Assembly (NCBI GenBank): GCA_002389675.1
Contig: DGQF01000055.1
Span: 134,257 to 198,256, forward strand
Direction: 5' to 3'
Source: Gammaproteobacteria bacterium UBA4421
GTDB lineage: Bacteria; Pseudomonadota; Gammaproteobacteria; Pseudomonadales; Azotimanducaceae
Length of the DNA stretch: 64,000 nt
Both the position numbers and the translations under genes were made by a program. The notes beneath the pieces were generated by a model that did no database searches, had not been told where the DNA came from, and saw only the letters and a program-made list of their open reading frames with translations. Positions 1 to 64,000 of the stretch are shown here, in pieces. Position 1 is the first letter of the stretch. Each line of letters starts with the position of its first letter.

Positions 1-506
1 TCTCGATCCAAGGCCATTTGCTCGTCCAGCGTAAAATCTATGTCGGTAGCGCTGTTTTCGATCTGAGCCAAAAGAAATTCCAAGCGGTTAATCACATGGG
101 CTTGATAGCGGTTGAAAATTTCAAACGCGGGTTTGAGATTGCCGCGCTTGAGGGCATCGTCGAGTTTGAAACGGTAGGATTCAAATTCTTCGATATCGCT
201 GGCTAAGAAGTAGGCGCGCCCGCCATCTAATGCGGCGAGATAGTTGTCAAAAATCTCGCTGGAAAGCTCATCATCAAGGGATTTTTTGACAAAGTGATTA
301 TGTCTGAGTTGTTCAACCACAGTGAGGCTGGTGCGCGCATGGGCATCAAGCGGCGCGAGTTTCTCAAAACTTTCCGTCAGCTGGGTGTCTTGAGAATCTG
401 CAGCGGACGTTTGAGCGGTATTGGCATGTGCGTGAAGGGAAAAAACGGCCAAACCAGTCATAACTAGCTTGTAGAGCCAAGTGCCTCGATGAATTTGCCA
501 CTGCAT
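1..506 (-). CDS. prc: Carboxy-terminal processing protease (tail-specific protease), N-terminal part
   Basis: The minus strand is open from an ATG at 504-506 to the window edge, giving about 168 residues. Residues 1-29 form a signal peptide (basic start, hydrophobic core, HAHA cleavage region). The rest matches the N-terminal domain of Prc/Tsp (DUF3340): a block reading VVEQLRHNHFVKKSLDDELS followed by an F-D-x-Y-L-x-x-L-D-x-x-R-x-Y-F-L pattern. Prc is a periplasmic serine protease that trims or degrades proteins from the C-terminus. The PDZ domain and the Ser/Lys catalytic pair lie beyond the window. The gene diverges from the FKBP lipoprotein at 816. The family assignment is firm even though only the first quarter is present. 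Confidence 0.85.
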   Translation of the reverse strand, partial: MQWQIHRGTWLYKLVMTGLAVFSLHAHANTAQTSAADSQDTQLTESFEKLAPLDAHARTSLTVVEQLRHNHFVKKSLDDELSSEIFDNYLAALDGGRAYFLASDIEEFESYRFKLDDALKRGNLKPAFEIFNRYQAHVINRLEFLLAQIENSATDIDFTLDEQMALDR

Positions 507-571
507 ACTGTGTGATACCTCTAGTTCCAGACCAATAATTAACCACTAATTGAGTAGTCCTCTGTTAAGAT

Positions 572-609
572 GCAAAGCGTAGAGCGCGTGCCTTGGCATG
601 CGCTTTGCC
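572..609. repeat. Intergenic imperfect inverted repeat
   Basis: Arms GCAAAGCG (572-579) and CGCTTTGC (601-608) enclose a second inverted pair, GCGCGTGCC/GGCATGCGC, so the stretch can fold into a hairpin with a bulge. It lies between the divergent prc and FKBP genes and has no T-run, so a regulatory or DNA-structural role is more likely than termination. Confidence 0.4.
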
Positions 610-815
610 AACTTAACGGTAGTGGGTTGGAAGCTATTGTGGCTCCCAAATTAAGAAGATACCCGCTACGCTGTGTGTGATACGTCAATTATCATGGGTT
701 TTGTGATATTCCCGATGCAGGATAACAGACCGCAGGTCAAATCCTGTGGGTTGAATGTAACCTGCGAGGGGCGGATCCCGCAATACCGGCTAATCGGACA
801 ATTAAGGACAATATC

Positions 816-1544
816 TTGAAAAATTCCCGCTTTAAAAGCGCGCTTGCAGGCATAAGCTTCGCAGTATTACTCACAGGATGTGATCAATCCGCGATAGCGG
901 AGCCCCAAGGCCAAACTGAAAAGGATCAAACTATGACACTGGATACGGCGATCGAAGAGGCCAGTTATCTGGTGGGTTATCAGCAGGCACAAGGGTTGTC
1001 ACAACAAGCCGCAGGTGCAATTGATATGCAGGCTTATTTGCAGGGTGCTGCGGATTTTGTGGCTGGCGGCGAAAGCCAAGTCAGTGCAGCTGAGCAAGCG
1101 CGCTTAATGCAAGCGTTGCAAGAGGCCGTATCTGCCAAGCAAATGGAAGCCAGTGCAGGTGTTCGAGCTGCAGGTGATCAATACAGAGCTGAGTTCGCTG
1201 CGCAGGAAGGTGTGGTTGAGTTGGAGTCAGGTTTGCTTTACGAGGTGATTACGCAGGGCACTGGTGAAAAACCCACAGCGGGAGATACGGTGTCGACGCA
1301 CTATCACGGTACTTTGATCGACGGCAGTGTGTTCGACAGTTCGGTTGAGCGCGGGCAGCCGGCCACTTTCCCCGTCAATGGTGTGATCGCAGGTTGGACT
1401 GAGGCACTTCAATTGATGCCGGTCGGTTCCAAGTGGCGTTTGGTTTTGCCGCCTGAACTTGCCTACGGTGACCGGGGCGCAGGCCAGGACATTGGCCCTG
1501 GCGCAACGCTGACCTTTGAGGTTGAGTTGCTAGAAATCCAGTAG
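816..1544 (+). CDS. FKBP-type peptidyl-prolyl cis-trans isomerase, lipoprotein
   Basis: This 242-residue protein has a lipoprotein signal with lipobox LLTG-C (Cys 22), an N-terminal helical dimerisation-like segment (about 40-125) and a C-terminal FKBP domain (about 138-242). The FKBP pocket residues are visible: YHG, FDSS, VIAGW and AYG. It is most like FkpA/Mip-type periplasmic prolyl isomerases, which assist folding of exported proteins, here probably anchored to a membrane by lipid. The start is TTG at 816, supported by AAGGA at 804-808 close upstream; no in-frame ATG precedes the signal peptide. It stands alone on the + strand and diverges from prc, also a periplasmic quality-control gene. 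Confidence 0.9.
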   Translation: MKNSRFKSALAGISFAVLLTGCDQSAIAEPQGQTEKDQTMTLDTAIEEASYLVGYQQAQGLSQQAAGAIDMQAYLQGAADFVAGGESQVSAAEQARLMQALQEAVSAKQMEASAGVRAAGDQYRAEFAAQEGVVELESGLLYEVITQGTGEKPTAGDTVSTHYHGTLIDGSVFDSSVERGQPATFPVNGVIAGWTEALQLMPVGSKWRLVLPPELAYGDRGAGQDIGPGATLTFEVELLEIQ

Positions 1545-1565
1545 TTTGGACAGTTTGTACGCTTA

Positions 1566-1588
1566 GATTCTGGCGAATGTCCAGAATC
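1566..1588 (+). terminator. Possible terminator hairpin downstream of the FKBP gene
   Basis: Perfect 8-bp arms GATTCTGG/CCAGAATC with a 7-nt loop lie 22 nt after the stop codon. No T-run follows, so intrinsic termination is uncertain. A second hairpin follows at 1609-1626. Confidence 0.4.
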
Positions 1589-1608
1589 GCTCAGTCATTG
1601 CTGATATG

Positions 1609-1626
1609 CCCCTCGTTCTCGAGGGG
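1609..1626 (+). terminator. Second hairpin downstream of the FKBP gene
   Basis: Arms CCCCTCG/CGAGGGG with a TTCT loop form a very stable stem. It lacks a T-run. Together with 1566-1588 it gives a double hairpin in the gap before the MFS gene. Confidence 0.4.
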
Positions 1627-1777
1627 TGATGCGAAACAACTTTGCGTTAACCTCAACTCAAAATTCTGTCACTATCGTGCTTAGCCTGGACCGAACACGA
1701 CGCGGTCTGGTTTAGGGGGCGATCTGTCAGTTTCAACCGAAGCGTCTATTTGGCGCCAATCGCAATTCAAAGCCTAC

Positions 1778-2953
1778 TTGAGCGGTGCCACGCTTTCTGG
1801 AATGGCATTGTCAATGCAGCAGTTGCTGCTGAGCTGGATACTCATCGGCGTGCTGGTTTTACCCGCGGATCAAGTTGGTTTAATTCAAGCGCTTATCGGC
1901 ATCCCCGGAATTTTCATTATGTTGATGGGCGGGGCTTTGGCTGACCGCGCCGACCCGCGCAATTTTCTGGTTGGTATCTACTTAATTGCGCCGATATTCC
2001 CCCTGTTTTTGATAGTGATGACTGCCGGTGGCTGGTTTTCGATTTGGAGCGTTGTGATATGGGGGCTAGGCATGGGTTTTGTGCAGTCCTACTCAATGCC
2101 GGCCCAACAAGCAATTCTTAATCGAGTCAGCGGCACTCAGGTGCAAAAGGCGGTGACCGCTGCAACAGCGTGCGGATTTGTCGTGCAGGTGATTGGCCTA
2201 GGTTTAGCAGGTCAGATCGACAAAGTGGGCGTGTCCGTCGTTTTATGGGGCCAAGCTCTGGTCATCGCCGCGGCAGGTGTGGCGATGTTAAGCGTAGAAA
2301 AGGTCTCTTTGTCCATTTCTCGTCCGGCGCAATCAGCAATGCGCGGCATTGTTCAGGGCCTGCAGGCGACGTTTAAAAGCAAAGTTATATTTGATGTGCT
2401 GACCATCAACTTTGTGTCTAGTATTTTTAATGCGGGTTCTTTTTTCACCGTATTTCCTTTTATCGTTAAATGGGTCTACGACGGAGACGCGTTTACGCTG
2501 TCTTGGTTAATGGCGGTTTTCTTTTCTGGGGCGGCACTGTCTAATTTTTTGTTGATGCGGTTTATGCCGCTGGTTCGGCCGGGACGGTTGTTTTTGTTGA
2601 TGCAATTATCCCGGATTGTGGTTCTCTACTTAATCTATTTGCACGGAGATTTGTGGTTATTGGTGCTTGGCACCTTTGGCTGGGGTCTCAATATGGGGGT
2701 TACCAGCAATTTAGCGCGGGCGATTGTGCAAGAATCTGCAGCACCTGAATTCAGGGGGCGTGTTTTGTCTGTGTTTAGCGTAGGTATGGTAGGAAGCGCG
2801 CCGATTGGTGCGATTGTGTTAGGTGTTTTGATAGAATATTGGGGTGCATTGGACGCGCTAATACCGGCTATGGTGCTGTCGTTGCTGTTGTATATATATG
2901 GTGCTGGATTTACCGAAGTTTGGCGTTACCGAAGTGACAAAAAATATGACTGA
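1778..2953 (+). CDS. MFS transporter (EntS-like)
   Basis: This polytopic protein of about 391 residues belongs to the major facilitator superfamily, with around ten to twelve hydrophobic segments and an MFS signature loop after the second helix (GGALADRADPRN). The motif near residue 115 (NRVSGTQVQKAV) is shared with the second MFS protein at 56597 (NHVAGSHVQRTV), so the two are paralogues. The substrate is unknown; relatives export siderophores or drugs. The start is unclear. The TTG at 1778 would cut into the first helix, and the frame stays open and protein-like back to a TAG at 1682 without an ATG or GTG. A CTG at 1724 preceded by GGGGG (1715-1719) is a possible true start. The 3' end overlaps pdxH by 8 nt. 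Confidence 0.8.
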   Translation: MSGATLSGMALSMQQLLLSWILIGVLVLPADQVGLIQALIGIPGIFIMLMGGALADRADPRNFLVGIYLIAPIFPLFLIVMTAGGWFSIWSVVIWGLGMGFVQSYSMPAQQAILNRVSGTQVQKAVTAATACGFVVQVIGLGLAGQIDKVGVSVVLWGQALVIAAAGVAMLSVEKVSLSISRPAQSAMRGIVQGLQATFKSKVIFDVLTINFVSSIFNAGSFFTVFPFIVKWVYDGDAFTLSWLMAVFFSGAALSNFLLMRFMPLVRPGRLFLLMQLSRIVVLYLIYLHGDLWLLVLGTFGWGLNMGVTSNLARAIVQESAAPEFRGRVLSVFSVGMVGSAPIGAIVLGVLIEYWGALDALIPAMVLSLLLYIYGAGFTEVWRYRSDKKYD

Positions 2954-3584
2954 CGACCAAAGAACAATTCGAAGGGATTACGATCTAGGCGAACTGCGTC
3001 GTGCTAATTTAGAGCTTGATCCAAAAGTCCAATTTTCGCACTGGATTAATCGAGCAATTGAGGAAGCATTGATTGATGCAACAGCAATGACGCTGGCGAC
3101 GGCAAACGCTGCTGGGCGACCGTCTGTTCGTATTGTTTTGCTCAAGCATTTTGATGAACGAGGATTTGCTTGGTACACCAGTTACCACAGTCAAAAAGGG
3201 CGCGAATTAGCGGAAAATCCAAACGCTTCTTTGTTGTTTCATTGGCGAGAGTTGGAGCGACAAGTCCGCATTAGCGGCACAGTGACTCGACTTTCTCAGG
3301 GTGACTCGAAAGCTTATTTCGAATCGCGACCCCGAGAAAGTCAGTACTCTGCTGCGGCCAGTGACCAGTCTTTTGTAATCGCTAACCGTGCGGCGCTTGA
3401 AGCTAAAGTGGATGCGTTGTTGCGCCAAGGTGGCGCACCCTTGGCTATGCCTGAGCATTGGGGCGGATATCTGTTGCAGCCATCTGAATATGAATTCTGG
3501 CAGGGCCGCACAGGACGGCTGCATGACCGGTTTATCTATCGCAAAACCGCCACCGGTTGGCACATCGATCGTTTGCAACCGTAA
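2946..3584 (+). CDS. pdxH: Pyridoxamine 5'-phosphate oxidase
   Basis: This 212-residue protein is the usual length for PdxH, the FMN enzyme that oxidises pyridoxine or pyridoxamine 5'-phosphate to pyridoxal 5'-phosphate (last step of vitamin B6 supply and salvage). Family blocks are clear: RIVLLKHFDERGFAWYTSYH with the following SQKGREL in the FMN-binding half, QVRISGTV in the middle, and the C-terminal EFWQGRTGRLHDR. I place the start at ATG 2946 because this gives the family length; the frame is open further upstream. It overlaps the end of the MFS gene by 8 nt, so the two are probably cotranscribed. No strong Shine-Dalgarno is seen, which fits coupled translation. Confidence 0.95.
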   Translation: MTDDQRTIRRDYDLGELRRANLELDPKVQFSHWINRAIEEALIDATAMTLATANAAGRPSVRIVLLKHFDERGFAWYTSYHSQKGRELAENPNASLLFHWRELERQVRISGTVTRLSQGDSKAYFESRPRESQYSAAASDQSFVIANRAALEAKVDALLRQGGAPLAMPEHWGGYLLQPSEYEFWQGRTGRLHDRFIYRKTATGWHIDRLQP

Positions 3585-3647
3585 CCGATCCGTCTGTTGT
3601 GGATTGAGCGTGGCTCTTGTTAGTGGCTTTATTAGTCCGTGCGATTT

Positions 3648-4334
3648 TTACAGCGTAGGGCACAAAGGCGCGATTTTTTGTCCGACAACGCTGAAACAAA
3701 AATTAGCGCAGGTTGTTTCCGCAAGTTCGATCACTTGGTCTGCGTCGATGTTCTCGATGTTCATCAGCGGCCCGGCAAGATTTGAAGAGGAAGGCCTTAC
3801 GCCATAACAGGGCGGATAGCGATACAGGGTGGGATATCGCGCGACCAGTTGGTCGTAGGCGATTTGCGTCGGGTCTTTTTCCGCTGGCCTGGGCTGTGTA
3901 CCTTGCAGTTGTGCCATAAGTGCGGTGTTGCGGTACCAATAGACTTTGAGTTGCTGGTTGTCCTGTTTGAGCACGTGAATTGCCGTCATGTGCGCTCCGC
4001 TGTTTGTTTTCCCCGACAGGTTCACTTCAATAAAGTTGCCGCAGACGTCCGCAAAACAATCCATGGGAATAATGCTATCGATGTTGAAATCATTGGGAGC
4101 AACGGTGGCGGCAGCCTCAAGCAATTCGGCGCAGGTGAACTGAGGATGCTTGAGCATGCCCAGTCCGTGACAGAGTGTGTCTTGCCTGCTGCCCTGGTGG
4201 GCCTGCGAGTACCACTGGTCGAGAAAAATTTTAATGCGGGCGCTTTGTTCGGCTTTGCTGTCAGCGCAGCCCAAGACGAGCAGCAGTGCAGTGCACAAAA
4301 GTGTCTGTAAAGCCGCTTTCAATGTCATTGCCAT
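3648..4334 (-). CDS. Hypothetical lipoprotein
   Basis: A minus-strand protein of about 228 residues starts at ATG 4332-4334 (a second ATG lies two codons in). It carries a lipoprotein signal ending in V-L-G-C (Cys 23). The mature part is cysteine-rich for a lipoprotein (CHGLG, FTCAELL, MDCFADVCGNF, PPCYGV, CANFCFS), which would suit disulphides in the periplasm. I do not recognise a domain. The reading frame is open upstream to 4451, but that stretch overlaps a thiolase remnant in another frame and does not look like signal sequence, so the shorter start is preferred. The gene is convergent with pdxH. Confidence 0.65.
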   Translation of the reverse strand: MAMTLKAALQTLLCTALLLVLGCADSKAEQSARIKIFLDQWYSQAHQGSRQDTLCHGLGMLKHPQFTCAELLEAAATVAPNDFNIDSIIPMDCFADVCGNFIEVNLSGKTNSGAHMTAIHVLKQDNQQLKVYWYRNTALMAQLQGTQPRPAEKDPTQIAYDQLVARYPTLYRYPPCYGVRPSSSNLAGPLMNIENIDADQVIELAETTCANFCFSVVGQKIAPLCPTL

Positions 4335-4341
4335 AAGGGGT

Positions 4342-4470
4342 CTAGACGCGTTCGATGATGATAGCGGCCGCCAAGTTGACGGCGGTGATGCCGGGGCCGG
4401 AGAAACGGTCGAGGGTAACGGCGTTGGCTTTTTGATCCCAGCCGGCGTCAATAATATAAGCGTCTGTCAT
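4342..4470 (-). pseudogene. Thiolase (acetyl-CoA acetyltransferase) remnant
   Basis: A 42-codon ORF reads MTDAYIIDA followed directly by GWDQKANAVTLDRFSGPG and ITAVNLAAA. Established thiolases start with an M-T-x-A-Y-I-x-D-A strand, and about 70 residues later carry an A-G-W-D-Q ... V-T-L-N-R-F-C-G-S-G-x-x-A-V-N-L-A-A block with the nucleophilic Cys. Here the two blocks are joined as if the DNA between them were deleted, the catalytic Cys has become Ser, and a TAG ends the frame soon after. It lies between a crotonase and a lipoprotein gene, so a beta-oxidation pair may once have stood here. It is most likely non-functional, though the ORF remains intact. Confidence 0.7.
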
Positions 4471-4541
4471 GATGGTTTTCCGGAGTATGATGGGTTGACC
4501 GAGTGAGTCTAACGAAGAAATAGATTTACTCTAGCCGTTTG

Positions 4542-4560
4542 AGGGGCCAGCTGGGCCCCT
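4542..4560 (-). terminator. Hairpin downstream of the crotonase gene
   Basis: Perfect arms AGGGGCC/GGCCCCT with a 5-nt loop lie 17 nt beyond the stop codon of the enoyl-CoA hydratase gene. No T-run follows on the minus strand, so it is only a possible terminator. Confidence 0.4.
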
Positions 4561-4576
4561 GTTGTCATCGGGAAAC

Positions 4577-5368
4577 CTAGCGTCCCTTAAACTCAGCTTT
4601 TCGCTTTTCCATGAATGACGCCATTCCTTCTTTGAAATCCGCCGACTGGAATAGGGGCAATAACTGCAAAAAGACGTGATGTACGTGATCGTTGAAGGTT
4701 TCATTCATGCCCATACGCATCATCCTTTTGGAAGCCTGTACCGCCAACGGGGCATTCTGCGCAATCTCTGCAGCCAGATGTTTGGCTCGGTCTTGCACCT
4801 CGTTACGCTCGACAATATGTGAGACTAGCCCCATCTCTTGGCTGTCTTGAGCAGATAGAGTTTTCCCGGTGAATATGATCTCGGATGCTTTAGACCAGCC
4901 AATCAACCGGGGTAATATCCATGTGCCCCCGGATTCAGGGACCACTCCGCGGGCGGTGAAGGCAGCAGCCAGTTTCGCTTCCTGCGCCATGATGCGGATG
5001 TCGCAACCCAGGGCCATATCCATGCCATAGCCCGCAGCAGATCCGTTAATTGCAGCTATTGTTGGTGTATCAAGATTGTGCAGTACTGTCGGTGGCGTAT
5101 TGCGTAAATCCAGGTTTGCAGGTTGTCGGTCGTTGTTAGCCAGATTGTTGGTGATGTCACTGCCGCGCAGGTCAAGCCCAGCGCAAAAGAATTTGCCAGT
5201 GCCGGTGATGATGATTGCACGCACTTGACGGTCGGCGTCAGCAGTTAACAACATTTCAGTGACGCTATTTAGCATTGACGGTGAAATTGTGTTTTGTCTG
5301 TCGGGCCGGTTAAAAGTGATGGTCGCGACGTGATCTGCGACTTCATACAGGACTGCGTCGTTAGACAT
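4577..5368 (-). CDS. Enoyl-CoA hydratase/isomerase family protein (crotonase)
   Basis: This 263-residue protein has the crotonase fold: the N-terminal FNRPDRQNTISPSML, the oxyanion-hole strand KFFCAGLDLRG, the second oxyanion region AAINGSAAGYGMDMALGCD, and V-V-P-E-S-G-G-T-W with a Glu at the catalytic position. These enzymes hydrate or isomerise enoyl-CoA thioesters in beta-oxidation; the exact substrate cannot be read from the sequence. The start is ATG 5366-5368 because it has an AGAGGA Shine-Dalgarno at good spacing; the frame is open further upstream to 5431. It stands just upstream of a thiolase remnant on the same strand. Confidence 0.88.
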   Translation of the reverse strand: MSNDAVLYEVADHVATITFNRPDRQNTISPSMLNSVTEMLLTADADRQVRAIIITGTGKFFCAGLDLRGSDITNNLANNDRQPANLDLRNTPPTVLHNLDTPTIAAINGSAAGYGMDMALGCDIRIMAQEAKLAAAFTARGVVPESGGTWILPRLIGWSKASEIIFTGKTLSAQDSQEMGLVSHIVERNEVQDRAKHLAAEIAQNAPLAVQASKRMMRMGMNETFNDHVHHVFLQLLPLFQSADFKEGMASFMEKRKAEFKGR

Positions 5369-5452
5369 ATTGAATATCCTCTTGGGTGTATATGGAGAAG
5401 AAACGGTAAAGGTGTGATCACAATCTTGCAATCGTTGTCATTTGTCGGGGAT

Positions 5453-6253
5453 TTAACCGCTGCGAGAAGGCATCTTCTCCTCGCTGATCGCGTACTCGGC
5501 TTCGATGGGTATGCACAGGTAATTGCCGTCTTCGCGTTGCTCGGTCCATGGTAAAACAGGCACCACCGGTTTGGCTTTTGCCGTGGCCATTGCTTCGGCT
5601 GGAGTTTTTGATTCTGCTAGTTTCTCAAGATTTCTCAAGGTTGGGAAAATAACTGTCTTAGTGCCGGCGGCGGCTTCTGCGACCGCATCGGCAGGGCTAA
5701 TCCAAACAGAATCGACTGATTCATAGCCGTCGTGCAAGGCGACATGGTCAGCTGGTGCAAGGGCCAAATAAAAGTGAGTGTCGAAGCGTTTTGGCATCAT
5801 TTCGGGTGTTATCCAATGTGCAAAATGGACCAACGTATCGCAGGCAAGGATCAGTTGCTCTTTTGCGAGAAAATCCAGTAATGACACTTCACCAGAATTG
5901 AGAGCTTCACGATAGTGTTCAAGCGAGGCCAGTCGTTTGCCCGAGATCAGTTTTTGTGACCCAACTTCTCTGGCTAACAGTACGCCACACTCCTCAAAGG
6001 CCTCGCGGATCGCGCTGACTTGGATAGCGCGCGCCGCGGGTTCTGTTGCAGCTCCTGTCAGGTGCGGTTGGAGTGCATCGTCAAAGTCTTGGGGGTCAGC
6101 CTTGCCGCCGGGAAAAACCAGTGCTCCGGAGGCAAAGTCGATTTGATGGTGACGCACAACCATGAAGACTTCGAGAGCGGCAGCATCCTCTCTGAGTAAC
6201 AAGATCGTACCTGATGGTTTTGCCGGTGGTGGGGATGGGTTAGTGTCGCTCAT
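5453..6253 (-). CDS. Nudix hydrolase (NUDT19/CoA-diphosphatase-like)
   Basis: This protein of about 266 residues has an extended Nudix box: VFPGGKADPQDFDDA, an insertion of about 25 residues, then REAFEECGVLLA, which holds the metal-binding Glu residues. The split box and the following HFAHWITP segment resemble the NUDT19 (RP2) group, whose studied members cleave CoA and acyl-CoA diphosphates; that activity is an inference here. The start is ATG 6251-6253; an alternative in-frame start lies at 6313. It is on the same strand as the crotonase, with an 84-nt gap. Confidence 0.85.
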   Translation of the reverse strand: MSDTNPSPPPAKPSGTILLLREDAAALEVFMVVRHHQIDFASGALVFPGGKADPQDFDDALQPHLTGAATEPAARAIQVSAIREAFEECGVLLAREVGSQKLISGKRLASLEHYREALNSGEVSLLDFLAKEQLILACDTLVHFAHWITPEMMPKRFDTHFYLALAPADHVALHDGYESVDSVWISPADAVAEAAAGTKTVIFPTLRNLEKLAESKTPAEAMATAKAKPVVPVLPWTEQREDGNYLCIPIEAEYAISEEKMPSRSG

Positions 6254-6462
6254 TTTTGTGGTGCCTATGTTCGGATTGAGATTTTGTCGTTGGTTTAGCG
6301 ACACCAAGTTCATGCTTTGCCCGAGTATAAGTGCCCCGAGATCACCTTGGTCAGCCCAGTGATATTCGCTTATGTCTGTGCTTATGGCAAACTCCGGCGT
6401 TCTGCAACAAGGCGCTCTTTGGAAGCCTTGGCGTTTTGTAATGAGTGGAGGTTAGGGTACTG

Positions 6463-6852
6463 ATGTCGATTTTGGTGGTTTTCTTGGTGGCAGCAGGCAC
6501 TTACGTTTACCTGCGTCATGTGCGAATTGCTCGGCAACATTGGCTGTCAAAATTGAACCTCCCCGGACGTTGGTATCGGCAGGATAAGCCAGACAGCCTC
6601 TTGGTGCTTAGTGGCGGGTTAGACGAGGGTGATTTTACGTTTGCGCAGTTCAGCGGGCGGTGGCGTTTGGTCGGTCATAGCCTCTGCTTTGATGTTGCCG
6701 GAGACACAACGGTGTTTGATTTGCATTTTTTCCGTGCTGGAGAAATAGGTTTAGAGGATAAAAATGGTGTGCGTATCCTTTATAGCAAACAAGCAACGAA
6801 TGTGATTCCTTTGCATCGGCGCCGCGCGGCTGACTCGGATGGGTCAGCGTGA
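6463..6852 (+). CDS. Hypothetical single-pass membrane protein
   Basis: This protein of about 129 residues has one N-terminal membrane helix (MSILVVFLVAAGTYVYL) followed by a small, probably beta-rich cytoplasmic domain rich in Trp and Phe (LPGRWYRQ, FAQFSGRWRLVGHSLCFDV) and a basic tail. I do not recognise a family. GGAGG at 6447-6451 precedes the ATG at 6463 by 11 nt; an alternative GTG start lies at 6445. It stands upstream of the DUF815 ATPase on the same strand. Confidence 0.6.
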   Translation: MSILVVFLVAAGTYVYLRHVRIARQHWLSKLNLPGRWYRQDKPDSLLVLSGGLDEGDFTFAQFSGRWRLVGHSLCFDVAGDTTVFDLHFFRAGEIGLEDKNGVRILYSKQATNVIPLHRRRAADSDGSA

Positions 6853-6869
6853 TTAGTTAAGGTCAAGCT

Positions 6870-6888
6870 GCCCATAGCGGTTATGGGC
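6870..6888 (+). terminator. Intergenic hairpin
   Basis: Perfect arms GCCCATA/TATGGGC with loop GCGGT lie 17 nt after the stop codon of the 6463 gene. No T-run is present, so termination is only possible. Confidence 0.3.
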
Positions 6889-7028
6889 GTGCGGTGCCGG
6901 CCACTCTGTATCTGCTCAGGAGGTCTTCTCAGGGGTTGAATAACACGAAATTTGCGGCGTACATGGGTCCATCTGGTGGCGGACTTGCGTACAATGAAAA
7001 GCCCGAGTATTGATCTAAGCTGAGCAAC

Positions 7029-7958
7029 TTGTCTGATATAAGTCCCCCTTCTCAAAACAGCGAAACCAGTGAGAGCACGCTGTTAAATACAGTTCTGCAG
7101 CGATTGTTGCTGCTGTTACCTAATCCGCAAAAAATTGATTGGCGGTCACACCAAGCGGCGGTCTGGCGGGTTTCAAAATGGCAGGGTAGTTTGGTTGCAA
7201 ATGCCGAATTAGACACTCTGACGCTAGAAGATCTGCTGCATGTCGATGATCAAAAAGAAACATTGGTGGCGAATACAGAGCAATTGCTGGCAGGTCTGCC
7301 TGCCAATAACGTGCTCATGTGGGGCGCGCGTGGGACGGGCAAAAGCTCTTTGATTCATGCGTTGCTCAATGCTTACGTCCCGCAAGGATTGCGGTTGGTC
7401 GAGGTAAGCCGGGAACAACTTGCAGATTTAGGTGATGTCGTTGCGCAGTTGGCGACGAGCCCTTACAAATTCATTATTTTTTGCGATGATCTTTCATTTG
7501 AGGCTAATGATCCGTCTTACAAGGCGTTAAAAAGTGCGCTGGAAGGATCGATATTTAAGACGGCGAAAAATGTCTTGATTTATGCCACTTCTAACAGACG
7601 GCATTTAGTGCCAGAACACATGAGTGATAATCAGAATATGAAGGTGGCTGAAGGGGAGCTGCATGAGAGTGAGGCGGTCGAAGAAAAAATTTCGCTGTCT
7701 GACCGGTTTGGGGTTTGGCTGTCTTTTTATCCGTTTCGCCAAGATGTTTATCTGGACGTTGTGCGGCACTGGGTGTCAAAACTTGGGCATGAATTTGGTG
7801 CGAATATTGATCTGGAGGCAGAGGACATGCGACTGCACGCTTTGCGCTGGGCGCTGGCTCGTGGTGTGAGAAACGGCAGGACTGCGCAATATTTTGCTCG
7901 CCATTGGGTTGGGCAGCAGGTGTTGCGTCAGCGGGCGGAAGCGCTCAGAAGCGGTTAA
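7029..7958 (+). CDS. DUF815 family P-loop ATPase
   Basis: This 309-residue AAA-type ATPase has a Walker A GARGTGKS (residues 99-106), a Walker B FIIFCDDLSF (about 149-157), sensor-like YATSNRRHLVPE, and the C-terminal GVRNGRTAQYFARHW expected of DUF815. DUF815 proteins are widespread, usually single-copy and poorly characterised. The start is TTG 7029, since no ATG is available before the conserved region. The downstream DUF481 gene begins 17 nt after its stop, so they may share a transcript. Confidence 0.85.
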   Translation: MSDISPPSQNSETSESTLLNTVLQRLLLLLPNPQKIDWRSHQAAVWRVSKWQGSLVANAELDTLTLEDLLHVDDQKETLVANTEQLLAGLPANNVLMWGARGTGKSSLIHALLNAYVPQGLRLVEVSREQLADLGDVVAQLATSPYKFIIFCDDLSFEANDPSYKALKSALEGSIFKTAKNVLIYATSNRRHLVPEHMSDNQNMKVAEGELHESEAVEEKISLSDRFGVWLSFYPFRQDVYLDVVRHWVSKLGHEFGANIDLEAEDMRLHALRWALARGVRNGRTAQYFARHWVGQQVLRQRAEALRSG

Positions 7959-7975
7959 TTTTGAGGGTCAGACGT

Positions 7976-8971
7976 TTGAAATTTGTTTTTTTGATGTTGA
8001 TGCTGATGATGCCCAGAGTTTGGGCGGACGTCATAGTATTGCAAAATGGGGATCGCCTGACCGGGGTGGTAGACAGCATCTCGGGCGGGAAGGTGTTGTT
8101 CAAAAGTGCATTTGCCGGACCTGTTTCAGTGAACCTGGCGGCGATCGCCCGGTTGACGACAGAGGGTATTTTTGACGTTAATGCGTCTGGCGAAAAATTA
8201 CGCGGTCAGTTTTTATTCGAAGATGACCAGCAATTGATTGGCAGCGCCGGCTCTGCGCGGCCCATTGCTGTGGATAGGGTTCGAACGGCCTCTCAAAATC
8301 TGTTGGTACTGGAAAAATTTGTATCGAGTTGGGATTCGCGTATTGATCTAGCGGCAAACTTTTCTAACGGCAATACAAATACTCAGCAATTTAGTACCGT
8401 GATGGAAACCATCTTGAAGCAAGAAAACTATGAACATGGTTTGACCTTGCGTGTGGCGAAAGAAAAAGCGGAAAAGGAGACCTCAAAAGACGAACTGGAC
8501 TTGGCTTATGATGGCAAGGTGTTTATTTCTTCCAGTTTGTATGCATCGGCTAATGCCAATTATTTTGAAGATGGTTTAAGAGAAGTAGACAGTCGCATTA
8601 CTTTGGGTGTGGGTGTGGGTAATCGGTTCTGGGATAACAGCTTCGGGATGCTGTATTCGAGTCTTGGGGTCAGTTATGTTCGAGAAGACTCACTGGGTAA
8701 TGTGGCGAACGACCCTGCAATCCGCTGGAGTTTGGACTACAAGCGTTATTTGTTGGCGAAACAGTTAGAACTGTTTCATAACCAGTCTTTTTTGCATATT
8801 GCCAGCGGCAACCAAGGAGAAGTTTTTAAGTCTTCTTCGGGTATTAGGTATGCGCTTAATACGCGGGTTTCACTTTTGGCTCGGCTCGACTTTCAGCATG
8901 AAACCAAACCCGCTGCGGGTAGCGGCAAAAGCGATGTAGCTTATAACCTGGGTGTGGGCGCAAAGTTTTAG
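7976..8971 (+). CDS. DUF481 family outer-membrane beta-barrel protein
   Basis: This protein of about 331 residues has a signal peptide (LKFVFLMLMLMMPRVWA), a short SH3-like N-terminal domain (VIVLQNGDRLTGVV ... VNLAAIARL) and a C-terminal region of alternating aromatic strands ending in Phe, typical of outer-membrane barrels. DUF481 (YdiY-like) proteins are salt-induced outer-membrane proteins of unclear function. I chose TTG 7976 because GAGGG lies 8 nt upstream and it gives a clean signal peptide; the frame is open further upstream into the DUF815 gene. Confidence 0.85.
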   Translation: MKFVFLMLMLMMPRVWADVIVLQNGDRLTGVVDSISGGKVLFKSAFAGPVSVNLAAIARLTTEGIFDVNASGEKLRGQFLFEDDQQLIGSAGSARPIAVDRVRTASQNLLVLEKFVSSWDSRIDLAANFSNGNTNTQQFSTVMETILKQENYEHGLTLRVAKEKAEKETSKDELDLAYDGKVFISSSLYASANANYFEDGLREVDSRITLGVGVGNRFWDNSFGMLYSSLGVSYVREDSLGNVANDPAIRWSLDYKRYLLAKQLELFHNQSFLHIASGNQGEVFKSSSGIRYALNTRVSLLARLDFQHETKPAAGSGKSDVAYNLGVGAKF

Positions 8972-9048
8972 CGCTGATGGTTGGCCTAAGACCAAATGCT
9001 GGTGCGGTGTTGAATACTAATAAGTGTGCATTGAGTGCTGGATGTTGC

Positions 9049-9077
9049 TTGACGTTGCCAGATGAGATTCATAGAAT
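9049..9077 (+). promoter_or_regulatory. Sigma-70 promoter for tRNA-Glu
   Basis: TTGACG (9049-9054) and TAGAAT (9072-9077) are separated by exactly 17 nt, followed by the GC-rich discriminator GCCCGCC just before the tRNA gene. GC-rich discriminators are typical of stable-RNA promoters under stringent control. Confidence 0.85.
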
Positions 9078-9091
9078 GCCCGCCTCACATA

Positions 9092-9167
<76 letters not shown>

Positions 9168-9500
9168 TTCTCTCGCTCGGTTTGTTGATTTTAAGAAATA
9201 GCCTTTGAGCGCGCGATCACCGGGACTTGCGACGATCAACCAAGCTTTGGGCGCCTGATGTGCGTTCAACAAATGCTAACTGATATAGCGCGATGGCGCA
9301 GCTGCTGAGCCGCTGATTAACAGTTGCGCCAGCTAAATCGACAGTGCAATAAAACCAACCAAACGGGGTCTTGGCTGTAATCCAATGCCTGACGTGGCAT
9401 GACGAAGTCTAACCGTCACCCGCCCCCCCCCACACACAAGCCATTGCCATGCGCGGCGCCGAGTGTCCAATAAGGAATCTTAGGCCACCAACGCGTATAT
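9168..9500. other. Gene-free stretch behind tRNA-Glu with a hairpin and a C-tract
   Basis: No coding region is supported here. It holds an inverted repeat, TGGCGCAGCTG (9294-9304) against CAGTTGCGCCA (9321-9331), which matches at 10 of 11 positions, and a run of nine C residues (9423-9431) followed by ACACACA. Neither has a clear role. Confidence 0.6.
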
Positions 9501-9968
9501 TCATATTTGGCTAATTTGTTGTTCAGCGGAACGACGCTTACCTGCCAAATGAGGCAGCGAATTTTGATCCATCACACGTTGCTTAATCGCGGTTGAAGAA
9601 TTGCGCGTGTTGTAGAAGACCTGCACGACCTTCTTGCCTTTGTTTTTTAAAAAGGCCTCTACATCAAGGTTGTGGACATTTGACCCCCAATCCTCCCCGA
9701 TCACAAACACGTCAACGTTCAATTCCCTACATGCAGAAACATATTCAAGCTCGTAGTAAGGACGAACAGCATCCACGCATCGCAGCGCTTCCAACATTTC
9801 TCGCCGTTGATCGAGCGGTATAACGGGCACATTGGGTTTGTAGGCATTCACGACGCTATCGGCTGCGATGCCGACGATTAACTCGTCTCCAAATGTCCGG
9901 CATTGTTCAAGCAAGGCGACGTGCCCCACATGCAAGAGGTCAAACGTTCCAACTGTATACACAAGCAT
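9501..9968 (-). CDS. Cytidylyltransferase family protein (glycerol-3-phosphate cytidylyltransferase-like)
   Basis: This 155-residue nucleotidyltransferase has YTVGTFDLLHVGHVALLEQ (the HxGH CTP-binding motif), the VIGEDWGS block seen in TagD-type enzymes, and RNSSTAIKQRV near the end where TagD has R-T-x-G-I-S-T-T. Family members join CTP and a phosphorylated alcohol to make a CDP-alcohol; the alcohol cannot be read from the sequence. The start is ATG 9966-9968 with GAGGA 8 nt upstream; a TTG lies at 9983. It is the last gene of a minus-strand cluster, directly after a CDP-alcohol phosphatidyltransferase, which suggests that it feeds that enzyme or works in the same lipid pathway. Confidence 0.85.
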   Translation of the reverse strand: MLVYTVGTFDLLHVGHVALLEQCRTFGDELIVGIAADSVVNAYKPNVPVIPLDQRREMLEALRCVDAVRPYYELEYVSACRELNVDVFVIGEDWGSNVHNLDVEAFLKNKGKKVVQVFYNTRNSSTAIKQRVMDQNSLPHLAGKRRSAEQQISQI

Positions 9969-10017
9969 TTTTTTGTTCCTCAAGTTAACTCACTTATCTA
10001 TTTGGTCTCAAAATCTT

Positions 10018-10797
10018 CTACCCTAGTTGCCAGCCATAGATGCCCGTTATCGCAGCGCAGTACGCAACAAGCGCATAGACGTTGAACGGGTTACCGGACA
10101 GTTTTTTGGTTTTAATCTGGGATACATTTAACCCGGCGAGGCACAGACAAACGATATAAAGAACGATGGAAAACATTTCCGAGTTCAAAAAACCCTCAAA
10201 GAGAAATACGAAAACAATCGTCAAGTTATTGTTATCCAACGCCAAACCCGTATACCTGGATTCATCTGAAAGTCCAAAGGTGGCGAAGTAACTGAGTCGC
10301 AGAGCGCTGGTTGCAAGCATGATGAATCCACCCACCAAAAAGATCGGAGCGAACTGACCATAACTCAGCAAGAGTATCGCTGGAGCGACTCCGTAGCTGA
10401 CAATGTCTATCAGCAGGTCAAGTTGCCCGCCAAATTTACGATCGCTGCCGGTACGTCCCGGCATCTGTCTGGCAATTAGTCCATCTGCCCAATCGAAAGC
10501 GACCGCCCAGACCATGCCAATCATCGCTGCATGATAAGTGCCTGTGATGCAGAAATAGATGGCAGAGAGGGTGCACGCCAAACCAGCGAGGGAGCAGAGG
10601 TTGGGAAGGTCTCTCAGAAAAGACAGAATCGTTACGGCAGATTGCTCCCTGTGTGCCGCGTTACGGTTCAAGAAGTGCTCCAGTGATGGGTGTCTTTGCG
10701 CCGAAAGGTCATAATGCCGCCCTCTGCGCCCACCATTGTTTTTGGTGTAATTTTGTTCTGATCGCCTCAACGCGGGTTCTTCTTTTTCCGTCAGCAT
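10018..10797 (-). CDS. CDP-alcohol phosphatidyltransferase family membrane protein
   Basis: The protein is about 259 residues long with six or so hydrophobic segments. The family signature D-x2-D-G-x2-A-R-x9-G-x3-D-x3-D is complete: DWADGLIAR, then GGQLDLLID. These integral-membrane enzymes transfer a phospho-alcohol between a CDP-activated donor and an alcohol, making phosphatidylserine, phosphatidylglycerolphosphate, phosphatidylcholine or less common lipids. The first 60 residues are polar and not typical, and no Shine-Dalgarno precedes ATG 10797, so the true start may be internal. The cytidylyltransferase follows 49 nt downstream. Confidence 0.8.
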   Translation of the reverse strand: MLTEKEEPALRRSEQNYTKNNGGRRGRHYDLSAQRHPSLEHFLNRNAAHREQSAVTILSFLRDLPNLCSLAGLACTLSAIYFCITGTYHAAMIGMVWAVAFDWADGLIARQMPGRTGSDRKFGGQLDLLIDIVSYGVAPAILLLSYGQFAPIFLVGGFIMLATSALRLSYFATFGLSDESRYTGLALDNNNLTIVFVFLFEGFLNSEMFSIVLYIVCLCLAGLNVSQIKTKKLSGNPFNVYALVAYCAAITGIYGWQLG

Positions 10798-10809
10798 GGG
10801 GATTCAATG

Positions 10810-10941
10810 TCAAGACCCAAATACCTCTCGTATATCGACGCGATGCGTTTGATTCAGCGGGCTCGCCTGAGAGTCCTGAATAAATCCATTCAAAAAGGCC
10901 AGCTGGTAAAAGTCGTTGTCCAATTTCAGAGCACGGAACAA
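10810..10941 (-). CDS. Possible small ORF upstream of the phosphatidyltransferase
   Basis: A 43-codon frame from TTG 10941 to TGA 10810 encodes a protein-like, amphipathic peptide (LKLDNDFYQLAFLNGF, then HRVDIREVFGS). Two other frames are also open here: the minus strand from ATG 10957, whose start overlaps the stop of the upstream small gene as ATGA, and the + strand from ATG 10808. I cannot decide which, if any, is translated. No family is recognised. Confidence 0.25.
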   Translation of the reverse strand: MFRALKLDNDFYQLAFLNGFIQDSQASPLNQTHRVDIREVFGS

Positions 10942-10953
10942 GACTCTGGGCGA

Positions 10954-11127
10954 TCATGATTTACTCTTGGTGTCGGTATTCGCCGCGTTTATAAGGTGCT
11001 GATGATTCGTTGCATATTTGATAGCGTCTTCCAAACGCTGGTACCGATACCCAGCAAAATGAAACGTGGTGTTCGTTTGTTGGCTAATGCCATATTGGTC
11101 CATCGCCCTGATTTCTGCTTCGGTCAT
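10954..11127 (-). CDS. Small hypothetical protein (57 aa)
   Basis: The ORF starts at ATG 11125-11127 with GGAG at good spacing and ends at TGA 10954. The peptide starts MTEAEIRAMDQYGISQQTNT and then has FHFAGYRYQRLEDAIKYA. The layout (short acidic helix, Y-G-I, then Y-x-Y-x-R-L-x-D-A-I-x-Y-A) resembles small proteins I have seen in other Proteobacteria, but I cannot name the family. It lies between an RRM stub and the phosphatidyltransferase, all on the minus strand. Confidence 0.6.
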   Translation of the reverse strand: MTEAEIRAMDQYGISQQTNTTFHFAGYRYQRLEDAIKYATNHQHLINAANTDTKSKS

Positions 11128-11175
11128 GTGATTTCTCCCAGTAGAGGGGCGCCTCGAGGTAGCCGCCGAGTTAAG

Positions 11176-11310
11176 TTAATCAAATCTTCTAGAATTTGCT
11201 GACCCGTTTTCTGTGGCTTGAGCTTCGTCCACCTTTCCATGGGCTGCAAAAAAGTCGTCTAAGCCGCTGTCATCAATGCTCCAGGGGAGGGGTCCTATAT
11301 GTATGTTCAA
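11176..11310 (-). pseudogene. Truncated RNA-recognition-motif (RRM) protein
   Basis: A 44-codon ORF starts at TTG 11308-11310 with GGAG 8 nt upstream. It begins MNIHIGPLPWSIDDSGLDDF and continues FAAHGKVDEAQ. Bacterial RRM proteins start M-N-I-Y-V-G-N-L-P-W-S (RNP2 motif), followed by a helix and a G-x-V strand. The match runs through beta-1, alpha-1 and beta-2 and then stops, after NSRRFD, where the RNP1 octamer (R-G-F-G-F-V) should be. It is therefore probably a broken RNA-binding protein gene, although it keeps a good ribosome site. The 57-aa gene follows about 50 nt downstream. Confidence 0.6.
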
Positions 11311-11699
11311 TTTATTTCTCCGACTCGTTGAGAGTCTGCGGCCGCACGCAATTCGGTACGTGAATCAATTCGTGCGAGTGTTTGGTCCCGCCGACCACAT
11401 GTCAGCAGGTAATATGTTTAGAAGTGATTGCCGATGAACTGGCGAGAGATAAGGCTCGAGAGAGGACCGGGAACGGAGTTCCTAAGTGAGGCCAGCTTAT
11501 ACCTATGCGTAGACAATAGCTCTATGTAAATCCTCTAATCGCGTACATGGTCAGAACCAGACAGACTGAGAAGACTTTTTTCCTGTCCATGCGCAATGGC
11601 GTGTCGATAAAGCGCCAACCACGCAAAGGCAATTGATAGGTTAACCTTTGCGTGGTATGCATCCGCTGATCGCGGCGTCAGGTTCTACCGGTGAGCACC
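11311..11699. other. Gene-free stretch between the RRM stub and the methyltransferase gene
   Basis: I see no supported gene. The stretch contains the upstream region of the RRM stub on the minus strand and a perfect 12-bp inverted repeat at 11618-11656, listed separately. Confidence 0.5.
11618..11656 (-). terminator. Perfect 12-bp inverted repeat after the methyltransferase gene
   Basis: ACCACGCAAAGG (11618-11629) and CCTTTGCGTGGT (11645-11656) are exact reverse complements with a 15-nt spacer. The repeat lies 44 nt past the stop codon of the exported methyltransferase gene and could end its transcript, but there is no strong T-run. A protein-binding palindrome is an alternative. Confidence 0.45.
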
Positions 11700-12596
11700 C
11701 TATTGTGCAGGTTTTGCGAATTTTAAAGTCATACGATTGGATTCACCTACGGCAAGCATGGCTGCTTTTTGTTCTGGGTTGTCTTTTGCACCACTGAGGC
11801 TCGGAGGTAAGCGCCAAACTACCTCGTCAGACGTTGGTTGATCGGCGAGGTTCTGGTTGACGTCGGAGGCACCTAAAAATGTGAAGCCTGCGGCTTCCAT
11901 TTGTGAAATAACAAAATCTCTTTTCAAGTAGCCCGCGCTGCCATCAGCCCACGCATCCGACGTGTCGGCCCGCGCTTCGTGTTGGACAATTCCAGCGATA
12001 CCGCCGGGCTTGAGTAGCTCGTAGGCGTCTTGTATGGCATTTTTTAAAAATGGCTCACTGTCGAAACGAGCCATGTTGTGCAATGCGCGGAAAAATAACA
12101 CTGCATCGGCGCTGCCCCTTTGATCGGCTGGGATTGCTCCAAATACAGCGGCGCTGACCGTCGCCGAATCTGCGTCCCGCCATGCTTGCGCTCCAGCAGG
12201 CCAGGTATCAGTCCAAGTGGCCATTCGGGCCAGGTACTCATCATTGGCGAAAGAGAAATTTGGCCACAAGCTGGTTGCATAGTTTAAACCCAGAACGTGC
12301 CCTGTATCGCCCAGATAAGGCAAGAGTATTTTGGTATACCAGCCTGCGCCCGGCAAAACCTCTACCACGGTCATGCCGGGTTTGATGCCGAAAAATTCGA
12401 GTGTTTGCTTTGGGTTGCGATAGGCATAGCGAGCCTGCGCTTGCGCCGGTTGTGCAGCCAACACAGCGCCAAGTTTATCAACGGTGGCTACACTCGCTTC
12501 CCCGGATGTCGCGGTATCGGTTGCGCTGGTAGTAGTTGTTTGGTTTCCGCATGCAGAAAGCAATAGGCAAAGTAGAGCCAAACTGATCAGTCGCAT
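11700..12596 (-). CDS. Exported class I SAM methyltransferase-like lipoprotein
   Basis: This 298-residue protein has a lipoprotein signal (LLCLLLSAC, Cys 16), a Thr/Ser-rich linker, and then a methyltransferase fold: TVVEVLPGAGWYTKIL (the glycine loop), HNM in the middle, and LLKPGGIAGIV. Proteins of this type (COG4798-like) are predicted methyltransferases that carry secretion signals. SAM is not known to be plentiful in the periplasm, so the activity is uncertain. The start at 12596 has AGGAG 6 nt upstream. It diverges from the purine phosphoribosyltransferase gene. Confidence 0.8.
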   Translation of the reverse strand: MRLISLALLCLLLSACGNQTTTTSATDTATSGEASVATVDKLGAVLAAQPAQAQARYAYRNPKQTLEFFGIKPGMTVVEVLPGAGWYTKILLPYLGDTGHVLGLNYATSLWPNFSFANDEYLARMATWTDTWPAGAQAWRDADSATVSAAVFGAIPADQRGSADAVLFFRALHNMARFDSEPFLKNAIQDAYELLKPGGIAGIVQHEARADTSDAWADGSAGYLKRDFVISQMEAAGFTFLGASDVNQNLADQPTSDEVVWRLPPSLSGAKDNPEQKAAMLAVGESNRMTLKFAKPAQ

Positions 12597-12839
12597 TGGG
12601 TTCTCCTGTGGTTTGATGGTTTAGTCAATCGCATGGGTAATAATGGCATAAAGGAATCGCGTGCGTTGCGTCAGTGGCGTAAATAGCGGAAAAAGTATAG
12701 CTGATTGGTTCGCCGCCAGACCAATGCCAGCTTTTAGCGGCATAGACAACAACGCAACTAAAAATAACACTTTGCTGGGGTTGCCCGAAGCTTGCGTCTA
12801 TACTCGTGGCTCCGTTCTGCCGGCCGTAAATAAAACGCC

Positions 12840-13445
12840 ATGACCGATCTAAAAAACCCACAACACAGCGAAAAGTTTTATATCCAATCTGAAGAACTAT
12901 TGCATGATTCTTTCAGCTTAGGCCTGAAAGTGATCGAGAGTGGCTTTCGCCCGGATTTTATCGTTGCGGTTTGGCGGGGGGGCACGCCGGTAGGCATTGC
13001 GGTGCAGGAGCTCATGAAATACGTGGGTATTGCGACAGATCATATTGCTATTCGCACGTCTTATTATGACGGCATTGACGTTACGCAGAATCAAGTCCAG
13101 GTGCACAACTTGGGGTATTTGGTCGAAAACTTGAATTACGATAATTCAGTATTGATTGTTGACGATGTTTTTGACCGGGGTCGTAGTATAGAAGCGATCA
13201 TAGCTGAACTGCGACGGTTAACGCGCAGAAATCTGCCGAAGGATATTAGGATTGCGACGGTATGGTTTAAACCTGAAAAAAATGTCACTGCGCTCGTGCC
13301 GGATTATTACGTCCATGAAACCAACCAGTGGCTGATTTTTCCGCATGAACTTGAAGGCTTGCCCCCTGAGGAAGTGGTCAAGTGCAAGCCTACAGTTGCA
13401 GATTTAGTGGTCCGCGCGATGGCGATCACTAAAGACTCAAATTAG
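12840..13445 (+). CDS. Purine (hypoxanthine/xanthine-type) phosphoribosyltransferase
   Basis: This 201-residue type I phosphoribosyltransferase carries the PRPP loop VLIVDDVFDRGRSIEAI (about residues 102-118) and an early WRGGTPVG pyrophosphate loop. Its relatives attach ribose 5-phosphate from PRPP to hypoxanthine, guanine or xanthine. The base specificity is inferred. The same region holds an NCS2 purine permease (19276) and a purine nucleoside breakdown set (20840-24491), which fits salvage of hypoxanthine. The start ATG 12840 lacks a strong Shine-Dalgarno. Confidence 0.8.
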   Translation: MTDLKNPQHSEKFYIQSEELLHDSFSLGLKVIESGFRPDFIVAVWRGGTPVGIAVQELMKYVGIATDHIAIRTSYYDGIDVTQNQVQVHNLGYLVENLNYDNSVLIVDDVFDRGRSIEAIIAELRRLTRRNLPKDIRIATVWFKPEKNVTALVPDYYVHETNQWLIFPHELEGLPPEEVVKCKPTVADLVVRAMAITKDSN

Positions 13446-13714
13446 CTGGAGTTGCCGCATCACCGCGAGCGCCAGTTATATCCGCACTGAAAAAGTGCGC
13501 GCCGAAGTGTCCCAGTTCCTCATGCACTAAATCAGAGCGCCCCATGATCGTCAGCGTTAGCGATCGGGTGGTTAATCTTGGCAGACTTTTTGCATCATAA
13601 ATGCTGACCGCAAATGCATTACACAGAAATGGTGCGACGCAGTGCGTTCACGAAATGTTGCAAAGCCGGCTACATGCGGCAAGTGACAGTCAAGGTTTAA
13701 GCGGAGCTGTTTAA

Positions 13715-14584
13715 ATGAACTCAGGTTGTTTATCTCCCGAAGTGGTGATTTTTACGGATTTGGATGGCACGTTATTGGATCAGCGGTACGACTATGAAAG
13801 TGCTGCCTACATGCTCAACGCGTTGCGCACCCGCGGCATCTATAGCATTCCAGCAACGAGTAAGACTGCAGCTGAATTGATTCATTGGCAAGATAGTTTG
13901 ACCTTTAAGCCGCCGATGATTATTGAAAATGGTGCGGGTGTTGTTTGGCCGGAAGGCGCGTTGAGTGAAGAAGATGATGTCGATCCTGATTTCAAGACAG
14001 GCAAAAACTATGCACAGCTATGTAATATCCTTGCGCAGCTGCGGATTGAATTTGGATTCGATTTTCGCTCATTCGACGATATGACACCCTGCGAAATTTC
14101 GCAGGCGACGGGCTTGGACCGTCACGCGGCATCCCTGGCCAAACAACGTACCGCTTCGGTACCCCTGTCGTGGGCGGGAGCGCCCGCACAGTTGAATGAC
14201 CTGCGGGCACAATTGGAGCATAGGGGGCTGACGCTGGTGCGCGGCGGGCGTTTTTGGCATGTCATGGAACCCATCAACAAAGGGCAGACGGCCCTTCGGG
14301 TACATCGCCGATTGTGTCGTATGTGGGGTAATACGCCTGTGATCTTGGCGTGTGGCGACAGCGAAAACGACCTACCCCTGCTGCAAGTGGCCCGAGGGGC
14401 TGTTTTATTTCCAAAACCGGACGGCCAATTTCTGTCGATTACGCAGCAATCTGTGGTTTATGCACGCTCGGCAGGCGCATTGGCCTGGTTGGAGGCAGTC
14501 AATCAATTGCTTCACACGCTAGAGCTGAATCCGCAAATTGCTGCTTGTGGTGCACAGGCGGTATCAGTTGAGAAAGGCGTATGA
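13715..14584 (+). CDS. Mannosyl-/glucosyl-3-phosphoglycerate phosphatase (HAD family)
   Basis: This 289-residue HAD-IIB hydrolase has motif I FTDLDGTLLD (nucleophile Asp near residue 14), motif II PATSKT, a cap domain, and a late acidic motif CGDSENDLPLL. It belongs to the MpgP (YedP-like) group that dephosphorylates mannosyl- or glucosyl-3-phosphoglycerate. GGAG sits 8 nt before ATG 13715. The next gene overlaps by ATGA and encodes glucosyl-3-phosphoglycerate synthase, so the likely job here is the second step of glucosylglycerate synthesis (a gpgP role). Evidence is both sequence and context. Confidence 0.85.
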   Translation: MNSGCLSPEVVIFTDLDGTLLDQRYDYESAAYMLNALRTRGIYSIPATSKTAAELIHWQDSLTFKPPMIIENGAGVVWPEGALSEEDDVDPDFKTGKNYAQLCNILAQLRIEFGFDFRSFDDMTPCEISQATGLDRHAASLAKQRTASVPLSWAGAPAQLNDLRAQLEHRGLTLVRGGRFWHVMEPINKGQTALRVHRRLCRMWGNTPVILACGDSENDLPLLQVARGAVLFPKPDGQFLSITQQSVVYARSAGALAWLEAVNQLLHTLELNPQIAACGAQAVSVEKGV

Positions 14585-15819
14585 GCGATTTTTTCCAAAA
14601 CGGCATCATCACAACTCTGCATAACCTTGCGGATCGCCCAATAGAAGATCTCGAGGCGCAGCTGGCACTGTTTGCGCGAGATCGACCTATGACCTTGGTA
14701 TTGCCCTGTCTTTATTCCGAACTGGCGCAGCCAGCGTTGAAAAACATCTTGGCTGAGTTGTCAAAAGCGCGGTATCTGTCGCATATCGTGATCGGTTTGG
14801 ATCGCGCCAATAAGAGTCAGTACATTGAAGCATTGCACTATTTCAGCGTTTTGCCGCAGCGCCATACCGTACTTTGGAATGATGGCCCCCGTCTTGGGCA
14901 GATTCAGGACAAATTGCGTGGTTTGGGGCTGGCGCCAGGGGAGTTGGGCAAAGGGTGTAATGTTTGGTACTGCTTTGGTTATGTTCAGGCTGTTGGTGAG
15001 GCTAAAGCGGTGGCCCTACATGACTGCGATATCACGACCTATGATCGGGGTTTGTTAGCGCGTTTGCTCTACCCCGTGGCCCACCCTCGATTTAATTATG
15101 AATTTTGTAAGGGATTTTACGCCCGCGTTGCGCAAGGAAAGTTAAACGGGCGGGTCAGCAGGTTGCTGGTTTCTCCGCTAATTCGAACGATGAAAAAAGT
15201 CACTGGCCAGCACGCCTACCTTGACTACCTAGACAGCTATCGTTACCCGCTGGCGGGTGAGTTTTCTATGCAGATAGATGTGCTCAAAGATTTGCGTATT
15301 CCCTCGGATTGGGGCCTGGAGATTGGCGTTCTCTCGGAGGTCTTTCGCAATTATTCCACAAATAGATTGTGTCAGGTGGAGGTGGCGGACCGTTATGATC
15401 ACAAGCATCAGCCACTGTCAGAACAAGATGTGAGCAGCGGTTTGTCCCGTATGAGTATGGATATCTCCAAATCTATGTTTCGTAAAATGGCCACGTTCGG
15501 CACCGTTTTTGACATGGGTACCGTCCGAACCATCAAAGCCTCTTACCTGCGAGTGGCGTTAGACCTGATCGAATCTTACGCCAGTGACGCGGAAATCAAC
15601 GGCCTGCATCTGGATCGAGATGCGGAAGAACGAGCGGTTGAAATGTTTGCCAGTAACTTGCTCAAAGCGGGTGAATCGTTTCTTAACAGCGGTGAAGATA
15701 CGCCCTATATCCCGTCATGGAATCGGGTTACCAGTGTCTACCCTTGTGTATTTAATGATTTGCAGGCGGCAGTCTCTCAAGACGAGCAGGAACATCATCC
15801 GGATGCGATATCCTGTTGA
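14581..15819 (+). CDS. gpgS: Glucosyl-3-phosphoglycerate synthase
   Basis: This 412-residue glycosyltransferase (GT81-like) has VLPCLYSELAQPALKNIL near the N-terminus, an LHDCDI metal-binding (DxD-like) motif near residue 145, and a long conserved stretch YEFCKGFYARV ... LDSYRYPLAGEFSM ... IPSDWGLEIGVLSEVFRN ... YDHKHQPLS. This agrees with the non-actinobacterial GpgS type, which transfers glucose from an NDP-glucose to 3-phosphoglycerate. It is translationally coupled to the phosphatase gene (4-nt ATGA overlap). It ends 9 nt from the end of the opposing phosphorylase gene. The product, glucosylglycerate, is a compatible solute of salt- or nitrogen-stressed bacteria. Confidence 0.88.
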   Translation: MSDFFQNGIITTLHNLADRPIEDLEAQLALFARDRPMTLVLPCLYSELAQPALKNILAELSKARYLSHIVIGLDRANKSQYIEALHYFSVLPQRHTVLWNDGPRLGQIQDKLRGLGLAPGELGKGCNVWYCFGYVQAVGEAKAVALHDCDITTYDRGLLARLLYPVAHPRFNYEFCKGFYARVAQGKLNGRVSRLLVSPLIRTMKKVTGQHAYLDYLDSYRYPLAGEFSMQIDVLKDLRIPSDWGLEIGVLSEVFRNYSTNRLCQVEVADRYDHKHQPLSEQDVSSGLSRMSMDISKSMFRKMATFGTVFDMGTVRTIKASYLRVALDLIESYASDAEINGLHLDRDAEERAVEMFASNLLKAGESFLNSGEDTPYIPSWNRVTSVYPCVFNDLQAAVSQDEQEHHPDAISC

Positions 15820-15828
15820 AATCTGTTG

Positions 15829-17574
15829 TTAGCTAAACGTTTTCAGTTCGAACCAAATCGTTTGAAAGGGGGCCAGTTCGGCGGGCATGGTGGTGTTGTA
15901 GGAGGCCTCAGTGATGAGGTCTTTAATGTCAGCCTGCAGGGGGTGCCCAAGCAGTGCGCTGATATTGATTCTTTGTGGCGACGGTGAAAACGAAGCGAGC
16001 ACTAAGATTTGTTGTTCACGACATTCACGCAACAAAGCAAAGCTTTGGGGATGGTCGCCTAAAACCGTTTGTCTGGCTTCGGGGCTGAAAGCCGGTTGTT
16101 GTTTGCGCAGCCTCAAGCTGTGGGTCAGCGCCTTGTAAATTTGGCTTTGGACATTGTCGGAGGTATCCAGTTGCTCTACCAATGGTTGATATTTCAAATG
16201 GCCCCGGTTGACGGATCTTGTTCGACCGGTTTCCTCTACAGCATTGCGATCGTTTTGTGCGCCCAGCAGCGCGCGCAAGTAGAGAGCGGGTACACCTTGA
16301 AATCCCAGCAGCAGTTGATGGGCGCCAACGTAGGCCGGGATGTTTTCAGCTTTGCCACCGAAGGCGGAAAACAGCGCGATATTCAGTTCATAGGGGGTTT
16401 GTTTGCCGTCATCGCCGGTGCGCAAACTGACGAATCCGCCTCTGTCGTGAGTGATGTCGATCAGTTTCTTGATCTGGGGTTCGGGAACCAATCCCTCCAA
16501 AGGACGCAAGCCAATGCCATCGTGACTGGCAATGAAATTGAGGTAGGCGCACCCTTGCGGCGCAGGCTCCAAAGCGGCTGCCCAACTATGCAGGTGGCGT
16601 CCGTCGTTGAACAGATAGCTCATCACCAACAGCGGCGCGAGACTGAACTGATAAACCATGTGCGCTTCGTCGTGCTGCCCAAAGTAGCTGACATTTTCAG
16701 CGTGTGGTACGTTCGTTTCGGTCAACAAGCGTACATTGGCACCGCTATATTCCAGCAGCAATCGCAAAATTTTCACAACCAGATGAGTTTCCAGCAAGCT
16801 CATGCAATTCGACCCCACCTGCTTCCACAAAAACGCAATGGCGTCCAAGCGAATCAATTTTGCGCCTTGATCGACATAGTTGAACAAGATCTCAACGAAA
16901 CGGCACAGCACATCGGGATTCGCAAAGTTCAGGTCTATTTGATCATCGCTAAAGGTAGCCCAGACATGGCGGGTACCTTCGTAGGTTTCGACGGCATTGA
17001 GCAGGGGTGTATTGCGCGGGCGCACGACCGCGCGAGTATCGGTGTCGGCGGGCAGGGCAATAAAATAGTCGCGGCCCGGCAAGCGCCCGGTAATGAAATC
17101 CGTGAACCAAATGTGTTCCCGCGAACAATGGTTGATCACGAGATCAAACATGAGATCAAATTTTTCACCAAGTATGTTGATGTCGCGCCAGTTACCAAGG
17201 TCAGCACGGACTGCGGTGTAATCCACGACGGCAAAACCGTCATCGGACGAAAATGGAAAGAAGGGCAGGATATGGATGCCGCTGAAATGAGGTTGCAGAA
17301 AGCGCTCTGCAAATTTTTTCAGCACCTGCAGGGGTTTGATGTTGTCCTGAATTAGGGTGTCGGCGTAGGTGATTAACAAAATGTCATTTTCAGTCAGGGG
17401 CTGAGCGGGTTGTGATTGCGCAAGTGCATGGATGCGTTGTCGTTCGACTTTCCGCAGCAATAATTTCGCAAGCCGGGGTGCGTTGCCGCCGCCGTAAAGT
17501 TGGGAAAGGTATCCCAATAAAGTGTACTCGGTCTCGGTCTGGGGCTGTTCGCTCTCGGGTAACGGTGTCTTCAA
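15829..17574 (-). CDS. GH13_18 phosphorylase, probable glucosylglycerate phosphorylase
   Basis: The protein is 581 residues long and belongs to the sucrose-phosphorylase subfamily of GH13. Catalytic residues are visible: nucleophile Asp 244 in RLDAIAFLWK, acid/base Glu 286 in LLTETNVPH, and Asp 352 in IASHDGIGLRP. The subfamily covers sucrose, sucrose-6-phosphate and glucosylglycerate phosphorylases (E. coli YcjM type). The gene faces a glucosylglycerate synthesis operon, so phosphorolysis of glucosylglycerate to glucose 1-phosphate and glycerate is the best reading. It uses a TTG start at 17574 with no obvious Shine-Dalgarno. It diverges from a sodium symporter gene. Confidence 0.85.
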   Translation of the reverse strand: MKTPLPESEQPQTETEYTLLGYLSQLYGGGNAPRLAKLLLRKVERQRIHALAQSQPAQPLTENDILLITYADTLIQDNIKPLQVLKKFAERFLQPHFSGIHILPFFPFSSDDGFAVVDYTAVRADLGNWRDINILGEKFDLMFDLVINHCSREHIWFTDFITGRLPGRDYFIALPADTDTRAVVRPRNTPLLNAVETYEGTRHVWATFSDDQIDLNFANPDVLCRFVEILFNYVDQGAKLIRLDAIAFLWKQVGSNCMSLLETHLVVKILRLLLEYSGANVRLLTETNVPHAENVSYFGQHDEAHMVYQFSLAPLLVMSYLFNDGRHLHSWAAALEPAPQGCAYLNFIASHDGIGLRPLEGLVPEPQIKKLIDITHDRGGFVSLRTGDDGKQTPYELNIALFSAFGGKAENIPAYVGAHQLLLGFQGVPALYLRALLGAQNDRNAVEETGRTRSVNRGHLKYQPLVEQLDTSDNVQSQIYKALTHSLRLRKQQPAFSPEARQTVLGDHPQSFALLRECREQQILVLASFSPSPQRINISALLGHPLQADIKDLITEASYNTTMPAELAPFQTIWFELKTFS

Positions 17575-17677
17575 AGGATGGGCCAGAGTCCTGTGTGATA
17601 GGGGTTTCGGATGACCCGAATATTGTAGGCAAAAAAAGCGGCGACGTTGAGCGTTAAGTGAAGAGAATGGGTGATAT

Positions 17678-19249
17678 ATGGCGTTAATTGATTGGATTGT
17701 AATGGTGGCTTATCTTGCCGGGCTTTTTGCACTCGCCGTTTTTCTCGGGCGCCGGCAAGTCAGCGCAAAAGACTATTTTCTGGCGGGCAATAAACTGAGC
17801 AACGGTGCGCTTGCTGCTTCTACGATCGCAACACAATGTTCGACGAACAGTCTTCTGGGAGCCCCTGCTTTTGTCGGCTTTACCTTGGGGGGTGGGTTAC
17901 TCTGGCTGCAATACGAATTAGCTGTGCCCTTGGCCATGGCGGCGCTGATCGTGCTGATGGTGCCGGCGCGTCAAGCTGGCGTGACATCGATTTATGAAAT
18001 TCTGGAGCAGCGCTTGGGGGTAGCCAGTCGGCGGCTGGCAAGCGCGACATTTTTGGTCTTTCGTGGCGTTGCGACTGGGGTTACTGTTTATGGGGTTGCC
18101 TTGGTACTCACCTCAGTACTAGAAATTAGCTACGGCTGGGCAGTGGTTTTGTTAATGGGTGTGACGGTCACCTACGACATTCTCGGAGGCTTGCGAGCAG
18201 TGGTCATCAGTGACCTCATCCAGTTGGTGCTGTTGGTTGTCACCGTATTGGTCAGTTTGTTTCTACTGGCGGATGTCACTGGCTGGCAGGCTTTTTTTGA
18301 CAACAGAACCGATACTTTGGTCGATGACTGGGGGCTGACGGGTAACGACTATGGGTTTTGGCCAATGTTGATAGGCGGGTTATTTTTATATATGGCCTAC
18401 TATGGCTGTGACCAAAGTCAAGCGCAGCGTGTATTGGCAGCTGATAATGATGCGGGTGCGCAGCGAATTCTTTTGTTAAATGGATTGCTGCGGTTTCCGC
18501 TGGTGTTTTGCTACTGCTTGCTGGGTCTAGGTTTAGCCGCCTTTGCCAGCGCGCAGCCTGAGTTTATCGCGCGATTACCGCTGAACTCGGCGGGTGAGGT
18601 GAACTTCAACATGGTTTTCCCCGCATATGTACTGAATTATTTCGCGCCTGGTTTTGTGGGACTGGTGATGGTGGGCTTGATTGCCGCGGCGATGTCCTCG
18701 ATAGACACGGCGCTCAATAGTCTTTCCGCGGCGACCATGGAAGATTTTGTCAAGCCGCTAGCATCCCCCTCGCAAGCTGCGCAGTTACCTTGTTCGCGTC
18801 TTGTGACCCTATGCTGGGGCCTTTTTGCGGTGCTGTTTTCGTTTCAGGTAGAGGCAATAGCGCCGACAATTCTTGAGGCGATTAATAAAGTGGGGTCGAT
18901 GGTCAACGGTCCGTTATTGGCGCTTTTTTCAATGGCCCTGCTTCTGGATCGGATCTCTGAGCGGGCGGCTGTTGCGGGCTTCCTTGCAGGCGTCGGGGCT
19001 AACGGTTTGATTGCAATTTGGGCACCGAGTGTGTCCTGGCTATGGTGGAATGTGTCAGGATTAGGCGTTGCCTTGGTCGTCGCTGCGGCTATTCATACCA
19101 TCAGCGGTGGCCTCTGGCGCTTGGCAGAGCACCGTTATCCGCCGCGCAAAGCCACGGTTGTTGCGTTGCTTTTCATGGCCGGCCTCATTGCGTTGATTTG
19201 TCTGGGTTTTGATCGTTATGCCTCGTCTGCGCCCGCGTTGTTAGATTGA
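17678..19249 (+). CDS. Sodium:solute symporter family protein
   Basis: The protein has 523 residues with about 13 membrane segments and the SSS signatures: RRQVSAKDYFLAGNKL after helix 1, the unwound-helix region ASTIATQCSTNSLLGAPAF with Na+-site Ser and Thr residues, and GLIAAAMSSIDTALNSLSAA near residue 335, the second Na+ site. It starts at ATG 17678 with GGGTGATAT upstream. It diverges from the glucosylglycerate phosphorylase gene by about 100 nt, so uptake of glucosylglycerate or a related sugar solute is plausible but not shown by the sequence. Confidence 0.88.
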   Translation: MALIDWIVMVAYLAGLFALAVFLGRRQVSAKDYFLAGNKLSNGALAASTIATQCSTNSLLGAPAFVGFTLGGGLLWLQYELAVPLAMAALIVLMVPARQAGVTSIYEILEQRLGVASRRLASATFLVFRGVATGVTVYGVALVLTSVLEISYGWAVVLLMGVTVTYDILGGLRAVVISDLIQLVLLVVTVLVSLFLLADVTGWQAFFDNRTDTLVDDWGLTGNDYGFWPMLIGGLFLYMAYYGCDQSQAQRVLAADNDAGAQRILLLNGLLRFPLVFCYCLLGLGLAAFASAQPEFIARLPLNSAGEVNFNMVFPAYVLNYFAPGFVGLVMVGLIAAAMSSIDTALNSLSAATMEDFVKPLASPSQAAQLPCSRLVTLCWGLFAVLFSFQVEAIAPTILEAINKVGSMVNGPLLALFSMALLLDRISERAAVAGFLAGVGANGLIAIWAPSVSWLWWNVSGLGVALVVAAAIHTISGGLWRLAEHRYPPRKATVVALLFMAGLIALICLGFDRYASSAPALLD

Positions 19250-19275
19250 CGCAGACGGCATGGATTTGGTCTGAA

Positions 19276-20571
19276 TTATAAAAAAGCAAATTTAAGTGTG
19301 AAGACTGCGGCGATGACGTAAACCGCTATCGGACATGTTTTTTGCCGGCCACTTAAAATTTTGATGGCGGCATAAGTGATAAAACCAAATCCGATGCCAT
19401 CGGCAATCGAAAAAGACAGCGGCATCGCCAGCGCTGTGACGACGGCGGGCGCGGCTTCTGTCAGATCATCCCAGTCCAAATCGGCTAGGCCGCGTGCCAT
19501 TAGGCATGCGACAAATAACAACGCGGAGGCCGTGGCGTAGGCGGGTATGCTTTGGGCCAGGGGTGAAAGGAATAGACATAGCAGAAAGAGGATGCCGACA
19601 ACTATGGCGGTCAGGCCTGTGCGGCCTCCAGCTTCTACACCTGCGGCGCTCTCAATATAACTGGTTGTGGAGGAGGTCCCGACCAACGCACCCAAAACCG
19701 TGGCGCTGGAATCGGACAGGAGCGCTTTGCCCAGCCGCGGTAAACGACCTTGTTTGTCCAGTAGGTTACCTCGTGTGGCAACCCCGACCATGGTGCCCGC
19801 AGTATCAAAAATATCCACCATTAACAGGGTCAAAATAACGGTAACCATACTGACGTCGAATGCCGCTGCGAGATCCAGTTGAAACATGACTGGTGCCGGT
19901 GATGGTGGCAGAGCGGTGAATCCTTTGAATTCGGCATGGCCGGTCACCCAGCCCACGGCTGTGGCGGCCAGCATCCCGATAATGACTGCGCCGTTGATGT
20001 TGCGGGCGGTTAATGCAGCAATAATTACAAACCCCACGATGCACAAGATGGGCCCAAACTGCGTCAGATCGCCGAGACTGACTAACGTTGCGGGGTTGTC
20101 CACCACAATGCCGGCATTGGTCAAGGCAATGAAGCCTATAAACAGGCCTATGCCCGCGGAAATGCCCAGCTTGAGGTTTTTAGGTATGGCATTGATTAAC
20201 CACTCTCGCACCGGTAGCGCGCTCAAGATGACAAATAGCACGCCAGACAAAAACACCGCTCCCAGCGCCGCCTGCCATGTATGGCCCATGCTCAGTACAA
20301 TGGTGAACGCAAAGAAAGCGTTTTGACCCATGCCCGGGGCTTGGGCTATGGGATAATTGCCCAACAGCCCCATTAGGATTGACCCGGTAGCACCGGCGAG
20401 GCAGGTCGCGACAAAGACAGCGCCGAAATCCATGCCGGCTTGCGACAATATGCTGGGATTGACTGCGATGATGTAGGCCAGTGTTAAAAATGTTGTACAA
20501 CCGGCGACAACCTCCGTTTTTAGGTTGCTGTTATGTGCAGAAAGCTGGAAAAAATGCTCTATTGATTTCAT
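19276..20571 (-). CDS. NCS2-type purine permease (AzgA/PbuG group)
   Basis: The 431-residue membrane protein starts with VVAGCTTFLTLAYIIAVNPS, carries QAPGMGQNAFFAF (the NCS2 Q-x-P-G-x-x-x-x-F pattern), DIFDTAGTMVGVA and a TSSTTSYIESAAGVEAGGRTG block. This is the signature of the AzgA/PbuG branch that takes up hypoxanthine, guanine and adenine with protons. It diverges from a NUP protein and an exported adenosine deaminase, which suits import of the base they release. It is convergent with the sodium symporter gene (26-nt gap). Confidence 0.92.
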   Translation of the reverse strand: MKSIEHFFQLSAHNSNLKTEVVAGCTTFLTLAYIIAVNPSILSQAGMDFGAVFVATCLAGATGSILMGLLGNYPIAQAPGMGQNAFFAFTIVLSMGHTWQAALGAVFLSGVLFVILSALPVREWLINAIPKNLKLGISAGIGLFIGFIALTNAGIVVDNPATLVSLGDLTQFGPILCIVGFVIIAALTARNINGAVIIGMLAATAVGWVTGHAEFKGFTALPPSPAPVMFQLDLAAAFDVSMVTVILTLLMVDIFDTAGTMVGVATRGNLLDKQGRLPRLGKALLSDSSATVLGALVGTSSTTSYIESAAGVEAGGRTGLTAIVVGILFLLCLFLSPLAQSIPAYATASALLFVACLMARGLADLDWDDLTEAAPAVVTALAMPLSFSIADGIGFGFITYAAIKILSGRQKTCPIAVYVIAAVFTLKFAFL

Positions 20572-20622
20572 GCGCTTAAGGTCAGTCTATTGTGCTGCGG
20601 GTACCGCCACCTTAGCGCGATC

Positions 20623-20652
20623 TTGCCCATGCGACTATGCTGAGCGTATAAA
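20623..20652 (+). promoter_or_regulatory. Candidate sigma-70 promoter for the NUP/deaminase operon
   Basis: TTGCCC (20623-20628) and TATAAA (20647-20652) are separated by 18 nt, giving a leader of about 180 nt before the NUP gene. No known purine riboswitch core is recognised in that leader. Confidence 0.4.
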
Positions 20653-20839
20653 AAATCGGTGTAAACATGTCAGCTTTGGCGACTTGGTTCGTCGTGGATA
20701 TGCGGCGATGCTTGCCCTGCAGGGTTTGGCGCGCATGGCGGTGTGGCTGACAGGGGGTAGGGTTGAAAGTTTGGGCTGATGGCTTTAGAGCGGTGAACGC
20801 TCGTGGCATCATGTTGCGAATCGCTGTATGGGAAGTGTG

Positions 20840-21916
20840 ATGAGCCGATTAGTTTTGGGTATGAGTTTGTTGGTTTGTTTGCTGTTGGCCCAGCCGAGTT
20901 GGGCTACTGAGCCGATCCCCGTCAAGGTTGTTGTATTGTCGATGTTTGAACACGGCGAAGTAATAGGTGACCGGCCCGGTGAGTTCCAGTTTTGGGTCGA
21001 GCGTGTGCCGTTGGATCAGCAGTTTGATTTTCCTCTGGCGCCTTTTCCGCTGCGATACCACGCGTCAGGCGTTCTTGGGGTCTGTATCGGTGGCGGGGTG
21101 GCGAACGCTGCAGCCACCGTGATGGCACTGGGTCTTGACCCCCGTTTTGATCTTTCCTCGAGTTATTGGTTGATTTCTGGTATCGCTGGGGGTGATCCGC
21201 AGGACACAACGCTGGGCAGTGCGGTCTGGGCGCAAAACGTTGTTGACGGAGATCTGCTGTATGAAATTGACGGACGCGAAATTCCCTCACATTGGCCGTA
21301 TGGAATGGTTCCATTGGGGGGCGAATATCCGGCGCAAACGCCTGAAGATTTAGAGACGGGCTGGACGCTGGACAACATACATATCCCGTTGAATTCGGAA
21401 TTAGCTCAGTGGGCTTATCAGCAAACACGGTTACTGAAGATTGAAGATTCTTTACCGTTGCAACGGGCGCGTGCGCCTTATATCGGTTATGCCGCAGCGC
21501 AGGCGCCGCCCATGGTGATGATGGGCGACACGCTGTCGGCTAGTACGTATTGGCACGGTACGTTGCTCAATGGATGGGCCAATGACTGGGTCGCTTTGTA
21601 TGCGGGCGAAGCCGCGAATTTTGTCACAAGCAATATGGAAGACAGTGGTACATTGACGTCGATTAAAAGGTTGGATGGCGTTGGCCAAGCCGATATGAAC
21701 CGGGTAATGGTGCTGCGCACCGTGAGTAACTTTACCCTACCTCCGCGCGGTCAGTCAGCGGCTTGGAGCGCCACTGCTGAGTATGCCGGCAACGGCGTTC
21801 CCGCGCTTGAAGCGGCCTATCAGGTGGGCAAGGTGGTGGTTGATCAACTGCTTGAAAACTGGCAAGACTACCGCTACAAACCGCCGGCTCCGGATACCAG
21901 TCCGGTGGCTCAGTAG
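20840..21916 (+). CDS. NUP family protein (annotated elsewhere as purine nucleoside permease), exported
   Basis: This protein of about 358 residues has a cleavable signal peptide (VLGMSLLVCLLLAQPSWA) and then a soluble domain with no membrane helices. It matches the NUP family (PF06516): VKVVVLSMFEHGE, GEFQFWVER, ALGLDPRFDLSSSYWLISGI, YWHGTLLNGWANDWV and TSNMEDSGTL. Its pattern of Gly-rich strands and a M-E-D/E-S-G-T block resembles nucleoside phosphorylases. An enzyme acting on purine nucleosides in the periplasm therefore fits better than a permease, but this is inference. ATG 20840 is preferred because GGAAG precedes it; an in-frame ATG also lies at 20828. It is the first gene of a NUP-deaminase-NUP operon. 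Confidence 0.85.
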   Translation: MSRLVLGMSLLVCLLLAQPSWATEPIPVKVVVLSMFEHGEVIGDRPGEFQFWVERVPLDQQFDFPLAPFPLRYHASGVLGVCIGGGVANAAATVMALGLDPRFDLSSSYWLISGIAGGDPQDTTLGSAVWAQNVVDGDLLYEIDGREIPSHWPYGMVPLGGEYPAQTPEDLETGWTLDNIHIPLNSELAQWAYQQTRLLKIEDSLPLQRARAPYIGYAAAQAPPMVMMGDTLSASTYWHGTLLNGWANDWVALYAGEAANFVTSNMEDSGTLTSIKRLDGVGQADMNRVMVLRTVSNFTLPPRGQSAAWSATAEYAGNGVPALEAAYQVGKVVVDQLLENWQDYRYKPPAPDTSPVAQ

Positions 21917-21934
21917 TCGGGAGGTTAGGTCGAA

Positions 21935-23425
21935 ATGATATTGCGAAATCTGGTTTTGTGGCTTGGCCTGAGTATGCGTTTGACATGCAGGCCTGTTCGG
22001 TGGCGCAAACTGTCATGGTTGCTGTTGTTCTTCATGCACCCTTCGATGGCGGCTGACCACTGGTTTGAACGATATAAAGCCTCCGCGACCCCCGCTGAAC
22101 TTTATCAGTTTCTCTATGCCATGCCCAAAGGGGGCGACCTGCATCTGCATTTAAGCGGTTCGGTGTTGTCGCGGTGGTACTACGAACTGGCGTTAGCGCA
22201 GTCGGACAACGGCTATGTTTATTACGCAAAGCAGCACATCAATAATTGTGCCGGTGCCGCCGAAGAAGCGCGGCCAGTGCCTTATCTGTTGCTTCAGCAT
22301 ACGGTTGACCATTTGACTTATGCCCAGCTTAGCGATTGCGAGAAAACTGAGTATGTGGATCTGGCAACGCTGTCCGAGGCGCAAACAGCCCGCTGGTTGA
22401 GCAGCATTGTGTTGGACAAAGCGCACGAAGGTCGAGATGAGTTTTTCGAAAATCACTGGAACCGACTGGGAGACTTGTTGCGTAATCCGTATCTCATGGC
22501 TGAGGTCTTGGTGGCGAACATGCGCGCTTTTGGTGATGAGGGATTGATCTATATAGAACCTCAGGTGCCGATATTTGGTTTTGTCACGGCCTCTGGTGAA
22601 GCGCTGAGTCTTGATCGGGTGCTTGAAATATACACCGATCGGCTCGCCCAGGCAGATGCAAAGGCGACCGGAGTTGAAGTTCGCATGCAGGTATCATTGT
22701 TGAGGTTCCTGCCTGATGCTGAAGAGACCTTGAAGGTGCTGTACGCGTTTGCCAGTAAACATTCGGTCATCGTGGCGGTCAATATGGTCGGTCGCGAGGA
22801 CAATGACAAAGGCTACCCCCTAAGATTTTTATCAACACTGCGTATGCTGCGTCAAACTCAGGGTGGCGTCCGCTTGTCGATTCATGCGGGGGAGGTGGAT
22901 GAGCCTAACCATCATATCCGCGACACCCTCTTGCTGGGCGCAGAAAGGATAGGACACGGGTTCAACCTGATCACAGATCCGGATACGCTCAGATTGATGC
23001 GCTACGGTCCCTATTTGATTGAGATTAGTCTTATCTCTAATTTGTTGCTCGAATATGTTGACGATTTTAGCCGCCATCCGTTTCCTGAATATCTGCGTTT
23101 AGGGGTGCCGATAGCGCTGGCGACAGACGATCGGGGCATGTGGGATTCCACGATGACGGACGAGTTTTTTGTTGCGGTGACTGAGTTCTCCTTGAGTTGG
23201 GATGAAATCGTGACACTCAGTCGAAATGCACTTGAGTACAGTTTTCTTGATGAGACAACCAAAACTAAGTTGCTTGCGCGTTTTGATCGGCGAATTGAAA
23301 AATTTGTCAGGCAGGTCCAAACACGTGACGGATTTGTTTGGACAAAGCCGCCTGCGCCTAAGCTGGGTCTTATTTGTCGTACCTACAACCTATGCCCGGT
23401 GATGCAAAACGAAATGGAGAATTAA
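21935..23425 (+). CDS. Exported adenosine deaminase
   Basis: The 496-residue protein has an N-terminal signal region (LSWLLLFFMHPSMAA) and a metal-dependent deaminase barrel: metal ligands His 70 and His 72 in KGGDLHLHLSG, HAGE (His 317 and catalytic Glu 320), ERIGHG (His 341) and ATDD (Asp 398-399). It resembles extracellular ADGF/CECR1-type deaminases in having long insertions and an exported form, and would convert adenosine to inosine in the periplasm. It starts 18 nt after the first NUP gene, and the second NUP gene begins 4 nt after its stop, so all three are very likely one transcript. Confidence 0.88.
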   Translation: MILRNLVLWLGLSMRLTCRPVRWRKLSWLLLFFMHPSMAADHWFERYKASATPAELYQFLYAMPKGGDLHLHLSGSVLSRWYYELALAQSDNGYVYYAKQHINNCAGAAEEARPVPYLLLQHTVDHLTYAQLSDCEKTEYVDLATLSEAQTARWLSSIVLDKAHEGRDEFFENHWNRLGDLLRNPYLMAEVLVANMRAFGDEGLIYIEPQVPIFGFVTASGEALSLDRVLEIYTDRLAQADAKATGVEVRMQVSLLRFLPDAEETLKVLYAFASKHSVIVAVNMVGREDNDKGYPLRFLSTLRMLRQTQGGVRLSIHAGEVDEPNHHIRDTLLLGAERIGHGFNLITDPDTLRLMRYGPYLIEISLISNLLLEYVDDFSRHPFPEYLRLGVPIALATDDRGMWDSTMTDEFFVAVTEFSLSWDEIVTLSRNALEYSFLDETTKTKLLARFDRRIEKFVRQVQTRDGFVWTKPPAPKLGLICRTYNLCPVMQNEMEN

Positions 23426-23429
23426 TCAA

Positions 23430-24491
23430 TTGAAAAACTTGATAGGGGTTGTGTTGGTTGTGTTGGCGGGTTGCGTCGCGACCCCGGGGGAGCAAAAAGA
23501 GCCGTTGCCGGTAAAAGTGGTTGTGGTGACCATGTTTGAAAAAGGAGCTGACGAAGGTGATGCTCCCGGGGAATTCCAATTCTGGAAAGAGCGTCGCGAC
23601 CTCGATCAGCGCTTTGCATTTCCGCAAGGACACCACGACTTATTCTATAACCCTACCACCGAGGTTCTAGGGCTTGTCACCGGTATCGGAACGGCTAAAG
23701 CGGCGGCTTCGACAATGGCGCTGGGTTTGGACCCGCGCTTTGATCTCTCGCAAGCGTATTGGCTGGTGGCGGGTATCGCCGGTATTGATCCGGAAGATGC
23801 CTCCATCGGGTCTGTCGCTTGGTCCGGGTATTTGGTGGATGGCGACTTAGGACATGAAATTGATGTGCGTGAAATTCCGCAAGATTGGCCTTTCGGATAT
23901 TTTGCGCGCCGTACGAAGCGCCCTTTTGATCCTGATAAACCGACGCCGAATGGGGAAGTTTTTCAAATCAATATGGCCCTGCGTGATTGGGCCTATGGCC
24001 TTACAAAAGACGTTTTGTTGCCGGATCCGCCAGGGTTGGCGGAGCGGCGTGCGGTCTATAGCGAGCATCCGAATGCTCAAAAACCGCCGTTTGTATTAAC
24101 AGGTGGGCATATTGCAGCGACGACCTTTTGGCATGGTGAATTAATGAACCAGTGGGCGAATCGCTGGGTACAGTATTGGTCGGATGGGGAGACAGATTTT
24201 GTGACTTCTGCAATGGAGGAAACAGGCACCTATCAATCGATTGAATATCTAGATGCTGCCGGTCGGGTGGATAAGACACGTTTTATGGTGCTGCGCGGCG
24301 GAAGCAATTATACGATGCAGCCGCCGATGTTGAGTGCGGCAGAAAATCTGTTGAAAGAGAACGAAGGGTACGCGGGCATGGAAGCATCGCTTGAATCGCT
24401 TTATCTTGTTGGTTCGGTGGTGATTGACGAATTGCTGGCTAATTGGGCCAAGTATGCACAGCGCACGCCTACGCCTTCGGATCTGCCCTAG
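23430..24491 (+). CDS. NUP family lipoprotein, paralogue of the upstream NUP protein
   Basis: The 353-residue protein has a lipoprotein signal (VVLVVLAGC, Cys 15) and the NUP domain with the same landmarks as the 20840 protein: VKVVVVTMFEKGA, GEFQFWKERRDLDQRF, ALGLDPRFDLSQAYWLVAGIAG, FWHGELMNQWANRWVQYW and TSAMEETGTY. One copy is free and one lipid-anchored. It uses TTG 23430 with GGAGA 11 nt upstream. The two copies have drifted well apart, so this is not a recent duplication. They may differ in the nucleoside they handle. Confidence 0.85.
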   Translation: MKNLIGVVLVVLAGCVATPGEQKEPLPVKVVVVTMFEKGADEGDAPGEFQFWKERRDLDQRFAFPQGHHDLFYNPTTEVLGLVTGIGTAKAAASTMALGLDPRFDLSQAYWLVAGIAGIDPEDASIGSVAWSGYLVDGDLGHEIDVREIPQDWPFGYFARRTKRPFDPDKPTPNGEVFQINMALRDWAYGLTKDVLLPDPPGLAERRAVYSEHPNAQKPPFVLTGGHIAATTFWHGELMNQWANRWVQYWSDGETDFVTSAMEETGTYQSIEYLDAAGRVDKTRFMVLRGGSNYTMQPPMLSAAENLLKENEGYAGMEASLESLYLVGSVVIDELLANWAKYAQRTPTPSDLP

Positions 24492-24576
24492 AAACGCCTA
24501 TTTGGGCCGCTGGTTGATAGTGCTGTGCGAGGGCGCAAAGTCAGTTTTCATAGTCGCAACAGCCGTTACGCGACGG

Positions 24577-25374
24577 TCAATTCACGTTGCGGATTTGACC
24601 GTTTTTGAGCATGGGATGATTGCCTGGCTGATAGGTGAAGATCAGGGCGCGGCGCGATTGAGCGCTTGGATTGGCGTCCGAACCGTGCACAGCGTGAGGA
24701 CTAAAAAATATACAGGCACCGCTGTCAACCACCATAGCTCGTTGTTCGTCTAGATCGAAATTTGCTGGATTTGTAAAAAAACCGCCAAGGGAGGTCCCGT
24801 CGTTAGTGCCCGGCAGAATGCCCCGTTTGTGGCTGCCGCTGATGATGCGAAGACAACCATTGGTTTCATGCTGTGGGTCTAGTGTGATCATCACATTTGG
24901 CAGGCGATCCACGTGTTCACAATTGTGCATCCAATAGGGAGAGTCCTGATGCCAACCAAATCCAGAGCCGCCAGCTGGTTTAAGATTAAGTTTGGTGGTC
25001 CACAATGCCAATTTCTGTTGACCGATGAGTCCCTGCATGGGAGATACCAGTCGAGGGTCGTCAACTAAGGCCTCCAGAGTCTGCTGAAAATGATGGACTG
25101 GTTCGAGCACCCTTAGCTCCTGCGCATCAGCGTAGTGCTCGTACTGTAGCGTCGCGCTTTGAGTGTCAACAAAACGTTTGTGATCCAGAAAGTAGGTCTT
25201 GCCGCCGCTTTTTGCTTGCTGAGCATGAATTGTTGCTTGCTTGGCAGCCCTTTGAAACTCTGCGATCTCCTGCGCAGCAAACTGATCATGGCGAATAAAG
25301 TAGCCGTTTTTCTGCCACTGATCAGTTTCGGTCGGGCTGAGGCGTAATTCTTGTGGGTTGTTTTTGCGGATCAT
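24577..25374 (-). CDS. Phytanoyl-CoA dioxygenase (PhyH) family protein
   Basis: The 265-residue protein is an Fe(II)/2-oxoglutarate oxygenase: the H-x-D pair lies in GFGWHQDSPYW and the distal His with the 2-oxoglutarate Arg in FFSPHAVHGSDANPSAQSRR. PhyH-family enzymes hydroxylate varied substrates such as branched acyl-CoAs, ectoine and natural products; the substrate here is not evident. It is convergent with the NUP lipoprotein gene and diverges from the DUF2878 gene. The start at 25374 has no clear Shine-Dalgarno. Confidence 0.88.
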   Translation of the reverse strand: MIRKNNPQELRLSPTETDQWQKNGYFIRHDQFAAQEIAEFQRAAKQATIHAQQAKSGGKTYFLDHKRFVDTQSATLQYEHYADAQELRVLEPVHHFQQTLEALVDDPRLVSPMQGLIGQQKLALWTTKLNLKPAGGSGFGWHQDSPYWMHNCEHVDRLPNVMITLDPQHETNGCLRIISGSHKRGILPGTNDGTSLGGFFTNPANFDLDEQRAMVVDSGACIFFSPHAVHGSDANPSAQSRRALIFTYQPGNHPMLKNGQIRNVN

Positions 25375-25589
25375 TTGCGCGAGGCCGGACGGTGGATGCG
25401 AAAGATCTTACCTCAGACGAGAGCAGTTGGCAGTTAGCCTAATAATGGCTGGTGGGTATTGTTGACGTCGAGTTCACGCAAGGCATGGCAAGTTGGTTAA
25501 ATCACGGGGGTGATAAGCAGGAGTCTCGCGCGATGTCGCGATGATCCTGCGGGTTCAAATAGCATCATAAAAGCACTTAAGAAAACGCT

Positions 25590-26111
25590 ATGTCTCGATC
25601 ATTGGTTCTCAATTTCGTAAGTTTCCAAGCATTGTGGTTCAGTTGTGTTGTGGGCGGGGGCGGACACGGTATGGTGTGGCTTGCGCTGGCCTCTCTGGTG
25701 CCAATCAGCATATTGACCTGGTATAGCCCAACAAGGTCAGCGGATGCGATCATTGCGCTATTGGCATTGGCCGCTGGGTTGATTATCGACAATATATGGG
25801 TTGTATTGGGCATTCTTGATTATCCCCACAACACGTTTGCTCCCTATTGGATTGCGATTCTTTGGGTGGGGTTGGGTCTAACTGTAAATCATTCAATGGC
25901 GCTGTTCCGCGATCACACGCTGGTAGGTTCTTTGGTGGTAGGGATCGCTGCACCGGTGACTTATTTGGCCGGAGAGCGCTTTGGTGCGGTGGTGGTAGCT
26001 GACTTGTCCGCCACGCCACTCATCTCAATCGTGTGGTTCCTAACCTTTTATGCGTTGTCCAAATTCTCTTTGTGGATGATCAGCAATGATGGGGGTGAGA
26101 CGGCATCGTAG
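25590..26111 (+). CDS. DUF2878 family membrane protein
   Basis: This 173-residue protein has five or so membrane segments and the landmarks of DUF2878: LNFVSFQALWFSCVVG at the start, DNIWVVLGILDYP, PYWIAILWVGLGLTVNHSM and PVTYLAGERFGA. The function is unknown; in other bacteria such genes often sit with lipid or photolyase-linked clusters, but no such neighbour is seen here. Confidence 0.75.
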   Translation: MSRSLVLNFVSFQALWFSCVVGGGGHGMVWLALASLVPISILTWYSPTRSADAIIALLALAAGLIIDNIWVVLGILDYPHNTFAPYWIAILWVGLGLTVNHSMALFRDHTLVGSLVVGIAAPVTYLAGERFGAVVVADLSATPLISIVWFLTFYALSKFSLWMISNDGGETAS

Positions 26112-26206
26112 CTTTTTCTCTTTGCGCTTCAGGTGGTACGCTTGTGGCATTAACCGGCAGAGGTGGACGATAGAAATGCCCGATTCGCATCTGAGTACAG
26201 ACTGAC

Positions 26207-27538
26207 TTGGCCGGCTCACCATTACCGGTGGATGACCTTCCCAATGGCCGATTGAAGCGCAAGGGTGGATTGCGTGCGAAGTTAGTGCGCGTTTACGTGC
26301 TGCAAGTGTCATTTATCAGTATTGCTGCGTTGATTGGATTGTCGATGACCTACTTAATTGTGGTGAACGTATTATCCCGAGAGGCGTTGGTAAAGGAATC
26401 GGTTTATTTTTGGGATAAATTAGCGAACAACCCAGAGCACCAGCTGCCTGATGTGGCAAATATGGTGGGTTATTTGTCGGTGGGGGAAGATTTGTCGGCT
26501 GTCCCAGTGAAATTGCGTAGTCTGCGCGATGGTTTTGGCCGTGCGGAGCAAGCGCAGGGCGCACCGCTGGTATTTGTTAGCCGCCGCGATGACAAAACAC
26601 TCTACCTTGTATTGGCGGAAACGCGGATTGCAGATCTGGTGTTCTACTTTGGCCTAGCGCCGCTGGCCACGGTGCTGCTGGTGGTCTATGGCTTGTTTTT
26701 TGTGTCCTATCGCTTGTCGCATCAGGCAATTTCTCCGCTGTTGAATTTAGCGCAAACGTTGGAAGATTTTGACTTCAGGTCAAATCAGCCACTGGTGGTG
26801 CCTGTTACGCCAGAGGGGGTGGATCGCGAGACCGGGCTAATGGTCGAGGCGCTGCAAACCTTTGGATCTCGATTGGAACAGTTTATTGAGCGGGAACGAA
26901 CGTTTACCCGGGATGCTGGCCACGAATTGCGAACGCCTATTGCGGTCATGAAGGGGTCGCTGGATATCCTTGAAAATCGGACCGATCGCCCGATTCAGGA
27001 CGTCAAAGTGCATGCGCGCATGCGTCGGGTGGTCAAAGACATGGAAACGTTGCTAGAGACGCTTTTGCTTTTAGCGCGTGAGGAAGACGTTTATGCGAGC
27101 GATAACAGTACCAATGTCAATCAGGTCATCGCTGAGGAAGTGGAATTGCTGCAAGAATTTGCGGAGCTTCAGGGCAATCGCATTGATTGGATTGAGGGTG
27201 CGGATGCGCACTGCGCTGCCAAGCCGCGAGTGCTGGGAATCATTATGAGTAACCTTATCCGCAATGCGCTGACCTACACCCAAAACGGTACGGTGACAAT
27301 CTGTGTCGAGCGTGAGTTTGTTGCGGTCAGGGATACCGGTATCGGTATGAGTGATGATGAGATGGACAAGATATTCACGGCTTTTTATCGTAGCGAGGCG
27401 GCCAAGTCGTCTGGTCATGGCCAGGGTTTGGGGCTAGCGTTGGTGCGACGTCTGGTTCAGCAGCTGGGCTGGACAGTTGAGGTGAGTAGTCAAGAGCAGG
27501 TCGGAACCGAATTCAAGGTTTGGTTTGACGCGCCCTAA
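26207..27538 (+). CDS. Sensor histidine kinase
   Basis: The 443-residue protein has two membrane helices (about 31-54 and 146-168) bounding a periplasmic sensor of about 90 residues, a HAMP-like segment, the H-box FTRDAGHELRTPIAVMKG with phospho-accepting His 239, an N-box NLIRNALTYTQNG, and ATP-binding DTGIGM and GQGLGLALV. The periplasmic part contains MVGYLSVGEDLSAVP and matches no domain I recognise. It faces its probable partner regulator tail-to-tail with a 4-nt overlap (27535-27538), an uncommon arrangement. The start is TTG 26207. Confidence 0.9.
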   Translation: MAGSPLPVDDLPNGRLKRKGGLRAKLVRVYVLQVSFISIAALIGLSMTYLIVVNVLSREALVKESVYFWDKLANNPEHQLPDVANMVGYLSVGEDLSAVPVKLRSLRDGFGRAEQAQGAPLVFVSRRDDKTLYLVLAETRIADLVFYFGLAPLATVLLVVYGLFFVSYRLSHQAISPLLNLAQTLEDFDFRSNQPLVVPVTPEGVDRETGLMVEALQTFGSRLEQFIERERTFTRDAGHELRTPIAVMKGSLDILENRTDRPIQDVKVHARMRRVVKDMETLLETLLLLAREEDVYASDNSTNVNQVIAEEVELLQEFAELQGNRIDWIEGADAHCAAKPRVLGIIMSNLIRNALTYTQNGTVTICVEREFVAVRDTGIGMSDDEMDKIFTAFYRSEAAKSSGHGQGLGLALVRRLVQQLGWTVEVSSQEQVGTEFKVWFDAP

Positions 27539-28236
27539 TCGCCTGGTTCGTCGTCTACCATGCAGAAACCACGCCCCGGTAAAGTAGCAATGAGCGGACG
27601 ATCGAACGGTTTGTCCACAATGCGCCTGAGATTGTAAACGTGACTGCGCAAAGCATCAGAATCGGGCACCTCGTCCCCCCAGATTTCCTTTTCGAGTTCT
27701 CTTCGCGAGACTACCGCGGGTGATTTGCGCATCAAAACCCGCAGAATTTCAAACGAACGTGGGGAGAGGCTAAGCCGTTTGCCAGCACGAATGGCGATCT
27801 CCCGTTCGGTGTCCAGTTGGAGGTCCCCCACTGTAAAAATGGTTTCTGATACGTCTCCTTTATCTCTGCGAATGAGAGCCTCAATACGCACCGCCAATTC
27901 CGGTAACTCAAACGGCTTCACCAGATAATCGTCGGCGCCGACCTCAAAGCCCTGAATCTTGTCGCTGAGTTGATCTCTGGCGGTGAGCATGATGATCGGT
28001 GTGCTTTTACGGGCTTCCTTGCGCAGATGCCTGCACACTTCCAGACCGTCGGCGCCAGGTAAGTTGATGTCCAAGACAATGACGTCAAAGTCTTCTTCTG
28101 TGGCAAATTGTATCGCGCTGATGCCGTCGGCGGCGTAATCCACGGTGTAGCCTTGGGATTCTAAGAATAAACCTACGGTCTCCGCGAGGTCTCGATGATC
28201 TTCGACGAGAAGTATGGTTCTGGAGCCTTGTTTCAT
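27535..28236 (-). CDS. OmpR/PhoB-family response regulator
   Basis: The 233-residue protein has a receiver domain (acidic Glu 12 and Asp 13, phospho-acceptor Asp 56 in VIVLDINLPG, Thr 85, Lys 107 in LVKPF) and a C-terminal winged helix (RLSLSPRSFEILRVLMRK ... DALRSHVYNLRRIVDKP). It probably works with the histidine kinase encoded convergently beside it. Its target genes are unknown. It diverges from the aminotransferase gene at 28401, a possible target. Confidence 0.92.
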   Translation of the reverse strand: MKQGSRTILLVEDHRDLAETVGLFLESQGYTVDYAADGISAIQFATEEDFDVIVLDINLPGADGLEVCRHLRKEARKSTPIIMLTARDQLSDKIQGFEVGADDYLVKPFELPELAVRIEALIRRDKGDVSETIFTVGDLQLDTEREIAIRAGKRLSLSPRSFEILRVLMRKSPAVVSRRELEKEIWGDEVPDSDALRSHVYNLRRIVDKPFDRPLIATLPGRGFCMVDDEPGD

Positions 28237-28400
28237 GATCTATCAACCGTCTGACGATGAGTCAAGTTTAGGCTTTTGGGTGATCATAGCAATGTGAATT
28301 CTCATCTGTGGCGTCGATACTTGTGCTTCTGGGTTAAATTCTGTCATTCCCTACTGGCGCGTGCGCAGGCCAAGTGTAAGACTAGCGGTTTTGACGGCAA

Positions 28401-29756
28401 GTGGGATACGTTAGCGTGGCGGAACTTTTTCACGAAACAGGTGCATCGGGATGGGCAAATTCTTCAGCATATTGGATGCCCTATACCGCGCGTAATGGCT
28501 TTAATCGCGATCCGCGAATGATAAAGGGTGCGCGAGGTTGTTATTTTATCAGTGATGACGACCGACAGATTTTTGACGGATTATCAGGGCTTTGGTGCTG
28601 TGGATTTGGGCATAATCGTGCGGAGATCGCCGAGGCCGTTAACCGTCAGCTACAGGTTCTAGATTATAGCCCGGCGTTTCAATATGGTCACCCAAGCGTA
28701 TTTAAACTCGCTGATCGTTTGACGCAAATTGCGCCTGCCTCTTTAAACCACGTGTTTTTCACCAATTCGGGCTCTGAGAGTGCGGATACGTCGTTAAAAC
28801 TAGCTCGGGCTTACTGGCGTATGCGTGGGCAGCCCAGCAAAACGCGCTATATTGGCCGTATCAAGGGCTACCATGGTGTCAACTTTGCGGGTACCAGTCT
28901 GGGTGGCATTGGTGCAAACAGAAGATTGTTCGGCCACCTTGCTGATGCCGATCACCTGCCCCATACGTTGCGTGTTGAAGATGCATTCACTCGAGGGCAG
29001 CCGCAAGGTGGTGAAGAATTGGCCGACCATCTCGAGCAGCTGGTAATGCTGCATGATGCCTCAAATATCGCTGCTGTGATTGTGGAACCGATGTCAGGCT
29101 CGGCAGGTGTTATTGTGCCGCCATCAGCCTATCTGGCGCGGTTGCGGGCGCTGTGTGACAAACACGATATTTTGCTGATTTTTGATGAGGTGATCACGGG
29201 TTTTGCGCGCACCGGTGGGGCTTTTGGTGCAGACACGTTTGGCGTCATACCGGATATGATGAATTTGGCTAAGGCGCTCACCAATGGGGTTATTCCGATG
29301 GGCGCAGTTCTGACAAACGATGAAATTTACGACGCATTTGTTGATGAACAACAGCCCGACCATATGATCGGCATGCCGCACGGCTATACCTATTCCGGTC
29401 ATCCTGTTGCTTGTGCGGCGGCGCTTGCGGCTTTGGATATTTTTGAGCAAGACGACATGGTCGGTAGAGCGCAGCGTATGGCGCCATTGTTGGAAGAAAC
29501 CCTTCATCAGTTGAAAGGACTGCCGTATATCACTGATATACGCAATGTGGGTATGGCTGGCGCACTGCAGATTGCGCCACGCGATGCTGATCCGCTGGTG
29601 AGGCCTTATGAGTTGGGTGTGCGTTGTTTTGCCGAGGGGCTATATGTGCGCTGGGGAGGGGACACGTTACAGTTCGCGCCTCCGTTGACATGTACGTCAA
29701 ATGATCTGGAAAGGATGGGTGATGTACTCAAAAAAGTATTTCGCACGCTCAAATGA
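28401..29756 (+). CDS. Class III (omega) aminotransferase
   Basis: The 451-residue PLP enzyme has FFTNSGSESADTSLKLAR (PLP phosphate loop), GYHGVNFAGTSLGG, VEPMSGSAGVIVPP, LIFDEVITGFARTG (Asp that binds the PLP ring nitrogen) and NLAKALTNGVIPMGAV (Schiff-base Lys). It is closest to beta-alanine:pyruvate and related omega-amino acid transaminases; the substrate is inferred only in general terms. The start is GTG 28401; GTG 28416 is an alternative. A hairpin at 29814-29848 follows and may end this transcript too. Confidence 0.88.
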   Translation: MGYVSVAELFHETGASGWANSSAYWMPYTARNGFNRDPRMIKGARGCYFISDDDRQIFDGLSGLWCCGFGHNRAEIAEAVNRQLQVLDYSPAFQYGHPSVFKLADRLTQIAPASLNHVFFTNSGSESADTSLKLARAYWRMRGQPSKTRYIGRIKGYHGVNFAGTSLGGIGANRRLFGHLADADHLPHTLRVEDAFTRGQPQGGEELADHLEQLVMLHDASNIAAVIVEPMSGSAGVIVPPSAYLARLRALCDKHDILLIFDEVITGFARTGGAFGADTFGVIPDMMNLAKALTNGVIPMGAVLTNDEIYDAFVDEQQPDHMIGMPHGYTYSGHPVACAAALAALDIFEQDDMVGRAQRMAPLLEETLHQLKGLPYITDIRNVGMAGALQIAPRDADPLVRPYELGVRCFAEGLYVRWGGDTLQFAPPLTCTSNDLERMGDVLKKVFRTLK

Positions 29757-29813
29757 GTTTTGGAGAAATAAGCGGGCTGTGCTGCAGTTTGAACTTCGGG
29801 TAAAACAACAAAA

Positions 29814-29848
29814 AGGGCCGGTAGATGACTCCCGTCAAAACCGACCCT
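29814..29848 (-). terminator. Intrinsic terminator of a minus-strand mini-transcript (possibly bidirectional)
   Basis: On the minus strand AGGGTCGGT pairs with ACCGGCCCT (9 bp, one G-U wobble) around a 17-nt loop and is followed by TTTTTGTTGTTTT, a classical intrinsic terminator. On the + strand the same stem is followed by CTCTTTTG and could end the aminotransferase transcript. Confidence 0.75.
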
Positions 29849-29854
29849 CTTTTG

Positions 29855-29877
29855 CTCGTTGTTGGACCAACTACGAG
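29855..29877 (-). promoter_or_regulatory. Second hairpin between the mini-ORF and the terminator
   Basis: CTCGTTGTTGG (29855-29865) and CCAACTACGAG (29867-29877) pair at 10 of 11 positions. The mini-ORF stop codon lies inside one arm, so a ribosome finishing the peptide would cover part of the stem. That is how translation-coupled attenuators are built. Confidence 0.5.
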
Positions 29878-29909
29878 AGCTGACCCCCGGAACTCGCAAT
29901 AAATATCAT
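29871..29909 (-). CDS. Twelve-codon mini-ORF with an extreme Shine-Dalgarno
   Basis: ATG 29907-29909 starts MIFIASSGGQLS, with TAG at 29871. Just upstream on the minus strand TAAGGAGGTGATC (29923 to 29911) is fully complementary to the conserved 3' end of 16S rRNA, with AGGAGG 6 nt from the ATG. A hairpin and an intrinsic terminator follow. No gene is read from this strand downstream (only the antisense of the aminotransferase 3' end), so this is a free-standing mini-transcript rather than a normal leader. It could encode a small peptide or be a small RNA. I know of no family. Confidence 0.45.
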   Translation of the reverse strand: MIFIASSGGQLS

Positions 29910-30052
29910 TGATCACCTCCTTATATTATCTCTTGTTGATGTTTGAGTATGGCGTTCTGCGTATATTTTGCAATCGTCGCCGTTGAATAATTGTCTAACC
30001 TTTGGCAATTGCGTAACGTGCAGCACCAAATGAGTTAAAAACAGGAGACATC

Positions 30053-30829
30053 ATGCAATTGAAAGGCAAAGTTGCGGCGATTACAGGCGGCACTGCGGGC
30101 ATCGGTTTAGGCATTGCCAAAGCGTTTTTAGCCGAAGGAGCGCGTGTGACACTGATGGCGAGAAATCAGACCAAAGCAGAGCAAGTGCTGGAGGGTTTAG
30201 ATGCTGGTGACCGCTGTGTCTTTTTCCCCGGTGACGCGATGTCGCAAAGTGATGTCGAAAGTTTCATCGATCAAACGGTTAGCCATTGTGGCCGAATTGA
30301 TATTTTGGTGAACAATGCCGGCGGCGCGAGCGATTTGCAGCCGCTGGTTGATTTGTCAGATCAAGCGTTTGATGAAGCCATGAAATGGAATGTGTACTCC
30401 ACCTTTTGGGCAATGCGTCGAGCATTACCTCCGATGCTGGCGCAGTCTTGGGGTAGGATCATTAATATTTCGTCCACCGAGGGTAAGGTCGGCAAGCCCG
30501 TGTTTACCGCTTACTCCACGGCCAAACATGCGGTTAACGGCATGACTAAAGCAGTTGCTAAGGAGGTTGGTGCCCAAGGGGTTACCGTTAATGCCATCTG
30601 CCCCGGATTAGTGATTACCGATATCATTAAGGCCACCGGCCCGGCAACCGCAGAATCTATGGGGATGAGTTTTGAGGAAATGGTTGCTCTATTCTCACAG
30701 GAGTCGGCCATCAAGCGCCCCAATACGGTCGAAGAAGTTGCCGCAATGGCAGTTTTGTTGGCGTCGGATGCCGGTGCTGGCATCACGGGCAGTGCGCTCA
30801 GTGTAGATGGTGGCACAGCACCTTACTGA
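30053..30829 (+). CDS. SDR family oxidoreductase
   Basis: The 258-residue classical short-chain dehydrogenase has TGGTAGIG (NAD(P) loop), DILVNNAGGA, the catalytic Ser in INISSTEG, Y-S-T-A-K (Tyr and Lys), and a C-terminal SVDGGTAPY. The substrate is unknown; context with methylmalonyl-CoA mutase suggests 3-hydroxyacyl chemistry. It starts at ATG 30053 behind AGGAGA. Confidence 0.85.
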   Translation: MQLKGKVAAITGGTAGIGLGIAKAFLAEGARVTLMARNQTKAEQVLEGLDAGDRCVFFPGDAMSQSDVESFIDQTVSHCGRIDILVNNAGGASDLQPLVDLSDQAFDEAMKWNVYSTFWAMRRALPPMLAQSWGRIINISSTEGKVGKPVFTAYSTAKHAVNGMTKAVAKEVGAQGVTVNAICPGLVITDIIKATGPATAESMGMSFEEMVALFSQESAIKRPNTVEEVAAMAVLLASDAGAGITGSALSVDGGTAPY

Positions 30830-30914
30830 TCGACCGCGCAGTTGGGGTGTTGATCGTAGTCAGGCCATTTGCCGACAGGTACAATAGTCGGCTTATTGGC
30901 GACGAGATACAAAC

Positions 30915-33053
30915 ATGGCGGATGATGCATACACACAATGGCAAGCGCGTGCCAGGAAAGAGTTGCGAGGCACGCCACTTGAGGATTTGACGTGGGTTAG
31001 CCCTGAAGGCATTCCAATAAAACCCCTCTACACGGAAGCGGATTTAGAGGATATTGCGCATACTCGGTCGCTCCCCGGGGTGGCTCCATTTGTTCGTGGG
31101 CCGCGCTCAACAATGTATACCAATCGGCCTTGGACCATTCGCCAGTATGCGGGCTTTTCTACGGCGGAAGAGTCAAACGCTTTTTATCGCCAGAATCTTG
31201 CTGCCGGCCAAAAGGGCCTGTCGGTGGCGTTTGACTTGGCAACACACCGTGGATTCGACTCCGATCATCCGCGAGTTGTTGGTGACGTCGGCATGGCAGG
31301 CGTGGCTATTGATTCTGTTGAGGATATGAAAATCCTCTTTAAAGGAATTCCACTTGACGAAATGTCAGTGTCGATGACCATGAACGGTGCCGTGCTGCCT
31401 GTCCTGGCGGGTTATGTGGTTGCGGCTGAAGAGCAGGGTGTGGCGCAAAAAGATCTGGCGGGCACGATCCAAAACGACATCCTTAAAGAGTTTATGGTCC
31501 GCAATACATTCATTTATCCGCCTGCCAGTAGCATGCGTATTGTGGCGGACATCATCGGCTATACAGCCGAGCATATGCCCAGATTCAACTCCATTTCTAT
31601 TTCTGGATACCACATGCAGGAAGCCGGCGCGAATGCGGTGCAAGAGGTTGCCTTTACCCTAGCTGACGGGGTTGAGTATGTTCGAGCGGCTTTGGCGACG
31701 GGCCAAGCGGTTGATAAATTTGCGCCGCGCCTGTCGTTTTTCTTTTGTATTGGCATGAATTTTTTTATGGAGGTCGCCAAGCTACGAGCTGCGCGTATCC
31801 TCTGGCACGAGTTGATGTCTCAATTTTCGCCGGAAAATCCCGCGTCTCTAATGTTGCGCACCCACTGTCAGACGTCAGGTGTTTCGTTGCAAGAGCAAGA
31901 CCCCTATAACAATGTGGTGCGCACTACGATAGAAGCGATGGCGGCTGTATTGGGGGGTACTCAAAGCCTGCACACCAACGCCTTGGACGAAGCGATTGCG
32001 CTGCCGACGCCGTTTTCGGCCCGTATCGCGCGTAATACTCAGATTATTTTGGCTGAGGAAAGTCAGATTACGCGGACTATTGACCCCTTGGGAGGAAGTT
32101 ATTATGTCGAAAGCCTGACGGCTTCGATTGTTCAGCATGCACGAAAGTTGATTAACGAAGTTGAGGCGATGGGTGGAATGACCAAAGCGGTCATTTCAGG
32201 TATGCCAAAGCAGCGAATTGAAGAAGCCGCCGCTCAAAGACAGGCTCGGGTAGAGCGGGGCGAGGACGTCATCGTTGGTGTGAATAAGTATCAGCTTGAT
32301 CAAGAGGATGGTGATCTTGATGTCATGGCTGTGGACAACGTTAAAGTGCGTGAGGCGCAGCTGCGCCGCCTTAGCGAGGTCCGGGCCAGCCGCGATGAGA
32401 CTATGGTGCAGGCGTCAATGGATGCGTTGACCAAAGCAGCAGCTGAAAATTCAGGCAACTTGATGGCCCTTTCAATTGAGGCAACGCGCAATCGTGTGAC
32501 GGTTGGTGAGTTGTCATACGCATTAGAGAAGGTGTACCAGCGGCACGAACCGGTGGCCAAAATGACGCCTGGGGTTTATGCGGAGAGCTATGGGGACGAT
32601 CCCGCTTTCAATAAAGTGCGTGACGAAATTAAGGTGTTTACCGATATTGAGGGCAAGGCTCCCAGTATCTTGGTGGTGAAAATGGGTCAAGATGGGCACG
32701 ACCGTGGTGCCAAGGTGATCTCCAATGCGTTTGGCGATTTTGGCTTTGATGTCAGCATGGGCAGCCTGTTTCAGACACCCGCTGAGGCGGCTAAACAAGC
32801 CAAAGTGGAAGGCGTCCAGGTTGTGGGGGTATCGACGCTGGCCGGTGGACATAAGTCGTTAGTGCCGGAAATGATTGAATTGCTGAAAGCCCAAGGGATG
32901 GATGATGTGGTTATTGTGGTTGGCGGTGTAGTGCCGCAACAGGATTACCAAGCCCTTTATGATGCGGGTGTCCACGCAATTTTCGGGCCGGGAAGTAATA
33001 TTCCTGATGCCGCAAGTCGGATATTGCAGCTGATACCCGGAAGAAATAGATAA
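30915..33053 (+). CDS. Methylmalonyl-CoA mutase, full-length catalytic and B12-binding subunit
   Basis: The 712-residue protein has the TIM-barrel catalytic part ([61 protein letters not shown]) and a C-terminal cobalamin domain with [10 protein letters not shown], where His 595 is the cobalt ligand. It converts methylmalonyl-CoA to succinyl-CoA. The epimerase gene follows 22 nt downstream and the two propionyl-CoA carboxylase genes face it, so all catalytic steps from propionyl-CoA are present. The G-protein chaperone of the mutase (MeaB/ArgK) is not in the window. Confidence 0.95.
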
Positions 33054-33075
33054 TATTGATCTGTAGGAGTAGGGA

Positions 33076-33489
33076 ATGATTGGACGATTGAACCATGTGG
33101 CCATTGTTGTGCCGGATTTGGCTGCGGCCGCATTGATGTACGAAACCGCCTTGGGTGCAACCGTTACGCCTCCCAAAGCGTTGCCTGAGCATGGTGTAAC
33201 CACCGTTTTTGTGGAATTGCCGAATACCAAAATCGAGCTTTTGCATCCGCTGGGAGACGATTCGACGATACAGAAATTCTTAGATAACAATCCTAGCGGT
33301 GGGATGCATCACGTCTGTTATGAGGTGGAAGATATTCATGCGGCGATCGCCCACCTAGTGGGGCAGGGTGCGCGCGTGCTCGGTGACGGGCAACCAAAGC
33401 CGGGAGCCCATGGTTTGCCGGTGGTCTTTTTGCATCCAAAAGATTTCTGCGGCACATTGGTGGAACTGGAGGAAGTCAAGGCGGCTTAA
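33076..33489 (+). CDS. mce: Methylmalonyl-CoA epimerase
   Basis: The 137-residue glyoxalase-fold protein starts MIGRLNHVAIVVPDL and has metal-ligand His and Glu residues in LNHVAI, GGMHHVCYEV and GTLVELEEV, at the spacing of methylmalonyl-CoA epimerases. It interconverts the S and R forms so that carboxylase product can enter the mutase. A good GGAG Shine-Dalgarno precedes ATG 33076, and it is cotranscribed with the mutase. Confidence 0.92.
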   Translation: MIGRLNHVAIVVPDLAAAALMYETALGATVTPPKALPEHGVTTVFVELPNTKIELLHPLGDDSTIQKFLDNNPSGGMHHVCYEVEDIHAAIAHLVGQGARVLGDGQPKPGAHGLPVVFLHPKDFCGTLVELEEVKAA

Positions 33490-33519
33490 CGGCAGCTATT
33501 CAGGGCATCACATAAGCGT

Positions 33520-33544
33520 CGAGCCGGTATTTATCGCCGGCTCG
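33520..33544. terminator. Hairpin between the convergent epimerase and carboxylase genes
   Basis: Perfect 8-bp arms CGAGCCGG/CCGGCTCG with a 9-nt loop sit in the 63-nt gap between two converging genes, where a two-way terminator is expected. There is no clear T-run on either side. Confidence 0.5.
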
Positions 33545-33552
33545 TCCCAGGT

Positions 33553-35538
33553 TTACTTAAACTCTACAATGGGTTGATCTACCATCAATGAGTCTCCCTG
33601 CTGCGCCATGATTTTTGCCACGACACCGTCTTCGTTGGCGCGCAGACTGTTTTCCATTTTCATCGCTTCTACGACCGCAAGCTCTTCACCCGCTTTGATC
33701 TCATCACCCTCTGCCACAGCAAGTTTGACCAATAAGCCGGGCATTGGAGATAACAAAAATTTCGACATGTCCTCGGGTATTTTCTCGATCATATACCCCA
33801 TCAAATGAGCGGCTTTGGGAGTGACGACCCGAAGTTCAGTTTCGGCGCCTCTGTAATAGGACCGAAAACCTGACTGATGTGGATCAAGCTGCAGGGTGAC
33901 CTGCAGTCCGTTGACGTCAGCCTCTATGACGCGCTCGCCGATGTGCCATGTCGTGCGGATGTCGTAACGTTGATGGTTGTGAGTGATCACATAAGCGTCG
34001 TTAGTTTGCTCAACACTCAGCTCAAACTGCGCTTGATTGGCAAGCACAACCCACGTGCTGACCGGCTGTTGTTCAAATCGATGCGTTTGACCGCTGATGC
34101 TGGCGGCACGGGTGTTGAGTTTGGTATGAACCACCGCTGCCAGTGCGGCAGGGATGAGTGGGTCAGCTTGCGGTACATCTGCAGCGTGGAACCCATCGGG
34201 ATATTCTTCTGCAATAAAGTTGGTGGTCAGCGCACCTGCACGAAATCGAGGATGCATGATCAACGCGTTTAGGAAGCTAATATTGTGGTTAACACCTCGA
34301 ATGTAGTAAGCATCTAAAGCGTCAGCCATACGGTCAATGGCTTGGTTGCGGTCCTCGCCGTAGGTCACTAACTTAGCGATCATTGGGTCGTAGTACATAG
34401 AGACTTCACTGCCTTCTTCTATGCCTGTATCCACGCGCACGGCGTCGGTTTCCCTTGGTGCTTTATATTTCACCAATCGTCCGATGGACGGTAAGAAATT
34501 ACGAAACGGATCTTCCGCGTAAACCCGTGTTTCCATGGCCCACCCGGTGAGTTTGATATCGTCCTGAGTGAGTGCCAGTGGCTCGTTGTTGGCGATATGG
34601 ATCATGTGCGCGACGAGATCTTGCCCCGTCACAAGTTCGGTGACGGGATGTTCAACTTGCAGGCGCGTATTCATTTCCAAGAAGTAAAAATTTTTGTTCG
34701 CGTCAACAATGAACTCAACAGTTCCTGCAGAACAGTAATCCACTGCTTTGGCCAGGGTGACCGCCTGTGCGCCCATGGCGTTGCGAGTTTTTTCGTCAAG
34801 AAAAGGGGATGGGGCTTCCTCGATGACTTTTTGGTGGCGGCGCTGTATTGAACATTCTCGCTCGCCCAAGAAAATTACGTTGCCCTGTTTGTCGGCTAAT
34901 ACCTGAATTTCGATGTGTCGAGGTTCTTCGATGAACTTTTCGGCAAACACGCGTTTGTCGCCGAAACTGGATTGAGCCTCATTGGAGGCTCGCTCGAAAC
35001 CGTCGCGGCATTCTGCGTCATTCCACACGACGCGCATTCCCTTTCCGCCGCCGCCAGCGCTGGCTTTGAGCATGACCGGGTAGCCAATATCTTGCGCAAT
35101 TTTTACGGCGTGTTCCACACCATCAATCACACCGGTATAACCAGGGATTGTGTTTACACCCGCCTCTTGTGCTAAAAGTTTGGAGGTGATCTTATCTCCC
35201 ATGCTGGTAATCGCTTTGGTTCCGGGGCCGATAAAACTGATGTTGTTGCGCTCCAGGGCCTCACAAAATTCGGCATTTTCCGATAAAAATCCGTAGCCCG
35301 GATGCACCGCCTCTGCGCCCGTATCCAAACACGCTTGAATAATACGGTCCATTCGCAGGTAGCTTTCCGCAGAAGCTGATCCGCCGATGTGTACGGCTTC
35401 ATCTGCCATGCGCACGTGCAGTGCCGAAGCATCAGCATCTGAGTAGACGGCAACAGTTTGAATGCCCATTTGACGGGCCGTTTTCATGACACGGCAAGCA
35501 ATTTCACCGCGGTTAGCAATAAGAATTTTCTTGAACAT
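33553..35538 (-). CDS. Propionyl/acyl-CoA carboxylase alpha subunit (biotin carboxylase plus biotin carrier)
   Basis: The 661-residue protein has a biotin carboxylase domain (FKKILIANRGEIACRVMKTA, the Gly-rich ATP loop KASAGGGGKGMR, FIEEPRHIEIQVL, and YFLEMNTRLQVEHPVTE) and a C-terminal biotinyl domain with VVEAMKMEN, where Lys 627 takes biotin. With the partner at 35566-37098 it would carboxylate propionyl-CoA to methylmalonyl-CoA. The mutase and epimerase next door support the propionyl assignment over acetyl- or methylcrotonyl-CoA. Confidence 0.92.
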   Translation of the reverse strand: MFKKILIANRGEIACRVMKTARQMGIQTVAVYSDADASALHVRMADEAVHIGGSASAESYLRMDRIIQACLDTGAEAVHPGYGFLSENAEFCEALERNNISFIGPGTKAITSMGDKITSKLLAQEAGVNTIPGYTGVIDGVEHAVKIAQDIGYPVMLKASAGGGGKGMRVVWNDAECRDGFERASNEAQSSFGDKRVFAEKFIEEPRHIEIQVLADKQGNVIFLGERECSIQRRHQKVIEEAPSPFLDEKTRNAMGAQAVTLAKAVDYCSAGTVEFIVDANKNFYFLEMNTRLQVEHPVTELVTGQDLVAHMIHIANNEPLALTQDDIKLTGWAMETRVYAEDPFRNFLPSIGRLVKYKAPRETDAVRVDTGIEEGSEVSMYYDPMIAKLVTYGEDRNQAIDRMADALDAYYIRGVNHNISFLNALIMHPRFRAGALTTNFIAEEYPDGFHAADVPQADPLIPAALAAVVHTKLNTRAASISGQTHRFEQQPVSTWVVLANQAQFELSVEQTNDAYVITHNHQRYDIRTTWHIGERVIEADVNGLQVTLQLDPHQSGFRSYYRGAETELRVVTPKAAHLMGYMIEKIPEDMSKFLLSPMPGLLVKLAVAEGDEIKAGEELAVVEAMKMENSLRANEDGVVAKIMAQQGDSLMVDQPIVEFK

Positions 35539-35565
35539 GGTTGTTATAGCCTTATGAATGGTCGC

Positions 35566-37098
35566 TCACAGTGGAATGTTGCCGTGCTTACGCCACGGGT
35601 TCTCGAGCTGTTTGTCCTTAAGCATTGCGAAGGAGCGACATACGCGTTCGCGTGTGTCAGCAGGTAGAATAATGTCGTCAATATAACCCCGACTGGCAGC
35701 GACGAAGGGGTTGGCAAAGAGTTCCTGGTATTCGTCGGTTCTTTTTTGGATGCCTTCACTGTCGCCTATTTCTTTTCGAAAGATAATTTCGACCGCGCCT
35801 TTGGCACCCATGACTGCAATTTCGGCGCTTGGCCATGCCAAATTGACGTCGCCGCGCAGGTGCTTAGACGCCATAACGTCGTAGGCACCACCATAAGCTT
35901 TGCGGGTGATCAGTGTGACTTTGGGCACCGTACATTCGGCATAGGCATACAGGAGTTTGGCGCCGTTTTTGATAATGCCGCCATATTCTTGGGCGGTGCC
36001 AGGCATAAATCCGGGGACGTCTACGAGGGTCAAAACAGGAATATTAAAGGCGTCACAGAAGCGCACAAAGCGCGCGCCCTTCTTTGAGGAATCAATGTCC
36101 AAGCAGCCGGCTAAAACCATGGGTTGGTTAGCGACCACACCCACGGTGCTGCCCTGAAGCCGGATAAAGCCGATGACAATATTTTTCGCATACTCGCTTT
36201 GAATCTCAAAAAAGTCGCCTTCGTCTGCGATTTTGGTGACGACCTCTTTGATGTCGTAAGGCTTGGTGGCATCGGCAGGCACCAGAGTGTTTAAGGAGGG
36301 CTCAGCGCGTGCAGCAAGGTCTGTGGTATCCCAGCGTGGTGGTTTTTCTCGGTTATTGGCAGGTAAAAAGTTGAAGAATTCGCGGGTACGGGCAATGGCT
36401 TCTATGTCATTTTGAAAAGATAGGTCGGCCACGCCTGATTTGCGGGTGTGTACGCTGGCACCGCCCAGCTCTTCGGGTGTGACGACCTCATGCGTTACGG
36501 TCTTGACAACGTCGGGTCCGGTTACAAACATATAGGCCGAGTCTTCAACCATAAAAATAAAATCTGTGATCGCGGGTGAGTAGACGGCGCCGCCGGCGCA
36601 CGGGCCCATGACCAATGACAATTGCGGTATTACGCCAGAGGCAAGCACGTTGCGCTGAAAAATCTCTGCGTAGCCACCAAGAGAGGCGACGCCTTCTTGT
36701 ATGCGGGCTCCTCCGGAGTCATTAAGTCCAATCAATGGTGCGCCAACTTTCATGGCTTGATCCATGACTTTGCATATTTTCTCCGCGTGTGCCTCAGAGA
36801 GTGCGCCGCCGAAAACGGTAAAGTCTTGGCTGAAAACAAAAACCAGACGTCCGTTGATGGTGCCATAGCCAGTGATCACCCCATCGCCGGGAATGCGCTG
36901 CGCTTCCATGCCGAAATCGTGTGATCGATGCTCAACAAACTTATCCCATTCTTCAAAGCTGCCCGCGTCGAGTAGGAGGTCAATACGTTCTCGCGCGGTT
37001 AATTTGCCTTTGGCGTGTTGCTGTTCGATGCGGCGTTCACCCCCGCCTAAGCGCGCAGCGTTTTCTCTTTCTTGAAGTTGAGTAATGTTCTTTTGCAT
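35566..37098 (-). CDS. pccB: Propionyl-CoA carboxylase beta subunit
   Basis: The 510-residue carboxyltransferase has the two crotonase-like halves: [21 protein letters not shown] and [16 protein letters not shown] in the N half, [17 protein letters not shown] residues ([13 protein letters not shown]), and [18 protein letters not shown] in the C half. Length and motifs match PccB. The start is ATG 37096-37098; the frame also holds a TTG at 37110. It is transcribed with the alpha subunit (27-nt gap). Confidence 0.92.
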
Positions 37099-37233
37099 AC
37101 GAATTCCCAAAATCGGACAGTGACGGCGGCGACGGATAATAACGGTAGCGGCGGCGCGGAGCCAGTTTTTGAGTTATTTCTTATCGGTCTCTCATCGCAT
37201 ATGCTTCGGGTTGAGTGGAACAAAGAGGGTGTG

Positions 37234-38409
37234 ATGGCAGAATTCAACGGCGCATTGTGTAAGGTACGGGTGCTGGATTTAACCGATGAGAGGGGGATTT
37301 ACGGCGCCAAGCTATTGGCAGATTTAGGTGCTGATGTGGTTCGGCCTGAACCGCCCGGCGGAGATCCGCTGCGGCAACGCGGGCCGCATGCCGAGCAGGC
37401 GGGTGCTGAAATGACGTCGCTTTGGTTTGCTTTTTTTGGCACTAATCGACGCTTTTTCACTTTGGATACCAATACACAAAGCGGTCTGCAACAACTCACT
37501 GAGCTGGCGCAAAATGCGCAAATTATATTGACCTGTGATCATGCGTTGGGCGTGGATCTGCTGGACTGGGAGACGTTGCAGGCGGCGAATAAATCCCAAG
37601 TGGTGATCAATACGTCTTCGTTTGGCTCAAAAGGGCCATGGAAGGATTTTTTGGCGCCTGATTTAGTGGCCGGGGCATTGGGTGGCGTGGCCGCAACAAC
37701 CGGTGATGTGGATACCCCGCCCCTCAAAGGCTTTGGCGAACTGAATTTTATGGTGTCGGGTATATACGGTGCTATTGCTGCACTTGCCGCGCTGTATGAT
37801 GCGCGGGAGCGGGGCGAAGGCCAACGTGCAGACATTTCAGTTCATGAAACGTTGGTTTCGTGCCTGGAACATGTGCTGATGTTCTATTGGTATTCCCAGC
37901 AGATGATGAGACCGGATAATGTGTTGCCGCGTCAGGGTGCGACCCATTGGTCGATGGCATACACGGTTATGAAGGGACAAAACGGCAGTATCATGGTTAC
38001 CCCGACACCTGATTTTGATAATCAGTTGGCTTGGTTGATTGAGGAAGATGCGCACGATGACTTGATTGATCCGATGTACATGGAACCCGAAAATTTGGGC
38101 TTACGTATCGAACGCACCATGACACTGTTAGCAAAATGGATCGCAGATAAAGACGTTGAACCCCTTTTCCATGAAGCTCAGCAGCGGCATTGCCCGTATG
38201 GACAAGTACTGCCGGTTGAGGCGGTCGCAGATAATCCCCAGTTGGCCGCCCGCCAATGGTATCAGCCTTATCGCGTTGGTGATATGAGCTTGCAGAGCCC
38301 GGGGGCACCGTATCATTTTTCTGAAACCCCTTGGTCTCTCGGGGTATTGGGTAGGCCTGGACAGGATACCCGTCAGATTCTAGAGGATATTAATTGGGGG
38401 CAAAGATAA
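37234..38409 (+). CDS. CaiB/BaiF-family CoA-transferase, first of a pair
   Basis: This family III CoA-transferase of about 391 residues has LLADLGADVVRPEPPGGDPLR, a SFGSKGPWKDFLAPDLVAGA block and GEGQRADISVHETLVSCLE. The position of the catalytic Asp in formyl-CoA transferase appears to be Glu (V-H-E), judged by eye. ATG 37234 is chosen because of GAGGGT just upstream; the open frame extends back into pccB. The gene ends in TAATG, overlapping the start of the second CoA-transferase, so the two are translationally coupled and may form a heteromer. Confidence 0.82.
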   Translation: MAEFNGALCKVRVLDLTDERGIYGAKLLADLGADVVRPEPPGGDPLRQRGPHAEQAGAEMTSLWFAFFGTNRRFFTLDTNTQSGLQQLTELAQNAQIILTCDHALGVDLLDWETLQAANKSQVVINTSSFGSKGPWKDFLAPDLVAGALGGVAATTGDVDTPPLKGFGELNFMVSGIYGAIAALAALYDARERGEGQRADISVHETLVSCLEHVLMFYWYSQQMMRPDNVLPRQGATHWSMAYTVMKGQNGSIMVTPTPDFDNQLAWLIEEDAHDDLIDPMYMEPENLGLRIERTMTLLAKWIADKDVEPLFHEAQQRHCPYGQVLPVEAVADNPQLAARQWYQPYRVGDMSLQSPGAPYHFSETPWSLGVLGRPGQDTRQILEDINWGQR

Positions 38410-39629
38410 TGTCTGAGAAGCGGCCGTTAGAGGGTCTGCGCGTATTGGATTTCAGCCATGTACTGGCGGGTCCGTTTGCCACCCGTGTGCTGGGAGATAT
38501 GGGCGCAGATGTGGTTAAAATTAATTCGGCCAGTCGAGCCGTTGGCGCAAACGATCCTACGCACCCGTATTACCTGATGTGGAACCGCAATAAGCGCGCG
38601 CTGGCGTTGGATATGGCTAATCCGGAAAGCCGACCGTTATGTCGAGCCTTGTGTGAGCAAGCAGATGTGGTAATTGATAATTTCTCTGTTGGTGTCCTGG
38701 ACCGCTGGGGAGTGGGTTATGACGCTGTGAGTGCGGTCAATCCCGGTGTCATTTATGTGCAAATGTCTGGTATGGGTGACGGCGGACCCTGGTCAAAATA
38801 TGTCACCTATGCGCCAACCATTCATGCGTTGGCAGGCTTGACGCATATGACAGGTGTGCCCGGTCGAGAAGATATTGGTATAGGTTTTTCCTATAACGAC
38901 CATCAGGCGGGTTTGCATGGTGCGTTTGCCATTCTAGCAGCCTTAGCTTCGCGGCAGACTAGTGGGCGGGGACAACGGGTTGATGTCTCGCAATTTGAAG
39001 TGGGTGTGAACTTTGCAGGCCCCTCGTTATTGGATTTCTTTGCCACAGGTACAAAAGCGCGGCCTTGCGGTAATGCGCTGCCCTATGACTTAGCTGCGCC
39101 GCATAATGTTTATCCGTGCCTTGCTGCAGAAAACCCAAGCGTTGCTGAGCAAAGGTGGATTGCCATTGCCTGCATGACGGATGAGCAGTGGGCATCACTG
39201 AAACGGTTGATGGGTAATCCGCAATGGAGTGAACAGGCCCAATTTGACGGCGTCGAAGATCGCGTTGCCGCAGCTGGCGAGATTGATGCACGAATTGCGC
39301 TGTGGACCAGCACACAAGAGGCATATGTGCTTATGAAGGCATGTCAGGATGCGGGTGTGCCTGCGGGTGTGGTTCAAGACGGCGTCGACCTTGCAGAACG
39401 AGATCCTCAATTGAAAGCGGTTAATTTTCTCGAAAAAATGGCGGATGTCAGTCCTGTCTTGGGACAAACTTGGGTAGACCATTTGCCAATTCACTTCAGT
39501 CGCACGCCGTGCAACGGCTATCGGCGGGTGCGCGAATTGGGTGAGGACAATGCGGCCGTGTTGGAAGATTGGCTGGGATTAAGCCCCTCGGAGATCGACG
39601 CGGCTGCGCAGCAGGGGGCCCTTAAGTAG
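38409..39629 (+). CDS. CaiB/BaiF-family CoA-transferase, second of a pair
   Basis: The 406-residue family III CoA-transferase has VLDFSHVLAGPFATRVLGDM, GADVVKINSASR, the YLMWNRNKRALALDM block, and GRGQRVDVSQFEVGVNFAG, again with Glu at the expected catalytic Asp position. Such enzymes move CoA between carboxylic acids, for example from succinyl-CoA to a new substrate. The two neighbours differ strongly, like the two-subunit CoA-transferases SmtA/SmtB or BbsE/BbsF. The substrate is unknown. Confidence 0.82.
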   Translation: MSEKRPLEGLRVLDFSHVLAGPFATRVLGDMGADVVKINSASRAVGANDPTHPYYLMWNRNKRALALDMANPESRPLCRALCEQADVVIDNFSVGVLDRWGVGYDAVSAVNPGVIYVQMSGMGDGGPWSKYVTYAPTIHALAGLTHMTGVPGREDIGIGFSYNDHQAGLHGAFAILAALASRQTSGRGQRVDVSQFEVGVNFAGPSLLDFFATGTKARPCGNALPYDLAAPHNVYPCLAAENPSVAEQRWIAIACMTDEQWASLKRLMGNPQWSEQAQFDGVEDRVAAAGEIDARIALWTSTQEAYVLMKACQDAGVPAGVVQDGVDLAERDPQLKAVNFLEKMADVSPVLGQTWVDHLPIHFSRTPCNGYRRVRELGEDNAAVLEDWLGLSPSEIDAAAQQGALK

Positions 39630-39656
39630 AGGGCCTGTGAGTGTAAATTGCGACGC

Positions 39657-40625
39657 TCATTTTGGGTGCTGGGCGTGTTGAAGGATCAACTCAACGGTTT
39701 CTTGTCCGTGGCTGTTTTGTAAGAAATGACCCGCATCAGCAATGGCGTCAAAGCTGGCATTCATTTGCGCGGCCCAACTGCGCCCCCACGTTTCATTGAA
39801 TATGTCATCTGTGCAACCCCAGATGAAGTGCACCGGCTTGTCCCAGTTCAGCAGAGTTTTATAATGTGAGGTTTGCACCGCGGCATTGCCGTTGCTGTAG
39901 CTATCTAGTGGAATAGACAGTGGAAAACGGCGCAAGCCGTTAAACGCTGAGTCGTCTAAAGATGTATACGGTGCGGCAAAGCCGCGGTAAATCGCAGCCG
40001 CTTTGCCGGTCAGTTCAGGCGCCTGACCGCTTTTTAGCGCGGGTAAAATGACTTCAGGCCCCGCCGCTTGAGCGCTGAGCACAAGTAACAGCGCAACGTC
40101 TGGTTTCTCGCGGCAAAAAAGCCCACCTTCGTGCCAATTTTTGTTCCACCGATGGATTGCCTGAGAGTACTCATACGCTGGATGGTGTAGCCAAGTATTC
40201 ATGATCACCAAGCGCTCAAAACGTTCGGGCATGGTTGCTGCTTGTGCCAACCCGATAGGCCCTCCCCAATCCTGGCAGACCAAAGTGATATCTTGGAGGT
40301 CTAAATCGGTGATCAGGCTGGTAAGGATTTCGGTATGGCGAGCGATTGTGTACCAATGAATATCTGTGGGTTTGTCTGATCGGCCGAACCCCATATGATC
40401 CGGCGCGATGCAGCGATAGCCAGCCTCTACCAACGCTGGAATCATGTCTCTGTACAGATAAGACCAGGTCGGCATGCCGTGAACGAGTAACATCACTGGA
40501 CCGTCTCTAGGGCCGGTATCGACGTAATGCATGCGTAGGTCCTGCCAATTGTGATACGTCGGCGGGTAAGGAAAGTCGTCGATTGTCTCGAAACTGCTGT
40601 CCGGAGAACGTGCAAATGCAGTCAT
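39657..40625 (-). CDS. Haloalkane dehalogenase-like alpha/beta hydrolase
   Basis: The protein of about 322 residues follows haloalkane dehalogenase (DhlA type) closely at the N-terminus: TAFARSPDSSFETIDDFPY, LLVHGMPTWSYLYRDMIP, IAPDHMGFGRSDKP and VCQDWGGPIG with nucleophile Asp 119 and halide-binding Trp 120. The usual HGEP is HGMP here. A late D-A-G-H supplies the catalytic His. It may be a true dehalogenase or a related hydrolase. The start is ATG 40623-40625, matching the N-terminus of DhlA; the frame is open to 40670. Confidence 0.78.
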   Translation of the reverse strand: MTAFARSPDSSFETIDDFPYPPTYHNWQDLRMHYVDTGPRDGPVMLLVHGMPTWSYLYRDMIPALVEAGYRCIAPDHMGFGRSDKPTDIHWYTIARHTEILTSLITDLDLQDITLVCQDWGGPIGLAQAATMPERFERLVIMNTWLHHPAYEYSQAIHRWNKNWHEGGLFCREKPDVALLLVLSAQAAGPEVILPALKSGQAPELTGKAAAIYRGFAAPYTSLDDSAFNGLRRFPLSIPLDSYSNGNAAVQTSHYKTLLNWDKPVHFIWGCTDDIFNETWGRSWAAQMNASFDAIADAGHFLQNSHGQETVELILQHAQHPK

Positions 40626-40734
40626 GTTTTTCGGGGTGATTGTAGTTTTTTGTAGGATAACATAACGCAACGCTCGATTATTGAGTGGGTTCTCATGCAG
40701 AATCAGGGTTTCATAAAATTATTTTGGGGGCTCC

Positions 40735-41853
40735 ATGAACTTCGAGTTTGGCGAAGAACAAAACCTTCTGCGTGATCAGGCGCGTGGCTTTTTAGCGGAT
40801 CATTGCTCGCCTGCGTTAGTGCGCAGGGTTTTAGATGGTGATGAATTGTATGCCGAGGATTTATGGCACAAGGTTGCGCAGATGGGATGGACGGCAACGG
40901 CGATTCCAGAAGAATATGGTGGGCTGGGATTGTCGTACCTCGAATTGGTTGTGATCGCTGAAGAATTGGGTCGTGCCTGCGCGCCCATTCCTTTTTCTTC
41001 CTCGGTTTATTTGGCCACCGAAGCACTGTTGCTGGCAGGCAATGCGGCGCAGAAAGAGCATTGGTTGCCTCAGCTTGCTGCCGGCGAAGCGATTGGCACG
41101 TTTGCTTATTCTGAGGGTAGCGGCCAGCCGAGTGCAGAACGACTAATCACCCAAGTAAGTTCCGGCAAAATGACGGGATCCAAGGCGGTGGTTGCGGATG
41201 CTGAGGTGTCTCAGCTGATGATAGTGGTTGCTAAAAGCGAGGTCGGTGACGGCGCCTCTCTCTACCTTGTGCCGACAGATCAAAGCGCTGTTCATCTCGA
41301 AACAGTGAAGACGGTAGATCCCACCCGAAACCACGCGAACGTGCGCTTTGATGAAGCCGACGCGCAGTTGCTCGGGCAAGAAGGCCAGGGCTGGACGTTG
41401 TTAACACAATTGTTGAACCGTGCAGCGGTACTGCTGGCTTGGGAGCAATTGGGTGCTGCAGATACGTGTTTGGAGATGGCTAAAAACTACGCCATGGGGC
41501 GTTATGCATTTGGCCGGCCGATTGCATCTTATCAGGCGATAAAACATAAGCTGGCGGATATGTATGTGAAAAACACGCTGGCTCGCTCCAATGCGTACTA
41601 TGGCGCGTGGGCGTTAAATACCAACGCAGTTGAATTGCCCTTGGCGGCAGCAACCGCCCGAGTAGGGAGCAGTCAGGCGCTCTATTTCGCCGCAAAAGAG
41701 AACATTCAGACCCACGGCGGGATGGGCTACACCTGGGAGTTTGATTGTCAGTTTTATTATCGTCGCGCGAAGATTTTAGCGCTGGTGATTGGTAGCGAGG
41801 GGGTATGGCAAGAGAAACTCATTCAAGCATCTGATGAGTTAGACGTGGCATAA
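40735..41853 (+). CDS. Acyl-CoA dehydrogenase, first of a pair
   Basis: The 372-residue FAD enzyme starts MNFEFGEEQNLLRDQARGFL, has WTATAIPEEYGGLGLSYLEL, the FAD-binding YAMGRYAFGRPIASYQAIKHKLADM and the late QTHGGMGYTWEFDCQFYYRRA. It lacks the E-G-T motif of medium-chain enzymes. It lies 33 nt before a second, quite different acyl-CoA dehydrogenase, the layout seen for heterotetrameric enzymes that act on steroid side chains. Confidence 0.9.
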   Translation: MNFEFGEEQNLLRDQARGFLADHCSPALVRRVLDGDELYAEDLWHKVAQMGWTATAIPEEYGGLGLSYLELVVIAEELGRACAPIPFSSSVYLATEALLLAGNAAQKEHWLPQLAAGEAIGTFAYSEGSGQPSAERLITQVSSGKMTGSKAVVADAEVSQLMIVVAKSEVGDGASLYLVPTDQSAVHLETVKTVDPTRNHANVRFDEADAQLLGQEGQGWTLLTQLLNRAAVLLAWEQLGAADTCLEMAKNYAMGRYAFGRPIASYQAIKHKLADMYVKNTLARSNAYYGAWALNTNAVELPLAAATARVGSSQALYFAAKENIQTHGGMGYTWEFDCQFYYRRAKILALVIGSEGVWQEKLIQASDELDVA

Positions 41854-41886
41854 CACCGAATTGTTGTAATAAGAGAGCATAAAGTT

Positions 41887-43101
41887 ATGGATTTTGAAGA
41901 TACAAAAGAAGAGTCGGCATTTCGCGAGCAGGCTCGCACGTGGTTGCAGGCTAACGCTCCAACTGAAGCCGAAATGTCTGGCATGGACACAATGGCTCGT
42001 GCCAAGTTTTGGCAAAAGCGAAAAGCAGAGGGTGGCTGGGCGTGCATTCGTTGGCCGAAAGCGTTTGGCGGGCGTGACGCCAGCGCAATTGAGCAGGTTA
42101 TTTTAAGCCAGGAAGAAGCCAAGGTGGCGGTGCCTGAGACCGGCGTGTTCAGTATTGGACAGGGTATGGCGGCTCCCACATTAATGACCTGGGCGGATGC
42201 CGAGGCGCAGGCCAACTTCATCCCGCGCTTGGCCAGTGGCGAAGATATATGGTGCCAACTCTTCAGCGAGCCGGCTGGGGGTTCTGACCTTGCCGCGCTG
42301 CGCACCAAGGCGGAGAAAGACGGCGATGACTGGATTATCAATGGCCAGAAAATATGGACCTCAGGGGCCCACTACTCCGATTTTGGCATTTTGGTTGTGC
42401 GTACGGATCCAACCGTACCTAAACATAAGGGCTTGTCTTATTTTTATTTGGACATGAAGAGCCCGGGGGTTGAAATTAAGCCGATTAGACAAATCTCTGG
42501 GGAATCGAATTTCAACGAGGTTTATTTTACCGATGTTCGTATTCCCGACAGCCAGCGTCTGGGTGATGTTGGCCAAGGTTGGCAGGTCTCGTTGACGACA
42601 TTGATGAATGAGCGTGCCAGCATCGGTGCGGGCGGTGGTGGAACTAAGTTTAGCAGTGTTAAAGCACTGGCAAAAACGGTCATGATTGACGGCAAGCCGG
42701 CGATTGAGGATAGCCATGTGAGGGCAAAGCTGGCCTCATGGTATGTTCAAGAGGCCGGGTTGAAATACACCAGTTATCGCACTTTGTCAGCGCTGTCGCG
42801 CGGTGCTGTGCCGGGTCCGGAAAATTCTATTGGTAAGTTGGTCGGAGCGGTGAAGTCGCAAGATATGGCCTCTTTTGCGATGGATTTACTTGAACAGGAA
42901 GGAGTTGTTCGCGATCGAGAAAAAGACGCAGCTTTCGCCGCGCTGTTTCAAGATACCTATATGGCCATTCCAGGACTGCGTATCGCTGGTGGAACAGATG
43001 AAATTATGGCCAATATTATCGCTGAGCGGGTATTGGGGTTACCCCAAGAGCCGCGCATGGATAAAGGTATTCCGTTCACCGAGGTGCCTACTGGCAGCTA
43101 G
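41887..43101 (+). CDS. Acyl-CoA dehydrogenase, second of a pair
   Basis: The 404-residue enzyme has WPKAFGGRDASAIEQVILSQE, WCQLFSEPAGGSDLAALRT, INGQKIWTSGAHYSDFGIL, and the C-terminal GLRIAGGTDEIMANIIAERVL. Where MCAD has the catalytic Glu (E-G-T), this protein has G-G-T, so it probably takes its base from elsewhere or from the partner subunit. It is cotranscribed with the gene at 40735. Confidence 0.9.
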   Translation: MDFEDTKEESAFREQARTWLQANAPTEAEMSGMDTMARAKFWQKRKAEGGWACIRWPKAFGGRDASAIEQVILSQEEAKVAVPETGVFSIGQGMAAPTLMTWADAEAQANFIPRLASGEDIWCQLFSEPAGGSDLAALRTKAEKDGDDWIINGQKIWTSGAHYSDFGILVVRTDPTVPKHKGLSYFYLDMKSPGVEIKPIRQISGESNFNEVYFTDVRIPDSQRLGDVGQGWQVSLTTLMNERASIGAGGGGTKFSSVKALAKTVMIDGKPAIEDSHVRAKLASWYVQEAGLKYTSYRTLSALSRGAVPGPENSIGKLVGAVKSQDMASFAMDLLEQEGVVRDREKDAAFAALFQDTYMAIPGLRIAGGTDEIMANIIAERVLGLPQEPRMDKGIPFTEVPTGS

Positions 43102-43281
43102 ATCCGTTTTGGCAAAATGCAGGTGTGCGGGAGTAAGCGTGCGATTACCCCGCGCATGCAGATCAGTCTGGCGGCGGTTGATGTTGTGCCAGAAGCACAG
43201 CGCTGTGGTTTTAACGTTTGCCTTGGTGTGGCATAGTTTGTGCGAGTTTAACAAGGCATTTTTGTTCGTCGAGACCCAGCG

Positions 43282-43962
43282 GTGACTGCACAAAAAACAA
43301 CTATCCGCTCGGTTTCTGATGAGTTGCCGTGCAAAAAAAAATATGAGTCTCCGCGACAGCTGGCGCGGCAGGCGACTATTCTTGCCGCCACCCGAGAAAT
43401 GTTAGCAGAGGTCGGTTACTCCGCCACAACCATGCGAGATTTGGCGCTCAAAGCCAACGTAGCGCCGGGAACACTTTATAACCTGTATAGAAGCAAGGAT
43501 GCTTTGGTCATTGCCGCAGTTGAAGATCTGCTTGATGACTTGGGTGAGCGTGCTAACCAATCCTCTATTGAAGGTATCGAGCGAATTCTGGCGCTGTGTG
43601 AACAAATGGCTGCATCGATTAACCATTGGCCGCAGTATGCTGAAGCAATGGCGCGGGCCCTTTTTGGCGCTGAGCGTGGTGATGCACTTGCTCGTTTGTT
43701 ATACGAACGCAGCGCACCGCTATTGGAACAGCAAATTCAGGTGGCGATACAATCGGGCCAGTTACGTCCTGACATTCACGCATCGATTTATGTGCGCCAG
43801 ATGCAAGCACAGAAATGGGGAATAATATTGGCCTGGGTTATGGGGCCCATTGATCTGGCCGAATTTCGTTCCGAATTAATGCGCTCACAAATCATGATCC
43901 TGCAGTCAATTGCAACTCGCAAGGGTGAGCACATACTCAAGACTTTCCAGCAAATGCTTTAG
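43282..43962 (+). CDS. TetR-family transcriptional regulator
   Basis: The 226-residue protein has an N-terminal TetR helix-turn-helix (ATREMLAEVGYSATTMRDLA then NVAPGTLYNLYRSKDAL) and an all-helical ligand domain. It follows the two acyl-CoA dehydrogenase genes and most likely controls the surrounding acyl-CoA catabolic genes in response to an acyl-CoA; this is inference from context. The start is GTG 43282. Confidence 0.88.
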   Translation: MTAQKTTIRSVSDELPCKKKYESPRQLARQATILAATREMLAEVGYSATTMRDLALKANVAPGTLYNLYRSKDALVIAAVEDLLDDLGERANQSSIEGIERILALCEQMAASINHWPQYAEAMARALFGAERGDALARLLYERSAPLLEQQIQVAIQSGQLRPDIHASIYVRQMQAQKWGIILAWVMGPIDLAEFRSELMRSQIMILQSIATRKGEHILKTFQQML

Positions 43963-43975
43963 CGATAGATGCGGC

Positions 43976-44839
43976 CTACTCCGGCTTGGTTTTTTTCCAT
44001 TTCTTTAAAACCTCTTGGATCAACGCAGGTCCCTCCGGATTTACCGGAATGCCGTCGTGCACTGCGCGTGCGTGTGCGTGGCCTAACTGCTGCAGCGACA
44101 TCGCGGCCTGAATAGAGGTCCAAAATCCTTGTGCATCTTGCGTCTGGTTGACGGATTGTTTGGCGAGTTTGAGCCCCATCATCGGTCTTTTGGCAATTGT
44201 CTTGGCCATGTCCATAGTGAAGTCGGTCAGGTTATCTAGGCTGACAACATGATTAACCATGCCGAGTGATTTTGCTTCCTCTGCTGTGATGACTTCTCCG
44301 GTGAATAACATTTCTTTCGCTTTTCTGACGCCGACTTCCCAGGGATGGGCGAAGTACTCGACGGCATTTACGCCAAAAGCAACCACTGGATCTGTGAATT
44401 TTGCGTCTTCACTGGCAATAATAATGTCACAGGGCCAAGCCAGCATGAGTCCGCCGGCAATTACCCAACCTTGTACCTCGGCGATGGTGGGTTTGGGAAT
44501 GTTTCGCCAGCGCCAGCAGAAACCGAGGAAAAATTCCTGTTCGACACCCCAATGGCCCTCTTGCCCCGGAGCCTTAAAGTCTGACCACGAGCCGCTAGGC
44601 TTGTAGGTGGCCATGTCGAGGTTGCCCACGCCAGCATGTCCACTTGAAAAATCAGGCCCCTCAGCGGCGAGCACAATCACTTTTACTGAGTTATCGTGCG
44701 CGGCCAGATCGAAGGCCTCGTTCAGTTCGGCCAATAATTCCATAGTTTGTGCGTTGCGCTTTTCAGGGCGAGCCAGCGTGATGCGTGCAATGCCGGGCTC
44801 GGGCAACGCATATTTGATGGTGGCAAATTCTTTGGTCAT
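43976..44839 (-). CDS. Enoyl-CoA hydratase/isomerase family protein
   Basis: The 287-residue crotonase has LARPEKRNAQTMELLAEL, the oxyanion strand PDFSSGHAG, a long insert, then VQGWVIAGGLMLAWPCDIIIA. It has DPVVAFG in the region of the catalytic Glu rather than P-E or G-x-x-P, so the exact reaction is unclear. GAGAGG precedes the ATG at 44839. It diverges from the SDR at 44939. Confidence 0.85.
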   Translation of the reverse strand: MTKEFATIKYALPEPGIARITLARPEKRNAQTMELLAELNEAFDLAAHDNSVKVIVLAAEGPDFSSGHAGVGNLDMATYKPSGSWSDFKAPGQEGHWGVEQEFFLGFCWRWRNIPKPTIAEVQGWVIAGGLMLAWPCDIIIASEDAKFTDPVVAFGVNAVEYFAHPWEVGVRKAKEMLFTGEVITAEEAKSLGMVNHVVSLDNLTDFTMDMAKTIAKRPMMGLKLAKQSVNQTQDAQGFWTSIQAAMSLQQLGHAHARAVHDGIPVNPEGPALIQEVLKKWKKTKPE

Positions 44840-44938
44840 TTAGGGCCTCTCAAATAGTACAATGGAACATGCGCTAAGTTTGCCTGAGTTGGCGGCAGTC
44901 TTGCGAATAACAACTATACAAGATATCGGAGTTTAGAA

Positions 44939-45709
44939 ATGGATATTGCAAATAAAGTGGCGGTGATCACTGGCGGGGCATCGGGTTTAGGTGAGGCCAC
45001 CGTAGAACGGTTTTGTGGTCTGGGTGCAAAGGTAGCTATTTTTGATCTCAATGATGAGGCGGGTAGCGCGCTGGCCAATCGGCTAGGTGAAGATGTGGCC
45101 TACTTTAATGTCAATGTTGCAGATGAAGATTCGGTTGCCGCCGCATTGGAGGGCGTGAAAGCGCGCTTTGGTGATATACACATTTGCTGCAATTATGCCG
45201 GGGTCGGCACCCCGGGGCGCACGCTGGGTCGGGACGGCGCGTTGCCGTTGGCTCATTTTAAGCGGGTAGTAGACATTAACCTGGTTGGCACGTTCAACGT
45301 TTTGCGATTGGTCGCCGAGCAAATGGCAACCCACGACCCGGTCACGGCGGACGGTTGCCGTGGTGTGATCATCAATACCGCCTCTGTCGCTGCCTATGAG
45401 GGCCAAATTGGTCAAGCGGCGTACAGTGCTTCAAAGGGGGGCGTGGTTGGCATGACGCTGCCGATTGCGCGCGATTTATCCAGCCTGGGTATTCGAGTGA
45501 ATACAATCGCGCCGGGTCTCATCAGTACGCCGATGTTAAAGGGATTGCCGGAAGCGGCGCAGGCTTCTTTGGCCACTACGGTGTTGTTCCCAAAGCGCTT
45601 GGGAGAGGCCTCAGAAATTGCGCAAGTTGCGCAGTCGATTGTTGAAAACGACTATATCAATGGTGAGGTTATTCGTATGGATGGTGGTATCCGCATGCAG
45701 CCTAAATAA
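44939..45709 (+). CDS. SDR family oxidoreductase (3-hydroxyacyl-CoA dehydrogenase-like)
   Basis: The 256-residue SDR has TGGASGLGEAT, CCNYAGVGTPGR in place of N-N-A-G, the catalytic Ser in NTASVAAYEGQIG, Y-S-A-S-K-G, and a C-terminal RMDGGIRM. The A-Y-E-G-Q-I-G-Q-A-A-Y block is typical of HSD10-type 3-hydroxy-2-methylbutyryl/3-hydroxyacyl-CoA dehydrogenases, so a beta-oxidation role is likely. Its stop codon abuts the stop codon of the convergent P450 gene with no spacer. Confidence 0.88.
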   Translation: MDIANKVAVITGGASGLGEATVERFCGLGAKVAIFDLNDEAGSALANRLGEDVAYFNVNVADEDSVAAALEGVKARFGDIHICCNYAGVGTPGRTLGRDGALPLAHFKRVVDINLVGTFNVLRLVAEQMATHDPVTADGCRGVIINTASVAAYEGQIGQAAYSASKGGVVGMTLPIARDLSSLGIRVNTIAPGLISTPMLKGLPEAAQASLATTVLFPKRLGEASEIAQVAQSIVENDYINGEVIRMDGGIRMQPK

Positions 45710-46966
45710 TCACTTTGGTCGATAGCGGATCGGCAAAGACTTCAGTCCGCCGACAAAGGTGGACTGAATATACTGTGGCTCTCCCGCCAGTTCGATATCG
45801 GTCACTCGGGTGAGTAGTTCTCGATATAATGCGCTCATTTCCATGCGCGCCAGATGTTGGCCCAAACAGACGTGTCCGCCAAAACCAAACGCAAGGTGTT
45901 TGGTAGCCTGACGGTCGACCCGAAAGTCAAACGGGGCCTCGAAGATGTCTTGATCGCGGTTCCCGGAGGCGTACCACAAAATGACCGACTCACCGCTAGA
46001 AATTGTTTTGTTGCGCAACGGAAAATCTTGCGTTGCGGTGCGCATAAAGTGCCTCACTGGACTGACCCATCGAATCATCTCGTCGATGGCTGTTGGCATA
46101 AGGCTGTCCAGGTTGTTAACTAACTTATGCATTTGCGCTGGGTTGTTCATCAATGCGAGCAACCCGCCTGCGGTAGATGCGCTGGTTGTATCATGGCCGG
46201 CGGTCGCAATGATCGTGTAATACCCGTTAATTTCTAGCCTCGGTAGAGGGTCGTCGCCGAATTTTGCATTGGCGATCAAGCTGGCGACGTCATCCGTTGG
46301 CTGTCGGCGGCGAGCCGCGGTCAGTCGATCAAAGTAGTCATCGAAGTCCGCGACGACTTGCAAGAAGTCTTCTTGTGCAAAGGAGCGCTGGTTATCGGGG
46401 TCGGTGCTGCCAAACAACTCTTGAGTGAGTTTCAGCATCAATGCCTCGTCTTCGGCGGGGACCCCTAAAATTTCCATGATGACTCGAAGCGGATACCAAA
46501 TAGCAACGTCTTTGACAAAATCACAGGTATTTCCCAATGCCAGAAGACGGTCGACGGATTGTTTGGCAAGTTCGTCGACGCGGGCCTGTAAAAGACGTAA
46601 TTGTTGACCCATAAACCAGCCTTGGGTGAGGCGGCGATAGGCCATGTGGTCCGGGTCGTCCATCTGCACCAACGAGCGGATCAGATGCTTACGGCCGGTG
46701 ACAGCCTCCACCATTTCCTGCAGGCCTTTGGGTCCCAGTGTCGGCCTTGGATCATTGATGAACAGTTTTTTGTTTCCGGCTATTGCCTTGATGTCGCTGT
46801 ATTTGGTGATTGACCAGAACGGATCAAAGCCATCCGGTGTGAGCCAGCGCACCGGATCATTTTCTCTGAGCCACTCAAATTGCCGGTGTAACCCGAGTTC
46901 GTCTGCCCAGGTTGTGGGGTTTACCAAGGCATTATCTAAATCAGGTGAATGGGTTATTAGAGGCAT
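45710..46966 (-). CDS. Cytochrome P450
   Basis: The 418-residue protein is a bacterial P450: the I-helix ATAGHDTTSAST, the E-x-x-R-like region and the heme loop FGFGGHVCLGQHLARMEM with Cys 367. Bacterial P450s need a ferredoxin and reductase, not seen nearby. Placement within an acyl-CoA and SDR cluster suggests a hydroxylation that starts breakdown of a terpenoid, alkane or sterol side chain; the substrate is not known. It ends directly against the SDR gene. Confidence 0.93.
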   Translation of the reverse strand: MPLITHSPDLDNALVNPTTWADELGLHRQFEWLRENDPVRWLTPDGFDPFWSITKYSDIKAIAGNKKLFINDPRPTLGPKGLQEMVEAVTGRKHLIRSLVQMDDPDHMAYRRLTQGWFMGQQLRLLQARVDELAKQSVDRLLALGNTCDFVKDVAIWYPLRVIMEILGVPAEDEALMLKLTQELFGSTDPDNQRSFAQEDFLQVVADFDDYFDRLTAARRRQPTDDVASLIANAKFGDDPLPRLEINGYYTIIATAGHDTTSASTAGGLLALMNNPAQMHKLVNNLDSLMPTAIDEMIRWVSPVRHFMRTATQDFPLRNKTISSGESVILWYASGNRDQDIFEAPFDFRVDRQATKHLAFGFGGHVCLGQHLARMEMSALYRELLTRVTDIELAGEPQYIQSTFVGGLKSLPIRYRPK

Positions 46967-46976
46967 AACTAGAGTC

Positions 46977-47022
46977 CTTAGTACATACGAAGAGTCAACC
47001 AGAGCTACCCTATCGTACTAAG
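46977..47022. promoter_or_regulatory. Spaced inverted repeat between divergent P450 and SDR genes
   Basis: CTTAGTAC (46977-46984) and GTACTAAG (47015-47022) are exact reverse complements 30 nt apart, a whole number of helical turns within error. They lie in the 159-nt divergent promoter region and could be operator half-sites. No factor can be named. Confidence 0.45.
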
Positions 47023-47125
47023 TAACTCGGTCAAGTTCGACGTCCTGTCGCCCGTTCAGACGCGCTATACTGGTACGCGGGTGTAATTCCCAATGAATGT
47101 CTAGCAAGAAACAGGAGAATTCAGC

Positions 47126-47914
47126 ATGGCGCAACAAGATGCCGGGGCATCAAGCCCCTATCGTTTAGATGAAAAAGTGGCAGTGGTCACTGGTGCGGGT
47201 AAAGGCATTGGACGCGGTATTGCCGTGTGCCTAGCCAAAGCGGGTGCGGATGTCGTGATCAGTTCGCGCACGGTGGGTGATTTACAGCGTGTTGCTCAAG
47301 ATATTCGCGACTTAGGCAGAAAGGCCTACGTTGTGGGAGCAGACGTTACTCAAGAAGAAGGTTTGGAGATGATTGCGGCGGCAGCTGAGCAAGCAGGTGG
47401 GCCGCATATTTGGGTGAACAATGCCGGCGGATTGCCTGATGCGACGCCACGTTATCTCACGCGTACGCCGGCGGAGAAATGGGATGCGCAAATGGATCTG
47501 AACCTGCGGGCGGTATTTATGGCCTGTCAGGTAGCGGCGCAGAGCATGCAGGCCTCAGCAACAGTAGACCAAGGGTGTATCATCAATATTTCGTCCCGGG
47601 CCGCGGCCGGTGGATCAATTAAAAATGGCCCGTACGGCGCTTCTAAAGCGGCTGTGAATAGTCTGACGCAAACTTTTGCGCTGGAACTTGCGCCAAAGAT
47701 TCGTGTGAACGCTGTTGCGCCTGGCCCTATTCCAACTGAAAATTTTAACGCCTCAACTAACTTCCCCGACGATCAGCCTATTGAAAAAACCCTGCGCGTA
47801 CCGTTGGCGCGAATGGGTACCCCGGAAGATATTGGCCACGCAGTTGTCTTTATGGCCTCAGAGGCTTCAGCTTGGGTCACCGGCCAATGTTTGTATGTGA
47901 CCGGTGGGCTCTAG
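47126..47914 (+). CDS. SDR family oxidoreductase
   Basis: The 262-residue SDR has TGAGKGIGRGIA, HIWVNNAGG, the catalytic Ser in INISSRAAAGG, Y-G-A-S-K, and YVTGGL at the end. AGGAGA precedes ATG 47126. It diverges from the P450 gene; oxidation of the alcohol that the P450 makes is a plausible role. Confidence 0.85.
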   Translation: MAQQDAGASSPYRLDEKVAVVTGAGKGIGRGIAVCLAKAGADVVISSRTVGDLQRVAQDIRDLGRKAYVVGADVTQEEGLEMIAAAAEQAGGPHIWVNNAGGLPDATPRYLTRTPAEKWDAQMDLNLRAVFMACQVAAQSMQASATVDQGCIINISSRAAAGGSIKNGPYGASKAAVNSLTQTFALELAPKIRVNAVAPGPIPTENFNASTNFPDDQPIEKTLRVPLARMGTPEDIGHAVVFMASEASAWVTGQCLYVTGGL

Positions 47915-47943
47915 CTGCAAGGGCATCAGCGTAAGACGGATGC

Positions 47944-48738
47944 CTAGAGCGTGAGCCAGCCACCATCAACTGGCAAGTAAATGCCGGTGATAAAGCTGCT
48001 CATGTCGGAGGCTAGAAACACAGCCGCTTTGCCTTGCTCCATGGGATCCCCCCAGTGCCCTTTGGGCAGCCTGGCGATTCGATTGGCGACAGAATCGGCC
48101 AGCGGCGCGCCGGTTGGAGGTGGCGGATTTCCGCTGGTCTTAGGTGGTGGCCCGTCATTGACCCAAGTCGGCCCAGGCGCGAGCGCATTTACATTGATAC
48201 CTACCGGCGCCAGCTCCAGCGCCAAGGCCTTGGTGATTTGTGTGACAGCTGCTTTTGAGCCGTCATAGGTAACCCCCACGCCCGGCGTGACCGATTGTGT
48301 AGATGAGATGTTGATGATACGCCCCCCCTGCCCTTGTTCGGTCATGATTTCGGCTGCGGCTCGGCAACAATAAAACAGTCCGTCGACATTAATCGACCAA
48401 AGGGTGCGCCACATTTTGTCGGTTATAGTGGCCACGGGGCCGCCAAATTTTTGGTAGACGCCGGCGTTGTTGACTAAAATATCCAAACGTCCCAACGTGC
48501 TCACGGTATCCAGTAGGGCTTGTTTTGCCGCAGCGGCGTCCGTAACGTCAAGGGCCATACCATGACCGCCAATAGCATTTGCAGTCTCCTTTGCGCCTTT
48601 TAAGTTAACATCGCTCACCATAACTTGAGCACCGGCCATGGCGAGTGCTTTTGCAATGCCTGCCCCGATACCTTTTGCCCCTCCGGTCACATGGGCTACT
48701 TTTCCGCTTAAATCGATCCAGTCTGCTGGTGTTGGCAT
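47944..48738 (-). CDS. SDR family oxidoreductase
   Basis: This SDR of about 264 residues has VTGGAKGIGAGIA, DILVNNAGVYQ, the catalytic Ser in NISSTQSVTPGVG, Y-D-G-S-K (in place of Y-x-A-S-K) and PVDGGWLTL. Start ATG 48736-48738 is preferred because the upstream frame to 48834 does not look like protein and AGG is close by. It is convergent with the SDR at 47126. Confidence 0.85.
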   Translation of the reverse strand: MPTPADWIDLSGKVAHVTGGAKGIGAGIAKALAMAGAQVMVSDVNLKGAKETANAIGGHGMALDVTDAAAAKQALLDTVSTLGRLDILVNNAGVYQKFGGPVATITDKMWRTLWSINVDGLFYCCRAAAEIMTEQGQGGRIINISSTQSVTPGVGVTYDGSKAAVTQITKALALELAPVGINVNALAPGPTWVNDGPPPKTSGNPPPPTGAPLADSVANRIARLPKGHWGDPMEQGKAAVFLASDMSSFITGIYLPVDGGWLTL

Positions 48739-48892
48739 ATCGACCTGCCTTTTTTTTTGGGTGGAACTTGATGATAAAGCAAGCGTCAGCCGCAACCCAG
48801 CGGTCACGCTGAGTGATAAACCAAACTTCAACAAGGTTGAATTTTTAGCTTATCTTGCCTACTGTCAGGGTTTGCATTGGCCGGGATTAAAC

Positions 48893-49645
48893 ATGTCAGA
48901 ACATCGTACGACTAATTTCTATTTGGTAGCTGCTGGTGATTATCACGATATTGATTTCGCACGCCTTGAATTGCTCAAATTGATTGCTGAAAACGATACC
49001 TATCGTGTGCAGGTTGCGTCTAATTACCATGATGTAGAGGCGATCGCGGCTGCAGACATCTTGATCACGTATACCTGTAACTTAGTCCCTTCGGAGGCCG
49101 AGCAGATGGCGCTGCGAGATTTTGTCGCCAGTGGTAAACGATGGTTTGCGTTACACGGTACAAATGCGATTCTAGAATTTCTTGAAGATGGTCGAGTGGA
49201 TTGCCCTGAAACGGCGCCTATAATGATGGAAACGCTGGGTTCACAGTTTCTGTCACATCCACCGATTCAACCTTTCACCGTGCACATCTCAGATCCTGAC
49301 CACGAGCTGGTTAAGGGGATTGAGCCCTTTGAAACCGATGATGAGATATACCTTTGCCGTATTCATGGTGATATCCACCACCTGTTGCACTCGCGTTTCA
49401 CCGGCGAGGGGGCCGGATTTGTACACTCCTCATGGCCGGACGATGTGCCGCATCCGGTTTACTACATTAATCAAGTGGGGCAGGGCGAAGTGCTTTACCT
49501 GAACTTAGGTCATTGCCGCGGTCACTACGACATGCAGCCGCTCGTTGATTTTTATCCCACGGTCGAGCGTTGTGCGTGGGATAAGCCAGCCTTTTATGAG
49601 TTATTGCGCCGGGGATTGAAATATTGCGCTGATCGCGTCGCCTAA
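48893..49645 (+). CDS. ThuA-like glutamine amidotransferase-fold protein
   Basis: This protein of about 250 residues has a ThuA-like pattern: LVAAGDYHDIDFARLELLKL, ADILITYTC, FVASGKRWFALHGTN, a variable middle, then WPDDVPHPVYYINQVGQGEV and LNLGHCRGHYD. ThuA proteins are linked to sugar or polyol use and have an unclear activity. ATG 48893 is chosen over the far-upstream open frame because it lies after the SDR start and has a GGGAT ribosome site. Confidence 0.75.
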   Translation: MSEHRTTNFYLVAAGDYHDIDFARLELLKLIAENDTYRVQVASNYHDVEAIAAADILITYTCNLVPSEAEQMALRDFVASGKRWFALHGTNAILEFLEDGRVDCPETAPIMMETLGSQFLSHPPIQPFTVHISDPDHELVKGIEPFETDDEIYLCRIHGDIHHLLHSRFTGEGAGFVHSSWPDDVPHPVYYINQVGQGEVLYLNLGHCRGHYDMQPLVDFYPTVERCAWDKPAFYELLRRGLKYCADRVA

Positions 49646-49711
49646 AGGGGCGTTGGCCTGTGGTTGTTTTGATGGCTCCCCAGGCCGGTTAATGACCCGG
49701 GCTGGCGAAGA

Positions 49712-50158
49712 CTACCGGCCCACTGCAATCAGGTTTGGGTCCCTTGGTGCGGGATCCGAGGTATCTTGATTGCGTACCGTGTTGGCGATGTGCTCCATTG
49801 GCAGTTTTAACATTTCTTTAAGCTCCTGTGATGCATTTACCTTGATCAATGCCTCGTCCATGCAGAGCAGCCACTGCTCGGTTTGACGTGGTCCGATGTG
49901 GAAAGCTGCGTGTGGGTCCGTCAGGCAGACGGTCCCAGTTACCGCGAGATAAACCGGTGGGCCGCCCATCCAGCCGACTAAAAAGCTGACCAACTTTGAT
50001 TTGACGGGTTCGAGGTTTTCGGCGTGCATTGCCCTGATTTCTTTGGCAGCTGGGTGCGTGTCCATTACCTCGTAAAATGCCTTAACAAGGGCTTTGATGC
50101 CTTGATCACCTAAAATCTCGTACGGGGTCTGTGGAGGCAGTGATTCTTGTTCGCTCAT
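49712..50158 (-). CDS. Truncated haemoglobin, group II
   Basis: The 148-residue globin has YEILGDQGIKALVKAFYEVM, a short F-loop region with HAAFHIG (proximal His), QTEQWLLCMDEAL and W-G in the usual places for group II truncated haemoglobins. Those bind O2 or NO and are linked to oxygen chemistry and nitrosative stress. It diverges from the SDR at 50392, both beside P450 and fatty-acid genes. Supply or detoxification of oxygen species is possible but inferred. Confidence 0.88.
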   Translation of the reverse strand: MSEQESLPPQTPYEILGDQGIKALVKAFYEVMDTHPAAKEIRAMHAENLEPVKSKLVSFLVGWMGGPPVYLAVTGTVCLTDPHAAFHIGPRQTEQWLLCMDEALIKVNASQELKEMLKLPMEHIANTVRNQDTSDPAPRDPNLIAVGR

Positions 50159-50391
50159 AGAAGTTTGTTTCTGATGGAGATACCACAGTTTAGCCGGGTG
50201 CGCCCTGAGTTCTCAATGTTTAGGTGGACTGTTTGACAGACATTTTTTGGGGGCTTAAACGTCGCAGAACAGGTTTTTTGTCTGCTTGCCTGTGTTAGTT
50301 TAGCCTTTCGAGGCTGCATTTGCGCGGGATGTAGGGCGGCCGGTTGAGTTGCATTAAGGTCGTCATCACAAAGATTAAGAAGGGGAGAAAA

Positions 50392-51288
50392 ATGGGCGAG
50401 TTTAAAGACAAAGTAGTCATTATTACTGGTGCGGGCGGGGGCTTGGGTAAAGCTCATGCATTGGAATTTGCAGCTCGCGGGGCAAAAGTCGTGGTGAACG
50501 ATTTGGGCGGTAGCGGCGATGGCAAAGGTGCAAGTGATATGGCCGATGCGGTTGTTGATGAAATCTGCGCAGCTGGTGGTATCGCGATTGCCAATAAAGC
50601 CTCTGTATCTAGCCCAGAGGGGGCAAAATCGATTGTTGACGACGCCGTTGCGGCTTTTGGTACAGTTGATATTTTAGTGAACAACGCGGGCATTCTGCGT
50701 GACAAAACGTTTAAGAAATTGTCACTTGAGGATTGGGACAAGGTCATGGACGTTCATCTCAACGGTTCAGCCTATGTCACGCACTACGCCTGGCCGATTA
50801 TGTACAACAAAAATTATGGACGCATTGTATTCACCAGTTCCTCTTCGGGTATCTTTGGTAACTTTGGCCAGTCTAATTATGGCGCCGCGAAAATGGGTAT
50901 GTTGGGACTGATGAATGTGCTCGAAAAGGAAGGGCGCGCCAAAAATGTCCGCGTCAATTGTTTAGCCCCGGCAGCCGCGACTCGATTAATCAATATGATT
51001 CCGGGTCGCGATGAAGATTTAGATAATCCCGATCCTATTCGCCATCCCAAGCTGGTAACCCCGGCAGTGTTGCTGATGTGTGCTGAAGATGCGCCAACCG
51101 GCAAATGTATTATGGCTGGAAATGGCCGTTTTTCGACCGTGGCCGTTTTTAACAATGAAGATTTGACCTTTGGCGTTGATGTGACTTACGAAGACCTGGT
51201 GGCGCGAAAAGATGAGTTGTTAGATATGCGTGAAGCCCGCGAAGGTTGGTCTTGGATGAACAAGCGGTTGGCTAAGCGCGGTGATTAG
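50392..51288 (+). CDS. SDR family oxidoreductase (HSD17B4-like 3-hydroxyacyl-CoA dehydrogenase)
   Basis: The protein of about 298 residues has TGAGGGLGKAHALEFAARGAK with VNDLGGSGDG (the long NAD loop of peroxisomal multifunctional enzyme-like SDRs), DILVNNAGILRDKTF, catalytic Ser in TSSSSGIFGNFGQ, and Y-G-A-A-K. It resembles the dehydrogenase part of HSD17B4, which acts on 3-hydroxyacyl-CoAs including steroid side chains. AAGGGGAG precedes ATG 50392. It overlaps the convergent methyltransferase gene by 4 nt. Confidence 0.9.
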   Translation: MGEFKDKVVIITGAGGGLGKAHALEFAARGAKVVVNDLGGSGDGKGASDMADAVVDEICAAGGIAIANKASVSSPEGAKSIVDDAVAAFGTVDILVNNAGILRDKTFKKLSLEDWDKVMDVHLNGSAYVTHYAWPIMYNKNYGRIVFTSSSSGIFGNFGQSNYGAAKMGMLGLMNVLEKEGRAKNVRVNCLAPAAATRLINMIPGRDEDLDNPDPIRHPKLVTPAVLLMCAEDAPTGKCIMAGNGRFSTVAVFNNEDLTFGVDVTYEDLVARKDELLDMREAREGWSWMNKRLAKRGD

Positions 51289-51995
51289 TTTCTGCGCAGC
51301 AGGTCGACGCGATGTGGCACCTCAAAGACGTAGCCCTGACTGCTGCGAAACCGTTCGAATTTGTTGCGGACCTTTTCGTGCAGTTCGGGTGTCAACCGAT
51401 GTGCCGCAAAGGTGGCGTTCATAACGTGATTTTCAAATTGAGAAAAGTTTGCAAAACATATTATTTGTTTGAAAAAAATTTCTTCTTCGAGTTGGAATAA
51501 TTTGTGCTCAACAGCATGCTGCAGCGAATTGAATGCGGCAATACGAACCTCAGACTCGTCATGAAATAAACGCATAACTTCGTTCAGTTCGCCGGCGAAA
51601 ACCGGTTCTGAGAAAAAAGCGAAGCCATCGATCTTTAACACGCGGTGAATTTCTGTGAGCGCCAGTCCCATGAGTTTTGTGGGCACATGGTGCAGTGAAT
51701 TGAACATCATGACCACGTCAAATGTTTGGTCCCAAGCCGCAATTTTCTCTGCGCCAAAGCGGGTAAATTCGATGGTGGGTAGGTCTTGGCAGGCTAGATT
51801 TTTTTGATGCTGTGTCTCATCGACTTCCGCGGCGATAATTTTCTTGACTGCGGTGCTCTTCAGCACCTGTCGCGTTTTTTTTGCGCGGCCGCAGCCCAGT
51901 TCAAGAATGATGCCATCGTCGAACGTCAACAAGCGGTTGAGCACGTCTACGTCATTTTGAACAGGTTGTTTGTCGGGGCCCTTGAGTCTCATCAT
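51285..51995 (-). CDS. Class I SAM-dependent methyltransferase
   Basis: The 236-residue protein has IILELGCGRAKKTRQVL (motif I), the acidic AAEVDETQH, FDVVMMFNSLHHVP and VLKIDGFAFFSEP in order, a Rossmann methyltransferase. I cannot assign the substrate. It overlaps the SDR at 50392 by 4 nt on the opposite strand and diverges from the DUF35 gene. Confidence 0.85.
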   Translation of the reverse strand: MMRLKGPDKQPVQNDVDVLNRLLTFDDGIILELGCGRAKKTRQVLKSTAVKKIIAAEVDETQHQKNLACQDLPTIEFTRFGAEKIAAWDQTFDVVMMFNSLHHVPTKLMGLALTEIHRVLKIDGFAFFSEPVFAGELNEVMRLFHDESEVRIAAFNSLQHAVEHKLFQLEEEIFFKQIICFANFSQFENHVMNATFAAHRLTPELHEKVRNKFERFRSSQGYVFEVPHRVDLLRRN

Positions 51996-52192
51996 GCGTC
52001 AGCGCTGGATTAGAGTTCGCAGTATACGAGGTGAAACTGCCAACGGGGGAACTTTGCCGCGCAGCCTTGACTGGCGTCACAAAATGTATGTCGAGTCGAT
52101 CAACGAGGGGCCTGATTTTAATCAAGGTAGTTTCCATCGCGCGGATGGGTTATAAAACACGTATAAATTTTGTCAGCTTATAAGAGGGGGGG

Positions 52193-52642
52193 ATGATGCC
52201 GGTCAGCGTCGCAAATCAAATACCTATTGCGGAGGGTCTGTTTACTTGGCCGTCAAATGATCCGCGTTTGATTGGTAGCAAGTGCAAGAAGTGTGGGGTA
52301 GTGACGTTTCCTGCGCAGAATAGTTGTGCGGCCTGTTCGGGGGTTGAGACAGAAAGTGTTGAACTGGCCCGTGGCGGTAAGCTGTGGACTTTTACCATCC
52401 AGTGCTTTTTGCCGAATCGCCCGCCTTACGACGGACCAGAAACGCCGGAGTCGTTTGTGCCTTTTGGGGTGGGGTATATCGAACTGCCTGACCAGACTCG
52501 TGTAGAGGCGCGCATCAAAACTAGGGATGTGAATGCGCTAAAGGTCGGGATGGATATGGAGCTGGTTATCGAGAAATATATAGAACGGGATGGGAAAGAT
52601 GTGATGTCTTTCTTTTTCCAGCCGGTGGATGAACTTAAATAA
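52193..52642 (+). CDS. DUF35 OB-fold acyl-CoA-associated protein (ChsH2-like)
   Basis: The 149-residue protein has a Zn ribbon (C-K-K-C and C-A-A-C, 14 residues apart) followed by an OB-fold domain (LWTFTIQCFLPNRPPY, VPFGVGYIELPDQTRVE). DUF35 proteins accompany SCPx/Ltp thiolases and are needed for retro-aldol cleavage in steroid side-chain breakdown. Two adjacent ATG codons (52193, 52196) follow GGGGGG. The thiolase gene begins 24 nt after its stop. Confidence 0.85.
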   Translation: MMPVSVANQIPIAEGLFTWPSNDPRLIGSKCKKCGVVTFPAQNSCAACSGVETESVELARGGKLWTFTIQCFLPNRPPYDGPETPESFVPFGVGYIELPDQTRVEARIKTRDVNALKVGMDMELVIEKYIERDGKDVMSFFFQPVDELK

Positions 52643-52666
52643 ATCAAATTTGATGAGGAGAGGCGC

Positions 52667-53809
52667 ATGGACGTAGCAATAATTGGTATTGGCATACACC
52701 CATTTGGTCGCACTGAAGGGGTTACCGGGCTAGAACAGGGGGTTGTTGCGGCGCGCAAGGCACTGTCAGATGCCAGCGTAGACTGGCCGGACATTGAATT
52801 TGCCTACGGCGGCACTTCAGCTGCCGAAAAGCCGGATACGATGGTGTCGAAGATGGGCCTGACAGGCCTGCAATTTATCAATGTTTCAAACGGCTGCGCT
52901 ACTGGCGGCAGCGCCTTGCAATCGGCTTACATGGCCATTAAGTCGGGGATGTTTGATATCGGTATGGCCGTGGGTTTTGACAAGCATCCGCGGGGTGCAT
53001 TTACCATTGATCCTGAAGCCAGTGGTCTGGGTAAATGGTATGGCGATGTTGGCATGGCGCTCACGCCGCAGTTTTTTGGCATGAAAATTCAGCGTTACAT
53101 GCATGAATACGGTATCACCGAAGATACCTTAACGCGGGTTGCGGTGAAGAACTTCAAATACGGGGCGATGAACGAAAACGCGTGGCGACGCGAGGCCTTT
53201 TCCTACGACGATGTGGCGAACTCGCCAATGGTTTGTGCGCCTTTGCGAAAATATATGTTCTGTTCTCCCGCCGAAGGGGGATGCGCCATGATTTTATGTC
53301 GCGCAGATAAAGCGAAGCAGTATACGTCTAACCCGATTTTCTTGAATTCTGCGGTTGTGAAAACCCGAAATTTTGGATCTTTTGAAGTGTTCTCCCAAAA
53401 TCAAGCATTAGAGCGGGCTGAATCACCCACCGTGAAGGCTTCAACAGCGGCGTTTGAAATGGCAGGGGTAGGTCCTGAAGACATTCAGGTTGCGCAGTTG
53501 CAGGATACCGAATCTGGCGCTGAGATCATGCACATGTCGGAAAACGGTTTTTGTGCTGATGGGGACCAAGAAAAGTGGTTGGCAGAAGGCTGGACGGAAA
53601 TTAATGGCCGACTGCCCGTAAATACCGATGGTGGCTGTTTGGCAAACGGTGAGCCGGTGGGAGCGTCGGGTTTGCGACAGGTCTACGAAGTGGCATTGCA
53701 ATTGCGCGGCGAGGCCGGTGCTCGACAGGTCCCTAATAACCCGAAAGTAGGCTACACCCACGTGTACGGTGCGCCAGGGCTTTCTGGTGTGACGATCATG
53801 TCGCGCTAA
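52667..53809 (+). CDS. SCPx/Ltp2-type thiolase-fold enzyme
   Basis: The 380-residue thiolase-fold protein has a Cys in VSNGCATGGSALQ (the usual nucleophile site), RGAFTIDPEASG, AAFEMAGVGPEDI, LQDTESG in the position of the H-region, NTDGGCLANGEPVGASG, and THVYGAPGLSG where thiolases have a G-H or H-x-G motif. The Tyr in VYGAP and the DUF35 partner point to an Ltp2-like aldolase rather than a true thiolase; this is inference. GGAG precedes ATG 52667. It is cotranscribed with the DUF35 gene. Confidence 0.88.
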   Translation: MDVAIIGIGIHPFGRTEGVTGLEQGVVAARKALSDASVDWPDIEFAYGGTSAAEKPDTMVSKMGLTGLQFINVSNGCATGGSALQSAYMAIKSGMFDIGMAVGFDKHPRGAFTIDPEASGLGKWYGDVGMALTPQFFGMKIQRYMHEYGITEDTLTRVAVKNFKYGAMNENAWRREAFSYDDVANSPMVCAPLRKYMFCSPAEGGCAMILCRADKAKQYTSNPIFLNSAVVKTRNFGSFEVFSQNQALERAESPTVKASTAAFEMAGVGPEDIQVAQLQDTESGAEIMHMSENGFCADGDQEKWLAEGWTEINGRLPVNTDGGCLANGEPVGASGLRQVYEVALQLRGEAGARQVPNNPKVGYTHVYGAPGLSGVTIMSR

Positions 53810-53856
53810 CCCGTTGGATCGAGTCAGGTAGACCTTGGGTGGATTCTGCAGCCGCG

Positions 53857-54903
53857 TCAGATGGCGCGGCTGAATGCTTCAAAGGCGCTGGGGATGCGCT
53901 GAATATCTTGGATTAGTTCTGGAGGCGGACTGTTTGTAGCATCGGCCGGCATGCCGATGCTCAGTGAGTCGATTAATCCTCCAAAGCGCATCTCAATGGC
54001 TTGGGTTAGGCAGTCGTGGCGCCCAACGGCGGCGAACAGGTGCACAACGTCATCATCCACCGCGGCGGTCATTTCTGACCACTGGCCGTGCTTCGCCATG
54101 TGGTTGAGTTTCTCGCCTAAGTTTTCAAGGCCATGTGCGGCAAAAACTGGCCAGTAGGCCCGAGTTGAACCATAAAAACCAATGCGTTGACGTACCCATT
54201 CAAAAGCTTTGGCTACGGCCTCATTGGTAGCTCCGGTGGCAACAAAGCCGCCTCCGGAGACCTCAAAATACCGTCTTTGGCCCACGCCACGGTTGATACC
54301 TTTGGTGAGTATGGGCATGGCTACCTGCTCCAGATAACGCCGAGTCGAAAAGGGGTGAAGGCGTACGCCGTCGCATTCGCGGGCGGCGACGCCTAGCATT
54401 GCGGGTCCAACAGCGGCTAGCGTAATGGGGGGACTGGGTCCGTGCAGTGGCTCGGGCACGTAATTTGGGGTCATCAGGGTCACCTGATAATGCTCGCCTT
54501 CATAATGTAGGCGCTCGCCAGTTTGCCAACTGTGCCAAATGGCTTTGATTGCTCGAACCATGTCTCGCATGCGCGGTGCGGGTGCGCTCCAAGGCACGGA
54601 GAATCGTCGTTCGTTATGCCCTTTAACTTGACTGCCTAAACCCAAAACAAATCGGCCGCCGCTGGCGCGTTGCAAATCCCAGCCAATATTGGCAAAGACC
54701 ATTGGGCTGCGTGCGAATGATATGGCGATTGAGGTTGCCAGTTCTAGCGTTTGACTATTTACTGCAGCAACCGCAAGCGGGAGGAACGGGTCCTGTCGGT
54801 TTTCCTGAGTAGTGATGCCGCTATAGCCGGTGGCTTCGATCTGTTGAGCCGCGCCGGCGACACTGTTGAGGTCTTGAAGCGGAATGCCGGTAGTTAGTTT
54901 CAT
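53857..54903 (-). CDS. Luciferase-like monooxygenase (LLM) family F420-type oxidoreductase
   Basis: The 348-residue TIM-barrel protein starts MKLTTGIPLQDLNSVAGAA and has IEATGYSGITTQENRQDPFL, IAISFARSPMVFANIGWDLQ, RFVLGLGSQVKGHNERRF and ITLAAVGPAMLGVAARECDG, the LLM class used by F420- or FMN-dependent oxidoreductases. Relatives are annotated as F420-dependent. It starts at ATG 54901-54903 behind a strong GAGGAGAG; the frame is open further upstream to 55017. It diverges from an alpha/beta hydrolase. Confidence 0.8.
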   Translation of the reverse strand: MKLTTGIPLQDLNSVAGAAQQIEATGYSGITTQENRQDPFLPLAVAAVNSQTLELATSIAISFARSPMVFANIGWDLQRASGGRFVLGLGSQVKGHNERRFSVPWSAPAPRMRDMVRAIKAIWHSWQTGERLHYEGEHYQVTLMTPNYVPEPLHGPSPPITLAAVGPAMLGVAARECDGVRLHPFSTRRYLEQVAMPILTKGINRGVGQRRYFEVSGGGFVATGATNEAVAKAFEWVRQRIGFYGSTRAYWPVFAAHGLENLGEKLNHMAKHGQWSEMTAAVDDDVVHLFAAVGRHDCLTQAIEMRFGGLIDSLSIGMPADATNSPPPELIQDIQRIPSAFEAFSRAI

Positions 54904-55021
54904 GGTCGCTCTCCTCTCATTGACGCTACGATTGTAGCGCCGAAAACGTGGATGTGTGAACGGCCCTTGTGGAGGGCCATGAGGACTAAGATTAGGTCTA
55001 TCCAGATAAGAGGACATAGTG

Positions 55022-55945
55022 ATGAATAATCTAACCTTGACCGCCAGCGATGGGGCCCGCCTTGCGTGTTATGTCTGGCCGGTCGACGATCCCAACGGGG
55101 TGATACACATTGCTCACGGCATGGGAGAGCATGCCCGTCGTTATGATCGCGTTGCGCGAGCGCTCAATACAGCCGGTTATGAGGTAATTGCCTGTGATCA
55201 GCGGGGTCATGGGGCGACTGCCCAAGCGCTGCTGGGTGATCTCGGTGGTGATGGCTGGAACCGCCTTGTGGCTGATGCTTATGAAGTCAACCGGCATATT
55301 GCCTTGCTTCATCCTAAGGTTCCGATTGTGCTTTTAGGTCATAGTATGGGGGCGATGATGGCGCAGCTGTATATAACCCGTTACGGACAGAGTATTGATG
55401 CGCTGGTGCTGTCTGGTTCCCCAGGTTTCAAAACGCCGCTTAGCCATTTTCTGTCGCGGCAGATCGCACAGTTTGAAGTTTGGCGGGTTGGCTGGAACCA
55501 ACATAGTGCTTTGCTGCAACGTTTGTTGTTTGCTGATTCAAATAAAGCGTTTTCGGCGCCGCATGCAAATGGCTTTGAGTGGTTATCAAGGGATGCGGGC
55601 GCCGTGCAGAAATATATAGATGACCCCGACTGCGGGTTTGTCCTGACGGCGGGATCTCTGCTGGATCTGGTGGTCGGTTTGGAAAAAAATCAGTGCACGC
55701 AGGTGTTGCTGAAAATCCCGAAAGCGTTGCCTATTTATGTGTTTTCCGGCACTGAAGATCCTGTTCATGGTGGCAGAAAAGATCTGAATCGTATGTTGTC
55801 GGCATTTGAGCAGCAGGGTTTGATGTCTGTAGATGTGAACTGGTACGCGGCAGGGCGTCATGAGATGTTCAACGAATTAAATGCTGAAGAAGTGATCGCC
55901 GATTTAGTGGGTTGGTTGAATCGGTTACACTCAACACATGATTAA
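55022..55945 (+). CDS. Alpha/beta hydrolase (monoacylglycerol lipase-like)
   Basis: The 307-residue hydrolase has IHIAHGMGEHARRYD (oxyanion loop), CDQRGHG, nucleophile Ser in LLGHSMGAMMAQ, an acid in FSGTEDPV and catalytic His in GRHEMFNE. The H-G-x-x-E-H-x-x-R-Y pattern is typical of monoacylglycerol lipase and serine aminopeptidase S33 members. ATG 55022 follows AGAGGA; a GTG at 55019 is in frame. It overlaps the next gene by 8 nt. Confidence 0.87.
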   Translation: MNNLTLTASDGARLACYVWPVDDPNGVIHIAHGMGEHARRYDRVARALNTAGYEVIACDQRGHGATAQALLGDLGGDGWNRLVADAYEVNRHIALLHPKVPIVLLGHSMGAMMAQLYITRYGQSIDALVLSGSPGFKTPLSHFLSRQIAQFEVWRVGWNQHSALLQRLLFADSNKAFSAPHANGFEWLSRDAGAVQKYIDDPDCGFVLTAGSLLDLVVGLEKNQCTQVLLKIPKALPIYVFSGTEDPVHGGRKDLNRMLSAFEQQGLMSVDVNWYAAGRHEMFNELNAEEVIADLVGWLNRLHSTHD

Positions 55946-56576
55946 TCTACTTCTCAATGGCCGTTACGACGTCTTCATTCTGCTGATTATTGCTCTGACG
56001 TTGTCGTTGTCTTTTCACGAATTTGGGCACGCGATTGTCGCAAAATGGCAGGGGGACGACACTGCAGAACGTGCGGGTCGATTGACGGTAAATCCCCTGG
56101 CACATATCGATCCACTGGGTTTGCTTATGGTTGTTATGGTGGGTTTCGGTTATGCCAAACCAGTGCCTACCGATCCGCGTAATTTTCGTTCTGCGCGTTC
56201 GGATCTGTATGTTGCCGGTGCCGGGCCCCTCATGAATTTATTGCTGGCCGTGTTGACGTGGAATGTGTATTTACTTTTGCGTGCCAACGGTTGGGAAAAC
56301 GCTGGTGCACTGACCTTTTTTACGCTTCTGGCGCAAATTAACTTGCTGCTAATGCTGTTCAACTTGATTCCACTTGGGCCGCTGGATGGGCACTATATGC
56401 TGCCGCATTTTTTGCCACAGCAAATGGCTTACCGATATCGGGTATTGAATGCCCGCTATGGTACCGCTGTATTTTTGGGGGTGATTGTCGTTAGTTTGAT
56501 GGGCCTGCCGATATTCAGCGCACTGGCCCGGTTGTCCGTGACGTTGTTGGGTTGGATTACCCTGGTGCCGGTTTAG
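55938..56576 (+). CDS. M50 family (site-2 protease-like) membrane metalloprotease
   Basis: The 212-residue membrane protein has the Zn motif SFHEFGHAIV (H-E-x-x-H) in its first helical region, NPLAHIDPLG, and a later N-L-I-P-L-G-P-L-D-G motif with the third ligand Asp, the layout of small site-2 proteases. These cut membrane-spanning substrates, but many small homologues have unknown targets. It overlaps the hydrolase gene upstream by 8 nt. Confidence 0.88.
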   Translation: MINLLLNGRYDVFILLIIALTLSLSFHEFGHAIVAKWQGDDTAERAGRLTVNPLAHIDPLGLLMVVMVGFGYAKPVPTDPRNFRSARSDLYVAGAGPLMNLLLAVLTWNVYLLLRANGWENAGALTFFTLLAQINLLLMLFNLIPLGPLDGHYMLPHFLPQQMAYRYRVLNARYGTAVFLGVIVVSLMGLPIFSALARLSVTLLGWITLVPV

Positions 56577-56596
56577 TCACCTTGGTGGGTTTATAG

Positions 56597-57799
56597 ATGT
56601 CAGCGCGCACCCTCTATCTTGTAGCTACCTCGGTATGGTTTCTTGCATTTGGTATGCAGTCGGTGACGTTTGCTTGGCTGGTGACCATCGTTTTGCGAGA
56701 ACCCGCGGAATTGGTTGGCTGGGCGCAGACGGCGTTGTTGTTGCCCGGTATGTTACTGATTTTGTTGGCGGGCGCACTGGCCGATCGCATTGGTCCCGAC
56801 CGGCAAGCGCTCTGGGCACAATTGTTTGCAACCTTGACACCTTGGATCTTAATTGTTGCGCTTGAATTCGGCCTTCTGACCTATCCTATTATGATTCTCT
56901 ATGCGGTGCTGATGGGTTGTGCTCAGGCATTTGTGACCCCGGCACGAGACGGTTTGCTGAATCACGTTGCAGGGTCTCACGTGCAGAGAACGGTTTTGTT
57001 GACCAGTTTTTTTCAGTTTGGCTGTCAAATTATTGGCTATATCATTTCAGCTTTTGCAGATGAGATTGGCGCGCAAACCGTGATGATTGTGCAAAGTTTG
57101 TTTTTGTTGGCGGGTGTTTTGGCGTTTCGCCAAATTTCAAAAATGGGTGTTGTTGCCAAGATCCCGCGGCCGAGTCGATCTGTGCTTCAAGGGGTGCTTG
57201 AGGGGGCGAAAACTATTGCTGGGTCGCCGGTAATGCGCATAGTGGTTGTGCAAAATGTGGCCATGGCATGCTTTTTTATGGGTAGTTTTATCGTCGGTTT
57301 TCCGTTGGTAGTCCGAGAAGTATTTGATGGTTCCTCGGGTGATCTTGGGTTACTCAATGCGTTTAATTCGGCAGGTTTGGTGCTCACCATTGTGATTATG
57401 TTGCGAGTGGGTTACGTGCGGCGTGCGGGCCGTGCTCTGATTCTTTTTCAAGCTCTGGGTTCGATAGTTCTGGTATTGGTCGGCATGGTAAATAGCTTTC
57501 CAACTTTTGTTTTGCTGGTGTTTTGTTGGGGCCTTTGTGGTGGTGTGGCGATGCCGATGTCACGCACGTTAATGCAAGAATTAGCCCCTCAGGCGCAACG
57601 CTCTCGAGTCATGAGCTTCTATGCCTTTTCTTTTATGGGCGCCGGGCCTTTGGGTACGTTGTTTTGCGGCTACCTGTCAGAGTTGTTTGGACCTCAGGTT
57701 GCGATTCAAATTGCTGGCGTGTTGATGTTCTCGGTGACCGCGGTGATTGCGCTGACCTCGCAACTGTGGCGAACGGACGCTACGTCCGCGGCTAATTAG
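56597..57799 (+). CDS. MFS transporter (EntS-like), paralogue of the gene at 1778
   Basis: The 400-residue MFS protein has 12 hydrophobic segments, GALADRIGPDRQALWA after helix 2 and NHVAGSHVQRTV, shared with the 1778 protein. It starts at ATG 56597. Relatives export siderophores or other small molecules; no biosynthetic genes are nearby, so the cargo is unknown. The HyuA gene starts 13 nt later, so transport and hydantoin or oxoproline breakdown may be linked. Confidence 0.88.
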   Translation: MSARTLYLVATSVWFLAFGMQSVTFAWLVTIVLREPAELVGWAQTALLLPGMLLILLAGALADRIGPDRQALWAQLFATLTPWILIVALEFGLLTYPIMILYAVLMGCAQAFVTPARDGLLNHVAGSHVQRTVLLTSFFQFGCQIIGYIISAFADEIGAQTVMIVQSLFLLAGVLAFRQISKMGVVAKIPRPSRSVLQGVLEGAKTIAGSPVMRIVVVQNVAMACFFMGSFIVGFPLVVREVFDGSSGDLGLLNAFNSAGLVLTIVIMLRVGYVRRAGRALILFQALGSIVLVLVGMVNSFPTFVLLVFCWGLCGGVAMPMSRTLMQELAPQAQRSRVMSFYAFSFMGAGPLGTLFCGYLSELFGPQVAIQIAGVLMFSVTAVIALTSQLWRTDATSAAN

Positions 57800-57812
57800 A
57801 CGGAGTTGACCT

Positions 57813-59891
57813 ATGAGCATACGTTTGAGCGTGGACATCGGGGGCACGTTTACAGATGTGGTGCTGTCGCAGCTTGGGCATTTGACCACCACCAAGGTGT
57901 TGACCACGCACGCTGATCCAGCATTGGGTGTGATGACTGGCATCGGCGCGGTGCTTGAACGCAGCGCAGTGAGTCCCTCACAGATTGATTTGGTATTGCA
58001 CGGCACAACGTTGGCGACCAATGCGTTGATAGAGCGTCGCGGAGCACCTACGGCGCTGCTAACCACAGCTGGGCACCGCGACGTCATAGAGATGGCCTCT
58101 GAGAATCGTTTTGAGCAATATGATGTAAATATCGACCGACCGGCACCGTTGGTACCGCGCCGTTGGCGTGTGGGCGTGCCTGAACGAATGACTTTCGACG
58201 GGCAAATATTAGTCCCATTAGATCAAAGTGTTTTGACTTCAGCGCTAGATAAACTTTTAAGTGAAGGCGTAAAGGCCGTCGCAATTGGCTATTTTCACAG
58301 TTATGCCAATGCCGAACATGAACAACAAACGGCAGCCTTGATTGCTCAAAAATATCCGCAATTATCAGTGTCTCGATCGTCGATGGTTTGTCCGGAAATT
58401 AGAGAATACGAACGTTTGTCAACCACGGTTGCCAATGCGTATGTCAAACCGTTGATGTCAAAATACTTATCTAGTCTTGCAGAGCAACTGCGCTCTCGCG
58501 GAATAAAGGCACAGGTGTTGATGATGACATCCGGTGGTGGTTTGACCACATTGGCGGCGGCAGCTGAATATCCGATACGGCTGGTTGAATCGGGGCCTGC
58601 AGGAGGGGCCGCACTTGCAGCGGATATTGCGCGAGCTGCGAAGCTTGATCAGGTCTTGTCATTTGACATGGGTGGTACAACCGCCAAGATTTGCCTGATT
58701 GATCAGGGGCAGCCTCAGCATTCGCGGTCTTTTGAGGTGGATCGCAGTTATCGCTTTAAAAAAGGCAGTGGTCTGCCCGTGCGTATTCCGGTTGTTGAGA
58801 TGGTTGAAATTGGTGCTGGCGGCGGATCCATTGTCACGGTAGATCCACTGCAGAGAATCCAGGTTGGACCTGCCAGCGCGGGCTCCGAGCCAGGTCCGGC
58901 CTGCTACGGGCGCGGCGGTGAAGCGGTGACCGTGACTGATGCAGATGTTGTTCTAGGTCATTTGATCCCGGACGGCTTTGCTGGGGGCTCAATACAACTC
59001 TCCGCAGCTCGCGCTGAGGTGGCTATGGGCAGTTCGGTGGGCCAAGCGTTGGGGTTGGACAATCAGCAGGCGGCTTATGCGGCCGCGCAAATTGTCGAAG
59101 AAAATATGGCCTCTGCCGCGCGCGCGCATGCCAGCGAGTGGGGCAAAGCGCTTCACGAGCGGTGTTTGATTGCATTTGGCGGCGCAGCACCCCTGCATGC
59201 GGTCGCTTTGGCAAGTAAATTAAAAATAAACACGGTGCGTGTACCACCGGGTGCCGGCGTGGGCAGTGCGCTCGGGTTTTTGCGGGCACCCATTCGTTTT
59301 GAGGTGGTGCGCAGTCGGTACATGCGCCTTGGCGGACTACAGGCAGCGGCGGTGGCCGCAATGTTTGCGGAAATGCGAGCGGAAGCGGCGCAAGTTTTGA
59401 TGGACGCGGGTGTTGATGTTGCCGCAAAGTCGCAGGTGCGGGAGCAGCGGCAAGCCTATATGCGTTATGCCGGTCAAGGCTACGAAATCGCGGTTGATCT
59501 TGACGCGCTGAGCACGACCGATGAGGCGGCTTTTCGCGGAGGTTTTGAAGTGGCTTACACCAAGCTTTATGGACGTACGATACCGGATATGGATATTGAG
59601 GTGCTCAGCTGGACGTTGGCTCTGACGGCGCCACAATTGGGTCAAATTGAATCTCTCGCGACAAATGACGACGATACAGATAAGCACGCCACTGGTGAAC
59701 GCGAGTTGTTTGACGGCCAAACTTGGGTCAAGGCGCAGGTGATGCCTCGAGCTCAGTTGGTTGCCACAGAGCAATATGCTGGGCCTATGTTGGTGATCGA
59801 AGCGCAAACGACAACGGTTATTCCAGCCGGTGCGTGCCTAGAGATTGAACAAGATGGCACCCTGTTGATTACCTTGGGCGGGCGACCATGA
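57813..59891 (+). CDS. Hydantoinase/oxoprolinase subunit A
   Basis: The 692-residue ATP-binding subunit has the actin-like ATPase pattern: SVDIGGTFTDVVLSQLG at the start, LVLHGTTLATNALIERRG, VESGPAGGA, SFDMGGTTAKICLI and GAGGGSIVTVDPLQRIQVGP. It matches N-methylhydantoinase A/5-oxoprolinase A (HyuA) and acetone-carboxylase-like subunits. With HyuB it hydrolyses cyclic amides using ATP. The start ATG 57813 is preceded by GGAG. The substrate is not determined. Confidence 0.9.
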   Translation: MSIRLSVDIGGTFTDVVLSQLGHLTTTKVLTTHADPALGVMTGIGAVLERSAVSPSQIDLVLHGTTLATNALIERRGAPTALLTTAGHRDVIEMASENRFEQYDVNIDRPAPLVPRRWRVGVPERMTFDGQILVPLDQSVLTSALDKLLSEGVKAVAIGYFHSYANAEHEQQTAALIAQKYPQLSVSRSSMVCPEIREYERLSTTVANAYVKPLMSKYLSSLAEQLRSRGIKAQVLMMTSGGGLTTLAAAAEYPIRLVESGPAGGAALAADIARAAKLDQVLSFDMGGTTAKICLIDQGQPQHSRSFEVDRSYRFKKGSGLPVRIPVVEMVEIGAGGGSIVTVDPLQRIQVGPASAGSEPGPACYGRGGEAVTVTDADVVLGHLIPDGFAGGSIQLSAARAEVAMGSSVGQALGLDNQQAAYAAAQIVEENMASAARAHASEWGKALHERCLIAFGGAAPLHAVALASKLKINTVRVPPGAGVGSALGFLRAPIRFEVVRSRYMRLGGLQAAAVAAMFAEMRAEAAQVLMDAGVDVAAKSQVREQRQAYMRYAGQGYEIAVDLDALSTTDEAAFRGGFEVAYTKLYGRTIPDMDIEVLSWTLALTAPQLGQIESLATNDDDTDKHATGERELFDGQTWVKAQVMPRAQLVATEQYAGPMLVIEAQTTTVIPAGACLEIEQDGTLLITLGGRP

Positions 59892-61531
59892 ACGAGTTAA
59901 AGATTCAATTGGCGTGGAACCGGCTGCTTGCCATTGTTGAAGAACAAGCGCAAGTATTGATGCGGACGGCCTTTAGCACAGTGGTGCGCGAGGCAGGGGA
60001 CCTATCTGCGGGTGTTTTTAATGTATCTGGCGATATGCTGGCTCAAGCGGTGACGGGTACCCCTGGCCACGTGAATTCGATGGCCGACTCTGTAGCGAAG
60101 TTTTTGCGCAAATTCCCACTCTCCACGCTTATGCCCGGTGATGTGTTGCTAACTAATGATCCCTGGGACGGAACCGGGCATTTGAACGATTTTACCGTGG
60201 TGACACCTGTTTTTAGAGATTCACGGTGTATTGCTCTGTTTGCCGCCACAAGTCATGTTGCAGATGTGGGCGGGCGAGGATTTGGACCGGACGCTAACGA
60301 TGTGTTTGAAGAAGGCTTGTGTATCCCGATGTCTTATCTTTTCAAAGCTGGAGTTCGCAATGAGGTTCTGCTTGATATATTGAAGGCGAATGTGCGCGAC
60401 CCAATGGTCGCGGAGGGGGATCTGTATTCGTTGACCGCCTGCAACGATTCAGGTGCGACCGCGTTGAGGGATATGCTTGACGACCTTAAGTTGCATGACT
60501 TGGACGCTTTGGGCGCGGTGATATTGCAGCGCTCGCGCAGTGCGATGCTGGCAAAGGTGGCCGAATTGCAAGCGGGTGAATATGCCTATGAGATGACCAT
60601 AGATGGTTACGATACGCCGGTTGTGTTGAGCGCCACCGTGACTGTCTCCGCTGAGGGTATTGGTGTTGATTTCACTGGTACGTCGCCGGTGTCGGCAAAA
60701 GGTATTAATGTACCGCTGCCTTATACTCAGGCTTACGCATCATTTGGTGTGCGCTGTCTGGTGGGCAACGATGTCCCTAACAATGCAGGATCTTTGAGTG
60801 TAATCCACGTGACGGCTCCGGCAGATTGCCTAGTGAATGCGCGTCCGCCGCGAGCGGTATCCGCACGTCATGCCATTGGACAGATGTTACCTGATGTGGT
60901 GTTGGGATGTTTGCATCGCGTTTTACCCCAGGCGGTGCCCGCCGAGGGGGCTTCGTGCATTTGGAATCCGGTTTTTATGAGTACACTGGGTGCCGAATCT
61001 GACCGGTTGGCGCACCTGCCATTTGTCATTAATCCGATATTTAATGGCGGTACGGGAGCACGACCGCAGAAAGACGGACTGTCGACCACTGCATTTCCTT
61101 CAGGTGTTCGCACGACCTCTTGTGAGGTTAACGAGGCAACATCACCGCTGATTTTTTGGCGGAAGGAGTATACGCCTGATTCAGGCGGAGCAGGTGCGTT
61201 GCGCGGTGGTTTGGGTCAAACCATTGAAATTAGCCATCGTTTTGGTGCGCCGTTTATTGTTTCCAAGATGTTCGATCGAATCCGCTACCCTGCGCGCGGA
61301 CGAGCCGGTGGCGCCGATGGTCGGCCGGGGCGAGTTTACGTGATGCAAGAGGGTGAACCGTTGCGTGATTTGCCAGGTAAAGGTCGCGATGTAATTCCAC
61401 AGGGTGCGCGACTGATTTTGCAGACGCCAGGAGGCGGTGGAGTTGGCGATCCATTGGCGCGTGATGCTGAAAAAGTGAGCGCGGATCTCGAAGCGGGGTT
61501 GGTGACCGAACGCGACGACGGTGATTTTTAG
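59888..61531 (+). CDS. Hydantoinase/oxoprolinase subunit B
   Basis: The 547-residue partner subunit has VLMRTAFSTVVREAGDLSAG, LLTNDPWDGTGHLNDFTVV, ATSHVADVGGRG, DVLFKANVRDP-type sequence and a Gly-rich C-terminus (TPGGGGVGDP), the HyuB pattern. It starts at ATG 59888, overlapping HyuA by 4 nt (ATGA), so the subunits are translationally coupled. Confidence 0.92.
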   Translation: MNELKIQLAWNRLLAIVEEQAQVLMRTAFSTVVREAGDLSAGVFNVSGDMLAQAVTGTPGHVNSMADSVAKFLRKFPLSTLMPGDVLLTNDPWDGTGHLNDFTVVTPVFRDSRCIALFAATSHVADVGGRGFGPDANDVFEEGLCIPMSYLFKAGVRNEVLLDILKANVRDPMVAEGDLYSLTACNDSGATALRDMLDDLKLHDLDALGAVILQRSRSAMLAKVAELQAGEYAYEMTIDGYDTPVVLSATVTVSAEGIGVDFTGTSPVSAKGINVPLPYTQAYASFGVRCLVGNDVPNNAGSLSVIHVTAPADCLVNARPPRAVSARHAIGQMLPDVVLGCLHRVLPQAVPAEGASCIWNPVFMSTLGAESDRLAHLPFVINPIFNGGTGARPQKDGLSTTAFPSGVRTTSCEVNEATSPLIFWRKEYTPDSGGAGALRGGLGQTIEISHRFGAPFIVSKMFDRIRYPARGRAGGADGRPGRVYVMQEGEPLRDLPGKGRDVIPQGARLILQTPGGGGVGDPLARDAEKVSADLEAGLVTERDDGDF

Positions 61532-61559
61532 AACTACAGCAGATTATCGCGGCAATTAA

Positions 61560-61587
61560 TTGACACGGCAGAACACTGCTATAGAAT
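61560..61587 (+). promoter_or_regulatory. Sigma-70 promoter for tRNA-Gly
   Basis: TTGACA (61560-61565) and TAGAAT (61582-61587) are separated by 16 nt, followed by a GC-rich stretch (CCCCGCGC), as is usual for stable-RNA promoters. The tRNA gene starts about 35 nt after the -10 element. Confidence 0.85.
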
Positions 61588-61621
61588 CCTTCCCCGCGCT
61601 CAGTCTTGAGCCGTTGGCCGC

Positions 61622-61697
<76 letters not shown>

Positions 61698-61843
61698 ATT
61701 TCAATAAGTTCTAAGACCTGGTGGTCGCATTGCGTGCGGCTTGTGTAGTCGCTCCCATACGTTATGAGGTGTTCGAGCAAAGCCGGATGAGCGGAGCCCT
61801 GCTCAGCATACTACTTCCTACAAGGGGGGGCAGTCGGCGATAG

Positions 61844-62014
61844 GCCGGCGGAACTGCAGAGCAGTTATGGCTCGCCGAGGACTGCGCGAGGGCCTATGAG
61901 GAGGCAGCGCAAGCGCTGTCGTCGGAGGGGTATCTGCTGGACGAGCAGATCGAACCTATGGTGGAAGCCGCAAAGCCTCAGTTTATCGAGCAATCGCAAT
62001 GGCCGCGCACATAA
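61844..62014 (+). pseudogene. Possible phage terminase small-subunit fragment
   Basis: A frame with no start codon, running from a TAG to TAA 62012, encodes 56 residues including LWLAEDCARAYEEAAQALSS then EGYLL. The pattern of a long helix ending E-G is reminiscent of P27-type phage terminase small subunits, but the match is weak. It lies right behind tRNA-Gly, a common phage integration site. No other phage genes and no repeated tRNA end are visible. Confidence 0.25.
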
Positions 62015-62057
62015 CCCCGCGCAGCCTCCTCTTCGGCACGAAAATAAAACATCAACG

Positions 62058-62504
62058 CTAGTTCAACATGTCCATCATAAACGCTGAGTTTTCAAATGGT
62101 GTAAAGGCGACCTGTTTCCCGTCCTTCATTGTCGCCATATGCAGCGCCTGAGTCTGCTTGCCTTGGATAGTGATGTTTACATGAATAAAGACCCTGTCGC
62201 CGGCCTCAAAAAATGCGATCGGCTCGACGTTAAAGTCAGGCCAGAGCTTGGAGATATTGTCGAATACGTTCTCAATAATTGCTTGTTTACCGACATAAGT
62301 TCCTGAGTAGGGTAGGCCCTCCAAGATTGTCCAAACGACATCATCACTGTGTTCCGCTTTCCAAGCTTCCATATCACCTCTAGCAAAAGAGGCATAAGCC
62401 GCCTTCATAGCCTCTACATTTGCCGAGTCCTTTCCTGTTTCGTGATGTCCTGCATGCACAAGGCATGATGCACACAACACAATTGCCGCAAAAAAATATC
62501 TCAT
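62058..62504 (-). CDS. SnoaL/NTF2-like exported protein
   Basis: The 148-residue protein has a signal peptide (MRYFFAAIVLCASCLVHAG) and an NTF2-like cone fold: MKAAYASFARGDMEAW, VVWTILEGLPYSGTYVGKQA, and a beta-rich C-terminus. SnoaL-like proteins bind or isomerise small hydrophobic molecules; the role is unknown here. ATG 62502-62504 is preferred over the upstream open frame because it gives a clean signal peptide and follows GGAG. Confidence 0.8.
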   Translation of the reverse strand: MRYFFAAIVLCASCLVHAGHHETGKDSANVEAMKAAYASFARGDMEAWKAEHSDDVVWTILEGLPYSGTYVGKQAIIENVFDNISKLWPDFNVEPIAFFEAGDRVFIHVNITIQGKQTQALHMATMKDGKQVAFTPFENSAFMMDMLN

Positions 62505-62678
62505 TGACCTGCTCCTGATTAAAGGTGTCTGTGGGTATCGAGTCTCAACTATACCCTTATGAGATATTGCTGATAAGCCAACACTCCTTATGGAGGTTAA
62601 ATTTTTCTTATTCAAGAAAAGAACTCTGATGATACAAAAGGGTGCCGTTGAGAAAAGACGCTGCTCAGTACGGGTTCT

Positions 62679-62977
62679 GTGCCCTTGTTGTTTACAGCAG
62701 GAATGGCCAATAGTGGATTAGAAGTTACTGGATGTGACATTGCGCCAGAGCGTAATGCCAGTGCCATCGAGAAGGCGAATTTAGACATCGTAAAGTGCAA
62801 CATTGAACACGAAACTTTCTCTTTCATGACCGCGCTTATTCTTGTAACGCGGACGTTTATGATGGATATGCGAAGCTAGAAAAATTGGGCCACATGGGTC
62901 ACGTTCGAGAGTACACCACGAAAGAAGTGACTTCGTTTCTAACAAAAGTAAGTTTTAAAGTGGAACACGACATTTGA
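62679..62977 (+). pseudogene. Broken SAM methyltransferase gene
   Basis: Frame 1 from 62679 reads SGLEVTGCDIAPERNASAIE and NLDIVKCNIEHE, the acidic-loop region and following part of a Rossmann methyltransferase. After about 62840 the frame shifts, and a second frame from 62855 to TGA 62977 reads VYDGYAKLEKLGHMGHVREY then TTKEVTSFLTKVSFKVEHD, which fits the C-terminal part of the same kind of enzyme. The middle is missing and the start is lost, so this is a decayed gene. It lies in the eroded stretch behind tRNA-Gly. Confidence 0.65.
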
Positions 62978-63117
62978 CATGCAAACTGATGTAGCATCGC
63001 ATGTTTAGTGGCATCTGCGATGCACTGCGCAAAGGCTCGCTGAGTTCATTGGGTCTCCAGGTGAGCAAGTTCATGCGGCGTTAGTACATGGTGTTTAAAT
63101 ATCTGATGGGAATCATT

Positions 63118-64000
63118 ATGCAAACAATGAGATATGCCACATTTTGTCTTATACTCGCAACAGGCATGAGTGCCGGCGCCCAGGCCAATGAAAAGCTGTC
63201 CGCACTTATTGAAAAAGCTGCGGGCGGCCAAGTGACGAGTCTGCTCTTTTACTCTCAACAGGAGCGAGACACAGCCTTCAAGCATATCGATGCATTAGCG
63301 CCAACAAGGGCTATTGAAGCTGGTGGCAACATTTATAGGTTGCCTAAGGCCCTGCAAGATTTCTCTGCTCTGAGCTACACACTAGAAGACAAAGACTATT
63401 CGTTTTCTGACTACCTCAGCATGCCTGAGACAAAAGGATTTCTTGTCTGGCAGGACGGCAAGATTTTGCTAGAGCACTATGGAACCGGTCACGATGCGAG
63501 CACCTTGTGGGTGTCATTTTCCGTTTCCAAGTCTGTGACCTCAATGTTGGTTGGCGCAGCGATACAAGACGGTTATATCAAAAGTGTGGATGAGCCTGCA
63601 GTTCACTATGTATCTCGATTGAGAGGGACTGACTACGATAGCGCCAGCATAAAAAACGTATTGCAAATGGCATCAGGCCTTGGCTGGAGTGAGGACTATG
63701 CAGATCCAAAATCCGATGTTGCCCAAGCCGGGGGAGCCAATGGCGTACAACTCGTAAACTACCTAGCCGGGCTGAAGCGCGAAGCACCAGCCGGTGAAAA
63801 GTTTAACTACAACACCGGCGAAACCAATTTAGTGGGCGAGATATTGCGCTCTGCTATCGGCAACAATGCATCCAGCTACTTGACCCATAAAATATGGCAA
63901 CCTTTTGGCATGGAAAGTGATGCCACTTGGTTGCTCGGCAGCCCAGGCGGTGGTGAAACTGGTGGCTGCTGCATCAACGCAACACTGCGCGACTATGCTC
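63118..64000 (+). CDS. Beta-lactamase-family serine hydrolase (class C-like), partial
   Basis: From ATG 63118 an open frame of at least 294 residues runs off the window. It has a signal peptide (CLILATGMSAGAQA), the S-x-x-K motif in SFSVSKS (Ser 135 and Lys 138) and FNYNTGE, in the place of the Y-x-N motif. Similar proteins are often esterases or carboxypeptidases, not drug-resistance enzymes; the function is not settled. The C-terminal K-T-G or H-x-G motif lies outside the window. Confidence 0.85.
   Translation, partial: MQTMRYATFCLILATGMSAGAQANEKLSALIEKAAGGQVTSLLFYSQQERDTAFKHIDALAPTRAIEAGGNIYRLPKALQDFSALSYTLEDKDYSFSDYLSMPETKGFLVWQDGKILLEHYGTGHDASTLWVSFSVSKSVTSMLVGAAIQDGYIKSVDEPAVHYVSRLRGTDYDSASIKNVLQMASGLGWSEDYADPKSDVAQAGGANGVQLVNYLAGLKREAPAGEKFNYNTGETNLVGEILRSAIGNNASSYLTHKIWQPFGMESDATWLLGSPGGGETGGCCINATLRDYA

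Follow-up and report, generated by a model that had tools for sequence, protein, structure and literature searches.

A compact unit on the minus strand of the window (the whole stretch of 64,000 nucleotides analysed, from contig DGQF01000055.1 of Gammaproteobacteria bacterium UBA4421) is best read as an autonomous, single-copy small RNA gene with an inferred length of approximately 130 nt. The observation itself, at positions 29802-29973, was confirmed to be real and beyond chance; in order, the strand carries a sigma70-like promoter, TAAGGAGGTGATC, an ATG codon, 12 codons, a TAG codon, an imperfect hairpin and a terminator (Table 1). The RNA is proposed to be translated, and its conserved job would be to engage ribosomes, by catching and holding them, over the production of any one peptide; a probability of about 0.4 is given to this reading. 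Its basis is a set of sequence features: a promoter, a short leader, a Shine-Dalgarno (SD) sequence in sole copy, a GTG- or ATG-initiated open reading frame (ORF) of constrained length and drifting sequence, a second SD-like motif anchored to the stop codon, a terminator in this genus, and persistence of the unit amid changing neighbours.

Table 1. Features of the minus-strand unit, in positions of the window.
Feature	Positions	Strand	Details
Sigma70-type promoter	29946-29973	-	-35 TTGCAA (29968-29973), spacer 16 nt, -10 CATACT (29946-29951)
Full-length SD AAGGAGGTGAT	29912-29922	-	16S 3' end matched over 13 nt (29911-29923)
12-codon ORF MIFIASSGGQLS	29871-29909	-	Stop TAG at 29871-29873
Second SD-like motif GGGGG	29884-29888	-	10 nt 5' of the stop codon; GAGGG in most congeners
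Imperfect hairpin, stop codon in 5' arm	29855-29877	-	Seen directly; one A-A mismatch
Intrinsic terminator	29810-29848	-	Stem GGGUCGGU/ACCGGCCC, then T-run

The preliminary description of this DNA had claimed a full anti-SD match, a 12-codon ORF ending inside a hairpin arm and a terminator, and each was found as claimed: TAAGGAGGTGATC is the complement of 29911-29923, with the ATG (29909-29907) 6 nt from GGAGG; the frame reads ATG ATA TTT ATT GCG AGT TCC GGG GGT CAG CTC TCG TAG, its stop lying in the hairpin arm; and both stem and T-run are present, the terminator being kept within the genus. It was also correct that no gene is read downstream on this strand, no credible one being met before an ORF at 27535-28236 that is response-regulator-like as judged by eye from its sequence. 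The promoter and terminator of the unit were recognised through alignment with relatives; the former, with 8 of 12 consensus bases, was not listed by a generic consensus scan, nor was the latter by a generic scan with a loop limit of 8.

Occurrence in the genus and family

Of 40 genomes in the genus, 36 were matched by a 171-base query at E ≤ 1 and 34 (the own genome included) at E ≤ 1.4e-6. As read by eye, the promoter, SD, ORF and stop are common to all 30 genus loci inspected, and an evident terminator to all of them except L032. Conservation in close relatives had been set beforehand as a refutation test, and it was passed by the SD, ORF and terminator while the hairpin upstream of the latter (29855-29877) failed it. 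Among the named relatives with the element, from 33 stretches of a GTDB contig scan, are HTCC2089 and K189A-clade records, and the window probably belongs to this group. Across the family, a covariance model of 22 congeners found matches in 64 of 206 genomes at E ≤ 0.1, and a pattern of SD, start codon and TCT in 76 of 206, at one place each (reversed control, 1/206); the own genome is outside these 76 because TTT replaces TCT. A sequence model built on the 5' part of 43 sequences extended the element to 103 of the 206 genomes and 21 of the 37 genera at E ≤ 0.01, again at one place per genome except for G030, with a second, weak one. Some of the searches, namely the GTDB contig scan, the family pattern and an order-wide pattern, themselves favoured records with the SD motif.

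The same 5'-part model gave no match in 103 of the 206 family genomes, of which 61 belong to the 128 better assemblies; 16 of the 37 genera had no match at all, among them g34 (17 genomes) and g35 (15); within genus g4, 6 of 18 genomes have the element. The element is thus patchy across the family, and therefore either dispensable or unrecognised where absent; the genera and genomes concerned may have lost it, or it may have diverged beyond the model. The order-wide pattern, applied to 390 genomes (some from the family itself), matched in 17, with nothing convincing outside the family; the matches there were rejected since, on reading, they resembled coding or unrelated sequence. A class-wide model yielded no convincing match in 369 genomes, the 15 weak matches at E ≤ 0.05 in the 368 other genomes, judged by their number, being about the chance expectation (approximately 18), and no viral contig matched the element.

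That the unit is an ordinary intergenic stretch with look-alike signals is barely credible. Each element alone is a short motif, and generic scanning does not pick out the unit; against this reading stands its conservation in 34 of 40 congeners and in half of the family genomes. An origin from 16S rRNA or tRNA was likewise rejected, as Rfam identified only two tRNAs in the window; it gave no gathering-score match at the element in the window or in 10 relative loci, and nothing at E ≤ 5 in 29600-30100. No description of the element was seen among the papers listed by a literature search limited to PMC.

The counts given below refer to a set of 99 records, which are related by descent and hence not independent, from the 103 matched family genomes with a usable element; left out were G106 (removed by a filter, its element being visible), G006 (masked bases), G201 (contig end) and G191 (not fetched).

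The open reading frame and its two SD-like motifs

The SD motif AAGGAGGTGAT is kept in 97 of the 99 records, and in 98 of the 99 the longest run identical to the 16S complement measures 11-13 nt; the sequence model, being tolerant of changes in the SD, found one AATGAGGTGAT and one GAGGAGGTGAT. The distance from the end of the best promoter match to the SD is 21-25 nt in 93 of 96 distinct upstream regions. The 11-nt SD motif is present in a single copy in the own assembly of 3.07 Mb (reversed control, 0), so the 16S 3' end must be absent from the sequence searched. Seven single-contig relatives have 3-7 copies each (reversed control, 0-2), and seven non-element copies were read in G187, G189 and G204; four look like coding sequence, one of them (L217) with a TTG 4 nt on that opens a 38-codon frame, and the other three, from their appearance by eye, we take to be 16S 3' ends. 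A further motif of the 5' leader, GTGTCGGGCAACA, located approximately 10-25 nt before the SD (L097, L109, L135, L136, L138, L140 and others), recurs across genera; the window and many congeners have lost it.

The ORF comprises 10-12 codons in 92 records, 13-15 in six and 25 in one (g27, doubtful), and it starts with GTG in 86 and ATG in 13. The distance from the start to the last sense codon is 27-33 nt in 92 of the 99 records, and the second codon is often ATA or TTA. Known type I toxins have approximately 18 or more residues, and the 10-15 residues encoded in 98 of 99 records fall short of this. The peptide of the window, MIFIASSGGQLS, is a diverged version with ATG for the usual GTG, the commoner forms of the genus being MISIASFEGQLT, MLSIASFRGHLA and MLSIASFEGQPS.

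It is rather unlikely that the element is a micropeptide gene, in which the peptide would be the trans-acting product and the strong SD would just boost its yield. Among 20 distinct 12-codon ORFs of the genus, pN/pS was 0.38 in frame vs 1.58 and 0.82 in the other frames, a value reached by 5 of 300 column permutations, and Ser and Glu-Gly recur at similar positions of the peptide; selection on the peptide within the genus suggests that its sequence matters there. Against this, pN/pS was 0.59-1.26 in seven of eight other small sets defined by genus and length (the eighth, 0.15, being the three ORFs of g33), 64 different peptides are encoded in the 99 records, and the recurrent Glu-Gly is the coding outcome of GAGGG(N). 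With a low value in the genus and mostly higher ones in the other sets, the constraint on the peptide is weak, and local as far as tested.

What recurs within the frame is a second SD-like motif. In 61 of 70 distinct ORFs (g27 excluded), the best 7-mer partner of the anti-SD has its end 5-10 nt upstream of the stop codon, all 61 at 7-10 nt, while shuffles of codons or bases (200 rounds each) gave the 5-10 nt placement in 21% of cases on average and 33% at most. The mean best anti-SD energy is -7.2 in the ORFs vs -5.5 and -4.7 in the codon and base shuffles, respectively, and the position of the motif spreads by 2.04 nt relative to the stop and by 3.26 nt relative to the start. The 5-10 nt placement is seen in at least half of the ORFs for 19 of 20 genera, the exception being g28 (2 of 5 ORFs). 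When strength is required too (E ≤ -5.5), 59 of the 70 distinct ORFs qualify vs 27 of 286 control ORFs (mechanically called, of at least 150 codons, from the window and fetched loci); this strong, stop-anchored second motif is a new feature. Models R1 and R2 include or touch its region in the genus, where they may have exerted a slight selection; the family pattern left the region untouched. The G-rich motif is partly complementary to downstream sequence, and it could be kept as a hairpin arm instead.

A start codon lies near the stop in 38 of the 99 records, 31 of 33 in the genus and 7 of 66 elsewhere. Most congeners (e.g., L006, L016, L018) have TTG or GTG directly after the stop TAG, with frames varying from 1 to 30 codons. 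A second cistron at the stop was rejected as a family rule, given its rarity outside the genus and the unconserved length of its frame within it.

RNA structure and genomic neighbourhood

The transcript with its terminator has a fold z of -4.0, and none of 200 shuffles was as stable. The window RNA up to 45 nt past the stop, and hence without most of the terminator, was no better than shuffles (z +0.9), with 7.5 stop-enclosing pairs in this segment vs 7.2 in the null. RNAalifold on 22 congeners returned 21 pairs, five of which have changes on both sides; four of these are in the terminator stem, and the fifth, elsewhere, is from one sequence. Hairpin 29855-29877 is missing from this consensus; it is present in the window, as the preliminary description had it, but with the z score and the null-level pairing its conservation is left unsupported. 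A hairpin followed by U4 within 90 nt of the stop was found in 32 of 33 genus records vs 5 of 145 control ORFs, and in 45 of the 99 records overall; with just 13 of 66 outside the genus, the RNA of other genera may end differently. On the plus strand, the terminator stem is followed by TCTTTT. With T-rich sequence following it on both strands, the stem (29810-29853) may be bidirectional, and so may double as the terminator of the convergent aminotransferase-like gene (28401-29756, plus strand).

Pairing that encloses the stop codon is enriched family-wide on average and is not universal. A duplex test of the stop region gave p ≤ 0.05 for 24 of 86; minimum free energy folds contained at least four stop-enclosing pairs in 57 of 85, with a mean of 7.3 vs 4.9 expected and p ≤ 0.05 in 19 of 85. 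The own genus presented no average excess (4 of 25 at p ≤ 0.05). A stop codon in a hairpin loop, however striking by eye, gained only moderate support from these tests as a family-wide rule; it was therefore rejected as such and kept as a secondary one. Pairing of the SD with the end of the ORF in the window RNA was considered by eye and set aside. In L103 (g7) and L137 (g6), the hairpin formed around the stop codon resembles a terminator, and a ribosome at the stop might thus block termination.

These structural data bear on whether the element is a base-pairing small RNA with a dual function, in which the sequence at and beyond the stop would pair with mRNAs and translation would tune this pairing. 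It looks like a structured, stand-alone transcription unit, with a terminator in the genus, and C-rich stretches past the stop are visible by eye in many records; the features relevant to such a function that appear conserved are the putative promoter, the ORF and, in the genus, the predicted terminator. The sequence around and after the stop is, by eye, almost wholly different between genera, and so no shared seed is evident; this reading is considered unlikely.

The neighbours of the element form lineage-specific blocks (protein names were assigned by eye from the sequences). A putative SDR and a methylmalonyl-CoA mutase lie near it in some members of the genus, a putative VOC protein in g2 and g17, and a CaiB-type protein in g25. 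An LLM-type oxidoreductase gene lies downstream on the same strand in g4, g28, g36 and g37, at 157-311 nt in 11 of the 15 loci read; of the other four, L200 has it 914 nt off, and in L160, L201 and L203 the stretch showed no such gene. At the 11 loci with the 157-311 nt distance (L113, L145, L147, L149-L151, L155, L166, L191, L192 and L202), the start of this oxidoreductase reads MKL(A/S/C)VEFPS, and ten copies compared are 59-87% identical. The own genome has no match to the gene at E ≤ 1e-40, and G047, G048, G103 and G020 carry a copy (64-71% identical) away from the RNA. Among 105 loci (some genomes counted twice), 57 have their next downstream ORF on the opposite strand and 42 have it on the strand of the element, while six have none.

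The recurrent LLM gene is the main argument for a cis-acting leader, or attenuator, of a downstream gene that was orphaned in some lineages. Its varying distance and presence, its absence from the own genome at E ≤ 1e-40 and its occurrence elsewhere in others led to rejection of the element as a leader of this gene; the opposite-strand neighbour at more than half of the loci leaves no consistent candidate for a cis-regulated gene, and by eye no codon run is shared by the 64 peptides that could act as the regulatory codons of a leader peptide. A cis leader of any kind is accordingly very unlikely, and the translated leader with attenuation of the preliminary description found no support as a cis mechanism, the downstream genes varying by lineage. 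As the neighbours turn over and the RNA stays, it persists as an independent unit.

Proposed ribosome holding and known systems

The preliminary description had also listed a tiny peptide, a dual-function small RNA and a ribosome decoy, and the readings that survive are contained in this shortlist. For the preferred reading, the engagement of ribosomes, the following sequence of events is envisaged. The SD of 11-13 nt would load 30S subunits very strongly. With a ribosome at the stop codon, the second motif would be at the normal SD spacing to the P site (the 7-mer and the P codon being approximately 4-7 nt apart), which would allow the anti-SD to grip it; this grip may delay release or let the subunit rejoin. 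The stretch from the start to the last sense codon has roughly the length of one ribosome footprint, which would leave room to park one or two ribosomes. Their occupancy would protect the RNA and decide the folding of the region around the stop, with an output in trans that may be either ribosome sequestration or the exposure of an RNA region. In its strictest form, which is possible but less likely than not, the element would be a chromosomal ribosome-parking RNA, the full anti-SD match catching the 30S subunit and the stop-anchored second SD holding the finishing ribosome, each RNA thus storing one or two ribosomes. The 103 family genomes that lack a match count against holding.

SgrS/SgrT and Spot 42/SpfP are dual-function small RNAs, and those of this kind known to us keep a pairing region or the protein; the element, unlike them, keeps the ORF length and two SD-like sites, and neither a pairing region nor the peptide is evidently fixed family-wide. 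Lambda bar-type minigenes are very short, SD-driven ORFs as well, with ATA or TTA as a common second codon in the element too, but they have 2-3 codons rather than 10-15 and act via peptidyl-tRNA drop-off. Bicistronic design devices employ a short ORF with an internal ribosome-binding site (RBS) beside its stop, feeding a second gene. Engineered upstream "nonsense" ORFs have an internal strong RBS adjoining the stop (PMC13255528). The element resembles both in its short ORF with an internal RBS by the stop; the engineered ORFs feed a second gene, as do the devices, whereas the element has a start near its stop in only 38 of 99 records.

VcdRP is a dual-function small RNA (PMC8672173) and, like the element, SgrS/SgrT and Spot 42/SpfP, a small stand-alone RNA with an ORF. 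In Sinorhizobium meliloti, the trp attenuator RNA rnTrpL and its 14-residue leader peptide, peTrpL, are both trans-acting; rnTrpL is a product of attenuation ahead of trpE(G), and it is leaderless, its 5' end being the ATG (PMC7298713). Like the element, rnTrpL is a short, terminated RNA with a mini-ORF of comparable length, and the action of both products away from their locus is counted as a likeness to the trans action proposed here; the element differs in having a full-length SD and in lacking a fixed downstream gene or a shared codon run.

Translated small RNAs are a kind already known, as in a survey of coding small RNAs (PMC5521070), and mini-ORFs within small RNAs are familiar; in the present element, the peptide drifts from genus to genus, but the ORF length, the full SD and the SD-like grip ahead of the stop are retained. 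It thereby argues, in a way open to testing, that being translated can itself be what a free-standing gene is for. It also supplies a rule for searches elsewhere, namely stand-alone mini-ORFs in which a strong SD-like motif precedes the stop by 5-10 nt. If true, a ribosome-parking RNA would be a sequence-encoded counterpart of hibernation factors.
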